Source of the DNA: an uncultured Flavobacteriales bacterium
GTDB lineage: Bacteria > Bacteroidota > Bacteroidia > Flavobacteriales_D > CAJJDF01
Assembly: GCA_938009745.1 (NCBI GenBank)
Contig: CALLII010000068.1
Coordinates: 1 to 49,918, forward strand
DNA length: 49,918 bases
Direction: 5' to 3'
Part shown: positions 1-49,918 of the stretch, one piece after another
Layout of the letters: each line of letters opens with the position of its first letter
Numbering within the stretch: position 1 is the first letter of the stretch
The notes under the pieces: generated by a model
Told to the model about the DNA's origin: nothing
What the model saw: only the letters and a program-made list of their open reading frames with translations
Database searches by the model: none
Translations under genes and position numbers: made by a program

Positions 1-726
1 AAAATTGAAGATGTTTGGGGAGTAGGAGCTAAGCTCACAAAGAGATTTAAGTTAATTGGTGTGCATACTGCTTATGATTTTACTCAACTTACAGATGAGT
101 ATGTACGTAACCAAATGTCGGTTGTAGAAGTAAGATTAAAGAAAGAATTGGAAGGAAAACCAATGCTAGACTTGGATGAAGTAAAGCGAAAAAAAAACAT
201 TGCAATCACTCGTTCTTTTGATAAGCTTTATATTGATTACGAACAGATTAAGGAACGAATAGTCACGTTTGCGGTTACCTGCTCCGAGAAATTGAGAAAG
301 CAACAATCGTGTTGTAACTCATTACTTGTTTTTGTTAAAACGAGTAGGCACAGAAAAGATGATTCGCAGTATTATAATAGTGTGGTAGTACAATTACCTT
401 ATCCTACTAGTTCTAGTATTGAGTTGGCTAATTTTGCCATACAAGGATTAAAAAAGATTTTCAGAAAAGGATACAGATATAAAAAAGCAGGGGTAATTGT
501 AATGGATTTTGTGCCCGAGGATCAATATCAAATGTCATTATTCGAAAATGCTAATCCAAAGCATAAGCAACTAATGAAAACGATAGATTTAATTAATCAA
601 ACTGTTGGGAGCGATAAAATAAAGCTGGCTAGCCAAGATTTACAGAAAACTTGGAAGATGAAACAAGAGAAATTATCTCCACGTTACACCACCAAACTGA
701 ACGAAATAATTGATATAAAAAGTTAA
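1..726 (+). CDS. umuC: Y-family DNA polymerase V catalytic subunit (UmuC), 3' part only
   Basis: The reading frame is open from the first base, so the gene starts outside the window; 241 residues are visible. They begin inside the helix-hairpin-helix (motif VWGVGAKL), run through the little-finger domain that grips the DNA duplex, and end with a DUF4113-like tail typical of UmuC rather than DinB. A clamp-binding peptide QMSLF sits at nt 529-543, matching the QLxLF type by which Y-family polymerases dock on the beta sliding clamp. By family, this is the error-prone translesion polymerase of the SOS response, normally paired with UmuD just upstream. The palm/fingers domains and the promoter are outside the window. 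The downstream gene converges on it with no gap. Confidence 0.9.
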   Translation, partial: KIEDVWGVGAKLTKRFKLIGVHTAYDFTQLTDEYVRNQMSVVEVRLKKELEGKPMLDLDEVKRKKNIAITRSFDKLYIDYEQIKERIVTFAVTCSEKLRKQQSCCNSLLVFVKTSRHRKDDSQYYNSVVVQLPYPTSSSIELANFAIQGLKKIFRKGYRYKKAGVIVMDFVPEDQYQMSLFENANPKHKQLMKTIDLINQTVGSDKIKLASQDLQKTWKMKQEKLSPRYTTKLNEIIDIKS

Positions 727-2148
727 TTATTTAATTGAACTCGCAGACTGATTTTTAAGTTTTAACACAAAATTTACAAACGTTTCAATGTCTTTAGTTG
801 TAGTAGCAATACCAAAAGAAACTCTTGTTGCACCTCTCATTCTACCAATCATTTTAGACATGTATCTTAAATATCCAGTAGTAGAATCAAATTCTTTTTC
901 TTTACGGCTTGTGTAATACTGAGCCATCTCTTCGTTAGATACACAATGATTTGTTTCATCAATTCCTGGGTTGCAAAAACATCCAGAACGGATAGAAATA
1001 AGTTGTTTGTTGGCTTGTTCCTCAATCCAATCAAAAGGAAAAGTATTCCCTTCGGTATCTTGAAAATTAAGAATTACCGTTCCACCTCGATTTTCAGTAT
1101 TCATTGGTCCAAACATACGAACAACTGGCAACCCATTGTCGTGTTTTATTGCTGACATTTCTTTCAGGAATAATCCTGTAAGATCCATTACTCTTTTTCT
1201 AATGTTTTCTATTCCAATGGATTCAATAAATTCTAAACCTAAAGTAATAGCAGGAATATCAAGGTAGTTTAAAGTTCCGTTTTCAAATCTCTCGTGATTG
1301 GCAATTAGTAAGTGATTACTTTCTTTTACCGATACATAATCAACAGTTCCTCCAGCAAACCAATGTTTTTTTAGTTTTGGAAAAGAATCCTTTTTAACTA
1401 ATAAACAACCAATTCCTGTAGGGAAACCAAATATTTTATAAAATGATACCGAAACAAAATCGGGTTGAACTTCTTTTAAATCTAACTTGCAAGTCGGAAC
1501 AAATGCTGCAGCATCCAGCAGTACATCCCAGCCTTTTTCTTTCGCAGTTTTTACCCAAGCCCAATCGTGCTTTACTCCCGAAACATTAGATTGTGCAGGA
1601 AAACCAAATAGCTTATTTTTTTTGTCTTTAAAAGAATCAAGATTCTCCATTAATCTATCTTCATCAATTCTTAAATCTTCTTGTCGAATAGGAGAGTAGG
1701 TATATTCAGCTTTTTTTGATCTGCAATATTCTCTTATTCCATTTACCGAATTATGATTGTCAGAAGTCATTAAGTAATGACCATTATCTTCAAAAGGATA
1801 ACACTCTCCAACAATTTTTAGAGCTCCCGAAGCATTGGAAGTAAAAATGCAATAATAGTCTTCGGCATTAAAAAAGTCAATGATTTTTTTACGAGCACCT
1901 TCTACTAATTTAGTCGCCATTTGCGAACTAGGATTTGTAGAATGTGGATTTCCTAAAATACTTTCTTGTAGTAAATTATAATGTTCATGAAGTAATGATT
2001 TAGGATGTAAATTTCCACCAGTATAATCCAAATAAGTTTGTCCCAATTTATCCAATCGGCTAAATTCAGTTTGTCTTAATTTATTGAACACAGCATCTGT
2101 TGGAAGACTGTATTTTGATTTAACTCTGTTTTTTACAAATAAACCCAT
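727..2148 (-). CDS. Class V aminotransferase, molybdenum-cofactor-sulfurase-like (cysteine desulfurase fold)
   Basis: 473 residues with the fold-type I PLP layout. The PLP lysine is predicted at K238 in SFYKIFGFPTGIG, D212 (LLDAAA) should bind the pyridine nitrogen, and C390/C392 lie in RSGCFCNPG. The SFYKIFGFPTG and GCFCN strings are those of the NifS-like half of eukaryotic Moco sulfurases (MOCOS/ABA3) rather than of IscS or SufS. The predicted chemistry is transfer of cysteine sulfur through a cysteine persulfide. The C-terminal MOSC domain of true Moco sulfurases is absent, so the acceptor is unknown. ATG at 2148 is preceded by a -7 box at 2186-2193, implying a leader of about 30 nt. Transcribed alone and convergent with umuC. 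Confidence 0.82.
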   Translation of the reverse strand: MGLFVKNRVKSKYSLPTDAVFNKLRQTEFSRLDKLGQTYLDYTGGNLHPKSLLHEHYNLLQESILGNPHSTNPSSQMATKLVEGARKKIIDFFNAEDYYCIFTSNASGALKIVGECYPFEDNGHYLMTSDNHNSVNGIREYCRSKKAEYTYSPIRQEDLRIDEDRLMENLDSFKDKKNKLFGFPAQSNVSGVKHDWAWVKTAKEKGWDVLLDAAAFVPTCKLDLKEVQPDFVSVSFYKIFGFPTGIGCLLVKKDSFPKLKKHWFAGGTVDYVSVKESNHLLIANHERFENGTLNYLDIPAITLGLEFIESIGIENIRKRVMDLTGLFLKEMSAIKHDNGLPVVRMFGPMNTENRGGTVILNFQDTEGNTFPFDWIEEQANKQLISIRSGCFCNPGIDETNHCVSNEEMAQYYTSRKEKEFDSTTGYLRYMSKMIGRMRGATRVSFGIATTTKDIETFVNFVLKLKNQSASSIK

Positions 2149-2185
2149 GCTCTTTTTCTTTGAAAATTATTGATTCAATAACTCC

Positions 2186-2193
2186 CAAATATA
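2186..2193 (-). promoter_or_regulatory. Predicted -7 promoter box of the class V aminotransferase gene
   Basis: On the minus strand the sequence is TATATTTG, a full match to the Bacteroidota TAnnTTTG -7 element. It lies about 38 nt ahead of the ATG. No convincing TTTG -33 box is seen at the usual distance, so confidence is moderate. Confidence 0.5.
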
Positions 2194-2263
2194 GGAAATT
2201 CAATTCATTCTTGCTGACTTTTAAGTAAGGACAATTATTAAAATTTCAGAATATTTTTTTTCA

Positions 2264-2271
2264 TACATTTG
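2264..2271 (+). promoter_or_regulatory. Predicted -7 promoter box of the small acidic protein gene
   Basis: TACATTTG matches TAnnTTTG exactly. It would start transcription near 2278, which places the upstream in-frame TTG (2269) inside the promoter itself and favours the ATG at 2296 as start codon. No clear -33 box. Confidence 0.5.
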
Positions 2272-2295
2272 AAAAAAAATAAGCAAACTAATTAT

Positions 2296-2877
2296 ATGCA
2301 CGCTATTGAACCTCATTATCATTGGAGAAACCTCTATGTAGCTTCGGAAGATTTTAGATCTCCGTTCTTCGAAAGAGAGTATAGTGAGTTCGAGTTTACT
2401 AATAAAGTGTATAATTTTTTACTTCATCCACAATGGGATGATTTTGGATCAGAAACACTTTTTATCAAAATTATTTTTGCAGATTATGAGCAAGGATTTG
2501 CTGTCATTGAGATGATTGGCGAGTGGAATGATTGTATCGAAAATGACATCATGAATCTTAAGCTCGAAGTGATTGAATTACTGATGGGCGAAGGGATTGA
2601 TAAGTTTATCATCATTGGTGAAAATGTATTAAATTTTCACAGCTCGGATGACCTGTATTACGAAGAATGGTTTGACGAATTGGAAGATGGTTGGATTGTT
2701 TTCTTAAACTTTCACCAACACGTGCTAGAGGAATTTGAAGATGCCAATATTGATAACTATGTATTGATTGGCGAAGATTTCGAAATGAACAATTGGAGAA
2801 CTTATAAGCCGATTCAATTATTCAATAAAATAAAGGCCAAAGTTGATAATAGATTCGATTTGCCTTTGCTGGATTAA
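2296..2877 (+). CDS. Acidic protein of unknown function, 193 aa
   Basis: I do not recognise the family with certainty. The protein has no signal peptide or membrane segment, is rich in Glu, Asp, Trp and Phe, and alternates hydrophobic strands with acidic stretches (FIIIGENVLNF, DGWIVFLNF, YVLIGEDF), suggesting a compact cytosolic alpha/beta protein. The frame is open nine codons further up to a TTG at 2269, but that codon overlaps the -7 box, so ATG 2296 is chosen. Its stop codon overlaps the stop of the convergent ZIP gene by four bases (TTAA shared at 2874-2877). Clean codon use and a promoter argue that it is expressed. Confidence 0.72.
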   Translation: MHAIEPHYHWRNLYVASEDFRSPFFEREYSEFEFTNKVYNFLLHPQWDDFGSETLFIKIIFADYEQGFAVIEMIGEWNDCIENDIMNLKLEVIELLMGEGIDKFIIIGENVLNFHSSDDLYYEEWFDELEDGWIVFLNFHQHVLEEFEDANIDNYVLIGEDFEMNNWRTYKPIQLFNKIKAKVDNRFDLPLLD

Positions 2878-3623
2878 GCTACCAAATAAGCTACATATCC
2901 TCCAGAAATCACCAGTAATAGTTTAGCTAAATTAAACTTGTGACTTTCGTCAGTTTCAAATAAAATAGTAGTTGATATGTGTAAGAACATACCTACAACT
3001 ACAGCTAATATTTTGTTCATTATATTTCCATTTGATTGGAAAAAATCTTGATAATAAACTGCAACAAAATTTCCTAAAGGAGCCATTAATGAGAAGATAA
3101 TTAGCCAGAAAAAAGCTTTTTTCATCTCTACATTTGATTTAATGAATAAGGTCATTAATGTAATTGCAATTGGGAATTTATGAAGAAGAATACTAATTAA
3201 AAACGAGTGTTCATCTGAATGTACAAAACCGTGAGAATGGGCATGAACATGACCAAGTGTTTCATTTGCAAGAGGAAGCCCTTCTAAAAAGGCATGAATA
3301 CATAAACTGATAAGAATAGGAGCAAAAAATTTAGAACTAGCATTTTTATGAGCATGAATATGACCATGTTCTATTCCCTGAGAGAAATATTCTAGAATTA
3401 ATTGGATTAAAAAACCAAGCAATACAAATATTCCAATATGGGTTTCGTGATTAGCATAAACCTCAGGAATCAAGTGTAGAGCTGCAATTCCTAACATAAA
3501 AGCACCACTAAATGCGAGTAAGAATTTTAAACTTCCGGTAATTCTTTCTTTAAGAAAATATACCAAAAGCCCTCCAGCTAGAACTACGCCTATTAAAAGA
3601 AAATATGTAAGCCAGTTTTCCAT
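2874..3623 (-). CDS. ZIP family divalent metal (zinc/iron) transporter
   Basis: 249 residues, almost entirely membrane-embedded, with about eight hydrophobic segments as in ZIP proteins. The binuclear metal site is visible: H110 and E114 in HAFLEGLPL, H148 in LLHKFPIA, and HLIPE at residues 50-54 in an early segment. Two histidine-rich loops (EHGHIHAH near 85-92 and HVHAHSHGFVHSDEH near 125-139) face one side of the membrane and probably collect metal. By family it imports Zn2+ or Fe2+ into the cytoplasm. It is the last gene of a three-gene minus-strand operon; its ATG follows the methyltransferase stop without a gap. Confidence 0.9.
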   Translation of the reverse strand: MENWLTYFLLIGVVLAGGLLVYFLKERITGSLKFLLAFSGAFMLGIAALHLIPEVYANHETHIGIFVLLGFLIQLILEYFSQGIEHGHIHAHKNASSKFFAPILISLCIHAFLEGLPLANETLGHVHAHSHGFVHSDEHSFLISILLHKFPIAITLMTLFIKSNVEMKKAFFWLIIFSLMAPLGNFVAVYYQDFFQSNGNIMNKILAVVVGMFLHISTTILFETDESHKFNLAKLLLVISGGYVAYLVA

Positions 3624-4358
3624 TTATTTTTTTGCTACGATTATTAATCTATCCGAATTTTTTGAGTCGAATTCATTAAGCGAATAGTCGCCAAAGGTAG
3701 TAATGATTTTCAATCCTGTGTGAGAAAATAATTTTTCAAAATCAGAAAGACTAATTGCTTGTACTTTTTCCTGAAATGAAAAGGTTCTTTTTTGATCTTT
3801 AAAATCAATGTGTTTCACAATTTGTCCGTCTACTAATTCTCTTTTCAAATCAAATTGTACACCTTCTATTTCTTTGGTTTCTTCCTTAACTAAATCGCGA
3901 ATTACTTTCTCTGAGTTGAAGAAATCTAAAACAAAAGTACCATTTGGTTTCAATGTTTTTTCTACTGAATTCAACATTTTTATGTTCTCATCATCCGATT
4001 CAAAATAACCAAAACTCGTGAACATATTGAGTACAAAATCGAAAGAGTTTTCTTTATAGACTTCTCGCATATCGTGCACATCAAAGTTTAGTCTTTCTTT
4101 GCTCGATTCTGAAGCGGTTTTAATACTATTTGGTGATAAATCTACGCCAGTAACATTATAACCAAGGTTATTTAAGAAAATAGAGTGTCTCCCGGCTCCA
4201 CAAGCCAAATCCAAGATTTTATCATAAGTTTTTGGTTGTAGATATTCAGTCAGGTTTTTCAAGAAGAATTCAGCCTCTTTAAAATCTCTGTTTTTATATA
4301 AAATATGGTAGTGTGGCGAATCGAACCAACTCGCGAACCAACTGTTGTTATTGCTCAT
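3624..4358 (-). CDS. Class I SAM-dependent methyltransferase
   Basis: 244 residues with a Rossmann methyltransferase core. Motif I is LDLACGAGR (residues 49-57), the acidic residue that holds the SAM ribose is D73 in VTGVDLSP, and a post-I segment FDFVLNMFTSFGYF follows. This last string is typical of the small-molecule methyltransferase group annotated as type 11/25 domains. No signal peptide, so cytosolic. The substrate cannot be read from the sequence. The start codon overlaps the stop of the upstream symporter gene by one base (TAATG), indicating translational coupling. Confidence 0.85.
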   Translation of the reverse strand: MSNNNSWFASWFDSPHYHILYKNRDFKEAEFFLKNLTEYLQPKTYDKILDLACGAGRHSIFLNNLGYNVTGVDLSPNSIKTASESSKERLNFDVHDMREVYKENSFDFVLNMFTSFGYFESDDENIKMLNSVEKTLKPNGTFVLDFFNSEKVIRDLVKEETKEIEGVQFDLKRELVDGQIVKHIDFKDQKRTFSFQEKVQAISLSDFEKLFSHTGLKIITTFGDYSLNEFDSKNSDRLIIVAKK

Positions 4359-6148
4359 TATTTGATTGGAGTTTTATCCAAAATGGAGGTCTTACTTAAA
4401 AATAATCTAAATAGAATAAAGCTTACTAACGAACTTGCACCCCATATCATTACAGAATCCCATTCTTTAAATATTAGTTTCCCAATAAAAAATAAGATTG
4501 AATAAGTCATCCAGACAGAGGTTATCCAGCAAACGAATAAATAGGGTAGGTTAGATTTTTCTTCTTTAAAATTGGTTAGTTTTTTAATAGGATTCCAAGC
4601 TCCGTCTGGTTTTATTTTATTGTAAAAAGAAAGTAGCTTTTTCTCGTCAGTTTGTTTGGTCGTGAACGTAACTATTAGCCAAACTACAGTCGTCAAAAGA
4701 GTGGTAACTAAAAGTATTCCTTCGTTTTCTATAAACGTATTTCCAGATTCTAATTGATACATTGGAGCAATCATATATTTGGCAATTGTAAATCCTAAAA
4801 TTGGTGCTATGGTTGCACTTATTTCACTCCAGATATTTATTCGCCACCAATACCATCTTAATATTAATACGGCTCCTAATCCAGCAGATGATCCAATTAA
4901 GAATCTTGCTGCACCATCTATTGTTTCTATAAAAGTGGTTGTAATTACTGCTACAATCATAATAACTACAGTAAAAAGTTTTCCTACTTTAACCAATTGT
5001 TTTTGAGTTTTTTCTTTCCCAAAATTACGTTTGTACAAATCATTGGTTAAGTAACTTGCTCCCCAATTTAGTTGAGTAGAAATTGTACTCATATACGCTC
5101 CCAAAAAAGCAGTAAATAATAATCCTTTTAATCCAGATGGCATAAAATCATTCATGGCTCTTACAAATCCTTCACCAGCATTAGCGCTTGTTAAATCTGG
5201 ATAAACTACCAATGCACAAAGTCCTACAATAATCCATGGCCAAGGTCTTAAGCAATAATGCGCTATTTGAAAAAACAAAGTTGCAAAAACTGAATCCTTC
5301 TCACTTTTGGTACTCATCATTCTTTGCGAAATGTAACCACCACCACCAGGTTCAGCTCCAGGATACCAACTTGCCCACCATTGAACTCCAGTGAAAGATA
5401 TAAATGCCAAAATAGAAACAGTGAAAGTTCCTATGGTGTTTCCTTTATCAAAATTTGGAAAAAAATCAAAACGCCAAGCTGGTAGCTTTTCTTTTAATCC
5501 ATCAATTCCTCCAACTTGCTCGGAATTTACCATTATCACTGCTAGTATAATGCAGCCAGCCATAGCTAATACAAACTGAAGTGCATCAGTAATGGCTACA
5601 CCTAATAATCCAGAAATTGAACTGTAAATTGCAATTAAAACCATAAGTCCTGCAACAATGTAGAAAGCAGTTTCAAAATCGGTTCCAAAGAAAACCATCA
5701 TGATTTTTATCATAGCTGAGTTTACCCAACCGATAACAATTGCATTAAAAAATATTCCTAAATAAACTGATTTGAAACCTCTAAAATAGTTTACAACCTT
5801 TCCAGAATAACGAATGTCTAAAAACTCCAATTCTGTTAATACATCAGCTCTTCGCCATAGTTTTGCAAAGAAAAAAGTAGTAACCATACCTCCAATTAAC
5901 ATATTCCACCATAGCCAGTTACCCGATATTCCGCTTTTGTGAATTACTTCTGTTACCCATAAAGGAGTGTCAGCTGCAAACGTAGTTGCAACCATAGATA
6001 TTCCAGCAATGTACCAAGGTAAATTTCTGCCAGCAAGGAAAAAATCTGTAAGACTTTTACTCGCAGAATTTTTGAAATACAATCCTACGAATAGTGTTAT
6101 TGCCAGAAATGAAATGATTATTGTCCAATCTAGGGTTGTAAAATTCAT
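4358..6148 (-). CDS. Sodium:solute symporter (SSS family)
   Basis: 596 residues with about 13-14 hydrophobic helices, the size and topology of the SSS/LeuT-fold family. Recognisable family segments include the FFLAGRNLPWYIAG stretch after the first helix (near residue 36), the following AATTFAADTP unwound-helix region, and LGAYMSTISTQLNWGASYLTNDLY, the family signature near the sodium site. It should couple Na+ entry to uptake of an organic solute; sugars, amino acids and carboxylates are all possible and the sequence does not decide. It leads the minus-strand operon with the methyltransferase and ZIP genes. A TACTTTTG box at 6172-6179 is its likely promoter. Confidence 0.9.
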   Translation of the reverse strand: MNFTTLDWTIIISFLAITLFVGLYFKNSASKSLTDFFLAGRNLPWYIAGISMVATTFAADTPLWVTEVIHKSGISGNWLWWNMLIGGMVTTFFFAKLWRRADVLTELEFLDIRYSGKVVNYFRGFKSVYLGIFFNAIVIGWVNSAMIKIMMVFFGTDFETAFYIVAGLMVLIAIYSSISGLLGVAITDALQFVLAMAGCIILAVIMVNSEQVGGIDGLKEKLPAWRFDFFPNFDKGNTIGTFTVSILAFISFTGVQWWASWYPGAEPGGGGYISQRMMSTKSEKDSVFATLFFQIAHYCLRPWPWIIVGLCALVVYPDLTSANAGEGFVRAMNDFMPSGLKGLLFTAFLGAYMSTISTQLNWGASYLTNDLYKRNFGKEKTQKQLVKVGKLFTVVIMIVAVITTTFIETIDGAARFLIGSSAGLGAVLILRWYWWRINIWSEISATIAPILGFTIAKYMIAPMYQLESGNTFIENEGILLVTTLLTTVVWLIVTFTTKQTDEKKLLSFYNKIKPDGAWNPIKKLTNFKEEKSNLPYLFVCWITSVWMTYSILFFIGKLIFKEWDSVMIWGASSLVSFILFRLFLSKTSILDKTPIK

Positions 6149-6171
6149 AGAATTACTATTTGAGATAAAAA

Positions 6172-6179
6172 CAAAAGTA
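6172..6179 (-). promoter_or_regulatory. Predicted -7 promoter box of the symporter-methyltransferase-ZIP operon
   Basis: Minus-strand TACTTTTG, a full TAnnTTTG match, 23 nt ahead of the symporter ATG. It is divergent from the PASTA-operon box at 6272-6279. No good -33 TTTG found. Confidence 0.5.
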
Positions 6180-6271
6180 AGAGTTAAGGTTTAATTTCAC
6201 TAATAAATATTGAGTTTCCAAAACCCAGAATTAAATATGACGGTAATAAAATACAATTACTATACTTTCGT

Positions 6272-6279
6272 TATATTTG
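6272..6279 (+). promoter_or_regulatory. Predicted -7 promoter box of the PASTA / T9SS protein / rluD operon
   Basis: TATATTTG matches TAnnTTTG. The predicted start of transcription near 6286 leaves the ATG codons at 6307 and 6316 available but excludes the in-frame TTG at 6277, which lies in the box. Confidence 0.5.
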
Positions 6280-6315
6280 CCACTTAACTATTTAGGCAAC
6301 TCTTCCATGTGGAAT

Positions 6316-7071
6316 ATGATAAAATCAAAACCTCTTCTTAAAAACTTCATTTTGGCATTTTTAACAGCCGCTTTGATTGTTATTCTTACTCTGTTATGGC
6401 TAAGGATGTATACCAATCATGGTGAAAAAATAGAAACTCCTAACTTTATAGGGTTAAGTATTGAGGAGGCTATGGAATTAGCTGATGAAAATAACTTAAG
6501 ATATTCAGTTGACTCTGTTTACGCATCTAAACCTAAGAATACAATTATTCTTCAAAACCCACTCCCTTTTTCAGATTCAGTAGAATCTTGGGTAAAAAGT
6601 AATAGATTTATTTATTTAACTGTTGTTCGTAAAATGGAGCAAAAAATTAAGCTTCCTAGTATTGTAGATAATTCCAAATCTTTGGCTTCGACTAAATTAA
6701 CAATATCAGGATTAAATCCTTCATGGACTTACAAACCAAGTCCTTACAAAGATGTTGTTATGGATGTAAAGTTTAAAGGGAAATCTGTAAAAGCTGGTTT
6801 TGTATTACCAAAAGGATCTAAAGTTGAAGTAATTGTAGGTAAAGGACAGCAGCAAAGTGCTCAAGTTCAAATACCTAATTTGGTAGGTAAAACAATAAAT
6901 GAGGCTAATATTGAGTTAGGTAGTAAAAGTTTTCAATTAACAGAAATTTACAACAACTGTGTAACAAAAGAAGATACACTTGTTGCTAAAATTGTTCAAC
7001 AAAGTCCTGATTATATGGTTGGAAAAACCATAGCAGAAGGAAGTGAAATTATTGTAATTGCAAATAAATAA
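6316..7071 (+). CDS. PASTA-domain membrane protein
   Basis: 251 residues from the ATG at 6316 (another ATG three codons upstream at 6307 is possible). A short cytoplasmic head is followed by one transmembrane helix (residues 11-30), then about three PASTA domains (roughly 38-105, 112-176 and 184-251), each with the typical TPNFIGLSIEEA- or IPNLVGKTINEA-type opening and a closing V-G-KG or G-S-I strand. PASTA modules bind muropeptides or partner proteins at the division wall, but no kinase or transpeptidase domain is attached here. In many Bacteroidota a gene of this kind lies just before rluD; here a secreted-protein gene is interposed, starting 8 nt downstream. Confidence 0.87.
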   Translation: MIKSKPLLKNFILAFLTAALIVILTLLWLRMYTNHGEKIETPNFIGLSIEEAMELADENNLRYSVDSVYASKPKNTIILQNPLPFSDSVESWVKSNRFIYLTVVRKMEQKIKLPSIVDNSKSLASTKLTISGLNPSWTYKPSPYKDVVMDVKFKGKSVKAGFVLPKGSKVEVIVGKGQQQSAQVQIPNLVGKTINEANIELGSKSFQLTEIYNNCVTKEDTLVAKIVQQSPDYMVGKTIAEGSEIIVIANK

Positions 7072-7078
7072 TGCATTC

Positions 7079-9292
7079 ATGAACAAATTATTATTTTTAT
7101 TCCTATGTTTTTTTACTTCTAGTGTTTATTCTCAAGAATCACTGGAAGCTTTGGGTACTAATCCAAAATTAAACAGAGAAAATCCAGTTTCAGCCAATAG
7201 AACAATAGACAAAAACTATGTGTATGCTATTGATACATTAAGATTACCTTTTAAGGATGATTTCTCTAGAGATTTGTTTAAAAAGTTCAATGCTACTCCA
7301 ACTGATGCAAATGTGAGTGACACCCTTTTTCATGTGATTCTAAATGGAGGAGCTCCAGATATTGATACTGCTGCCTACATGTTTGATACAACTTATCATT
7401 ATGTATATACTCCAGTTGCACCTTTTCCTGATTCTTTTTTAATAGATACTTTTCCAATTCCAGATTTAGGAACAAGAACAATTTGTGATTTAGATGCTTA
7501 TCCAGTTACTTGTATTACAGTAACAGTTTGGCCTGCTTACAATACTGATGACACAGTTGGAACTCCAGCTAATCCAGATAATATTTATATAATTACTAAT
7601 CCTGATGCAGTTCAGGACTCAGCTTTAGTTTATTTTGTTGCCGCTACAGATACTTTATCATTGTGGCAAGATAATTTTGCATACCTAAATAATGATTATG
7701 GAGTAAATCCTCCTACAATAGGAGTAGTTACTTTTGATGGATTAGATGAAAACGGTTATCCGTATGATTTTTCAACACCATTTACTTACGGTAAAGCAGA
7801 TTATTTAACTTCTAAGCCAATGTTTTTAGGAGGATTTGGAGTAGCTGATTCTTTATATTTAAGTTTTTATTATCAAGCACAAGGACTAGGTAATGAACCT
7901 GAAGCAGAGGATTCTCTTGTGTTACAATTTTGGTCGCCAAGCAATAATTCATGGTATAGTATTTGGAATGCTGCCGGAGAACCTTTGGATACAACCTTCA
8001 AACAAAAAAATATAAAAATAACTGACCCAAAGTTTTGGGAAGATGGATTCAAATTTAGATTTCTAAATTATAGTTCTTTGTCAGGAAGTTTTGATCATTG
8101 GAATCTAGACTACGTATTTCTTAATTCCATACGAACATTTGATGATACAGTTAGAGATGATGTTGCTTTCCAATATCCAACTCATACTATAATCAAGGAT
8201 TATGTATCCATGCCTTGGAGGCATTATAAATGGAATGCCCCTAGCTTAATGCGAGATTCTGTTTATGGTTATCAAAGAAACAACAATCAGGCAGGAAGGC
8301 TTATTGGTGGTAACAACATGGTAGTAAGTTATAATGGAGCAGTGCAGACTACAATTTCAAATCCAAATACTCCATCAATTTCTGGATTTACTGACTTTTC
8401 TACTTTGTTTTTAATATCATCTCCTTTCTTTTTAGATACTTCTGTGAATGATACTTGTGCATTTTTTGATGTGCAAATCTCTCATAATACTACTCCAGAT
8501 AGATTAAGAACTAACGACACAATAAGATTTCAGCAAATATTTGCTGATTATTATGCTTATGATGATGGAACAGCTGAGGCTGCCTATGGAGTTCAAGGAT
8601 TAGGAGCATTAAATCCAGAAATTGCAGTTCAGTTTGATTTGTTTCAGCCAGATTCAATAAAATCTGTTCGAATTCATTTTACTCCATCTGCAAATAACTT
8701 AAGTAGCACTAATTTTATTTTAACAATTTGGGGAGATAATGCAGGAAAGCCAGGAGCAATATTATACCAAAATGGAGGATTAAATTTTCCAAGATATAAC
8801 CTAGGTGTAAATGGATTTTACGAGTATATGTTTGACTCACCATATTTACTTCCTGCAGGAAAGTACTATGTAGGATGGGTTCAAACTACAACTGACAGAA
8901 TAAACGTAGGGTTCGATAAAAATATTAATAGCAATGATTTCTCTTTCTACAATAGTAATGGTACTTGGAGAAAATCAAATTTTGAAGGAACAATAATGGT
9001 TCGTCCTTCTTTTGTTTTTGAAAAAGACAACTTAATTTCTATTGAAGAAAATGAATTCGAGAATATTAAACTATACCCAAATCCAGCTAATGATTTTATT
9101 AATATTACTGGTTTAGATAATATTTCTGACTACCAAGTTGCCATTTATGACATGACTGGAAAATTGATGTTTGAAGGAAATAAATCAACTAAAATTGATG
9201 TTTCATCATTTAATGAAGGAGTTTATTTAGTTAAACTCTACAATAATTCTTCAGGTTCTGCTAAAGTTGCTAAATTTGTAAAAAGTAACTAA
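7079..9292 (+). CDS. Secreted protein with C-terminal T9SS type A sorting domain, 737 aa
   Basis: The ATG at 7079 opens a clear Sec signal peptide (MNKLLFLFLCFFTSSVYSQ, cleavage after SQ); an in-frame TTG at 7058 would spoil it. The body has no family I can name; it is Asp/Asn/Tyr/Thr-rich and beta-strand-like, with a jelly-roll-like stretch around FYYQAQGLGNEPEAEDSL that resembles adhesin lectin folds. The last ~75 residues are a type A sorting domain: LYPNPANDFINI, then YDMTGKLMFEG and a final GVYLVKLYNN strand. It should be exported through the type IX system and anchored or released at the cell surface. Lies between the PASTA and rluD genes in one operon. Confidence 0.85.
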   Translation: MNKLLFLFLCFFTSSVYSQESLEALGTNPKLNRENPVSANRTIDKNYVYAIDTLRLPFKDDFSRDLFKKFNATPTDANVSDTLFHVILNGGAPDIDTAAYMFDTTYHYVYTPVAPFPDSFLIDTFPIPDLGTRTICDLDAYPVTCITVTVWPAYNTDDTVGTPANPDNIYIITNPDAVQDSALVYFVAATDTLSLWQDNFAYLNNDYGVNPPTIGVVTFDGLDENGYPYDFSTPFTYGKADYLTSKPMFLGGFGVADSLYLSFYYQAQGLGNEPEAEDSLVLQFWSPSNNSWYSIWNAAGEPLDTTFKQKNIKITDPKFWEDGFKFRFLNYSSLSGSFDHWNLDYVFLNSIRTFDDTVRDDVAFQYPTHTIIKDYVSMPWRHYKWNAPSLMRDSVYGYQRNNNQAGRLIGGNNMVVSYNGAVQTTISNPNTPSISGFTDFSTLFLISSPFFLDTSVNDTCAFFDVQISHNTTPDRLRTNDTIRFQQIFADYYAYDDGTAEAAYGVQGLGALNPEIAVQFDLFQPDSIKSVRIHFTPSANNLSSTNFILTIWGDNAGKPGAILYQNGGLNFPRYNLGVNGFYEYMFDSPYLLPAGKYYVGWVQTTTDRINVGFDKNINSNDFSFYNSNGTWRKSNFEGTIMVRPSFVFEKDNLISIEENEFENIKLYPNPANDFINITGLDNISDYQVAIYDMTGKLMFEGNKSTKIDVSSFNEGVYLVKLYNNSSGSAKVAKFVKSN

Positions 9293-9295
9293 GTT

Positions 9296-10366
9296 TTGAG
9301 CCAACAAAGAAAACAAGAAGAACCAATCCAACCAGATATTGCGGATCCAGAATTGAATCCGGAATTATTTGAGCACCATAAGTTTATAGTAGATAAAGGA
9401 CAAGAAATCACTAGAATTGATAAATTCTTGATGAATAGATTGCCAAATATCTCTAGAACCAAATTACAAGAAGCTGCTAAAAAAGGCTATGTAAAAGCTG
9501 ATGGTGTCGTTATAAAATCTAATTACAAAGCAAAGCCTAACGAAGTAATTACCTTAAGTTATCCTTATCCGGTTCGAGAGACTGAATTAGTTGCTGAAAA
9601 CATTCCTCTTGATTTTGTTTACGAAGACGATTATTTGGCTGTTATTAATAAACCTATGGGTATGGTAGTGCATCCTGGTTATGGTAATTTTGATGGAACT
9701 TTAGCAAATGCTTTATTATATCATTTTGATAACCTGCCTAAAAGAGATGATTTTGAGGGAAGACCTGGTATCGTTCATAGACTTGATAAGAACACTACAG
9801 GACTAATGGTTGTTGCTAAAACTGAAAAAGCACTAGTAGATTTATCAAAGCAATTTTTTGATAAAACTACTGAAAGAAAATATTGGGCTTTAGTTTGGGG
9901 AGATGTTGAAGAAGAGGAGGGAAGAGTTGAAGGACATATCGGACGTTCTATTAAGAACAGGAAGTTAATGAGTGTTTTTGAAGATGGGGAATTTGGAAAA
10001 GAAGCGGTAACTAATTATAAGGTTTTAAAGAGGTATGGATACACTACTCTGGTTCAGTGTCAGTTAGAGACTGGAAGGACACACCAGATTAGAGCCCACA
10101 TGAAACACATAGGGCACACTTTATTCAATGATTTTGATTATGGAGGAGAAGTAGTTTTAAAAGGAACCACTTTCACAAAGTATAAGCAATTTGTACATAA
10201 TTGTTTTAAAATTCTTCCAAGACAAGCTTTACATGCTAAAACATTAGGATTTACTCATCCATATACTGGGGAGTTTATGCAATTTACATCTGAATTACCA
10301 GATGATATGCAACAGGTTTTAGATAAATGGGAAAGCTATGCTAAAAATTCTATTGATTTTCAATAA
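9296..10366 (+). CDS. rluD: RluA/RluD-family 23S rRNA pseudouridine synthase
   Basis: 356 residues. An N-terminal S4 RNA-binding domain (about 38-100, starting TRIDKFL) is followed by the synthase domain with the signature GRPGIVHRLDKNTTG; D164 in HRLD is the catalytic aspartate. By family it isomerises uridines in the helix 69 loop of 23S rRNA. Start choice is unusual: the frame follows the preceding gene's TAA directly (TAA GTT TTG), and the only start before the S4 domain is the TTG at 9296. The next ATG falls inside the S4 domain. Translation may be coupled to the upstream gene. RluD rather than another RluA paralogue is likely but not proved. Confidence 0.87.
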   Translation: MSQQRKQEEPIQPDIADPELNPELFEHHKFIVDKGQEITRIDKFLMNRLPNISRTKLQEAAKKGYVKADGVVIKSNYKAKPNEVITLSYPYPVRETELVAENIPLDFVYEDDYLAVINKPMGMVVHPGYGNFDGTLANALLYHFDNLPKRDDFEGRPGIVHRLDKNTTGLMVVAKTEKALVDLSKQFFDKTTERKYWALVWGDVEEEEGRVEGHIGRSIKNRKLMSVFEDGEFGKEAVTNYKVLKRYGYTTLVQCQLETGRTHQIRAHMKHIGHTLFNDFDYGGEVVLKGTTFTKYKQFVHNCFKILPRQALHAKTLGFTHPYTGEFMQFTSELPDDMQQVLDKWESYAKNSIDFQ

Positions 10367-10403
10367 AAAACGCATTTATTTTTTTATATCTCAATAATAG
10401 GTT

Positions 10404-10411
10404 TACTTTTG
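10404..10411 (+). promoter_or_regulatory. Predicted -7 promoter box of the small repeat lipoprotein gene
   Basis: TACTTTTG, a full TAnnTTTG match, 31 nt ahead of the ATG at 10442. No clear -33 element. Confidence 0.5.
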
Positions 10412-10441
10412 CCTAATTATTAACCCTATATTTTAACTATT

Positions 10442-10675
10442 ATGAAAATTAAATTTTTAACTATTATTGCTGCTATCGCATTATTCTCATGTGAAGCTGC
10501 TGGAGATGCTGCTGATGCTGTAACTGATGGAGCTAATGCTGTTGTTGACGGAGCTGCTGATATGGCTGGAGATGCTGCTGATGCTGTTGTTGATGGAGCT
10601 AATGCTGTTGTTGACGGAGCTAAAGACGGAGCAAATACTGTTGCTGACAAAGTAGAAGAAGTTGCTGGTCACTAA
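10442..10675 (+). CDS. Small Ala/Asp/Gly-repeat lipoprotein, 77 aa
   Basis: A lipoprotein signal peptide ends in ALFSC with the lipidated cysteine at C17. The mature 60 residues are built almost wholly of repeats of the type GDAADAV-DGANAVVDGA, encoded by a 57-nt direct repeat. The heptad-like spacing of Ala and Val suggests an amphipathic helix, comparable in size to Lpp/entericidin-like small lipoproteins, but I see no proven homology. The low-complexity coding sequence also gives long spurious frames on the other strand. Its own promoter box (10404-10411) and a strong terminator (10696-10730) mark a separate, possibly abundant transcript. Confidence 0.78.
   Translation: MKIKFLTIIAAIALFSCEAAGDAADAVTDGANAVVDGAADMAGDAADAVVDGANAVVDGAKDGANTVADKVEEVAGH
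10499..10621 (+). repeat. 57-nt tandem direct repeat inside the small lipoprotein gene
   Basis: Copies at 10499-10555 and 10565-10621, offset 66 nt (22 codons). They are nearly identical, the visible difference being an AAC/TGT triplet in the middle. The offset is a whole number of codons, so gain or loss of a unit would keep the frame. Confidence 0.85.
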
Positions 10676-10695
10676 TTAGCGATTTAACATTTTTT

Positions 10696-10730
10696 AAAAA
10701 AGGTACAATTTTATAATTGTACCTTTTTTT
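10696..10730 (+). terminator. Rho-independent terminator after the small lipoprotein gene
   Basis: A run of A, then a perfect 9-bp stem GGTACAATT / AATTGTACC with loop TTAT, then seven T. The A run opposite the T run lengthens the stem and could let it act in both directions. Confidence 0.85.
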
Positions 10731-10762
10731 GTACCTTCAATTTTAATTTAAAACCCACATTT

Positions 10763-11359
10763 ATGAGAGTTATACATTTCATTTCAATCGCCTTACTTTT
10801 GGTGCTTTTTTCATGCGGAGGAAAATCTCCGGAAACAGCTATAAAAGGATTTTATTCTGCTGTAAAAGCTAATGATATCGAGAAAGCTAAATCTTTCACT
10901 ACTTCTAATTCTCATACTTATCTTAATATGATGAATGCTGGTGTTGATATTAATTTAGGTGATGGTAAAATAGAAAACATTGACTGTATAGTAGAAAATA
11001 ATGAAGCAGAATGTGATTGCTTTTTCGAAGGAAATCAAAAACCAGTTCCAGTTTCTGTATTAATGGAAAATGGAGAATGGAAAGTAGACTTTCAGAATAC
11101 TGCAAAGGACATGATGGATAATGTTTTAGATAACTTTAATTTAAAAGACATTGATTTAAATAGCATAATGGAAAAATTCGGTAACGGAGCTGATATTAGT
11201 ACAGATAAAATAAATGAATTAATCAATAACATTGATGTTGATAAAGTAGTAGAGACACTTAATGGACTAGATTCAAACATGACTGAAACAGGAGGTAGTT
11301 TAGAAAAATTAATCAATCAGGTTAAAGAAGGATTAGATAAAACTCAATCGAACGAATAA
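10763..11359 (+). CDS. DUF4878-like lipoprotein
   Basis: 198 residues. The signal peptide ends in LVLFSC with C18 as the lipidated residue. Residues about 22-110 have the pattern of DUF4878/NTF2-like lipoproteins (SPETAIKGFYSAVKANDIEKAKSF at the start, ENGEWKVDF at the end). The C-terminal half is a predicted helix with Asp/Asn-Ile repeats. Function unknown; such domains are usually periplasmic or outer-membrane stress-associated proteins. The glycosyltransferase ATG follows the stop after one base, so the gene may be the first of a four-gene run to 14471. Confidence 0.75.
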   Translation: MRVIHFISIALLLVLFSCGGKSPETAIKGFYSAVKANDIEKAKSFTTSNSHTYLNMMNAGVDINLGDGKIENIDCIVENNEAECDCFFEGNQKPVPVSVLMENGEWKVDFQNTAKDMMDNVLDNFNLKDIDLNSIMEKFGNGADISTDKINELINNIDVDKVVETLNGLDSNMTETGGSLEKLINQVKEGLDKTQSNE

Positions 11360-11360
11360 T

Positions 11361-12317
11361 ATGTCTGAAAACACAACAGTTGACATTTCAATAGTAATTC
11401 CTCTTTATAACGAAGAAGAATCATTGCCAGAACTAATATCTTGGATAGATAGAGTTTGTTCTAGCGCTAGCTTTAGCTATGAAGCACTCTTAATAGATGA
11501 TGGAAGTAAAGATAAATCTTGGCAAATTGTTGAAGATTTAAAATTAAAATACCCTTCTGTAAGAGGTATTAAGTTCAGAAGAAATTACGGTAAATCGGCA
11601 GCTTTAAATACTGGTTTTGCAGCTACCAAAGGAAACGTAGTTATTACTATGGACGCAGATTTACAAGATAGTCCTGATGAAATTCCTGAGCTTTACAGAA
11701 TGATTACCGAAGAAGACTATGACATAGTTTCTGGTTGGAAAAAAGAACGTCACGATCCTTTATCTAAAACAATTCCTACAAAATTATACAATGGAGTAAC
11801 ACGAATTTTTAGCGGAATAAAATTACACGACATGAATTGTGGGCTTAAGGCCTACAAAGGAGATGTAGTAAGATCAATTGAGATTTTTGGTGAAATGCAC
11901 AGATACATTCCTGTAATTGCTAAAGGAGCTGGATTTGATAAAATAGGAGAAAAAGTTGTACAACACCAAGAGCGTAAGTATGGAGTGTCCAAATTTGGAC
12001 TTAACCGTTTTGTAAATGGTTTTCTTGATTTATTTACGATTACTTTCATTACTCGTTTTGGAAAAAAACCAATGCACTTTTTCGGATTAATTGGAACATT
12101 ATTTTTTATTCTAGGATTCGGATTAACATTTTGGTTAGGAATAGACAAACTATTTATCAATCAAGGAGCTACATTATTAGCTGATAACACTTGGTTCCAT
12201 ATTGCATTATTTGCTATGATAATTGGAACACAACTATTTTTGGCAGGATTTATAGCCGAATTAATTGGACGTAATTCTCCAATAAGAAATAATTACGCGA
12301 TAGAAAAAGAAATCTAA
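11361..12317 (+). CDS. Family 2 glycosyltransferase with two C-terminal membrane helices (DPM1/GtrB type)
   Basis: 318 residues. The GT-A core begins ISIVIPLYNEEESL; the metal-binding DxD is D98-A-D100 in MDADLQDSPDEIP; and HQERKYGVSKF near 202-212 is the usual basic motif of polyprenyl-phosphate glycosyltransferases. Two hydrophobic helices (about 238-260 and 281-305) anchor the C terminus. By family it moves a hexose from a nucleotide sugar to undecaprenyl phosphate, giving a lipid-linked sugar donor for envelope glycans. The sugar is not readable. It sits in a run with a second glycosyltransferase and a GHMP kinase. Confidence 0.88.
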   Translation: MSENTTVDISIVIPLYNEEESLPELISWIDRVCSSASFSYEALLIDDGSKDKSWQIVEDLKLKYPSVRGIKFRRNYGKSAALNTGFAATKGNVVITMDADLQDSPDEIPELYRMITEEDYDIVSGWKKERHDPLSKTIPTKLYNGVTRIFSGIKLHDMNCGLKAYKGDVVRSIEIFGEMHRYIPVIAKGAGFDKIGEKVVQHQERKYGVSKFGLNRFVNGFLDLFTITFITRFGKKPMHFFGLIGTLFFILGFGLTFWLGIDKLFINQGATLLADNTWFHIALFAMIIGTQLFLAGFIAELIGRNSPIRNNYAIEKEI

Positions 12318-12319
12318 AA

Positions 12320-13462
12320 ATGGCTAAGAAAGTAGTGCTAGTTGGAACGGCTCACCCTTTTAGAGGCGGATTAGCTTCTTATAACGAGCGACTTATCAAA
12401 GAATTTAAAGATTTAGGTGATGATGCATCTATAGAAACCTTCACTCTTCAGTACCCAAATTTCCTTTTCCCTGGGAAAACCCAATACTCTGATTCTCCAA
12501 AACCAGAAGGAATCGAAATTAATGAAACCGTTAGCTCTGTTAACCCTTTCAATTGGATAAAAATTGGAAGAAAAATCAAGAAACAAAAGCCAGATTATTT
12601 AATTTTTAAATTTTGGTTACCTTTTATGGGACCTTGCTTTGGAACCATAGCTCGTATTGCTAAAAAGAATAAACACACGAAAGTAATTTCTATAATCGAT
12701 AACATTATCCCTCACGAAAAAAGGATTGGTGATAAAGTATTGAGTAATTATTTTGTAAAGCCTATTGATGGCTTTGTAGCCATGTCTCAAAGTGTTTTGG
12801 ATGACTTAAATACTTTCGATTCCAATAAACCAAAACTCTATAATCCTCATCCATTATTCGATAATTTCGGAGAATTATTATCTAGAGAGCAAGCACTCAA
12901 AGAATTGAATTTAAGTCCAGATAATAGATATATCTTATTTTTTGGGTTTGTAAGAGACTATAAAGGACTAGACTTATTGTTAGATGCGTATGCAGATTCT
13001 CGATTCAAAGGAATGAATGTGAAATTAATTGTTGCAGGAGAATACTATAACAATGAAGAGCAATACACAGAACAGATTAAAAAATTAAAGTTAGAGAACG
13101 AAGTTATTTTGAGAAATGATTTTATTCCTAACGAAGAAGTGAAAAACTATTTTCGAGTTGCCGATATTATAGCACAACCCTACAAAAATGCGACACAAAG
13201 TGGAGTAACCCAAATTGGTTATCATTTTGAGAAACCTATGCTAGTTACAAACGTAGGAGGATTAGCAGAGCTTATTCCACACAATAAAGTTGGGTATGTT
13301 GTTGAGCCAAATAGTCAAGCTATTGCAGATGCTTTAGTTTCTTTCTTTAAGGACAACAAAAAGGAAGAGTTTGAGCAAAATGTGAAATTAGAAAAAGAAA
13401 AGTTTAGTTGGAAAAAAATGGTTGATACCATTAATACATTAGCAGATGATATACAGAAGTAG
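12320..13462 (+). CDS. Family 1/4-type (GT-B) glycosyltransferase
   Basis: 380 residues with two Rossmann-like halves. The N-terminal half opens KKVVLVGTAHPFRGGLASYNERL, with the glycine-rich acceptor loop. The C-terminal half carries ILFFGFVRDYKGLDLLLDAY and the sugar-nucleotide region QPYKNATQSGVTQIGYHFEKP, ending in TNVGGLAELI. No membrane helix, so it probably works at the inner face of the membrane. Its ATG lies 3 nt after the previous stop, and its last 17 bases overlap the GHMP kinase gene, pointing to coupled translation and a shared pathway. Donor and acceptor are unknown. Confidence 0.88.
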   Translation: MAKKVVLVGTAHPFRGGLASYNERLIKEFKDLGDDASIETFTLQYPNFLFPGKTQYSDSPKPEGIEINETVSSVNPFNWIKIGRKIKKQKPDYLIFKFWLPFMGPCFGTIARIAKKNKHTKVISIIDNIIPHEKRIGDKVLSNYFVKPIDGFVAMSQSVLDDLNTFDSNKPKLYNPHPLFDNFGELLSREQALKELNLSPDNRYILFFGFVRDYKGLDLLLDAYADSRFKGMNVKLIVAGEYYNNEEQYTEQIKKLKLENEVILRNDFIPNEEVKNYFRVADIIAQPYKNATQSGVTQIGYHFEKPMLVTNVGGLAELIPHNKVGYVVEPNSQAIADALVSFFKDNKKEEFEQNVKLEKEKFSWKKMVDTINTLADDIQK

Positions 13463-14471
13463 AGCCCCGTTTAGAATTGGATTAGCAGGAGGAGGAACAG
13501 ACGTAAGTCCCTATTCGGATGAATATGGAGGAGCAATCCTAAATGCTACAATTAGTCTGTATGCCTACACAACTATTATTCCTCGAACGGATGGAAAAAT
13601 AATTATTAGAGCAGTAGATAGAGGAGAAGAATTAATTTTTGATTCTGCAGATGAATTACCAGTTACTGGGACTTTAGATTTACAAGTAGGAGTTTACAAC
13701 AGAATAGTAAAGGAATTTGGTAAAAAAGGATTGTCTTTCGAGATGATTACTTCTATGGATGTTTCTTCTGGTTCGGGATTAGGAACTTCTTCTACATTGG
13801 TTACTTCTATTTTGGGAGCATTTGTGGAGTGGTTCAAGTTACCACTTGGAGAGTATGACATTGCTCAATTAGCTTACGATATTGAGCGTGTAGATTTAGC
13901 TATGGCAGGAGGGAAGCAAGATCAATATGCAGCTACTTTTGGAGGAGTTAACTTTATGGAGTTTTACGAAGGAAATAAAGTAATAGTAAACCCATTAAGG
14001 ATAAAAGCTGAATTACTTAACGAATTACAATTCAACTTAATTCTTTATTATACTGATACGAGCAGAGAATCTGCAAAAATCATTGAAACTCAAGCAGGAA
14101 ATGCTAAAGCCAAAAAGGACAAACCAGTTCAGGCAATGCATGCTGTAAAAGAACAAGCCTTTCTAATGAAAGAGGCTTTGTTGAAAGACGAACTTCACAA
14201 AATTGGGGAAATTCTATCAATCAGTTGGGAGAACAAAAAGAAAATGGCAGTAGGAATTACTAACGAATTAATAGATGATATTTATTCTACAGCAATTGAA
14301 GCTGGAGCTACAGGAGGAAAAATCTCTGGAGCAGGAGGAGGAGGTTTCATGATTTTCTATGCCGAAGAAGCAAATAGGTATAAGGTAATTAAAGCCTTAG
14401 GAAAATTTGGCGGTCAAGCCAAACGCTATGAGTTTAGTAAAGAAGGATTGACTACTTGGACTGTTGGTTAA
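13446..14471 (+). CDS. GHMP kinase, D-glycero-D-manno-heptose-7-phosphate kinase type
   Basis: 341 residues. The GHMP hallmarks are all present: RAPFRIGLAGGGTDV (residues 6-20), the phosphate-binding loop VSSGSGLGTSS (106-116) and the C-terminal glycine-rich motif GGKISGAGGGGF near 291-302. The AGGGTD N terminus is characteristic of HddA-like sugar kinases that phosphorylate heptose-7-phosphate at C1 on the way to GDP-heptose; fucokinase-type activity is an alternative. The matching isomerase and nucleotidyltransferase genes are not next to it. Start ATG 13446 lies inside the end of the glycosyltransferase gene (17-bp overlap, different frame). Confidence 0.82.
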   Translation: MIYRSRAPFRIGLAGGGTDVSPYSDEYGGAILNATISLYAYTTIIPRTDGKIIIRAVDRGEELIFDSADELPVTGTLDLQVGVYNRIVKEFGKKGLSFEMITSMDVSSGSGLGTSSTLVTSILGAFVEWFKLPLGEYDIAQLAYDIERVDLAMAGGKQDQYAATFGGVNFMEFYEGNKVIVNPLRIKAELLNELQFNLILYYTDTSRESAKIIETQAGNAKAKKDKPVQAMHAVKEQAFLMKEALLKDELHKIGEILSISWENKKKMAVGITNELIDDIYSTAIEAGATGGKISGAGGGGFMIFYAEEANRYKVIKALGKFGGQAKRYEFSKEGLTTWTVG

Positions 14472-14577
14472 TTGATAATTTTCAAGTATAAAAGAGAAAA
14501 TGCTGAGATAAATTTTAAATATAAGATTTTAATCCAGAAGGATAGAATATTGGCTTAGATACCTAGAAATAAGTTTA

Positions 14578-14928
14578 ATGGCTATTATAAATATGAAGAA
14601 AGTACTTTACATATTTTTCATCTTTACGATTTTAATATTTTTATTTAAAATTCCCCTTTTGAATTTTATTTTAAATATAAATCCTTTAGTGGTTGAATAT
14701 AGAGATTTGACACCTAAAGAATTCAATTTAATTAAAAAATCAAAAGAAATAATAAATATTTTAAATTTAATAGTATTGATATATTCTATTATTATTTTAA
14801 GTATTTCCCTGTTTAAATATCATAGAAATAGATTCTCTTCAAAATTAAATAATGTAGTTTTAATTATCTCAATATTTTATATTTTGTTTTATACCATTGC
14901 CTATAGTTTTAAAATTGGTTTATGGTAG
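14578..14928 (+). CDS. Hypothetical small membrane protein, 116 aa
   Basis: Three hydrophobic segments (near residues 8-33, 59-80 and 91-112) with a short charged stretch VVEYRDLTPKEF between the first two. No family recognised. Base composition is more AT-rich than its neighbours, with many ATT/TTT/AAA codons. Two starts are possible, ATG 14578 and ATG 14593; the latter gives a cleaner signal-like N terminus (MKKVLYIFF). No promoter box or strong ribosome site was found, so expression is uncertain. It fills the gap between the sugar operon and the dnaK control region. Confidence 0.5.
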   Translation: MAIINMKKVLYIFFIFTILIFLFKIPLLNFILNINPLVVEYRDLTPKEFNLIKKSKEIINILNLIVLIYSIIILSISLFKYHRNRFSSKLNNVVLIISIFYILFYTIAYSFKIGLW

Positions 14929-15012
14929 AATTTTCTTACTCAAGACATACAAAATATTTTTATTATAAGAAACAGTAAAAATTCATTATCAACTAATAAT
15001 TTTCTGCCAATC

Positions 15013-15086
15013 TGTCCTCTTGACACCCTTATTTCTATAACCATGTCATAAAACTGACACCTTTGTCCCAATGGCACAAAGATTGA
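15013..15086 (+). promoter_or_regulatory. Control region of dnaK: two TGACACC sites and an RpoN-like promoter
   Basis: Direct repeats TGACACC occur at 15021-15027 and 15055-15061, 34 nt apart (about three helical turns). Each is preceded by TGTC (15013 and 15044), giving imperfect dyads. Then TGGCAC at 15072-15077 and TTG at 15083-15085 have the exact spacing of the sigma-54 consensus TGGCACnnnnnTTGC; the last base of the -12 GC is A. The predicted transcript start near 15098 leaves a leader of about 35 nt. A weaker vegetative alternative exists (TTTG 15062-15065 with a poor -7 box near 15088). Assignment to RpoN is inference. Confidence 0.55.
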
Positions 15087-15132
15087 ATAGTTGTTTTCGT
15101 AATTATTTAATAAAAAAACAATACACAATACT

Positions 15133-17034
15133 ATGAGCAAAATAATAGGAATAGATTTAGGGACAACTAACTCATGCGTTTCAGTAATGGAAGGAAACGA
15201 GCCGGTAGTGATTCCTAATAGCGAAGGAAAAAGAACTACACCATCTGTAGTAGCTTTTGTTGAAGGAGGAGAAAGAAAAGTAGGAGATCCTGCTAAGAGA
15301 CAAGCAATTACTAACCCAACAAAAACTATTTATTCTATAAAGAGATTTATGGGTAATAAGTTTGATGAGTGTAAAAAGGAAATTGACAGAGTACCTTACG
15401 AAGTGGTAAAAGGTGATAACAATACGCCAAGAGTAAAAATTGACGATAGGTTATATACTCCGCAAGAAATTTCGGCAATGGTGCTTCAAAAAATGAAGAA
15501 AACTGCTGAAGATTATTTAGGAACAACAGTTTCTGAAGCAGTAGTAACTGTACCAGCATACTTTAATGATTCGCAAAGACAAGCAACTAAAGAAGCTGGA
15601 GAAATTGCTGGATTAACAATCAAAAGAATTATCAATGAGCCAACTGCAGCAGCATTAGCTTATGGATTAGATAAAAAGAACACAGACCAAAAAGTTGTAG
15701 TATTTGATTTTGGTGGAGGAACTCATGATGTTTCTATCCTTGAATTAGGAGACGGAGTATTCGAAGTACTTTCTACAGATGGAGATACTCACTTAGGAGG
15801 AGATGACGTAGATCAAAAAATCATTGATTGGTTGGCAGACGAATTCAAAAGTGACGAAGGAATCGACTTAAGAGAAGATCCAATGGCATTACAAAGATTA
15901 AAAGAAGCAGCTGAAAAAGCGAAGATTGAATTATCTAGTACAGCATCTTCTGAAATTAACTTGCCATACATTATGCCGGTAAACGGAATTCCAAAACACT
16001 TGGTAAGAAGTTTAACAAGAGCGCAATTTGAGCAATTGATTGATGACTTGGTAAAAAGAACAATTGAGCCATGTAGAACTGCAATGAAAGCTGCAGGATT
16101 ATCTAACAGTGATATTGATGAGGTTATTTTGGTAGGAGGTTCTACAAGAATCCCTGCAGTACAAGAAGCTGTTCAAAAATACTTTGGAAAAGAACCATCA
16201 AAAGGAGTAAACCCTGATGAAGTTGTAGCTTTAGGAGCAGCAATTCAAGGAGGTGTATTAACAGGAGAGGTAAAAGATGTACTGTTATTAGATGTAACAC
16301 CATTATCTCTTGGTATCGAAACAATGGGAGGTGTAATGACAAAGCTAATTGAAGCTAACACGACTATTCCAACAAAAAAATCTCAGGTTTTCTCAACAGC
16401 AGCAGATAACCAGCCGGCAGTAGATATCCATGTATTACAAGGAGAAAGACCAATGGCACCAGATAACAGAACTCTAGGAAGATTTCAGTTAACTGATATT
16501 CCACCAGCAAGAAGAGGAGAACCACAAATTGAGGTAATCTTTGATATTGATGCAAACGGAATTATCAATGTATCGGCAAAAGATAATGCTACTGGAAAAG
16601 AGCAAAACATCAGAATCGAAGCATCTTCTGGATTAAGTGAAGCAGATATCGAAAAAATGAAGCAAGAAGCTGAAGCTAACGCAGATGCAGATAAAGCTAA
16701 AATGGAAGAAGCGGAAACGATTAACCAAGCAGATAGCTTAATTTTCCAAACAGAAAAGCAATTAGCTGAATATGGAGATAAAATTCCAGCAGACAAAAAA
16801 GCACCAATCGAAGAAGCTTTAGCAGAGTTAAAAACTGCTCATGAATCTAAAGATTTAGATGCAATGAAAGCAGGAATCGAAAAAGTGACTACAAACTTCC
16901 AAGCAGCTAGTGAGGAAATGTACAAAGCACAAGATGAAGCTGGAGCTCAACCAGAAGGTGGAGCAGAAGGAAGTTCTGAAGGTGATGAAGAAGTAACAGA
17001 TGTTGACTTTGAAGAAGTAACTGAAGAGAAATAA
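15133..17034 (+). CDS. dnaK: Chaperone DnaK (Hsp70)
   Basis: 633 residues, full length for a bacterial Hsp70. The ATPase domain begins [18 protein letters not shown] and contains the second phosphate loop [13 protein letters not shown] and [14 protein letters not shown]. The linker [18 protein letters not shown] leads into the substrate-binding beta domain and helical lid. The acidic C terminus ends [11 protein letters not shown], the EEV-type tail that helps client and co-chaperone binding. It works in the cytosol with DnaJ and GrpE, neither of which is adjacent. Monocistronic: its own control region lies at 15013-15086 and a strong hairpin terminator follows the stop. Confidence 0.98.
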
Positions 17035-17053
17035 GTTTAATTAACTACAAAGC

Positions 17054-17090
17054 AAAAGCCCCATTCGAATTTCGAATGGGGCTTTTTTTT
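17054..17090. terminator. Bidirectional terminator between dnaK and the convergent lipoprotein gene
   Basis: A perfect 13-bp stem AGCCCCATTCGAA / TTCGAATGGGGCT (17057-17083) is followed on the plus strand by eight T and flanked on the other side by an A run, so it can stop both dnaK (ending 17034) and the minus-strand gene ending at 17095. Confidence 0.92.
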
Positions 17091-17094
17091 GTTT

Positions 17095-18042
17095 TTAATC
17101 TGTAAGTACCGTATTGCCTAAATTAATTAATGTGTTTTTATGTGAAACTGAACTGCCAGTTGGAGGAGCAGCAGGATTTTGCCCTGATAAATAGATATAA
17201 GAACTTCTTAATTGCGGAGTAATTGTAAGAAGCTGATATAATAATGAATTAACCGAGGTTGAGCTTAATTTAGTTCCATCACCAACAACTAGGTTGTCAA
17301 TTTTATTAATATTGGGAAATGAAACGGAGGTTAGTAAAGACTCAGAGTAAATCACAATAGATCCTTCTTGTATAAGAGGTAAGCTTAATGCTGATAATTT
17401 ATTTTCACTTATTTGTATAGGGTTTGATTTTGTTAAATTAGGTAAATTCAAACTACCCAATTTGGAATTGAAAGCAATCGAGATTCCTCCAAAGGAAGAA
17501 TGCAGATTCGGTAAATTTAAACTTGTAAGTTTAGTATTTCCTATTTGAAGCGTCTGTACCTCTTCCAAAGAATTAAGGTTTAGGGAATTAATTGAGTTTG
17601 AACTTGGTATTGATACTCTTCCTATTACAAGAGTTTCGACAGTTTTTAATTTTTCTAAATTCACTTCCAAAAGATTTAGATTGTCATATACATATAAATT
17701 TTTATAAATTACTTCTAGTTTCGATAGATTAATGGACTGTAGTACTGAATTGTTAGAAACAATAATTTCTACTAGTTCTTTTACCACTGATAGATCCAGT
17801 TGTGTCAAATTGCTAGTATTTGTAACATATATCTTTTGTGTCAAATGACCAATATCATTTTTAACTTTCTCAGCAGCTTCAGCATCTGTTATGCTTCCTG
17901 TAAAGTAAACCTCTACTTTTCCTTTACATACTCCATCTTTGCCATCTATTCCATTGGTTCCGTTAATCACTTCTTTTTTGCAAGAGAATAAAGTGATAAT
18001 AATAATCAATAATCCAATTAGTGTGTTGTTTAAAGTTTTCAT
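17095..18042 (-). CDS. Lipoprotein with short collagen-like stretch and leucine-rich repeats
   Basis: 315 residues. The signal peptide ends TLFSC (C21). Residues 28-38 are Gly-X-Y triplets (GTNGIDGKDGV), the collagen-like linker seen at the base of many Bacteroidota surface lipoproteins. From about residue 70 on, irregular 20-25-residue repeats of the form LTSLNLPNL / SLNLNSLEEVQTLQIGN build a solenoid like the BspA/receptor-L-domain LRR fold. It probably sits on the outer membrane with the solenoid outward, for binding; the ligand is unknown. A paired direct repeat (18104-18160) lies in its upstream region, shared with xerC. Confidence 0.75.
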   Translation of the reverse strand: MKTLNNTLIGLLIIIITLFSCKKEVINGTNGIDGKDGVCKGKVEVYFTGSITDAEAAEKVKNDIGHLTQKIYVTNTSNLTQLDLSVVKELVEIIVSNNSVLQSINLSKLEVIYKNLYVYDNLNLLEVNLEKLKTVETLVIGRVSIPSSNSINSLNLNSLEEVQTLQIGNTKLTSLNLPNLHSSFGGISIAFNSKLGSLNLPNLTKSNPIQISENKLSALSLPLIQEGSIVIYSESLLTSVSFPNINKIDNLVVGDGTKLSSTSVNSLLYQLLTITPQLRSSYIYLSGQNPAAPPTGSSVSHKNTLINLGNTVLTD

Positions 18043-18103
18043 GATAATGTTATTTTATGGTTTTCAGATTAAATAAACATATAAAATATTGATTTTAAAT
18101 CTA

Positions 18104-18160
18104 TTAATTATTTTAAGGGTAGTTCTTTAAATTCAAAGGTTTCTCTTAATTATTTTAAGG
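18104..18160. repeat. Paired 15-bp direct repeat in the divergent lipoprotein/xerC intergenic region
   Basis: TTAATTATTTTAAGG occurs exactly at 18104-18118 and again at 18146-18160, offset 42 nt (four helical turns). It may be a double operator for either divergent gene, or simply AT-rich duplication. Confidence 0.6.
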
Positions 18161-18213
18161 TAATTAGCTTTTATAAAATTTATAAATTCTGGAATTAGAA
18201 ATAAAGACTAACA

Positions 18214-18221
18214 TATTTTTG
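18214..18221 (+). promoter_or_regulatory. Predicted -7 promoter box of xerC
   Basis: TATTTTTG matches TAnnTTTG, 46 nt ahead of the xerC ATG. No -33 TTTG at the expected distance. Confidence 0.45.
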
Positions 18222-18267
18222 ATACACACAATTTATACTCGTATATTCAATTAAAGAAAAAGACAGT

Positions 18268-19164
18268 ATGAATTCCTTCGAATCCCAAACAGATAGTTTT
18301 AAAAACTACGTTCAAAATGAGCGAAGACTCTCGATTCATACCCTAACTTCTTACACCACAGATTTATCTCAATTTCAAGAGTTTTTGGTTCAAAGATTTA
18401 GGTTAACTCATTTTGCAGAAGCTACTCACAATGAAATACGAATGTGGGTAGTGGAGCTAAAAGAAAATGGAATCTCTAGCCGATCTATCAATCGTAAAAT
18501 CTCTACGCTTAAATCATTTTATAAGTACCTCTTAATAAGAAACGAAGTAGACTCTAATCCAATGCTCAAGATAATTTCTCCCAAGCAATCCAAAAAGCTC
18601 CCGGTTTACTTCGAACAAAAAAAAATGGATACCTTATTCGAGCAATCAGTATTCACAAATGATTTTAAAGGAGTAAGAGATATATTAATTATGGAGCTTC
18701 TGTATGGAACGGGAATTCGTTTGTCTGAGCTAATTAATATAAAGGACACTGATATTTATACAAACGAAATTAAAGTGCTAGGAAAGGGCAACAAAGAACG
18801 AATTATACCGATTACTAACAAGCTAAAAGATTTTATACCTTTTTACAAAGAAAAAAGAAAAGAAGAGTTCTCCGTTCTTAACACACCAAATTTGCTGGTA
18901 ACAAACAAAGGAGACAAACTCTACGAAAAACTTGTATACCGTACCGTAAATCATTATCTTGGATTAGTAACAAACGAGAAAAAAAGAAGCCCTCATACAA
19001 TGAGGCACTCATTTGCAACAAACATGTTGAATAACGGAGCTCAGCTTCATACAATTAAAGAAATATTAGGGCATGCCAATCTATCGGCTACCCAAGTATA
19101 TACTCACAACTCAATAGAACGATTAAAGGATGCTTACAAGAAGTTTCATCCTAAAGAAAATTAA
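18268..19164 (+). CDS. xerC: Tyrosine recombinase of the XerC/XerD type
   Basis: 298 residues, the usual length. The N-terminal SAM-like DNA-binding domain (about 8-92) begins FKNYVQNERRLSIHTLTSY. The catalytic set is complete: R151 in LLYGTGIRLSEL, K173 in LGKGNKER, H243 and R246 in HTMRHSF, H269 in LGHANLS and the nucleophile Y278 in QVYTH. By family it resolves chromosome dimers at dif near the terminus. No integrase-style neighbours or att sites are visible, so a housekeeping Xer is more likely than a mobile-element integrase. XerC and XerD cannot be told apart from sequence alone. The hpf gene follows after 24 nt. Confidence 0.92.
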   Translation: MNSFESQTDSFKNYVQNERRLSIHTLTSYTTDLSQFQEFLVQRFRLTHFAEATHNEIRMWVVELKENGISSRSINRKISTLKSFYKYLLIRNEVDSNPMLKIISPKQSKKLPVYFEQKKMDTLFEQSVFTNDFKGVRDILIMELLYGTGIRLSELINIKDTDIYTNEIKVLGKGNKERIIPITNKLKDFIPFYKEKRKEEFSVLNTPNLLVTNKGDKLYEKLVYRTVNHYLGLVTNEKKRSPHTMRHSFATNMLNNGAQLHTIKEILGHANLSATQVYTHNSIERLKDAYKKFHPKEN

Positions 19165-19188
19165 TATTAACCTTTTAATAAAAGAAAA

Positions 19189-19476
19189 ATGGAAATTAAA
19201 GTACAGTCAATTCACTTTGACGCAGATCAAAAACTAATAGAATTCATAGAAGAAAAATTAAATAAGTTGACTAATTATTATGATAAGATAATATTAGGGG
19301 ATGTTTATTTAAAACTTGAACCATCAGATATAGAAAATAAAGTCACAGAAATTAAATTATCTATTCCAGGTAAAGATTTATTTGCAAAAAAACAGTGTAA
19401 GTCATTCGAAGAAGCGACAGACGAAGCAGTAGAGGCTTTAAGAAGGCAAATTAGTAAACATAAGAGCAAGAAATAA
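19189..19476 (+). CDS. hpf: Short ribosome hibernation-promoting factor (HPF/YfiA family)
   Basis: 95 residues forming one S30AE domain. It opens MEIKVQSIHFDADQKLIEFIEEKLNK (the beta1-helix1 pattern) and ends with EEATDEAVEALRRQISKHKSKK, whose basic tail binds 16S rRNA. It lacks the long C-terminal dimerisation domain, so it is the short form. By family it binds the decoding centre of idle ribosomes in stationary phase. It is co-directional with xerC and closed by the terminator at 19495-19522. Confidence 0.92.
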   Translation: MEIKVQSIHFDADQKLIEFIEEKLNKLTNYYDKIILGDVYLKLEPSDIENKVTEIKLSIPGKDLFAKKQCKSFEEATDEAVEALRRQISKHKSKK

Positions 19477-19494
19477 TTTTTCAACATATTTGCC

Positions 19495-19522
19495 AAAAGC
19501 CCCTATAATAGGGGCTTTTTTT
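19495..19522 (+). terminator. Rho-independent terminator after hpf
   Basis: Stem AGCCCCTA / TAGGGGCT (19498-19516) with a 3-nt loop, extended by A/T runs and followed by seven T. It isolates the xerC-hpf unit from the tRNA-tuf operon. Confidence 0.92.
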
Positions 19523-19605
19523 ATGGAAACACACCTTTATAAAGGTGCAGATATTCGAAGATTAAAAAAAAGAAGAAAAAAAAGTGAATATTTTCTCTAA
19601 ATATG

Positions 19606-19636
19606 TTTGAATATAAAAATATCTTTTCTAAATTTG
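19606..19636 (+). promoter_or_regulatory. Promoter of the tRNA-tuf operon
   Basis: TTTG at 19606-19609, a 19-nt spacer, then TAAATTTG at 19629-19636. This is a complete match to the Bacteroidota housekeeping promoter TTTG-N19-TAnnTTTG. Transcription would begin near 19643, just ahead of the first tRNA at 19666. It is the best plus-strand promoter in the window, as expected for a stable-RNA and EF-Tu operon. Confidence 0.85.
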
Positions 19637-19665
19637 CAAACCCTAAAAACACGTAGGGTATAAAA

Positions 19666-19739
19666 GCCGATATAGCTCAGCTGGCTAGAGCAGCTGATTT
19701 GTAATCAGCAGGTCGTGGGTTCGAGTCCCTCTATCGGCT
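19666..19739 (+). tRNA. tRNA-Thr (anticodon TGT)
   Basis: 74 nt. Acceptor stem GCCGATA pairs with TATCGGC, discriminator T. Anticodon arm GCTGA-TTTGTAA-TCAGC gives TGT (reads ACA). T arm GTGGG-TTCGAGT-CCCTC. The CCA end is not encoded. First gene of the tRNA-tuf operon. Confidence 0.97.
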
Positions 19740-19816
19740 CTTTAAAATGTTAAATGAACACTTTGAAAGGTTCATGTTTTGTAAGAGAAACACAGTTTTT
19801 TGAAATACAATTCATT

Positions 19817-19898
<82 letters not shown>

Positions 19899-19922
19899 CA
19901 GAATAAATTAGTAAGATTATAA

Positions 19923-19995
19923 GCGGGAGTAGCTCAGTTGATAGAGCGTCAGCCTTCCAAGCTGAGGGTCGCGGGTTTGAGCCCCGTCTCCCGCT
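19923..19995 (+). tRNA. tRNA-Gly (anticodon TCC)
   Basis: 73 nt. Acceptor GCGGGAG pairs with CTCCCGC, discriminator T. Anticodon arm TCAGC-CTTCCAA-GCTGA gives TCC (reads GGA). CCA not encoded. Confidence 0.97.
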
Positions 19996-20004
19996 CATTA
20001 TTTT

Positions 20005-20076
20005 GCTGATGTAGCTCAGGGGTAGAGCACTTGCTTGGTAAGTAAGAGGTCACGGGTTCAATTCCCGTCATTAGCT
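20005..20076 (+). tRNA. tRNA-Thr (anticodon GGT)
   Basis: 72 nt, only 9 nt after tRNA-Gly. Acceptor GCTGATG pairs with CATTAGC (one G-T pair), discriminator T. Anticodon arm CTTGC-TTGGTAA-GTAAG gives GGT (reads ACC). With the first gene of the cluster it supplies two Thr isoacceptors. Confidence 0.96.
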
Positions 20077-20137
20077 CTAGTTACACTACAGATTAAAAGA
20101 TTTAAATAAATAATAACAATAAAAAAACAACATAGCC

Positions 20138-21325
20138 ATGGCTAAAGAAAAATTCGACAGATCGAAACCACACGTAAACATTGGAACTATTGGTCACGTA
20201 GATCACGGAAAAACTACTTTAACAGCTGCTATTTCGAGTGTACTTTCATCTCAAGGTTTAGCTGAAACAAGAGATTTTAGTTCTATTGATAACGCACCTG
20301 AAGAGAAAGAAAGAGGTATTACAATTAATACTTCACACATTGAATACGAAACTGCTAATAGACACTACGCTCACGTAGATTGTCCAGGTCACGCAGATTA
20401 CGTAAAGAACATGGTTACAGGAGCTGCACAAATGGATGGAGCTATCCTTGTTGTTGCTGCAACTGATGGTCCTATGCCTCAAACTAGAGAGCACATCTTA
20501 TTAGGAAGACAGGTTGGTATTCCTAGAATGGTTGTATTCATGAATAAAGTGGATATGGTTGATGATGAGGAATTATTGGAATTAGTAGAGATGGAAATCA
20601 GAGAATTATTGGCATTTTACCAATATGATGGTGATAACACTCCAGTAATTGCAGGTTCTGCATTAGGAGGTTTAAATGGAGATGATAAGTGGGTTGGTTC
20701 AATTACTGAACTAATGGATGCTGTTGATTCTTACATTGAGCTACCAATTAGAGATGTAGAAAAAGAATTCTTAATGCCAGTTGAAGATGTATTTTCAATT
20801 ACAGGAAGAGGAACAGTTGCTACAGGAAAAATCGAAACAGGAGTAATTAACTCTGGTGACGAAGTTGAAATTTCTGGAATGATTGAAACTCCATTGAAAT
20901 CTACTGTAACAGGTGTTGAAATGTTTAGAAAAATATTAGATAGAGGTGAAGCTGGAGATAACGTAGGACTTTTATTGAGAGGTGTTGAAAAAGCAGCAAT
21001 CAAAAGAGGAATGGTTATTACTAGACCTGGTACTATTACACCACACAAAAAATTCAAGGCTGAGATTTATGTATTGAAGAAAGAAGAAGGGGGAAGACAT
21101 ACTCCATTCCAAAACAAATACAGACCTCAATTTTACTTAAGAACTACTGATGTAACAGGAGAAATTTTCCTAGAAGCAGGTAGAGAAATGGTAATGCCTG
21201 GTGATAACGTTACAATTACTGTTGAACTAATCGTTCCAGTTGCAATGTCTAAAGGACTTAGATTTGCAATAAGAGAAGGAGGAAGAACAGTAGGTGCAGG
21301 TCAAGTTACTGAGATCTTAGATTAA
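20138..21325 (+). CDS. tuf: Elongation factor Tu
   Basis: 395 residues, full length. The G domain starts [18 protein letters not shown] (P loop GHVDHGKT); DCPGHADY is the G3 box and MNKVDM the G4 box. Domains 2 and 3 follow from about residue 205, ending [17 protein letters not shown]. It delivers aminoacyl-tRNA to the ribosome as a GTP complex. The gene comes 61 nt after tRNA-Thr(GGT) and shares the tRNA promoter at 19606-19636, so tRNAs and EF-Tu are made from one transcript that must be processed. A hairpin follows at 21349-21378. Confidence 0.99.
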
Positions 21326-21348
21326 TAAAAACACTACTAAATAAGTTG

Positions 21349-21378
21349 CAATTCCAGTCTTTCATTAGGCTGGAATTG
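21349..21378 (+). terminator. Hairpin between tuf and tRNA-Trp (weak terminator or attenuator)
   Basis: CAATTCCAGTCT / AGGCTGGAATTG forms a 12-bp stem with one G-T pair and a 6-nt loop. The following sequence TTTCCTATTTAT is only a broken T tract. It may reduce transcription into tRNA-Trp/secE or mark an RNA-processing site. No separate promoter is clear between it and tRNA-Trp. Confidence 0.6.
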
Positions 21379-21390
21379 TTTCCTATTTAT

Positions 21391-21463
21391 ACGGGTGTAG
21401 CTCAGCTGGTAGAGCACTGGTCTCCAAAACCAGGTGCCGGGAGTTCGAGTCTCTCCACCCGTG
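21391..21463 (+). tRNA. tRNA-Trp (anticodon CCA)
   Basis: 73 nt. Acceptor ACGGGTG pairs with CACCCGT, discriminator G as in bacterial tRNA-Trp. Anticodon arm CTGGT-CTCCAAA-ACCAG gives CCA. Lies between tuf and secE, a placement shared by many bacteria. The 170 nt from here to secE hold only small AT-rich hairpins. Confidence 0.97.
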
Positions 21464-21633
21464 CTAATAGTTATCGTTTCTTCTTTATTTAAGAAACAAA
21501 TGTTGATAGTAGAAGCTAGATTGGATAGCAAACCAAATAAAAAGATTGCTAAGAATAAAAAAGGTTGATTAATTAACCTCACAATTAAAGTAAAAACAGA
21601 AGTAGATAATACTATCCTGAAATATTAATTAAA

Positions 21634-21849
21634 ATGAGAAAAATAAGGACATATATAGAAGAAGTGATATCTGAATTGTTTGAGAAAGTTTCTTGGCCAA
21701 CTTGGAGCGAATTACAAAATAGTTCTTTTGTAGTTTTGATTGCCTCTATTATTGTTTCTTTGTTAGTTTGGTTAATGGACTTCACTTTTGGAATTAATCC
21801 AGGAGGATGGAAAGGAGCTTTGGGATTCATTTACAACCTTATTTCGTAG
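21634..21849 (+). CDS. secE: Preprotein translocase subunit SecE
   Basis: 71 residues, the short single-helix form. The amphipathic N-terminal helix with ELFEKVSWPTWSELQ (the conserved KVxWPT motif) lies on the membrane surface and clamps SecY; one transmembrane helix follows (about 30-50). It stabilises the SecYEG channel. Only three bases separate its stop from the nusG start, as in nearly all bacteria. Confidence 0.96.
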   Translation: MRKIRTYIEEVISELFEKVSWPTWSELQNSSFVVLIASIIVSLLVWLMDFTFGINPGGWKGALGFIYNLIS

Positions 21850-21852
21850 TAG

Positions 21853-22386
21853 ATGAAGTGGTATATAGTAAGAACCGTAACTGGAAAGGAAAAAAAATCT
21901 AAGGAGTATTTAGATATTGAAATCGAAAGATTGAAAATGTCTTCATACATAGCACAAGTGCTAGTTCCTACAGAAAGAGTTATTCAAATCCGCAAGGGTA
22001 AAAAGATAATTAAAGAGAAGAATATTCTTCCAGGTTATATAATGGTGCAAGCAACCCTAGAGGGAGAAGTGAAACACTTGATAAAAAGTATCCCTAATGT
22101 AATGGGGTTTCTTTCAGGCGTTCAAGGTGGTGAACCTATGCCAATGAGAGAAAATGAAGTTAACCGTATTCTAGGTAAGGCTGATGATAGTGTAGATTTA
22201 GAAGATCAAATATCTATCGATTTCAGAATTGGTGAAAATGTAAAAGTTACTGATGGACCTTTCAATAATTTTGATGGTGTAATAGAAGAAGTTAACGAAG
22301 AGAAAAAGAAATTAAAAATCATGATAAAGATATTTGGTAGGAAAACTCCTGTTGAATTGAATTACATGCAAGTAGAAAAGCAATAA
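21853..22386 (+). CDS. nusG: Transcription termination/antitermination factor NusG
   Basis: 177 residues. The NGN domain begins KWYIVRTVTGKEKKSKEYL and includes ILPGYIMVQATL; the C-terminal KOW domain (from about 125) contains GENVKVTDGPFNNFDGVIEEVNEEK. NGN binds the RNA polymerase clamp while KOW contacts Rho or ribosomal protein S10, coupling transcription to translation. Between secE and rplK in the standard order. Confidence 0.97.
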   Translation: MKWYIVRTVTGKEKKSKEYLDIEIERLKMSSYIAQVLVPTERVIQIRKGKKIIKEKNILPGYIMVQATLEGEVKHLIKSIPNVMGFLSGVQGGEPMPMRENEVNRILGKADDSVDLEDQISIDFRIGENVKVTDGPFNNFDGVIEEVNEEKKKLKIMIKIFGRKTPVELNYMQVEKQ

Positions 22387-22398
22387 TTTTTAAACAAA

Positions 22399-22845
22399 AT
22401 GGCTAAAGAAGTAAGTGGTTTAATTAAACTACAAATTAGAGGAGGAGCAGCAAATCCAGCTCCACCAGTAGGACCAGCATTAGGTGCTAAAGGTGTTAAC
22501 ATCATGGAATTTTGCAAGCAGTTTAATGCAAGAACTCAAGATAAACCTGGTAAAGTATTACCAGCAGTTATAACAGTTTATTCTGACAAATCTTTTGATT
22601 TTGTTATTAAAACTCCACCGGCAGCAGTTCAATTATTGGAAGCAGCAAAACTTAAATCTGGTTCAGCTGAACCAAATAGAGTTAAAGTTGGTAAAGTTAC
22701 TTGGGATCAAGTAAAAGCTATTGCTGAAGATAAAATGCCAGATCTTAACTGTTTCGTTATCGAATCAGCTATGAAAATGGTAGCAGGTACTGCAAGAAGC
22801 ATGGGATTAACTGTACAAGGTACAGCTCCATGGAACAACAACTAA
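22399..22845 (+). CDS. rplK: 50S ribosomal protein L11
   Basis: 148 residues. N-terminal domain with [21 protein letters not shown] and the proline-rich hinge; the C-terminal domain that binds the 23S GTPase-centre RNA includes IVESAMKM-like [17 protein letters not shown]. It forms the stalk base with L10 and L12. ATG follows nusG by 12 nt. Confidence 0.98.
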
Positions 22846-22866
22846 ATCAATAAATAATAATAAGAA

Positions 22867-23547
22867 ATGTCAAAAGCAAGAAAAGCAGTTCTAGAAAAAT
22901 ATGACTTGGAAAAGTTATATTCGTTAGAAGATGCGAGTAATTTAATTAAGGAAATTACGACAGTAAAATTTGATGCGACAGTTGACTTAGCAATAAGACT
23001 TAATGTAGATCCAAGAAAAGCCGATCAAATGGTAAGAGGATCTGTATCTCTTCCTCACGGGACAGGTAAAGACATGAAAGTTTTGGTGCTTTGTACTCCA
23101 GACAAAGAAGCAGAAGCTAAAGAAGCTGGTGCTGACTACGTAGGTTTGGATGAATATATCGCAAAAATCAAAGAAGGCTGGACAGATGTAGATGTTATAA
23201 TTTCTACTCCAAACGTAATGGGTAAGATTGGTGCACTAGGAAGAATCCTTGGGCCAAGAAACTTAATGCCAAATCCTAAAACTGGTACTGTAACAATGGA
23301 TGTTGCAAAAGCAGTTGCTGATTCTAAAGGAGGGAAAATAGATTTTAAAGTGGATAAATTTGGAATTATTCATACAATAGTTGGAAAAGTATCTTTTTCA
23401 AAAGAAAACTTGTATGGAAATTCAAAAGAATTGCTTGATACAATAATGAAACTTAAACCTGCTTCTGCTAAAGGAGAATATGTTAAGAGTATATTTTTGT
23501 CTTCAACAATGAGTCCTAGTATTAACGTGGACGCGAGTTCTTTTTAA
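22867..23547 (+). CDS. rplA: 50S ribosomal protein L1
   Basis: 226 residues. Two-domain protein with [20 protein letters not shown] near residue 35 and the signature [25 protein letters not shown] in the middle (read as [12 protein letters not shown] here). It builds the L1 stalk at the ribosomal E site and, in many bacteria, represses its own rplKA mRNA. The gap to rplJ is only 10 nt, so there is no room for an L10-type leader there. Confidence 0.98.
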
Positions 23548-23557
23548 ATTTTAAGAG

Positions 23558-24076
23558 ATGAACAAAGACGAAAAAAGCAAACAAATTGCATACTTAACTG
23601 AAAAGATTAGTAATGCTAGTGTATTTTACTTGGCCGATACCTCAGAGTTGAGTGCTGAAGACACAAGTAAGTTAAGAAGAAGATGTTTTAAAGGAGATGT
23701 TTCTTTAGAAGTGGTAAAAAACACTTTGGTGAAAAAAGCAATGGAAAGTATCGAAGGAAAAGATATGTCACCATTCTATGAGTTACTTAAAGGACAAACT
23801 TCTTTAATGATTAGCGATAAAGGAAATGAGCCTGCTAAGATTATAAAGGAATTCAGAAAGAAAAGTGATAAGCCTGTACTAAAGGGTGCTTTTGTTGAAG
23901 AAGCTATCTTTATTGGAGACGACCAAATTGATATGTTGGTTAGCCTTAAATCTAAAGAAGAGCTTATTGGTGATATCATTACACTACTTCAATCGCCTGC
24001 TAAAAATGTTATTTCTGCCCTTAATTCAGGAGGAAGTACTATCGCAGGATTGGTTAAAACATTATCAGAAAGATAA
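23558..24076 (+). CDS. rplJ: 50S ribosomal protein L10
   Basis: 172 residues. The RNA-binding N-terminal domain includes VVKNTLVKKAME and the GQTSLMIS strand; the C-terminal helix that carries L7/L12 dimers ends VISALNSGGSTIAGLVKTLSER. It anchors the L12 stalk on L11 and 23S rRNA. A 97-nt gap with a folded region (24085-24130) precedes rplL. Confidence 0.97.
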   Translation: MNKDEKSKQIAYLTEKISNASVFYLADTSELSAEDTSKLRRRCFKGDVSLEVVKNTLVKKAMESIEGKDMSPFYELLKGQTSLMISDKGNEPAKIIKEFRKKSDKPVLKGAFVEEAIFIGDDQIDMLVSLKSKEELIGDIITLLQSPAKNVISALNSGGSTIAGLVKTLSER

Positions 24077-24084
24077 AAAACATT

Positions 24085-24130
24085 TTTTCTTAAGTTCTGT
24101 TCATTAGAACGGATGCTTCTCTTGAGAAAA
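24085..24130 (+). promoter_or_regulatory. Folded RNA segment between rplJ and rplL
   Basis: An outer stem TTTTCTTAAG (24085-24094) / CTTGAGAAAA (24121-24130) with one G-U pair encloses an inner hairpin GTTCT / AGAAC (94-98 with 106-110; the two share one base and would compete at the junction). No T tract follows, so it is not a terminator. It could set the L10:L12 ratio through RNA processing or stability; that role is inference. Confidence 0.45.
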
Positions 24131-24173
24131 GACAATAAATAAAAATAGAAACAAAATTAATAAACAATACAAA

Positions 24174-24548
24174 ATGGCAGATTTAGCAAAATTAGCAGAA
24201 GAATTAGTGAATTTAACTGTAAAAGACGTTCAAGAATTGGCAACAATTTTAAAAGACGAATATAACATTGAACCAGCAGCAGCTGCAGCAGTTATGGCTG
24301 GACCAGCAGCAGGTGGAGGTGAAGCAGCAGAAGAAAAATCAGAATTTGATGTAATCTTAAAAGCAGCAGGAGGTTCTAAATTAGCAGTTGTGAAATTGGT
24401 AAAAGAATTAACTGGATTAGGACTTAAAGAAGCAAAAGATATGGTAGATGGAGCACCAACTACTATCAAAGAAGGAGTTTCTAAAGACGAAGCTGAAGGA
24501 TTAAAAACTTCATTAGAAGAGGCTGGAGCTGAAGTTGAAGTTAAGTAA
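24174..24548 (+). CDS. rplL: 50S ribosomal protein L7/L12
   Basis: 124 residues. N-terminal dimerisation helices ([20 protein letters not shown]), an Ala/Gly hinge (about 36-54), then the factor-binding C-terminal domain with [39 protein letters not shown]. The multi-copy stalk protein recruits EF-Tu and EF-G. Usually made in excess over L10, consistent with the separate intergenic region upstream and the attenuator-like hairpin downstream. Confidence 0.98.
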
Positions 24549-24570
24549 TAACTACACTCCAAACACTATT

Positions 24571-24611
24571 GGTTTAGGTGCTTTTTGCATCTAAACCTTT
24601 TGTTGTTTCTA
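24571..24611 (+). terminator. Attenuator-like hairpin between rplL and rpoB
   Basis: GGTTTAGGTGC / GCATCTAAACC forms an 11-bp stem (one G-T pair) with loop TTTTT (24571-24597), followed by TTTTGTTGTTT. The interrupted T tract suggests partial termination. In E. coli a comparable attenuator lowers rpoBC output relative to ribosomal proteins. A second hairpin, CTAACAAT / ATTGTTAG (24654-24678), lies nearer rpoB. Confidence 0.72.
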
Positions 24612-24741
24612 TAAGTAGCTAAATGCTTACAGAGGCAAGTAAAACACGGTAAGCTAACAATAATTAATTGATTGTTAGTGATTAAGCTAAAGGTTTAATC
24701 AAAAATATTTAGAATATTTACGACTGAAATCAACATTTTAA

Positions 24742-27700
24742 ATGGCTAATATAAAGTTCGACCCAATTAGAGTAAATTTCTCTACCAATCAAAACAAATT
24801 TGATTACCCAGATTTCTTAGAAATCCAACTAGAATCGTTCACAAACTTTTTTCAACTAGAAACCGTTCCAGACAGAAGAGCTGACGAAGGACTTTTTAAA
24901 GTTTTTAGTGAAAATTTCCCAATAACAGATACACGTAACCAGTTTGTCTTGGAATTTATCGATTATTTTGTAGATCCACCAAGATATTCAATTACAGAAT
25001 GTATCGATAGAGGATTAACTTACAGTGTTCCTCTTAAAGCAAAATTAAAATTATATTGTACTGATCCAGAACACGAAGATTTTGAAACTATAGTTCAAGA
25101 TGTGTATTTAGGAACCATTCCTTACATGTCGCCAAAAGGTTCATTTATCATCAATGGAGCTGAACGTGTTATTGTTTCACAGTTACACAGATCACCAGGT
25201 GTATTCTTTGGCCACAGTACTCACGCAAATGGAACAAAATTATATTCTGCCAGAGTAATTCCATTTAAAGGTTCTTGGATTGAATTTGCTACTGATATCA
25301 ATGATATCTTGTATGCTTATATTGATAGAAAGAAAAAGCTTCCTGTTACTACTCTTTTAAGAGCAATAGGATTTGAAACAGATAAAGATATTCTTGAAAT
25401 ATTTGACCTTGCACACGAAGTAAACGTGAGCAAAAGTTCTAAGAAAAAGCTAGTAGGTTCTAAACTTGCAGCAAGAGTTCTTAAAACATGGGTTGAAGAT
25501 TTCGTAGATGAAGACACAGGAGAAGTTGTATCTATTGAAAGAAACGAAGTTGTTCTTGATAGAGATATCGTTTTAACTGAAGAAAACATTGACCTTATTA
25601 TAGAAGAAGGTGTTAAAAAAGTTATTATTAACAAGGAAGACATCACTGCTTCTAACTTTTCAATAATTTACAACACACTTCAAAAAGATACTTCTAACTC
25701 AGAAAAAGAAGCTGTAGAACATATCTATAGACAATTAAGAAATGCTGAACCACCAGATTTGGACACAGCAAGAGGAGTTATTGATAAATTGTTTTTCTCT
25801 GAAGCTAGATATGATTTAGGTGAAGCAGGAAGATACAGAATTAACAAAAAGTTAGGTACTGATTTAGGAATGGACCAAAGAGTTCTTACTAGACAAGATA
25901 TCATTAACATAATTAAGTATTTGATTGAGTTGATTAATGCAAAAGCAGAAATTGATGATATTGATCACTTGAGTAATAGACGTGTTAGAACAGTTGGAGA
26001 ACAATTGTACAACCAATTTGGAGTGGGACTTGCAAGAATGTCAAGAACTATTCGTGAAAGAATGAACGTTAGAGATAACGAGGTGTTTACACCAGCAGAT
26101 TTGATTAATGCTAAAGCTTTATCATCTGTAATTAACTCTTTCTTTGGAACTAACCAATTATCTCAGTTTATGGATCAAACGAATCCATTAGCAGAGGTTA
26201 CTCACAAAAGAAGACTATCTGCCCTTGGTCCTGGAGGACTTTCAAGAGAAAGAGCAGGATTTGAGGTAAGAGATGTTCACTATACACACTACGGTAGATT
26301 GTGTACTATTGAAACACCTGAAGGACCAAACATTGGTCTTATTTCTTCACTTTGTGTTTACGCAAAAATTAACAAACTTGGATTTATTGAAACTCCTTAT
26401 TGGGAGATTGAAAAAGGAAAAGTTCAATTAGAGAAAGGACCTGTTTACTTAAGTGCTGAAGAAGAAGATAACACGATTATCGCACAGCTTAACACTGAAA
26501 TAGATAAGAAAGGTAACTTTAAAACTGATGAAGTTAAAGCAAGATTAGAAGGAGATTTTCCATTGGTAGACCCAAGTACATTGAAATATATGGATGTAGG
26601 AGCTAACCAAATTGCATCTATTGCAGCCTCATTAATTCCATTTTTGGAGCATGATGATGCCAACAGAGCACTTATGGGATCTAACATGCAGAGACAAGCT
26701 GTTCCTTTAATGATTCCTAATTCACCAATTGTAGGTACAGGAATTGAAGGATTAGTTGCAAGAGACTCAAGAACACTCATCAATGCAGAAGCTGATGGTG
26801 TTGTTGATTATGTTGACTCTAGTAAAATTATTATCGAATACAATAGAAATGATGTTGAAAAACTAGTTTCTTTTGAAGGAGATAAAAAGGAATACAATTT
26901 AATTAAATTCCAAAAGACTAACCAAAACACTACTATTAACTTGAAGCCATTGGTTAAAGTTGGTGAAAAAGTGAAAAAAGGTCAGATTTTATCTGAAGGT
27001 TATGCAACTCAAAAAGGAGAATTGGCTATTGGTCAAAACCTAAAAGTAGCATTCATGCCTTGGAAAGGATATAACTTTGAGGATGCGATTGTAATTTCTG
27101 AAAGAGTTGTAAGAGACGATATCTTTACTTCTTTACACATTGATGAATATACTCTTGAAGTTAGAGATACTAAAAGAGGATTGGAAGAGTTAACAGCTGA
27201 TATTCCTAACGTAAGTGAGGAAGCAACTAAAAACTTGGATGAAAACGGTATTATCCGTGAAGGTGCTGAGATTAAAGAAGGAGATATATTAATAGGAAAG
27301 ATTACTCCAAAAGGAGAATCAGATCCTTCTCCAGAAGAAAAATTATTGAGAGCTATCTTTGGAGATAAAGCTGGTGACGTAAAAGATGCTTCTTTAAAAG
27401 CTTCTCCATCATTAAGAGGAGTTGTTGTAAACAAGAAGTTATTTTCAAGATCAGTAAAAGATAGAAAATCAAGAGCAGCTGATAAAGCACTGTTATTAGA
27501 GATTGAAGCAGAATACAATAAAGACTATGCTTCACTTAAAAATATCTTAATAGAAAAAATATTAGTTATAATTGACGGTAACAAGAGTGCTGGAGTTTTC
27601 AATAACTACAAAGAAGAGGTAATCAAAAAAGGAATTAAAATTTCGGCTAAGAACCTTGAAAAAGTAGACTTTACTATTATTAGTTCTGATAACTGGACTA

Positions 27701-28554
27701 AAGATGAAGAAATCAATAGTCAAATTGCTAGAGTATTACATAACTTTAATATCAAAGCAAATGATTTACTTGGAGCTCACAAGAGAAGACAATTTAAAAT
27801 TACTGTAGGTGATGAACTTCCAAATGGAATTATCAAACTTGCTAAAGTTTATATTGCTAAGAAAAGAAAGCTTAAAGTAGGGGATAAGATGGCAGGACGT
27901 CACGGAAACAAAGGTATTGTATCAAGAATCGTAAGAGATGAAGATATGCCTTTCTTAGATGACGGAACACCAGTAGATATTGTACTTAACCCACTTGGTG
28001 TACCATCAAGGATGAACTTAGGTCAGATATATGAAACTGTTCTAGGATGGGCAGGAGAAAAGTTAGGTAAAAAGTTTGCAACACCAATTTTTGATGGAGC
28101 AACTATAGGTCAAATAAACGAATACACTGATGAAGCTGGAGTACCAAGATATGGTAAAACATACTTGTATGATGGAGGTTCAGGAGAACGTTTTGATCAA
28201 CCTGCAACAGTAGGAATTATCTACATGCTGAAACTAAGTCACATGGTAGATGATAAGATGCACGCAAGATCTATTGGGCCATACTCACTTATTACACAAC
28301 AACCACTTGGAGGAAAAGCTCAATTTGGGGGTCAAAGATTTGGAGAGATGGAAGTTTGGGCACTTGAAGCATTTGGAGCAGCTCACATTTTGAGAGAAAT
28401 ATTAACAGTGAAATCTGATGATGTTTACGGAAGAATGAAGACTTATGAAGCCATAGTAAAAGGGGATAATATTCCTGAACCTGGAATTCCAGAATCATTC
28501 AATGTATTATTACATGAATTGAAAGGATTAGGGTTGACAATGACTTTAGATTAA
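24742..28554 (+). CDS. rpoB: RNA polymerase beta subunit
   Basis: 1270 residues, the length usual in Bacteroidota (shorter than E. coli's 1342). All main blocks are present: the fork loop 2/rifampicin pocket ([20 protein letters not shown], then [13 protein letters not shown]), the [16 protein letters not shown] catalytic-side segment ([14 protein letters not shown]), and the C-terminal anchor [25 protein letters not shown]. The pocket residues have the common drug-sensitive identities (Asp in FMDQ, His in THKRR, Ser in RLSAL). Works with RpoC as the catalytic core. The 193-nt leader after rplL carries the hairpins described at 24571-24678. Confidence 0.99.
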
Positions 28555-28587
28555 TTTTTTAACACTTTATAAAAACAACTGTAAACT

Positions 28588-31500
28588 ATGTCGTACAGGA
28601 GAAATAACCAACAAGAACAAAAAAAGTTCAGTAAAATAACTATCAGTCTGTCCTCTCCAGAAACTATTTTGGAAAGTTCACACGGAGAAGTATTGAAGCC
28701 AGAAACTATCAATTACAGAACTTACAAGCCAGAAAGAGATGGATTGTTTTGTGAAAGAATTTTTGGACCAGTAAAAGATTACGAATGTTACTGTGGTAAA
28801 TACAAAAGAATTAGATACAAAGGAATTGTATGTGATAGATGTGGAGTTGAAGTTACTGAGAAAAAGGTAAGAAGAACTAGAACAGGTCACATTGCATTAG
28901 TAGTTCCTGTAGCTCATATTTGGTATTTTAAATCGTTACCAAACAAAATTGGTTACCTTTTAGGATTACCAACAAAAAAATTGAACCAGATTATTTATTA
29001 CGAGCGTTATGCAGTAATACAAGCAGCTGGAGCAGTTAATGAAGAAGGAGAACCAGTTCAATTTATGGACTTCCTTACGGAAGAAGAATATTTGGACATA
29101 ATGGAGAAAATGGGTAGAGAGAATCAACAATTAGATGATGCTGACCCAAATAAATTTATTGCAAAAATGGGAGCTGAAGCTCTTTATGATTTGCTTAAAG
29201 GATTAGATTTAGATGAATTGTCTTACAACTTAAGACATCAAGCTAATACCGAAACTTCGCAACAAAGAAAAGCAGAAGCACTTAAGAGATTACAAGTTGT
29301 GGAAGGAATGAGAGGAGCAATTAATGCTTCTGTTGAAAACCGACCAGAATGGATGATCGTGAAAGTTGTTCCAGTAATTCCACCAGAATTGAGACCATTG
29401 GTACCACTTGATGGAGGAAGATTTGCAACATCAGATTTAAATGATTTATACAGAAGAGTTATTATCAGAAACAATCGATTAAAAAGATTGATAGAGATTA
29501 AAGCTCCAGAAGTAATCTTAAGAAACGAAAAGAGAATGCTACAGGAATCTGTAGATTCTTTGTTTGATAACTCAAGAAAATCAAGTGCAGTAAAAGCTGA
29601 CGGAAACAGACCATTGAAATCACTTTCTGATTCATTGAAAGGAAAATCTGGACGTTTCAGACAGAACTTACTTGGAAAAAGGGTTGATTATTCTGCAAGA
29701 TCTGTTATTGTTGTAGGACCTAACTTGAAATTACATGAATGTGGTATTCCTAAAGGAATGGCTGCTGAGCTTTACAAGCCTTTTATTATCCGAAAGATGA
29801 TAGAAAGAGGAATTGTAAAAACTGTAAAATCTGCAAAGAAAATAGTTGATGCTAAAGATCCTGTAGTTTGGGATATTTTGGAAAATGTATTGAAAAATCA
29901 CCCAGTGTTATTAAACAGGGCTCCAACTCTTCACAGACTTGGTATTCAAGCATTCCAACCTAAATTAATTGAAGGAAAAGCAATTAGACTACACCCATTA
30001 GTTTGTACAGCATTTAATGCCGATTTTGATGGTGATCAAATGGCGGTTCATTTGCCACTTTCAAATGCGGCAATTCTTGAAGCGCAATTATTGATGCTTG
30101 CATCACACAACATCTTAAACCCTGCAAATGGAGCACCAATTACGGTACCATCTCAGGATATGGTTTTGGGTCTTTATTACATTACCAAATTAAAAAGAGG
30201 TACTAAAGAAGAACCAATCATTGGAGAAGATAAGATTTTCTATTCTCCAGAAGAAGTTGTGATTGCATATAACGAGAAAAAATTACACTTACATGCCTCA
30301 ATTAAAGTAAGAACTCATGATATTGAAAATGGCGAAGCTGTTACAAAATTGATTGAAACTACTTGTGGTAGAGTATTATTTAATGATTTAGTTCCTTACG
30401 AAGTAGGGTTCATAAACGAAGTATTAACTAAAAAATCTCTTAGAGATATTATTGGTAAAGTACTTAAGATTTGTGGAGTTTCTCAAACTGCTGAATTCCT
30501 TGATCTAATAAAGGAAATGGGTTACACTAATGCCTTTAAAGGAGGACTATCTTTTAACTTGGATGATATTATTATTCCAAAAGAAAAAGATATTTTAGTA
30601 AACAAAGCTCAAACAGAAGTTACTGAAGTAATGGAGAACTATAACTTAGGTCTTATTACAAACAATGAGAGATATAACCAGATTATTGATATCTGGACGC
30701 ATACAAATTCAAGATTGACTCATATCTTAATGGATCAGTTAAAGAATGATAACCAAGGTTTCAACTCAATTTACATGATGTTTGATTCTGGAGCAAGGGG
30801 ATCAAAAGAGCAAATTCGTCAGTTATCAGGAATGAGGGGATTAATGGCTAAGCCACAAAAATCTGGGGCAACTAGTCAACAGATTATTGAAAACCCAATT
30901 TTATCTAACTTTAAGGAAGGTCTTTCTGTATTGGAGTACTTTATTTCTACTCACGGAGCCAGAAAAGGTCTTGCAGATACAGCATTGAAAACGGCTGATG
31001 CAGGTTACCTAACAAGAAGATTAGTAGATGTATCTCAAGATGTTATTATTAATCATGAAGATTGTGGAACATTAAGAGGTATTAATGTAACTGCACTTAA
31101 GAAAAATGACGAAGAAGTAGAATCATTGTACAACAGAATTGTTGGACGTGTATCTGTATTTAACTTAAAGCATCCTAAAACTGATGAAATAGTTGCAGCT
31201 GAGGGAGAAGAAATTACTGAAGAAGTTGCTCAATTAATTATTGATGCAGGTATTGATGAAGTAGAAGTTAGATCGGTATTAACTTGTGAGTTGAAAAGAG
31301 GAGTTTGTGCTAAATGTTACGGACGTAACCTTTCTACATCTAGAATGGTGAAAGTTGGAGAAACTGTAGGAGTTATTGCTGCCCAATCAATTGGAGAGCC
31401 AGGAACACAGTTAACACTTAGAACATTCCACGTGGGGGGAACAGCATCTAACATTGCAGATGAAAATAAGTTACAAGCTAAATATGATGGTCTTTTAGAA

Positions 31501-32907
31501 ATAGAAGAATTAAAAACTATCGATACCAAAGGTAAAGATGGACAAGATCAAGTAGTTGTAATTGGACGTTCTGCTGAAATGAAAATTATTGATCCTAAAA
31601 CAGGAGTTACTTTGGCAACAAATAACATTCCTTACGGTTCATTCTTAGAAGCAAAGAATAATACAAAAATTTCTAAAGATGATGTGATTTGTACTTGGGA
31701 TCCATATAATGCAGTAATCGTTACTGAATCTAAAGGAACTATTTCTTTTGAGAATATCGAAGAAGGAATCACATTTAGAGAAGAAGTAGATGAGCAAACT
31801 GGATTTGCCGATAAAGTTGTAACAGATACTAAGGACAAAAAGAAAACTCCTATTATCAGAGTTATGGATTCTAAAAAGAATATCATAAAGAGTTATAACA
31901 TTCCGGTAGGAGCTCACATTAATGTAGCTGATAACGAAAAAGTAGACGCAGGAAGAATTCTTGTTAAGATACCTAGAGTTTCTGGTAAAACAGGAGATAT
32001 TACAGGGGGTCTACCAAGAATTACTGAGTTATTTGAAGCACGTAATCCATCTAACCCAGCAGTAGTTTCTGAGATTGATGGTATTGTTGCTTTCGGTAAG
32101 ATAAAGAGAGGAAAGAGAGAGATTATTGTAGAATCAAGAACTGGAATTGTTAAGAAATATGCAGTTTCATTGTCTAAGCACATTTTGGTTCAAGAAAATG
32201 ATTTCGTGAGAGCGGGTATGCAATTATCAGATGGAGCTATTACTCCTAAAAATATTCTTGAAATTAAGGGCCCAACAGCTGTTCAAGAGTATATTGTAAA
32301 CGAAGTACAAGAAGTATATAGATTACAAGGAGTAAAAATTAATGACAAACACTTTGAAGTAATTGTTCGTCAGATGATGAGAAAAGTAGAAATCATTGAT
32401 GCTGGAGACACTAAGTTCCTAGAAAAGCAATCGGTTGATAAAATTAAATTTATCGCAGAAAACGATCGTATTTGGGGAATGATGGTAGTTGAAGATGCAG
32501 GAGACTCGGACGTATTGAAAGCAGGGCAAATTATTTCGGCAAGAAAACTAAGAGATGAAAACTCTAACATTAAGAGAAAAGATGGAAAACTAGTAGAAGC
32601 TAGGGAAGCATTATCTGCTACATCAAGACCAATGTTACAAGGGATTACAAGATCTTCTTTACAGACTGATAGTTTTATGTCGGCAGCTTCTTTCCAAGAA
32701 ACTACCAAAGTATTGAACGAAGCAGCTGTAAGAGGAAAAGTAGATTACTTACAAGGACTGAAAGAAAATGTAATCGTAGGTCACTTAATTCCAGCAGGTA
32801 CTGGAATGAGAAAGTATGATAACATGGAGGTTGTTTCTACTCACGTAGCTGAAGTTAAGGAAGCTGCTCTTGAAGAAGCATCAGAAGAAGAAGCTACAGA
32901 AGCTTAA
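28588..32907 (+). CDS. rpoC: RNA polymerase beta' subunit
   Basis: 1439 residues. The N-terminal zinc module has paired cysteines in [10 protein letters not shown] and VCDRCGVEV; the catalytic magnesium loop [12 protein letters not shown] is intact; the second cysteine cluster is [13 protein letters not shown]; the trigger-loop and bridge-helix region includes [20 protein letters not shown]. An acidic Glu/Ala-rich tail closes the protein. It begins 33 nt after rpoB and ends the operon at the terminator 32932-32960. Confidence 0.99.
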
Positions 32908-32931
32908 TTCTAATCATAATTAAATTTAAAA

Positions 32932-32960
32932 AGCCTCAACTTGTTTGGGGCTTTTTTTTT
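32932..32960 (+). terminator. Rho-independent terminator after rpoC
   Basis: Stem AGCCTCAA / TTGGGGCT (one G-T pair) with a short loop, followed by nine T. Ends the secE-to-rpoC transcription unit 25 nt after the rpoC stop. Confidence 0.9.
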
Positions 32961-32988
32961 ACATTTACTTTATAAAAAATAGCCAACT

Positions 32989-33312
32989 ATGGAAGAACAA
33001 AATCAAGATCCAAATCAAATTAATATCGAATTATCAGAAGAAATCGCAGACGGGATTTATTCTAATTTAGCCATTATTACTCACTCGCCAGCTGAATTTA
33101 TTGTAGATTTCGTAAGGATGTTACCTGGTACTCCTAAGGCTAAAGTAAAGTCGAGAATCATATTAACTCCTCAACATGCCAAAAGATTAATGAAAGCATT
33201 AATAGATAACGTAGGTAAATTTGAAACTGCTCATGGAGTTATAAAAGATATCGATAACGGACCACAAGGAGGAATCCCAATGAATTTTGGTGGACCAACT
33301 ACTCAGGCTTAA
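32989..33312 (+). CDS. DUF3467 family protein
   Basis: 107 residues, soluble, no signal peptide. The pattern is that of DUF3467: IELSEEIADGIYSNLAIITHSPAEFIVDFVRMLPG followed by KVKSRIILTPQHAKRLMKALIDNV and a Gly/Pro-rich tail. Function is unknown. In Bacteroidota this small gene is commonly found immediately after rpoC, as here, 29 nt beyond the terminator, suggesting a link to transcription that is still inference. No strong promoter box was found in the short gap, so read-through from rpoC may contribute. Confidence 0.88.
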   Translation: MEEQNQDPNQINIELSEEIADGIYSNLAIITHSPAEFIVDFVRMLPGTPKAKVKSRIILTPQHAKRLMKALIDNVGKFETAHGVIKDIDNGPQGGIPMNFGGPTTQA

Positions 33313-33316
33313 ACTA

Positions 33317-33697
33317 ATGAGTAAGGGAGTTGTAATAAAAGGACTAGCTTTCATTATCATAGCGATAATGATGGGTGCTTTTGGCGCTCATTATTTAGAA
33401 ACTATTTTAAACCTTAAACAACTTAAAGCGTTAAAAACAGGAGTTGATTATCAATTTTATGCAGGAATTATACTATTGATTTTAGGCTTGAACTTTGATT
33501 CGTTTAAATTTTCTATCAAGTTACCAGTTAACTTATTTTTTATTGGAGCTTGTTGTTTTAGCCTTTCTTTGTACATTTTAAGTCTTTTTAATAAATCAGA
33601 TATTGTACATTTTATTTGGCCCGTTACTCCAATTGGAGGTTTATTGATGATAATTGGTTTAGCCGTATTAAGCTATAAATTGATTAAAAATAATTGA
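33317..33697 (+). CDS. DUF423 family small membrane protein (YgdD-like)
   Basis: 126 residues from the ATG at 33317, four bases after the DUF3467 stop; the frame is open ten codons further upstream but that part overlaps DUF3467. Four hydrophobic helices, with the family signature MGAFGAHYLE after the first and a small GGLLMIIGLAVLSY last helix. DUF423 proteins are inner-membrane proteins of unknown function. Co-transcription with the DUF3467 gene is likely from the spacing. Confidence 0.82.
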   Translation: MSKGVVIKGLAFIIIAIMMGAFGAHYLETILNLKQLKALKTGVDYQFYAGIILLILGLNFDSFKFSIKLPVNLFFIGACCFSLSLYILSLFNKSDIVHFIWPVTPIGGLLMIIGLAVLSYKLIKNN

Positions 33698-33792
33698 TTT
33701 ACAACTTACTGTAGTATTTACAGTTAGTGGAAAACTCCAACTTTTTGTGGAAAAACAAAGTATTATTCAAAGCATAATGTAATAATTAGCCT

Positions 33793-33800
33793 TAATTTTG
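33793..33800 (+). promoter_or_regulatory. Predicted -7 promoter box of pckA
   Basis: TAATTTTG matches TAnnTTTG. It places the transcript start near 33807, after the in-frame TTG at 33798, and so selects ATG 33828 as the pckA start. No clear -33 TTTG. Confidence 0.5.
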
Positions 33801-33827
33801 TTACATAATTTCAAAAAAAGAATATTT

Positions 33828-35441
33828 ATGAATGAATTAGGATTAGTACCTAAAACTTCAAACCTAAAAGAACTAGGGCTTGGAAATATTGACAAAGCAC
33901 ACTGGAATTTAACTCCAGAGCAATTAACTCAAACTGCACTAGATTTGGGTCAAGGAAGATTGTCAGATACAGGAGCTCTCGTAATCAATACTGGCGAATT
34001 TACTGGAAGATCGCCTAAAGACAGATTCATTGTTTGTGACGAGAAAACTGAAGAATCAGTTTGGTGGGGAGATATCAATATTAAATTTACTCCAGAAAAC
34101 TTCTATAAATTACATGCTAAAATAAATGATTATTTAGCTGGTAAAGAAGTTTATGTAAGAGATGCATACGCTTGTGCAGATGACAATTACAGATTAAACT
34201 TAAGAGTTATAACTGAATTTCCTTGGTCTAATATGTTTGCAAGTAACATGTTTTTACGTCCAGAAAAAGCTGAGCTTGAAAACTTTAATCCAGAATGGCA
34301 TGTAGTATGTGCACCAGGACTAATGGCGGTTGCTGCAGAAGATGGAACAAGACAACACAATTTTGCAGTGGTTAACTTCACTAAAAAAATGATTATTATT
34401 GGTGGAACTGGGTATACTGGTGAAATCAAAAAAGGAATTTTCTCGGTATTGAACTTTATACTTCCTCACGAAAAAAATACGTTATCAATGCACTGTTCGG
34501 CAAATGTTGGTAAAGACGGAGATACTTCAGTATTTTTTGGTCTATCTGGAACAGGAAAAACTACTTTATCGTCTGATCCAAATAGAAGATTGATTGGAGA
34601 TGATGAGCACGGATGGTCAAAAGATAGTGTATTTAACTTTGAAGGAGGTTGTTACGCTAAAACTATCGACTTAACAGAAGAACAAGAACCTCAAATTTAT
34701 GGAGCAATTAAATCTGGAGCGATTTTAGAAAATATTGGATTCCAAGAAGATTCTAATGTGCCAGATTATAGCGATACTACAATTACTCAAAACACTAGAG
34801 TATCGTATCCTATTCACCATATTGATAATATTATGGTTCCATCAATTGGTGGAGTTCCAAAAAATATTTTCTTTTTAACTGCAGATGCTTTTGGAGTATT
34901 GCCTCCAATCTCTAAGTTAACATCTGGTCAAGCTATGTACCACTTTATTTCTGGATATACGGCTAAAGTTGCAGGAACAGAAGCAGGAGTAACAGAGCCA
35001 CAAACAGCTTTTTCAGCATGTTTTGGAGCACCTTTCTTGCCTTTGCACCCAACTAAGTATGCTGAGATGTTAGGAGCTAAAATAGCTGAGTCAAATGTAA
35101 AAGTTTGGTTAATTAACACAGGATGGTCTGGTGGAGAATATGGAACAGGAAGCCGTATTAAATTAAAGTACACAAGAGCAATGATTACAGCTGCTCTGGA
35201 AGGAAAGCTGGATAATGTAGAATACACAACTCATGATGTATTTGGATTGGCAATGCCAAATGAATGTGAGAACGTACCAACTGAAATCCTTTCACCTAAG
35301 AACACTTGGGCAGATAAAGCTGCTTATGATGCAAAAGCAAATAGCTTAGCAACTAAGTTTGTTGCAAACTTCAAACAATTTGAATCAGCTGCAAACGAAG
35401 AAATTATGGCTGCAGCTCCAAAGACTGGAGTTACTGCATAG
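33828..35441 (+). CDS. pckA: Phosphoenolpyruvate carboxykinase (ATP)
   Basis: 537 residues from ATG 33828, close to E. coli PckA (540). The ATP-binding loop is GLSGTGKTTLS with K244; the kinase-2 type DDEHGWSKD follows, and the oxaloacetate site has GRSPKDRFIV near residue 58 and WLINTGWSGGEYGTG at the C-terminal side. It converts oxaloacetate plus ATP to PEP, CO2 and ADP, the first step of gluconeogenesis from organic acids or amino acids. Single-gene unit: own promoter box and terminator 35467-35496. A preceding in-frame TTG (33798) lies in the promoter and is rejected as start. Confidence 0.98.
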   Translation: MNELGLVPKTSNLKELGLGNIDKAHWNLTPEQLTQTALDLGQGRLSDTGALVINTGEFTGRSPKDRFIVCDEKTEESVWWGDINIKFTPENFYKLHAKINDYLAGKEVYVRDAYACADDNYRLNLRVITEFPWSNMFASNMFLRPEKAELENFNPEWHVVCAPGLMAVAAEDGTRQHNFAVVNFTKKMIIIGGTGYTGEIKKGIFSVLNFILPHEKNTLSMHCSANVGKDGDTSVFFGLSGTGKTTLSSDPNRRLIGDDEHGWSKDSVFNFEGGCYAKTIDLTEEQEPQIYGAIKSGAILENIGFQEDSNVPDYSDTTITQNTRVSYPIHHIDNIMVPSIGGVPKNIFFLTADAFGVLPPISKLTSGQAMYHFISGYTAKVAGTEAGVTEPQTAFSACFGAPFLPLHPTKYAEMLGAKIAESNVKVWLINTGWSGGEYGTGSRIKLKYTRAMITAALEGKLDNVEYTTHDVFGLAMPNECENVPTEILSPKNTWADKAAYDAKANSLATKFVANFKQFESAANEEIMAAAPKTGVTA

Positions 35442-35466
35442 GTTTTAATAAACAATTAGAATATTG

Positions 35467-35496
35467 AGGAGTTCATTTTAATGAGCTCCTTTTTTT
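35467..35496 (+). terminator. Rho-independent terminator after pckA
   Basis: Stem AGGAGTTCAT / ATGAGCTCCT (one G-T pair), loop TTTA, then six T. The last bases of the T tract overlap the stop codon of the convergent lipoprotein gene (35495-35497). Confidence 0.9.
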
Positions 35497-36016
35497 ATGG
35501 ACAGAAAAAAGTTGTTTCTTCAAATAACTCAAAGCTATTATCTTCTTTAAATTCAAATAAATAGGTTTTATATGGATTTTTAAGAAAATATCTGTGGAAT
35601 GGATAGACAAAGTCTGGAGGAAATTTTTTCTGCTTGTTAGATTTATAACTTTCATGAATATCAGTTCTAATATTTACAATTTCTATTAAAAGAAAATTAT
35701 CTACTACCTCTGAAATAAACATAACTTTATTACCATCAATATTGTGATTGTTTAGTTTCTTTCGGAATTCACAGTTTTTAGAAAGATAAAAATTAGAACT
35801 TTGGTCGTTAAATTTTCCTTTACCAAGATCAAAATAATTGCCATTAATGACAGAGTCACATATTACAAAAATTGATGTATCACTTTCTAATTTTTTAATA
35901 TGGTTGTAAGCTATTTCAATTTTGTTAAAGTCTGATTTTTTGTAAAAATTGTTTTTGCTAATATTACATTGAGATAGAAGTACAAGGAAAAGTATTAAGG
36001 TGAGTATTTTTTTCAT
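35495..36016 (-). CDS. Lipoprotein of unknown function, 173 aa
   Basis: The signal peptide ends LLSQC with the lipidated C17. The mature part is basic and aromatic-rich with a beta-type pattern (KVMFISEVVDNFLLIEIVNI, then PYKTYLFEFKED) and no domain I recognise. The stop codon lies within the pckA terminator, so the two genes converge with a 2-bp overlap of annotated elements. It is 25 nt downstream of another small lipoprotein gene on the same strand, so the two are probably co-transcribed. Confidence 0.7.
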   Translation of the reverse strand: MKKILTLILFLVLLSQCNISKNNFYKKSDFNKIEIAYNHIKKLESDTSIFVICDSVINGNYFDLGKGKFNDQSSNFYLSKNCEFRKKLNNHNIDGNKVMFISEVVDNFLLIEIVNIRTDIHESYKSNKQKKFPPDFVYPFHRYFLKNPYKTYLFEFKEDNSFELFEETTFFCP

Positions 36017-36041
36017 AGGCTATTGTGTAAAATTAAAACTT

Positions 36042-36320
36042 CTATTCTGTTTCACCCTCGGGCTCTTGTCGCCAAGTTTCACACCTTACTGCTACATCTA
36101 TATCATTATTGCTTTTAATGTAATCATAAGCTGCAACTTTAGCTTCTTCTTCTAGTCTTACGTTAGAGCTTCCGCAACCTTCAAAGGTCTCAATTACTTC
36201 CTCTGTATCTTCGAGATATACTTCACATTTTTTACACATATTAGGAGCAATAAGACCTTGGGCAATATTGGCACATGAAGAAAGAGTTAAAACAAGTATA
36301 ATAATAGATAAATGGTTCAT
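36042..36320 (-). CDS. Small Cys-containing lipoprotein, 92 aa
   Basis: The signal peptide ends TLSSC (C16). The mature segment has four further cysteines (MCKKCE, EGCGSS and VRCE), suggesting disulfides or a metal site, and an Asp/Glu-rich tail. No family recognised. It leads a two-gene unit with the 173-aa lipoprotein. The upstream hairpin at 36372-36398 separates it from the OmpA-family gene. Confidence 0.68.
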   Translation of the reverse strand: MNHLSIIILVLTLSSCANIAQGLIAPNMCKKCEVYLEDTEEVIETFEGCGSSNVRLEEEAKVAAYDYIKSNNDIDVAVRCETWRQEPEGETE

Positions 36321-36371
36321 TTAGCTAATCGTTTTGATTTATAATAATTTAAGATAAAAAATATCTTACAC

Positions 36372-36398
36372 AAAAAAAAGCCCTCCTTACGGAGAGCT
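36372..36398 (-). terminator. Rho-independent terminator after the OmpA-family gene
   Basis: Read on the minus strand: AGCTCTCC, loop GTAA, GGAGGGCT (one G-T pair), then eight T. It lies 26-52 nt after the stop codon at 36424. Confidence 0.88.
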
Positions 36399-36423
36399 TT
36401 TTAAATCAACTATTTTCTACTTA

Positions 36424-37593
36424 TTAGAAAGTAACTTTAAACTCAACTCTACGGTTAAGGGCTCTACCTTCTGCCGTATTGTTATCTGCTCTTGGGTTTT
36501 CAATCCCATAACCTTCAGAAGTCATTCTTGAAGCATCAACACCATCTTTGATAAGGTAAGCTTTTGCTGCTGCAGCTCTTGCTTTTGATAATCTTAAGTT
36601 ACCAGAAGCACTTCCTGTATTATCTGTATATCCACTAATTTGTAATTTATATTCAGGGTGAGCTAACATAATTTTTGCTACATTATCCAATACTGCATAA
36701 GATTTTGTTTGTATTACAGACGAACCAGAGTTGAAAAATAATCCCTCCATAGCCTGAGTAAGAACTTTTTTGTCTTCCTCATTTATTTGAGGACATCCAT
36801 TGTTGGCAGCAATACCAGCAACCTTAGGACATTTATCTACATTATCTGCAATTCCATCTTTATCTCCATCTGGGCAACCATTAGCAGTTCCATAAACAGT
36901 AGGGCATTTATCTACAGCATCCTTAACTCCATCTCCATCTTTGTCGTCATTTACTTTAGGACAACCGTTAATTTCTCCTGCAACAGTAGGACATTTATCT
37001 TCACTATCCTGAAAACCATCACCATCTGTATCTGGGCAACCTTTAAATTTCGCAATACCAGCAGTTGAAGGACAAACATCATCAGAATCTTTAATTCCGT
37101 CATTATCACTATCAGGGCATCCAGCAAATTTTGCTAAACCTTTTACAGTTGGGCAATCATCTTTGTCATCTGCAATTCCATCACCATCTTTATCAGCAAT
37201 AGCAATTCTATCTCCTAAATTTCCGTAGTTATCTACTTCATACTGATCAAATCCTCTCCATTTGTTGGTGCTGTGATCAATAATTAATGGAATAAATCCT
37301 GCAATACCACCACCAATAGCAATATCACCAACTACATATTTAGGAAGTATTCTTCCTTCTAATGTATAAGATTTGGTTGCATAACCATCAGTTTTGTACT
37401 CAATTTTGTGTGTTTCTTTGGTTTCTACTGAAACTGTTACGGGTGAATTCCCTACACTTTCTCCGTCAATAAACACTTCTGCATTAGGAGGTTGGGTTGT
37501 GAATGTAACATCTTGCTGAGTGTTTTTTCTCATGATAGTAGCACAGCTAGCTAAAAGAGCAATAACAAGAAATAAGGGGATTAATTTTTTCAT
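36424..37593 (-). CDS. OmpA-family lipoprotein with PEGA domain and thrombospondin type 3 repeats
   Basis: 389 residues in four parts: a lipoprotein signal (LLASC, C17); a PEGA domain (about 28-78, PPNAEVFIDGESVGNSPV); calcium-binding TSP3 repeats (about 134-268), each DxDxDGxxDxxDxCP-like (DKDGDGIADDKDDCP is one); and an OmpA/MotB peptidoglycan-binding domain (277-389) with D324 in GYTDNTGS and R339, the two residues that grip diaminopimelate. By architecture it ties the outer membrane to the wall through a stiff Ca2+-loaded stalk. It has its own promoter (37616-37646) and terminator. Confidence 0.92.
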   Translation of the reverse strand: MKKLIPLFLVIALLASCATIMRKNTQQDVTFTTQPPNAEVFIDGESVGNSPVTVSVETKETHKIEYKTDGYATKSYTLEGRILPKYVVGDIAIGGGIAGFIPLIIDHSTNKWRGFDQYEVDNYGNLGDRIAIADKDGDGIADDKDDCPTVKGLAKFAGCPDSDNDGIKDSDDVCPSTAGIAKFKGCPDTDGDGFQDSEDKCPTVAGEINGCPKVNDDKDGDGVKDAVDKCPTVYGTANGCPDGDKDGIADNVDKCPKVAGIAANNGCPQINEEDKKVLTQAMEGLFFNSGSSVIQTKSYAVLDNVAKIMLAHPEYKLQISGYTDNTGSASGNLRLSKARAAAAKAYLIKDGVDASRMTSEGYGIENPRADNNTAEGRALNRRVEFKVTF

Positions 37594-37615
37594 AGTTTTA
37601 ATTCTTTGGTTTACT

Positions 37616-37646
37616 TAAATTTACTTTAAATAAGTATCTTGACAAA
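37616..37646 (-). promoter_or_regulatory. Promoter of the OmpA/TSP3 gene
   Basis: On the minus strand: TTTG (37643-37646), a spacer of exactly 19 nt, then TAAATTTA (37616-37623), seven of eight in TAnnTTTG. Correct spacing makes it one of the two best promoters in the window. It is divergent from the beta-barrel gene at 37670. Confidence 0.68.
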
Positions 37647-37669
37647 AAAAACAGCTAAATATTGTTAAA

Positions 37670-38515
37670 ATGAATATTAAGAGTGGATTGTTAATTATTT
37701 TTATTCTTCTGCTAACTTGCAGATTAATAGGTCAGGAGGATACAACTAGAGGTAAATTTTTCTTTGCTGTAGATTTGGGATATGAAGTCCCAAACAATAC
37801 TTATGCTAGTTTTTTGAACGGAAATCATGTTTTTGGTGCTGATAGAATTATGTCAATCCCCCAAAATAGACAACAAATTGAACAAACTCTTGGATATCCA
37901 ATCTTAGGGTGGGAATACTCTCAGAATTTAACTTATCAACCAACTGTTTTTACTGGAGTTAATCTTGGTTATAGAATTAATGAAGAATATTCTGTAATAA
38001 TGAAGTTCGATATTGCCATTCTTCGTTTTGCTACTCCATTCATTATCGAATTAAATAATCCTAGAAATTTTACAGGAGAGTTTGAGCAAGCAACAATTTC
38101 GGCTCGTGAACAAAGATTTTGGTATTCGTTAGGACTAGAAAAGAAATTTGACACAGAAATTCCTCAGCTTAAACCATATATTTCTGGTGGAGCTAGTTTT
38201 AATTTTATTCAATTAGAACAACACGAATTGATAATAAGAAACTTTAGGTATAACATAATGAGAGTAAATACCAACCAAGGATTAATATTACAACAAGTTC
38301 AAGGATTTGGATACGGAGTATTTGCTGAGGCTGGTGCAGCTTACAAACTGAATGATAAATTCACTATGGCACTTGGAGGAAATTTTAACTTACAGTCCAA
38401 TAAAGACTATGTTGATCAACTTATATTTAACACTAATTACAATACTGCTTTGATAGAAAAAGCGAATAAATTTCTACCAAGTTTCAATGCATATTTCCGA
38501 TTGATGTGGAACTAG
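37670..38515 (+). CDS. Outer-membrane beta-barrel protein, 281 aa
   Basis: A Sec signal peptide ends near LIGQ (about residue 22). The mature protein alternates aromatic and polar residues in strands (FFFAVDLGYEV, VFTGVNLGYRI, YSVIMKFDIAI, PYISGGASFNFI, GYGVFAEAGAAYKL) and ends FNAYFRLMWN, with an aromatic near the C terminus as barrels require for BAM insertion. I expect roughly eight to ten strands; the exact family is not clear. Divergent from the OmpA-family gene. Confidence 0.76.
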   Translation: MNIKSGLLIIFILLLTCRLIGQEDTTRGKFFFAVDLGYEVPNNTYASFLNGNHVFGADRIMSIPQNRQQIEQTLGYPILGWEYSQNLTYQPTVFTGVNLGYRINEEYSVIMKFDIAILRFATPFIIELNNPRNFTGEFEQATISAREQRFWYSLGLEKKFDTEIPQLKPYISGGASFNFIQLEQHELIIRNFRYNIMRVNTNQGLILQQVQGFGYGVFAEAGAAYKLNDKFTMALGGNFNLQSNKDYVDQLIFNTNYNTALIEKANKFLPSFNAYFRLMWN

Positions 38516-38585
38516 TTGCATTCCTTTTGATTATTACTGTTAATTCCTTTATTTTTACTGAATCAAAAAGTAAAAACAACTTATT

Positions 38586-39167
38586 TTGAAATATAATTTA
38601 AGCGAAATAACCGAAGTAATTCGTAACCGAAGAACTATTTATCCTGAGCAATATTCTGACAGAAAAATTCACAGAGAAATTGTGGAAGACGTATTAAATA
38701 ATGCAATTTGGGCTCCAACTCATGGTAATACTCAACCATGGAGGTTTATGGTGTACATGGGAGACTCTAAAATCGAACTTTCAGATTTTTTATCAGGTTT
38801 GTACAAAGAAAAATTTACCGGAGACGATTTTAACGAAATGAAGTTTAATAAACTAAAGAATCGTCCTCTTAAATCTTCAGTTGCTATTGCTCTTGTAATG
38901 AGTAGAGAACCAGATGGTAAAATTATTGAAATGGAAGAGATTGAAGCGGTAGCTTGTGCAGTACAAAATATGTATTTGACCTGTACTGCATATGGAATTG
39001 GTGGGTTTTGGTCTACTCCTAAACTTGGCTATGGCAAAGAAATGCATGAGTTTTTGGAATTGAAAGAAGGAGAAAAATGTTTAGGAATTTTTTATATGGG
39101 ATATCCTGCAATTGATTGGCCAAAAGGACAAAGAAAACCTATTGAATACTCTACAACCTGGAAATAA
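38586..39167 (+). CDS. Nitroreductase-family FMN oxidoreductase
   Basis: 193 residues. The N terminus has the FMN phosphate motif VIRNRRTIYPEQYSDR; APTHGNTQPWRFMVY follows, and the second FMN segment is GIGGFWSTPKLGY. By family it is a homodimeric flavoenzyme that reduces quinones or nitro compounds with NAD(P)H. The start is a TTG at 38586: no in-frame ATG precedes the first FMN motif, and the TTG gives the expected KYNLSEITEVIRNRR opening. It leads a co-directional run to the S8 peptidase gene, with one base between its stop and the next ATG. Confidence 0.88.
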   Translation: MKYNLSEITEVIRNRRTIYPEQYSDRKIHREIVEDVLNNAIWAPTHGNTQPWRFMVYMGDSKIELSDFLSGLYKEKFTGDDFNEMKFNKLKNRPLKSSVAIALVMSREPDGKIIEMEEIEAVACAVQNMYLTCTAYGIGGFWSTPKLGYGKEMHEFLELKEGEKCLGIFYMGYPAIDWPKGQRKPIEYSTTWK

Positions 39168-39168
39168 T

Positions 39169-39504
39169 ATGTATCACATTTTACCAAATTATAACGAACA
39201 TCCATCTGATCCTAATTACCTAGTTTTTAGTTTTAGACACGATAAAATGGCCGAATATTTTGGACAAAGGTTAGAGGAAGAAGAGATTAAGTTTGAGAAA
39301 GATATAGACGAAACTAATTATGGAAAAACAATTCATTATTACGCTATAAGACAACATCACAGAGAAAAAGGAATAAAGATTAATCTTGAAACTTGGGCTA
39401 AATTTAGAAGTCCATTTTTTCATCAGAGAGGAGTTAAAGTTGGGCTATGGCTGTTTATGTTAAGTTTAATATCTTTGGCTATAATTGGATTCATAAAAAA
39501 TTAA
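39169..39504 (+). CDS. Small C-terminally membrane-anchored protein of unknown function, 111 aa
   Basis: Starts at ATG 39169, one base after the nitroreductase stop; a longer in-frame start at 39112 would overlap that gene by 56 bases and is less likely. The first 85 residues are soluble, with LVFSFRHDKMAEYFGQRLEEEEIKFEKD resembling small DUF2007-like signal-transduction proteins. One membrane helix (about 90-109, GLWLFMLSLISLAIIGF) ends it. Function is unknown. Confidence 0.66.
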   Translation: MYHILPNYNEHPSDPNYLVFSFRHDKMAEYFGQRLEEEEIKFEKDIDETNYGKTIHYYAIRQHHREKGIKINLETWAKFRSPFFHQRGVKVGLWLFMLSLISLAIIGFIKN

Positions 39505-39510
39505 GATAAT

Positions 39511-40455
39511 ATGTTACAATTGATAGAAGTAACTTCTGAGTTGGGAGCTGGAACAAGAGGTGCAAGTTTAGGAGTAGGAGCACTTAAAGTAGCTGCATTT
39601 AATAGTGATTCTACTTTTTTTTCTGAGTACAATGCTGTTGAAGTACCAAACTATAACCAATATCTTTTTTCTCCTAACACAACACCTTCAGCTATACGTA
39701 TTGAACATATAACTAAAGAGTTTAATGAGGTTTTTCATTCTGTTAAAAATGAACTTACTAATAATAGATTTCCATTTATACTGGCAGGAGACCATTCTAC
39801 TGCAGCAGCTACAATAGCAGGAATACAAGAGGCTAATCCTGGAAAAAGATTAGGTGTAATATGGGTAGATGCTCATGCAGATTTACACTCTCCATATACA
39901 TCACCATCAGGAAATATTCACGGAATGCCACTTGCTATAGCTTGTGGAATTGATAATGTATCTCAAAAAGTTAATACTGTTTTACCTAAAGTAGAAGTGT
40001 ACTGGAAAGGTTTACAATCTTTAAGTAAAGAAAAAATAAACACTGAAGATCTTATATTTGTAGGAGTTAGAGATACCGAGGCACCAGAAGATTATTTGAT
40101 AAAGAGTGAAGGAATAAAAAACTTTAAAGTAGAAGAGGTTAAAAAAGAAGGAGGTAAGGAAATTGCTCGTCAAACGTTAAAAATATTATCCCATTGCGAC
40201 ATAATTTATGTGTCTTTTGATGTAGATAGTATGGATCCTGATGAAGTATCTCACGGAACTGGAACTCCTGTTCCTGGAGGAATTCCAGTAAAAGAAGTAA
40301 AAGAATTACTGAATGCTTTTGCAGCAAGTGAAAAACTTGTTGCTTTTGAAACAGTAGAAGTAAATCCTGCTTTGGATGAGAAGAAGAATAAAATGGCAGA
40401 GACTACATTGCCAATTATAGAGGAAGTAGCTTCTATAATTGCCAGTAGATTATAG
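39511..40455 (+). CDS. Arginase/agmatinase/formimidoylglutamase family hydrolase
   Basis: 314 residues. All six manganese ligands of the ureohydrolase fold are seen: H95 in AGDHST, D120, H122 and D124 in WVDAHADLH, and D237 and D239 in SFDVDSMDP. The spacing and the GTGTPVPGGIP loop match arginase itself best; agmatinase or formimidoylglutamase remain possible. The predicted reaction is arginine to ornithine and urea, using two Mn2+. No urease or ornithine-pathway gene is adjacent. It starts 6 nt after the preceding stop. Confidence 0.88.
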   Translation: MLQLIEVTSELGAGTRGASLGVGALKVAAFNSDSTFFSEYNAVEVPNYNQYLFSPNTTPSAIRIEHITKEFNEVFHSVKNELTNNRFPFILAGDHSTAAATIAGIQEANPGKRLGVIWVDAHADLHSPYTSPSGNIHGMPLAIACGIDNVSQKVNTVLPKVEVYWKGLQSLSKEKINTEDLIFVGVRDTEAPEDYLIKSEGIKNFKVEEVKKEGGKEIARQTLKILSHCDIIYVSFDVDSMDPDEVSHGTGTPVPGGIPVKEVKELLNAFAASEKLVAFETVEVNPALDEKKNKMAETTLPIIEEVASIIASRL

Positions 40456-40501
40456 ACAACTTATCGGCTTTTGAGTCGTATAAATATAGAATAGAAGAGT
40501 G

Positions 40502-41026
40502 ATGAAAGAGTTTAAGTTTAGAGTGTTAATCGATACCTTAGAAGAAGAGAATGCTTTTAGAGATATCTCCATTGATAGCTCTTACAGTTTCGAAATGTTG
40601 CATGAAGCCATCATTGTTGCCTTTGAATTTGAAGGCGGACAAATGGCATCTTTTTACCTAAGTAACGAAGATTGGGATAAAGGTCAGGAGATTGGATTAA
40701 TGGATATGACAGGGGAAAGTGATGATTTTGTTTCAATGACAGAAACTTCAATTGCTGATAAAGTAGACAAAGTAAATCAAAAGCTACTTTACGTATATGA
40801 CTTTCTTACCATGTGGTGCTTTTTTGTAGAATTGGTCGAGATAAATGAGTTATCGCCAGTAAAGCAATATCCAATGCTTGAGCTTGAATATGGAAAAGCT
40901 CCTGCAGAAAACTCAAAACAGATAGAAATATCGGAGGATATGAATTTTGATGATGATGAGGAAGACGAAGAAGATGAAAACAACCCTTTTAGCGAATTTG
41001 AAAATATAGATAATTACGATTTTTAA
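40502..41026 (+). CDS. pRiA4b ORF-3-like protein (plasmid-derived domain) with acidic tail
   Basis: 174 residues from ATG 40502 (a GTG one codon earlier is in frame). The body has the pattern of the plasmid pRiA4b ORF-3 / IS1096 TnpR-like domain: FRVLIDTLEEENAFRDISI, SFEMLHEAIIVAFEFEGG, then ASFYLSNEDWDKG and LYVYDFLTMWCFFVELVEI. The last 40 residues are an Asp/Glu tail. The domain occurs in mobile elements but also as a fixed chromosomal gene in many Bacteroidota; no transposase is nearby here. Its stop overlaps the next start by one base (TAATG). Confidence 0.78.
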   Translation: MKEFKFRVLIDTLEEENAFRDISIDSSYSFEMLHEAIIVAFEFEGGQMASFYLSNEDWDKGQEIGLMDMTGESDDFVSMTETSIADKVDKVNQKLLYVYDFLTMWCFFVELVEINELSPVKQYPMLELEYGKAPAENSKQIEISEDMNFDDDEEDEEDENNPFSEFENIDNYDF

Positions 41027-42720
41027 TGATAAACAAAACAGTCATATTAGTTTCTTTCTGCTTTTTAAGTATTTTTTCTTTTTCACAAGAAACCAATATT
41101 GTGGAGGGTGAATTGCTTGTTTTGTTAAATAAAGAGATTAACGTAGAGTCATTTAATAAAAATTTAAATATTAAATACCCTCAATTACAGCTCTCTGTAA
41201 AAAAGGTAATTTCAAAAAGATTAAATGTTTGGTTATTGAATTATAATTCATCAAATGTTGATTCTGACTTAGCACTTGAGCTAGTAAACTCTTCTGCTAA
41301 TACAATTATAACCCAATTTAATCACACTCAATTGGAGCTAAGAGGCGATACTTGCTCAGTTGATTCCAGTTTTAATGATCAGTGGGGAATGGATAATTTC
41401 GGTCAGTCTGGCGGGGTTGCTGGAGCAGATATTCAAGCTTGTGAAGCTTGGGGAATTACAACTCAATTAACTACAGCACTTGGCGACACTATTGTTGTGG
41501 CAGTAATTGATGATGGTTTTTATATGGATCATCAGGATATTGATTTTTTCAAAAATTATTCAGAAATCCCTAATAATGGAATTGATGATGATGGAAACGG
41601 ATATATTGATGATTTTAGCGGATGGAATGTATATAATGATACATCAGCTATTACTTCCAAAAGGCATGGAACTATGGTTTCAGGAATAATAGGTGCTAAA
41701 GCCGATTTAGTTGGTGTAACTGGAGTTAATTGGGGACTAAAAATATTGCCAATTCAAGGGAGTTCAACACTAGAATCAACCGTTTTAGAATCATATTCTT
41801 ATGTATTAGAAATGAGAGCTTTGTACGATTCTACAAACGGAGCCAAAGGTGCTTTTGTGGTAGCTACAAATTCTAGTTTTGGTAGAGATAATGCCAACTC
41901 AGCAAGTTATCCACTTTGGTGTGCTTTTTATGACTCATTAGGAGCATACGGAATATTAAGTGCTACCGCAACATCAAACAGTAATATTCATGTAGATTTA
42001 AGTGGAGATATGCCAACAACTTGTACAAGTGATTACATGATTGCAGTAACTAACACTAATAGAAACGACATAAAAGTAACGTCAGGGTTTGGAGCAACAA
42101 GTATTGATATTGGTGCTCCTGGAACATCAATAAAATCTACAGCACCTTATTTGGGAGTTCCTTATTCCAATGCTTTTTCTTACAGTTCTGGGTCAGGTAC
42201 ATCATTTTCTACACCACTTGTAGCTGGTTCAATTGCATTTATGTATGCTGCAGCTTGTACAGAGTTTATGACTGATTATCAGGCCAATCCTAGTTTGTTA
42301 GCTTTAGAAGTAAAAGATATAATTCTTGATAATGGAGATTCATTAGCTTCTTTATTAGGAATTACCACCACAGGTAAACGATTAAATTTATACAAGTCGG
42401 CTGTGAAAGTAAGAACTGATGGGAGGTGTAGGTTAACTACTGTGAATGAAATTTTAGCATCTAAATCTGAACTTGAAGTGTATCCTAATCCTAATAACGG
42501 AGAGTTTAATCTTAAACTAACTGATTTTGAATTAGGCGAATATCAAATGGAAATTTATGACATTACTGGTAAACTTATTACAGGAAAGCAATTAATTGTA
42601 AATTCTGATGTGTCAGTAATTCAAATTAATGAGCAATCACAACTTAATAAAGGGATATACATTTTATGCCTTAAATCAGATTTTCATCCAACACAAACTA
42701 TTAGAATTATTATCCAGTAA
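41026..42720 (+). CDS. Secreted S8 (subtilisin-like) peptidase with T9SS sorting domain
   Basis: 564 residues. A Sec signal peptide (MINKTVILVSFCFLSIFSFSQ) leads, followed by a short pro-region of about 75 residues. The catalytic triad is D162 (VAVIDDG, with Asp in place of the usual Thr of DTG), H214 (RHGTMVSGII) and S393 (GTSFSTPLVAG). Cysteines near 108 and 450 may form a disulfide. The C-terminal ~75 residues are a T9SS domain with VYPNPNNGEFNLKL and IYDITGKLITG. It should be exported and act outside the cell on proteins. Translation is coupled to the pRiA4b-like gene by a TAATG overlap. Confidence 0.9.
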   Translation: MINKTVILVSFCFLSIFSFSQETNIVEGELLVLLNKEINVESFNKNLNIKYPQLQLSVKKVISKRLNVWLLNYNSSNVDSDLALELVNSSANTIITQFNHTQLELRGDTCSVDSSFNDQWGMDNFGQSGGVAGADIQACEAWGITTQLTTALGDTIVVAVIDDGFYMDHQDIDFFKNYSEIPNNGIDDDGNGYIDDFSGWNVYNDTSAITSKRHGTMVSGIIGAKADLVGVTGVNWGLKILPIQGSSTLESTVLESYSYVLEMRALYDSTNGAKGAFVVATNSSFGRDNANSASYPLWCAFYDSLGAYGILSATATSNSNIHVDLSGDMPTTCTSDYMIAVTNTNRNDIKVTSGFGATSIDIGAPGTSIKSTAPYLGVPYSNAFSYSSGSGTSFSTPLVAGSIAFMYAAACTEFMTDYQANPSLLALEVKDIILDNGDSLASLLGITTTGKRLNLYKSAVKVRTDGRCRLTTVNEILASKSELEVYPNPNNGEFNLKLTDFELGEYQMEIYDITGKLITGKQLIVNSDVSVIQINEQSQLNKGIYILCLKSDFHPTQTIRIIIQ

Positions 42721-42852
42721 TTTCTGTTTAGTTATTGTAATAGTTTATAAAAAATTACTAGGTTTTCATAAAGAAAATGTCAACTTTCATCCTAACAGAC
42801 ATGCATTTATAAATATTTATTCATAATTTAATATCAATAATAAAACTTACCA

Positions 42853-43656
42853 ATGAAAAAATTAATTATCGCACTAAGTACACTTGCTATTATCTCATCA
42901 TGTACTAAAGAACCTGCAGATTTAACACCAACAAAATCAACAGAAACTAAAACCAACTTTTTGTTTAAACAATATTATGATGGAGCAGAGGTTACTTCTA
43001 GTGATTTTGGAACTACCCAATATACCAATGCTAAAGGAACAATGCATACAATCTCTAAACTTCAGTATTTAGTTTCGAATATTACTTTACATAAAGTTGA
43101 TGGGAGTGAAGTAAATTTGGGAGGATATAATTTAATTGATTTGGATTTACCTTTGTCAAGATATTATACTCCAATGAAAGAGATTCCTGCAGGAACCTAT
43201 TCAGCAGTATCTTTTACTTTTGGATTTGATGAAAGTGATAACATTACAGGAGAATATTTAGATTTAAATGCAGCATCATGGGCATGGCCAATGATGATTG
43301 GTGGTGGTTACCATTTTATGAAATTTGAAGGTATGTTTATGGATAATACCAGTAACATGACAGGATTTGCTTTTCATAATGGAACAGCATCTAGAGTTAA
43401 TTCTGATGGATCAAGAACAGCAGAGCCTAATTCATTTAGGGTAAAATTATGGGACTACGAAGGAGGATTTACTATTGAAGAAGGAGATAATACGACTATA
43501 GATATTAACATGAATCTTGCTGAATGGTTTAAGAACCCAATTACTTGGAGCTTAGATGATATGCACATGATGTTAATGCCAAATTATCAAGCTCAAAAAA
43601 TGATGAATCAAAACGGAAGATCTGTTTTTACTTTGGGTTTTATATCTAAGAACTAA
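42853..43656 (+). CDS. MbnP-like copper-binding lipoprotein
   Basis: 267 residues. A lipoprotein signal (AIISSC, C17) leads. The body matches the MbnP family: SKLQYLVSNITLHKVDGSEV, YNLIDLD, EIPAGTYSAVSFTFGFDE, the Trp/aromatic box ASWAWPMMIGGGYHFMKFEG (W143, W145, Y153, H154) and GFAFHNG (H175). In methanotroph MbnP and related MopE/CorA, one Trp of this box becomes kynurenine and, with histidines, binds copper; which Trp would react here is inference. It directly precedes an MbnH-like di-heme gene (no gap between stop and ATG), as in known MbnPH pairs. No methanobactin genes are seen. Confidence 0.8.
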   Translation: MKKLIIALSTLAIISSCTKEPADLTPTKSTETKTNFLFKQYYDGAEVTSSDFGTTQYTNAKGTMHTISKLQYLVSNITLHKVDGSEVNLGGYNLIDLDLPLSRYYTPMKEIPAGTYSAVSFTFGFDESDNITGEYLDLNAASWAWPMMIGGGYHFMKFEGMFMDNTSNMTGFAFHNGTASRVNSDGSRTAEPNSFRVKLWDYEGGFTIEEGDNTTIDINMNLAEWFKNPITWSLDDMHMMLMPNYQAQKMMNQNGRSVFTLGFISKN

Positions 43657-44778
43657 ATGAATAAATTAGCTAGCATACTATTAATTATTGCAACTTGTGT
43701 GTTGGTTACATCTTGTCGTAAGTCAGGATGTACCAACCCGAATGCAGTTAACTATAATGCTAGTGCAAAAGTAGATGATGGATCTTGTATTTGTCTTACT
43801 GCTTCTGGGCCAACACCATATAGTTTGGTTATTCCGGCTACTTTCCAAAGATTTCTTCCTGCACCAGTTTTTCCTGCGGATAATCCAATGACAGTTGAAG
43901 GTGTTGCTCTAGGAAAGAAGTTATTTTTTGATAAACGATTATCAGATGACCTTACATTAGCTTGTGCTAGTTGTCATTTACCTAGTCAGGCTTTTGATGA
44001 TACCAATAGATTTAGCGTAGGTATAAATGGAATAGCAGGGACGAGAAATGCTATGCCTCTTTTTAACCATGCTTGGAACCTTACAGGTAAATTTTTCTGG
44101 GATGGGCGTGCAATTGGTCTCGAAGAACAAGCTCTTGAACCAATAACAAACCCTATAGAAATGCACGATACTTGGGTTAATGTAGCTAGTAAAGTAAATG
44201 CAGATGCAACTTATAGAACTATGTTTACTAATGCATTTGGTTCTGTTCCAATCGATTCTAATTTAATAACTAAGGCTTTAGCTCAATATGAACGAACTCT
44301 AATATCAGGAAATTCTAAATTTGATAGGTACTTATTGAGGCAAGTTAATTTAACTCCAAGTGAACTTAATGGTTTTGGTTTATACATGGATGAAAGTGGA
44401 GCCGATTGTTTTCATTGTCATGGTGATGCAACAAATCCTTTGTGGACAGATAACTTATTTCATAATAATGGGCTAGATGCTTCGTTTACTGATAAAGGAT
44501 TGGGTGATGTAACTGGAAATCCAGTAGATGATGGAAAATTTAAGACTCCTAGTTTACGTAACTTAGTTTACACTGCACCATATATGCATGACGGTCGTTT
44601 TAAGACTCTGGACGAAGTGCTAGATCACTACAGTGATAGTTTAGTGCAATCTCCAACAATTTCTCCATTACTTAAAAATGTAGCCAATGGGGGAGTAAGG
44701 TTAACACCTCAAGAGAAAGCTGATTTGAAAGCATTTCTATTGACTTTGACTGATTCTAGTTTTGTTAGTGGTTATTGA
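43657..44778 (+). CDS. Di-heme c-type enzyme, MbnH/MauG-cytochrome c peroxidase family
   Basis: 373 residues. A lipoprotein signal (LVTSC, C20) is followed by a short cysteine module (C25 to C44, GCTNPNAVNYN to DDGSC), then two heme-attachment sites: C103-A-S-C106-H107 and C251-F-H-C254-H255. FFWDGR (W148) is the family's inter-heme tryptophan region, and LRNLVYTAPYMHDGRFKTL is the usual C-terminal signature. By neighbour and family it probably oxidises a Trp of the adjacent MbnP-like protein using peroxide-level ferryl hemes; ordinary peroxidase activity is the alternative. No Met is seen just before the terminal LTPQEKADLKAFL helix, where classical peroxidases carry a heme ligand; this needs alignment. 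Confidence 0.85.
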   Translation: MNKLASILLIIATCVLVTSCRKSGCTNPNAVNYNASAKVDDGSCICLTASGPTPYSLVIPATFQRFLPAPVFPADNPMTVEGVALGKKLFFDKRLSDDLTLACASCHLPSQAFDDTNRFSVGINGIAGTRNAMPLFNHAWNLTGKFFWDGRAIGLEEQALEPITNPIEMHDTWVNVASKVNADATYRTMFTNAFGSVPIDSNLITKALAQYERTLISGNSKFDRYLLRQVNLTPSELNGFGLYMDESGADCFHCHGDATNPLWTDNLFHNNGLDASFTDKGLGDVTGNPVDDGKFKTPSLRNLVYTAPYMHDGRFKTLDEVLDHYSDSLVQSPTISPLLKNVANGGVRLTPQEKADLKAFLLTLTDSSFVSGY

Positions 44779-45499
44779 TTGATAATAATTCAAGCCATTT
44801 CAAGGGTTCTTTTAGCTTTTGAGTATTAAATTCTAGATGAATTACTCGCCTGGAATTTTTGTTTTTAGTTCGGTTTGAAGCATGAAGTATTAATGGTTTC
44901 ATTAACATTATTCCACCTTTTTTAACTTCACATACCTCCTCGTTTTCTAATAACCAATTTTCTGATCCTGAACGAATTATTCCTTTAGAGTGGGATTTTG
45001 GAATAACTTTTAAAGCTCCATTTTTAGAATCTGTCTCATCCAAATGTATTCTTACAGTAATTGTGCTTTCTAATATATCAATTGGAGGTTGTACACCTAT
45101 ATGGTTTTTCTTTTTGGTCCAGTTTTTATAACCTTCAACTTCTGCTTTTGTATTTACAGAAATACTTAAATCTTGGTGGTATCCCACAAACCAGTTAGAT
45201 TCTTTTGGTTTGTCAAAATAAATGGCTTTTGTGAGGAAATACTCAGTTTTATAAATTGAAGATAGAATATTCTTTAAATTTTTATTAAAAATAAGACCCT
45301 CTAATTCAGGTATATTATTTAATAATTGCCTTATGGCAAACAGGTCATTTGTTTTTAAAAAAGAGTCATTATTCTGAAAAGAATTTTCAATACAATTTAT
45401 TAATTCTACTACTTCGTTATTTGAATAGATGTTATCTAAAATAGCAAAACCATTTTCAGAATAATCTGAACTTATATTCGAGCTTATTAAACTATCCAT
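44765..45499 (-). CDS. Phytanoyl-CoA dioxygenase (PhyH) family Fe(II)/2-oxoglutarate enzyme
   Basis: 244 residues. The iron triad is H108 and D110 in YHQDLS and H206 in LILHAS; R218 should bind the 2-oxoglutarate carboxylate. The core double-stranded beta-helix runs from about 85 to 225. Substrate unknown; PhyH members in bacteria oxidise many small molecules, so lipid breakdown should not be assumed. Its 3' end overlaps the last 14 bases of the MbnH-like gene on the opposite strand, so the operons converge. Third gene of a minus-strand set with RDD and hydrolase genes (gaps of 3-4 nt). Confidence 0.83.
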   Translation of the reverse strand: MDSLISSNISSDYSENGFAILDNIYSNNEVVELINCIENSFQNNDSFLKTNDLFAIRQLLNNIPELEGLIFNKNLKNILSSIYKTEYFLTKAIYFDKPKESNWFVGYHQDLSISVNTKAEVEGYKNWTKKKNHIGVQPPIDILESTITVRIHLDETDSKNGALKVIPKSHSKGIIRSGSENWLLENEEVCEVKKGGIMLMKPLILHASNRTKNKNSRRVIHLEFNTQKLKEPLKWLELLSINNH

Positions 45500-45502
45500 T
45501 TT

Positions 45503-45946
45503 TTAATCTACTATTATTTTTGAATTTTCTCTAATTTCTGTATCAAATATCATGTCACCAAAACGAGCTTTTGGTGTAATAAATTTCATTATAAATTCTA
45601 AAAATATGACTCCAGGTATAGCTATTGGTATCACATTTCTAAGAATTTTTTTAATCCAATGAGCTTCTTTTCCTGTTTTTCTGTCAACTACAGTTAGGTT
45701 ATATATTCTTTTACCAACTGAAATATTTAATAGGTCTTTAAAAATAAAGTATATGAGAATTATTAAATAAAATGTAAAAAAGACACCTGCTTTAAAAAGA
45801 TCATTTATATCTTGAGAAATTCTTGAACGTAATTCTATGTGTGAGGAGAATGAAGGTTTAGAGAAAATTAACCATAAAAGTATCGCAATGACAAACAAGA
45901 TTAAAATCGAAAGATCAACAATAAAGGCTTTAAACGATTTACTCAT
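45503..45946 (-). CDS. RDD family membrane protein
   Basis: 147 residues. The family pattern is visible: FIVDLSILILF in helix 1 (the D of RDD, with KAF in place of R at the start), a second helix, then FKDLLNISVGKRIYNLTVVDRKTGK, and RFGDMIF near the C terminus. About three membrane helices. Function of RDD proteins is mostly unknown; transport has been proposed for some. Lies between hydrolase and dioxygenase genes with 3-4 nt gaps. Confidence 0.8.
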   Translation of the reverse strand: MSKSFKAFIVDLSILILFVIAILLWLIFSKPSFSSHIELRSRISQDINDLFKAGVFFTFYLIILIYFIFKDLLNISVGKRIYNLTVVDRKTGKEAHWIKKILRNVIPIAIPGVIFLEFIMKFITPKARFGDMIFDTEIRENSKIIVD

Positions 45947-45950
45947 CTAA

Positions 45951-46835
45951 TTATCTGGTAATAAACTTCAATACCTTCTCGCTATAATTTACAAAGCCCA
46001 TTACAGAAGGAACATCACTATGATTAGCTCCTGAAATTAAATGAGATTCTTTGTAAGTTCCTCCATGTCTTTGGTAAATTGCATCACCATTAGACACAGA
46101 TAAATAATCATCATCAATACCGTGTATCCACATAAATGGCTGTGTTACTGATTTTATTTTTTCTACATTATCAAACTCTAAGCTAGTAAAGAAAGTAGGA
46201 GAAACATCAATTAATAAAGATTCTTCAGTTAAGTTTTCTGCTGAAGCTAATGGAGACTCAAGAATTAATTTATTTGGAGTAGCAGTTCCATAAAATGCAG
46301 ATAAATCTACTGCTGGTATGCTTCCAAGGCTAAATCCATACATAACTACCTCTTGGCTTGCAACTCCTTTAGTATCCAACCAATCTAAACATACTCTTAC
46401 ATCTTGATATAAACTGGCTTCAGTTGATTTACCAGTAGAAAGTCCGTATCCTCTATAATCCATCATTAATACTCCGTATCTATTTTTACTTCCCGTATTG
46501 GCAAGTAATTTTGCTCTTTCCCAATAAGCATCCATGTGTTTTGATTGTCCATGGCAATAAACGATTACTGTATCTTTTGATATGGTATTTATATTTCCAA
46601 TATAAACTGCATAAATAGTTTCTCCAGTAGCTTCATCAGGTAGCTTTGAGTTTAGTTTTATCAAATGAATGTTGCTATCTGCAATTTTATAACTGCTAGG
46701 AAGAGTAATTTCTGATTCTCCTTCGTAATCTTCAAATTTATATTCCTCAATTTTCTCACCTAAAAAAGGCAAGTCATCCATTTTGAGACAGCCAAAAACG
46801 GAGAGAATGAGTGTGATGTAAAGTATGTTTTTCAT
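45951..46835 (-). CDS. Lipoprotein alpha/beta hydrolase
   Basis: 294 residues from ATG 46835; an in-frame TTG five codons upstream (46850) is less likely. The signal peptide ends SVFGC (C16). The alpha/beta fold shows VIVYCHGQSKHMDAYW (oxyanion strand), DYRGYGLSTG, the nucleophile elbow YGFSLGS (S169), GIDDDYLS (D241) and GANHSD (H272) in the right order. It resembles the BEM46/CGI-67-type serine hydrolases, here tethered to a membrane. Substrate unknown. It leads the operon with the RDD and PhyH genes. Confidence 0.85.
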   Translation of the reverse strand: MKNILYITLILSVFGCLKMDDLPFLGEKIEEYKFEDYEGESEITLPSSYKIADSNIHLIKLNSKLPDEATGETIYAVYIGNINTISKDTVIVYCHGQSKHMDAYWERAKLLANTGSKNRYGVLMMDYRGYGLSTGKSTEASLYQDVRVCLDWLDTKGVASQEVVMYGFSLGSIPAVDLSAFYGTATPNKLILESPLASAENLTEESLLIDVSPTFFTSLEFDNVEKIKSVTQPFMWIHGIDDDYLSVSNGDAIYQRHGGTYKESHLISGANHSDVPSVMGFVNYSEKVLKFITR

Positions 46836-46869
46836 AGTGAAATTTTTCAAAGAATTAGTAATAAAATTA

Positions 46870-46919
46870 TCGATTATCGGTTAATAAAATTTGTAACAAA
46901 ATAAAGTCGATTATCGACT
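46870..46919. repeat. Two TCGATTATCG copies, one inside a perfect dyad
   Basis: TCGATTATCG at 46870-46879 and 46907-46916, offset 37 nt. The second is within AGTCGAT-T-ATCGACT (46905-46919), a perfect dyad that overlaps the stop codon of the minus-strand barrel gene and is followed on that strand by TTATTTTG. It could act as a weak terminator, or as a paired protein-binding site upstream of the hydrolase operon. Confidence 0.6.
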
Positions 46920-47586
46920 AGAATTTATATCCAACCCCAAAGTATAGTCCTGTTGCACCCTGTTCACCAAGTACAGAGAAATAAGGAACAAATAAATTTA
47001 CGTTATTATGACTTGGTGCCATAAGTTTTGTCTCTATAGAGTAATACCATTTGTTGGACTTAAATACTACTCCTAGTTGAGGGTTAATAAGCCATTTATC
47101 TAGCTGAGGTCTATCTTGTGAGCGAGTAGGAGCCAACTCCCACCAATTAGATATTCCAAAGTAAGCATAGTGATTTCTTTTCCCAAAATTCCAGTAGGCA
47201 TTCAAATCCCATTGAGGCCAAAACTTAAATTTGGTATCATTAAAATCATACACCATATTAGCATTCACAGAAGTACTTAATGAAGGTGCAAATTTATTTT
47301 CAGATTCATAAAACCTGTAAGTAGCTCCAAAATCTGTTTGTAAATTACCGAAAAGGAGAGAGGTAACATGTAAACTACCAAATACGGTTAGATTAGTGTC
47401 AATTCCTTTGGCATAAACAACCGAACTTAAAGGGATAGGAATAACCGCTCCTCCAAATCCAATAGTTGGTCCTCCAAAATCAAGAGCAATAACTTGTTCT
47501 CCTTTTTTTAATGGTTCAACAAATCGAGAAGAAGCACAGGAGCTAAATAATAAAATGATTAGTGTTAAGTGTAGTAATGACTTCAA
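46918..47586 (-). CDS. Lipoprotein-type outer-membrane barrel protein, 222 aa
   Basis: The signal peptide ends LLFSSC (C17), then a barrel-like body with alternating strands (VIALDFGGPTIGFGGAVIPI, TDFGATYRFY, WDLNAYWNF, WYYSIETKLMAP) and the C-terminal LYFGVGYKF with terminal Phe. No named family. The start is a TTG at 47586: no ATG exists in frame before the signal peptide, so an alternative start is required. The gene lies head to head with the two tandem barrel genes starting at 47666; the 79 nt between show no clear TAnnTTTG box. Confidence 0.72.
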   Translation of the reverse strand: MKSLLHLTLIILLFSSCASSRFVEPLKKGEQVIALDFGGPTIGFGGAVIPIPLSSVVYAKGIDTNLTVFGSLHVTSLLFGNLQTDFGATYRFYESENKFAPSLSTSVNANMVYDFNDTKFKFWPQWDLNAYWNFGKRNHYAYFGISNWWELAPTRSQDRPQLDKWLINPQLGVVFKSNKWYYSIETKLMAPSHNNVNLFVPYFSVLGEQGATGLYFGVGYKF

Positions 47587-47665
47587 TATGATTTTTTTTT
47601 GTGAAGATTAAATATAATTAAAAAAGAAACGTTATTTGATATTATAAATCTTAAAATGTAATAAC

Positions 47666-48427
47666 ATGAAAATTAAAAGGTGGGCTTTTATCTTGATAGC
47701 CATAGGTTTTAGTAACTTAAGCTTTTCTCAAGATAATGATGTTTTTAGTAAGCATTCTATTGGCTTAGAATATCAATTATTTCTTGGCAGTCCTAATATA
47801 GGAATTACTTACCGAAACTATAGGGAAGGTGCAAAGTTCAATTACAGAGCCAGTTTATTTATGGGAGGAAGTAACAACTATACTTTTAATAATCAACAAA
47901 CAGATTTATTTTTCCGAACAAATGATTCGGCAGTTCCATTCCTTGGTGTAAATAATTCTAGTTTAAATAACAGATCATATCGTAGGTTAGAAATTGCCTT
48001 AGAGCGTGTTAAGGGATATAAAAATTTCGATTTAATTTCTGGTTTTGGTATTAATTTAGGTCATGTTGCATCTTCAAGTTTTTCAAGTGTTTATGAAGCA
48101 CAGGAACAAGAAGTAATTAAAAATGGAATTACTTATTATCAACTTGTAAATGGAAATGTTGCAGATCAAGAAAACCTTAATTCTTTAACCTCAAATATTA
48201 ATTACCTTAATGCTGGTTTATGTTTTAATACAGGATTAAAATTTGATATAGGTAAAAGATTGTACTGTACGACAACACTTAATTTGAGAGCTAATGTTCA
48301 ATGGACATTAAGTGAAAAGAATGAATATGCAAATGATTTGTACAAAGAGCACTTACCTAGCCAAAGAGGTGCAAGTACTTTTAATTTTGAAACAGATTTA
48401 ACAATAGGAGTTCATTATAAGTTCTAA
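47666..48427 (+). CDS. Outer-membrane beta-barrel protein, first of a tandem pair
   Basis: 253 residues with a Sec signal peptide (ending NLSFSQ near residue 22). Shares an arrangement with the next gene: GLEYQLFLGSPNIGITYRNY at the start of the barrel, NDSAVPFLGVNN in a loop, RRLEIALERVKGYKNFDLISGFGIN, and a final TIGVHYKF with terminal Phe for BAM recognition. Function unknown; likely an eight-to-ten-strand barrel. The two genes are co-directional and 70 nt apart. Confidence 0.76.
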   Translation: MKIKRWAFILIAIGFSNLSFSQDNDVFSKHSIGLEYQLFLGSPNIGITYRNYREGAKFNYRASLFMGGSNNYTFNNQQTDLFFRTNDSAVPFLGVNNSSLNNRSYRRLEIALERVKGYKNFDLISGFGINLGHVASSSFSSVYEAQEQEVIKNGITYYQLVNGNVADQENLNSLTSNINYLNAGLCFNTGLKFDIGKRLYCTTTLNLRANVQWTLSEKNEYANDLYKEHLPSQRGASTFNFETDLTIGVHYKF

Positions 48428-48497
48428 GAGTTAAAATAAATTCAATAATTTTCTGTTATTTTGATTATCAACAAATAATAGATTTTAAGTCTTTTTT

Positions 48498-49274
48498 ATG
48501 AAAAAATTTCTCGCAATATCATTCGCTTTTATTTCAATAAATAGTTTTTCTCAAACAGGAGAAAACTACGTATTAAACCCAACTAAAAATTCATTTGGTT
48601 TAGATTACAGATTTGAGAATTTTAGAGGACCTAATATAGGTCTTACTTACAGAAGGTATTTTGAATCCTCTTATAATTTAAGAGCAAATTTTAGTTTAGG
48701 TAGCAATGATAATTTTAGTGGCTTTTGGAATAATGGAAATTTATTAATTCATGAAACTAATGATTCGGCAATACCCTTAATCGGAGTTCATCCTAATAAT
48801 TCCAGAAGTACTTCATATCAGAGAATCGAATTAGGATTAGAAAAACAATTGTCTGTATGGAAAATAAATTTTATTGCTGGAATTGATTTATTTGCAGGTC
48901 ATAAAGTTATGTATGAGTATAATAGTGTGTCCCAAATGGAGGAAGTGCAAACGGTACAAAATGGAATTTTATATAAACAATATCAAATTGTAGGTATTGA
49001 TAGTAATATATTTGATAACTCTTTAAATAGGTTAGATGCTCAACAAAATTATCTATTATTAGGGGCAAACTTTAGATTTGGAACAAAAATTAATTTATCA
49101 AATAGGTTATTTACCACAGCATTTCTGAGTTATAGACTTGAACAAAATTTATTAATAAATGAAAGGATAGATTACAATAACGAAACTTATAAGGAACACA
49201 TGCCAAAGTTTTCTGGAGGAAATTATTTTAGTGCAAACTGGTTTTATTCCATAGGATTAAATTATAGATTTTAA
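48498..49274 (+). CDS. Outer-membrane beta-barrel protein, second of a tandem pair
   Basis: 258 residues, paralogue of the preceding gene: GLDYRFENFRGPNIGLTYRRY, NDSAIPLIGVHPNN, QRIELGLEKQLSVWKINFIAGID, and a terminal SIGLNYRF. The signal peptide ends INSFSQ (near residue 19). Divergence is large outside these blocks, so the duplication is old. Transcription ends at a strong hairpin (49300-49330). Confidence 0.76.
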   Translation: MKKFLAISFAFISINSFSQTGENYVLNPTKNSFGLDYRFENFRGPNIGLTYRRYFESSYNLRANFSLGSNDNFSGFWNNGNLLIHETNDSAIPLIGVHPNNSRSTSYQRIELGLEKQLSVWKINFIAGIDLFAGHKVMYEYNSVSQMEEVQTVQNGILYKQYQIVGIDSNIFDNSLNRLDAQQNYLLLGANFRFGTKINLSNRLFTTAFLSYRLEQNLLINERIDYNNETYKEHMPKFSGGNYFSANWFYSIGLNYRF

Positions 49275-49299
49275 GAATCATTTTCATTTACACCATTTA

Positions 49300-49330
49300 A
49301 GCCCAAAGAATATGTTCTTTGGGCTTTTTT
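49300..49330 (+). terminator. Rho-independent terminator after the tandem barrel genes
   Basis: Perfect 11-bp stem AGCCCAAAGAA / TTCTTTGGGCT, loop TATG, then six T (49325-49330). Confidence 0.93.
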
Positions 49331-49444
49331 ATTGAACCAAATTCTTGTTGAGGTGTATTAGGTTATGTAAGTCACATCACTTAATTTTATAACTAAGGTT
49401 ATTGTTTAAGGAGATTGCTTTTACAATGACTAAAATATTGAATT

Positions 49445-49918
49445 ATGAAATCAACTAATTATATTCTAGTAGCTATTATTTTGCTATTAGCATCTTGTTC
49501 TATGTTCGGAAAGAAAAAAAATAAAGAAGAAACTAATTACCAACCTAAGGAATATCCTGTGGTCGATAATTATGAAGCATTGTGGAAGCAAGTGCAAGAA
49601 CATGAAAGTAACGGATTACCAAAATCTGCGCTTAAAGTTGTGGAAGAAATTTATGCTTTGGCAAACAAAGAAAAGAACGTAAACCAGATTGTGAAATCTT
49701 CTATGTACAAAATAAAGTACAGTCATACTTTAGAAGAAGAAAGTTACGTAACTGCTGTTTACCAAATGGATAGCATGATTACGACTACTGAAGCACCACA
49801 AAAACAAATATTACACAGTGTGCTTGCTGAGCTATATTGGAGTTATTATACCAGAAATAGATGGAAGTTTAATAACAGGACGGAAACAGTAAATTTTGAA
49901 AAGCAAGACATAAGAACT
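49445..49918 (+). CDS. Alpha-2-macroglobulin-like lipoprotein, N-terminal part only
   Basis: 158 residues from ATG 49445 to the end of the window; the gene continues outside. The signal peptide ends LLASC (C18). The visible part has the opening of Bacteroidota A2M-family lipoproteins: YEALWKQVQEHESNGLPKSALKVVEEIY, then MYKIKYSHTLEEE and ILHSVLAELYWSYYTRNRWKFNNRT. Such proteins are very large periplasmic anti-protease macroglobulins, often beside a PBP1C gene, which would lie beyond the window. A run of A/T-rich sequence with no clear TAnnTTTG box precedes it. Confidence 0.75.
   Translation, partial: MKSTNYILVAIILLLASCSMFGKKKNKEETNYQPKEYPVVDNYEALWKQVQEHESNGLPKSALKVVEEIYALANKEKNVNQIVKSSMYKIKYSHTLEEESYVTAVYQMDSMITTTEAPQKQILHSVLAELYWSYYTRNRWKFNNRTETVNFEKQDIRT

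Follow-up and report, generated by a model that had tools for sequence, protein, structure and literature searches.

A 49,918-nucleotide stretch of DNA from an uncultured Flavobacteriales bacterium (hereafter the window) carries two adjoining genes whose products resemble MbnP and MbnH, and raises the question of whether a di-haem enzyme here builds a copper site by oxidizing a tryptophan of its neighbor's product. The reference for such a system is the MbnP/MbnH pair of Methylosinus trichosporium, characterized by Manesis et al. 2021 (PNAS, as cited in PMC9426467). Our analysis identified the locus as a genuine MbnP/MbnH-type pair, common in this group and ordinary in its setting. The two genes lie back to back, as originally predicted, with the ATG of the second beginning on the base directly after the TAA stop of the first (Table 1).

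Table 1. Coordinates of the gene pair and of its key residues within the window.
Feature	Position	Strand	Basis
MbnP-family lipoprotein gene, GGGYH subfamily, 267 aa, TAA stop	42853..43656	+	PF20243, AF2 model, 7L6G match
MbnP lipobox Cys17	42901..42903	+	N-terminal signal, relatives' alignment
WxW motif W143-A144-W145, candidate substrate Trp(s)	43279..43287	+	Conservation; alignment with GMAWNWQAG of 7L6G
His154 (GGGYH motif)	43312..43314	+	Subfamily conservation
His175, candidate copper ligand	43375..43377	+	Conservation; alignment with 7L6G
Met242 (LMP motif), candidate copper ligand	43576..43578	+	Subfamily conservation; profile alignment
MbnH-type di-haem enzyme gene, 373 aa, lipoprotein signal	43657..44778	+	PF03150, TIGR04039 score, 6E1C match
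First haem motif C103-x-x-C106-H107	43963..43977	+	132/132 relatives
Trp148 (FWDGRA)	44098..44100	+	Sequence motif
Second haem motif C251-x-x-C254-H255	44407..44421	+	132/132 relatives
Tyr325, aligned with MauG Tyr294 and a Tyr of 6E1C	44629..44631	+	Alignment; Tyr in 119/132 relatives

By both domain and fold, the product of the first gene is a member of the MbnP family. The HMM check called for by the original prediction returned PF20243 at 115.5 bits (Pfam gathering cut-off 27; E = 3.6e-33), and an AF2 model built with 100 relatives (mean pLDDT 88, pTM 0.82) matched all six chains of 7L6G, the MbnP of M. trichosporium, in a Foldseek search (E 2.4e-7 to 1.4e-6, probability 1.00, TM ~0.5, ~13% identity). 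This was the sole confident fold match in the PDB, the next having an E of 0.099. PDB searches with the single sequence or a subclade profile returned nothing relevant; among the PDB searches with this protein, 7L6G was reached only via the wide-family profile and the fold search. Because its score against the MbnP_like_WxW equivalog TIGR04052 (21.1) lies below the NCBIfam cut-off of 140, we do not file the protein under that model. A lipobox cysteine, C17, follows the N-terminal signal and is kept in 84 of 107 relatives; it is the protein's only cysteine, those of the methanotroph proteins being missing.

The second gene encodes a CCP_MauG-domain protein (PF03150, 190.5 bits against a cut-off of 25.6, E = 3.4e-56). 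Its best NCBIfam match was the MbnH equivalog TIGR04039, at 247.5 bits against a cut-off of 362.85, and since this score lies below the equivalog cut-off, we call the enzyme MbnH-type rather than a TIGR04039 member; TIGR03791 scored 194 against a cut-off of 444. The best PDB match was 6E1C (E = 2.9e-59), the MbnH of M. trichosporium, and many bacterial cytochrome c peroxidases (CCPs) matched as well. Both predicted CxxCH sites were found and are invariant across the 132 relatives, and a lipobox cysteine, C20, is kept in 119 of them; with C17 of MbnP, this bears out the lipoprotein signals claimed for both proteins. In addition to its domain, the enzyme shares with MauG a set of Trp, Gln, Pro and Glu residues at equal spacing: Gln158, Pro162 and Glu168 are spaced like Gln103, Pro107 and Glu113 of MauG, and Trp148, judged by its motif, is presumably the inter-haem Trp of CCP/MauG. 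Like the MbnH of M. trichosporium OB3b, it also has a Tyr (Tyr325) at the position of MauG Tyr294, a haem ligand. Unlike MauG, which acts with methylamine dehydrogenase, it is partnered with MbnP.

We considered whether Tyr325 marks enzymes that are paired with MbnP and rejected this, as an unpaired enzyme of the same genome also has the Tyr. That protein (L133, G000:C16, 314-2412) is the third di-haem enzyme in the genome and has MNNG in place of MHDG. The gene upstream of it encodes not an MbnP but a lipoprotein carrying the heavy-metal-type motif GNCGMC, and the two are possibly another enzyme–substrate pair.

The pair has no methanobactin gene, TonB receptor or named copper gene next to it, in line with the original prediction; the MbnB family (PF05114) is also absent from the assembly, which is ~90% complete. 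Elsewhere in the genome, no match to TIGR01778 exceeded its cut-off, and no match to Cupredoxin_1 was found in the genome. The neighborhood of the pair is a core-gene region, with rpoB, rpoC, tuf and dnaK also present. The same prediction had treated this setting as unusual, a view that the gene-neighborhood survey overturned: PF20243 occurs in 75 of 80 related genomes, and at no fewer than 112 of 150 listed PF20243 places a same-strand CCP_MauG gene, always downstream, lies no more than 2.6 kb away. Searching with the patterns W[SAG]WP and GGYH recovered 172 relatives or genome stretches that belong to the same subfamily as the window's MbnP (WxWP...GGGYH). They come from named genomes, most of them Flavobacteriales, and some records are labeled Cyclobacteriaceae, Chitinophaga and Sphingobacteriaceae. 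The 80 subfamily loci that were retained mainly have the order MbnP then MbnH, some with MbnP in tandem ahead of one enzyme gene. A pair without methanobactin genes is therefore the rule in this group, across the order, and MbnP/MbnH-type pairs far beyond methanobactin producers had already been described in 2013 (PMC3621798).

The window's pair thus shares family, pairing and gene order with other Bacteroidota PF20243 proteins that have neighboring CCP/MauG genes, some of which have a second di-haem gene or carry a type IX secretion tail. Among relatives, we observed two tandem di-haem genes after one MbnP in L036, L037 and L092, and a single di-haem gene preceded by at least two MbnP genes in L147, L167 and L170. 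The window's genome itself holds a second MbnP (L002, G000:C35:7100-9400), which has a type IX secretion tail, lies behind an HYC_CC_PP-family gene and is cut by the contig end; another contig, C88, begins with a di-haem gene (L134) that is closest to the partners of the type-IX-tailed MbnP type and may be the missing neighbor of this second MbnP. In plasmid records (L220-L224, e.g. Methylocystis parvus), the gene after MbnP is named 'methanobactin export MATE transporter MbnM'; its products have two CxxCH motifs and hit the MbnH profile with E values under 1e-86, which makes this product name look wrong.

We then asked which residues of MbnP could form the modified site. W143, W145, H154 and H175 all stand in the translation where they had been predicted. 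Across the PF20243 proteins of relatives, 107 in all, G124, W143 and H175 show no variation, and 103 of the proteins retain W145. A profile of 100 PF20243 relatives aligned with 7L6G through GMAWNWQAG and VHVG, pairing H175 with the His of MVHVG, and W143, W145 and H175 therefore occupy the known MbnP motif positions. For this reason, the yardstick of the original prediction, a His two residues after a Trp as in MopE, was the wrong comparison: the model has the MbnP fold, and MbnP uses WxW.

Other residues distinguish the subfamily, for which we used an alignment of 84 rows, one of them a false motif hit (L192, 7307-10621) that is to be discounted. H154, which lies in an inserted PxxxGGGYH loop that sets the protein apart from the OB3b MbnP, is present in 83 of these rows versus 10 of 107 in the wider PF20243 set; H175 and M242 are each kept in 82. 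Most Bacteroidota PF20243 proteins (83 of 107) have a His in the C-terminal region, where the window's subclade has an (M)LMP motif instead. The subfamily profile aligned M242 with the conserved Met of a CMS motif common to the MbnPs of methanotrophs, Paracoccus, Ideonella and Trichormus. With the wider profile the alignment was shifted by one position, which leaves this pairing no more than likely. The tryptophans themselves vary, with W-W in 50 rows, W-V in 21 and M-W in 13, and no row lacks both. In the M-W group, where Met replaces W143, that alignment retains the second Trp alone, although loop length varies and this single Trp could thus be homologous to W143; a switch of Trp position between lineages is one reading that the alignment could bear. 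In Tenacibaculum sp. L6 (L200), the one subfamily copy whose 10-kb locus lacks an MbnH, both H175 and M242 are lost; this single case agrees with the direction that the pair model predicts.

In a tree of 167 MbnH-type enzymes labeled by the adjoining MbnP type, the GGGYH label changed 2 times versus a mean of 55.7 for shuffled labels; near-copies inflate such tests, but the trend is unambiguous. Every type of MbnP is accompanied by a separate lineage of enzymes, and the GGGYH partners form nearly one clade. A fused-chain model of the two proteins (102 rows, with Gly in place of the stop codon) gave a pTM of 0.61 and no confident docking. The pLDDT of the WxW loop rose from ~48 in the single model to ~91 in the fused chain, but the input alignment also differed, so the rise is no proof of contact.

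The reading we favor, and consider probable, is an envelope MbnP/MbnH pair in which the di-haem enzyme oxidizes a Trp of its partner to kynurenine and thereby matures a Cu(I) site. It builds on the family, fold, motif conservation and widespread, clade-specific pairing observed here, and would borrow the Trp oxidation, the kynurenine, the copper and its oxidation state from characterized relatives. In the OB3b protein, the first Trp of WxW reportedly becomes kynurenine, and the Cu(I) site is said to have His, Met and a solvent ligand. Here, both proteins would be exported and probably lipid-anchored in the envelope, where the enzyme, loaded with two c-type haems, would reach a high-valent state like that of MbnH and MauG. 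It would oxidize a WxW Trp of the neighboring lipoprotein, most likely W143, the first, and a mononuclear Cu(I) site would arise near the kynurenine from H175, a Met (M242) and perhaps H154. Mature MbnP would then hold copper or pass it on at the envelope; copper acquisition is a plausible role, and uptake or trafficking a guess. A bolder extension, which we put forward tentatively and with more doubt than belief, is that the GGGYH subfamily forms a distinct post-translationally built metal site, in which H154 joins H175 and M242, the oxidized Trp is W143 or W145 by lineage, and tandem MbnPs share one enzyme.

The features peculiar to the subfamily could also be taken to mean that the motif is modified to another product (hydroxy-Trp, a cross-link or a quinone) or serves another metal, the pair being an offshoot with different chemistry. 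The nearly invariant extra His154, the inserted loop, Met242, the existence of single-Trp variants of both kinds and the scores of both proteins below the equivalog cut-offs all fit such an offshoot; the MbnP fold, the equal positions of WxW and His, and MbnH as the enzyme's best PDB relative make it unlikely in our judgment. Less probable again is a peroxide-detoxifying cytochrome c peroxidase to which the lipoprotein is a mere neighbor or structural partner. Membership of the CCP/MauG superfamily and the many matching bacterial CCPs would suit this explanation, whereas the MbnH/MauG-type Tyr325, the pairing with MbnP over many genera together with its clade specificity, and a closest solved structure that is MbnH and not a CCP speak against it; Tyr325 and the pairing with MbnP in particular led us to disfavor a plain peroxidase.

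We give next to no credence to a MopE/CorA-type surface copper protein. MopE/SACCP and CorA/CorB likewise combine an envelope copper protein and the idea of a kynurenine copper site with a di-haem gene partner (PMC3912023), but neither MopE nor CorA was among the best fold matches, and fold and ligand spacing here differ from those of the MopE and CorA systems (Kyn62, H64 and H114 in CorA; PMC3912023). The MbnP fold (7L6G) and the absence of a W-x-H motif led us to reject membership of that group. With the OB3b pair (7L6G, 6E1C), the locus shares the gene pair, the MbnP fold, WxW and the conserved His; unlike that pair, the two proteins here are lipoproteins and are encoded away from methanobactin genes.

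Comparison with sister species revealed a further component of such loci. Directly upstream of MbnP, the sister species G002 and G003 have one or two further genes, as do 25 of ~100 order-wide loci and ~20 of 80 named subfamily loci. Their products, a small membrane protein carrying CxGxC and a barrel-like one whose sequence starts ACDxC, belong to no Pfam or NCBIfam family. We saw this cassette upstream of the pair in L033, L034, L036, L046-L048 and L089, and in many Bacteroidota. G003 has the barrel gene and G002 has it divided between two frames; neither G001 nor the window's ~90% complete genome yielded a copy. Both accessory genes are missing from the window's locus, and their absence there is certain, because the gap lies inside the window. 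In G001, the corresponding gap before MbnP retains a broken remnant of the small gene. Given these remnant and split copies, and a gene order around the pair that is otherwise shared with the sister species, loss of the accessory genes probably occurred within this genus, with the MbnP/MbnH pair retained.

Collectively, the interest of this locus lies in the details of its subfamily (His154, Met242, the single-Trp variants and the lost accessory genes) rather than in the pair itself. The lost accessory genes are candidates for a missing outer-membrane part of the system. The natural single-Trp variants, WxV and MxW, would reveal directly which Trp the di-haem enzyme oxidizes. If our reading is right, kynurenine copper sites would be routine envelope components in Flavobacteriales and other Bacteroidota, well away from the methanotrophs.
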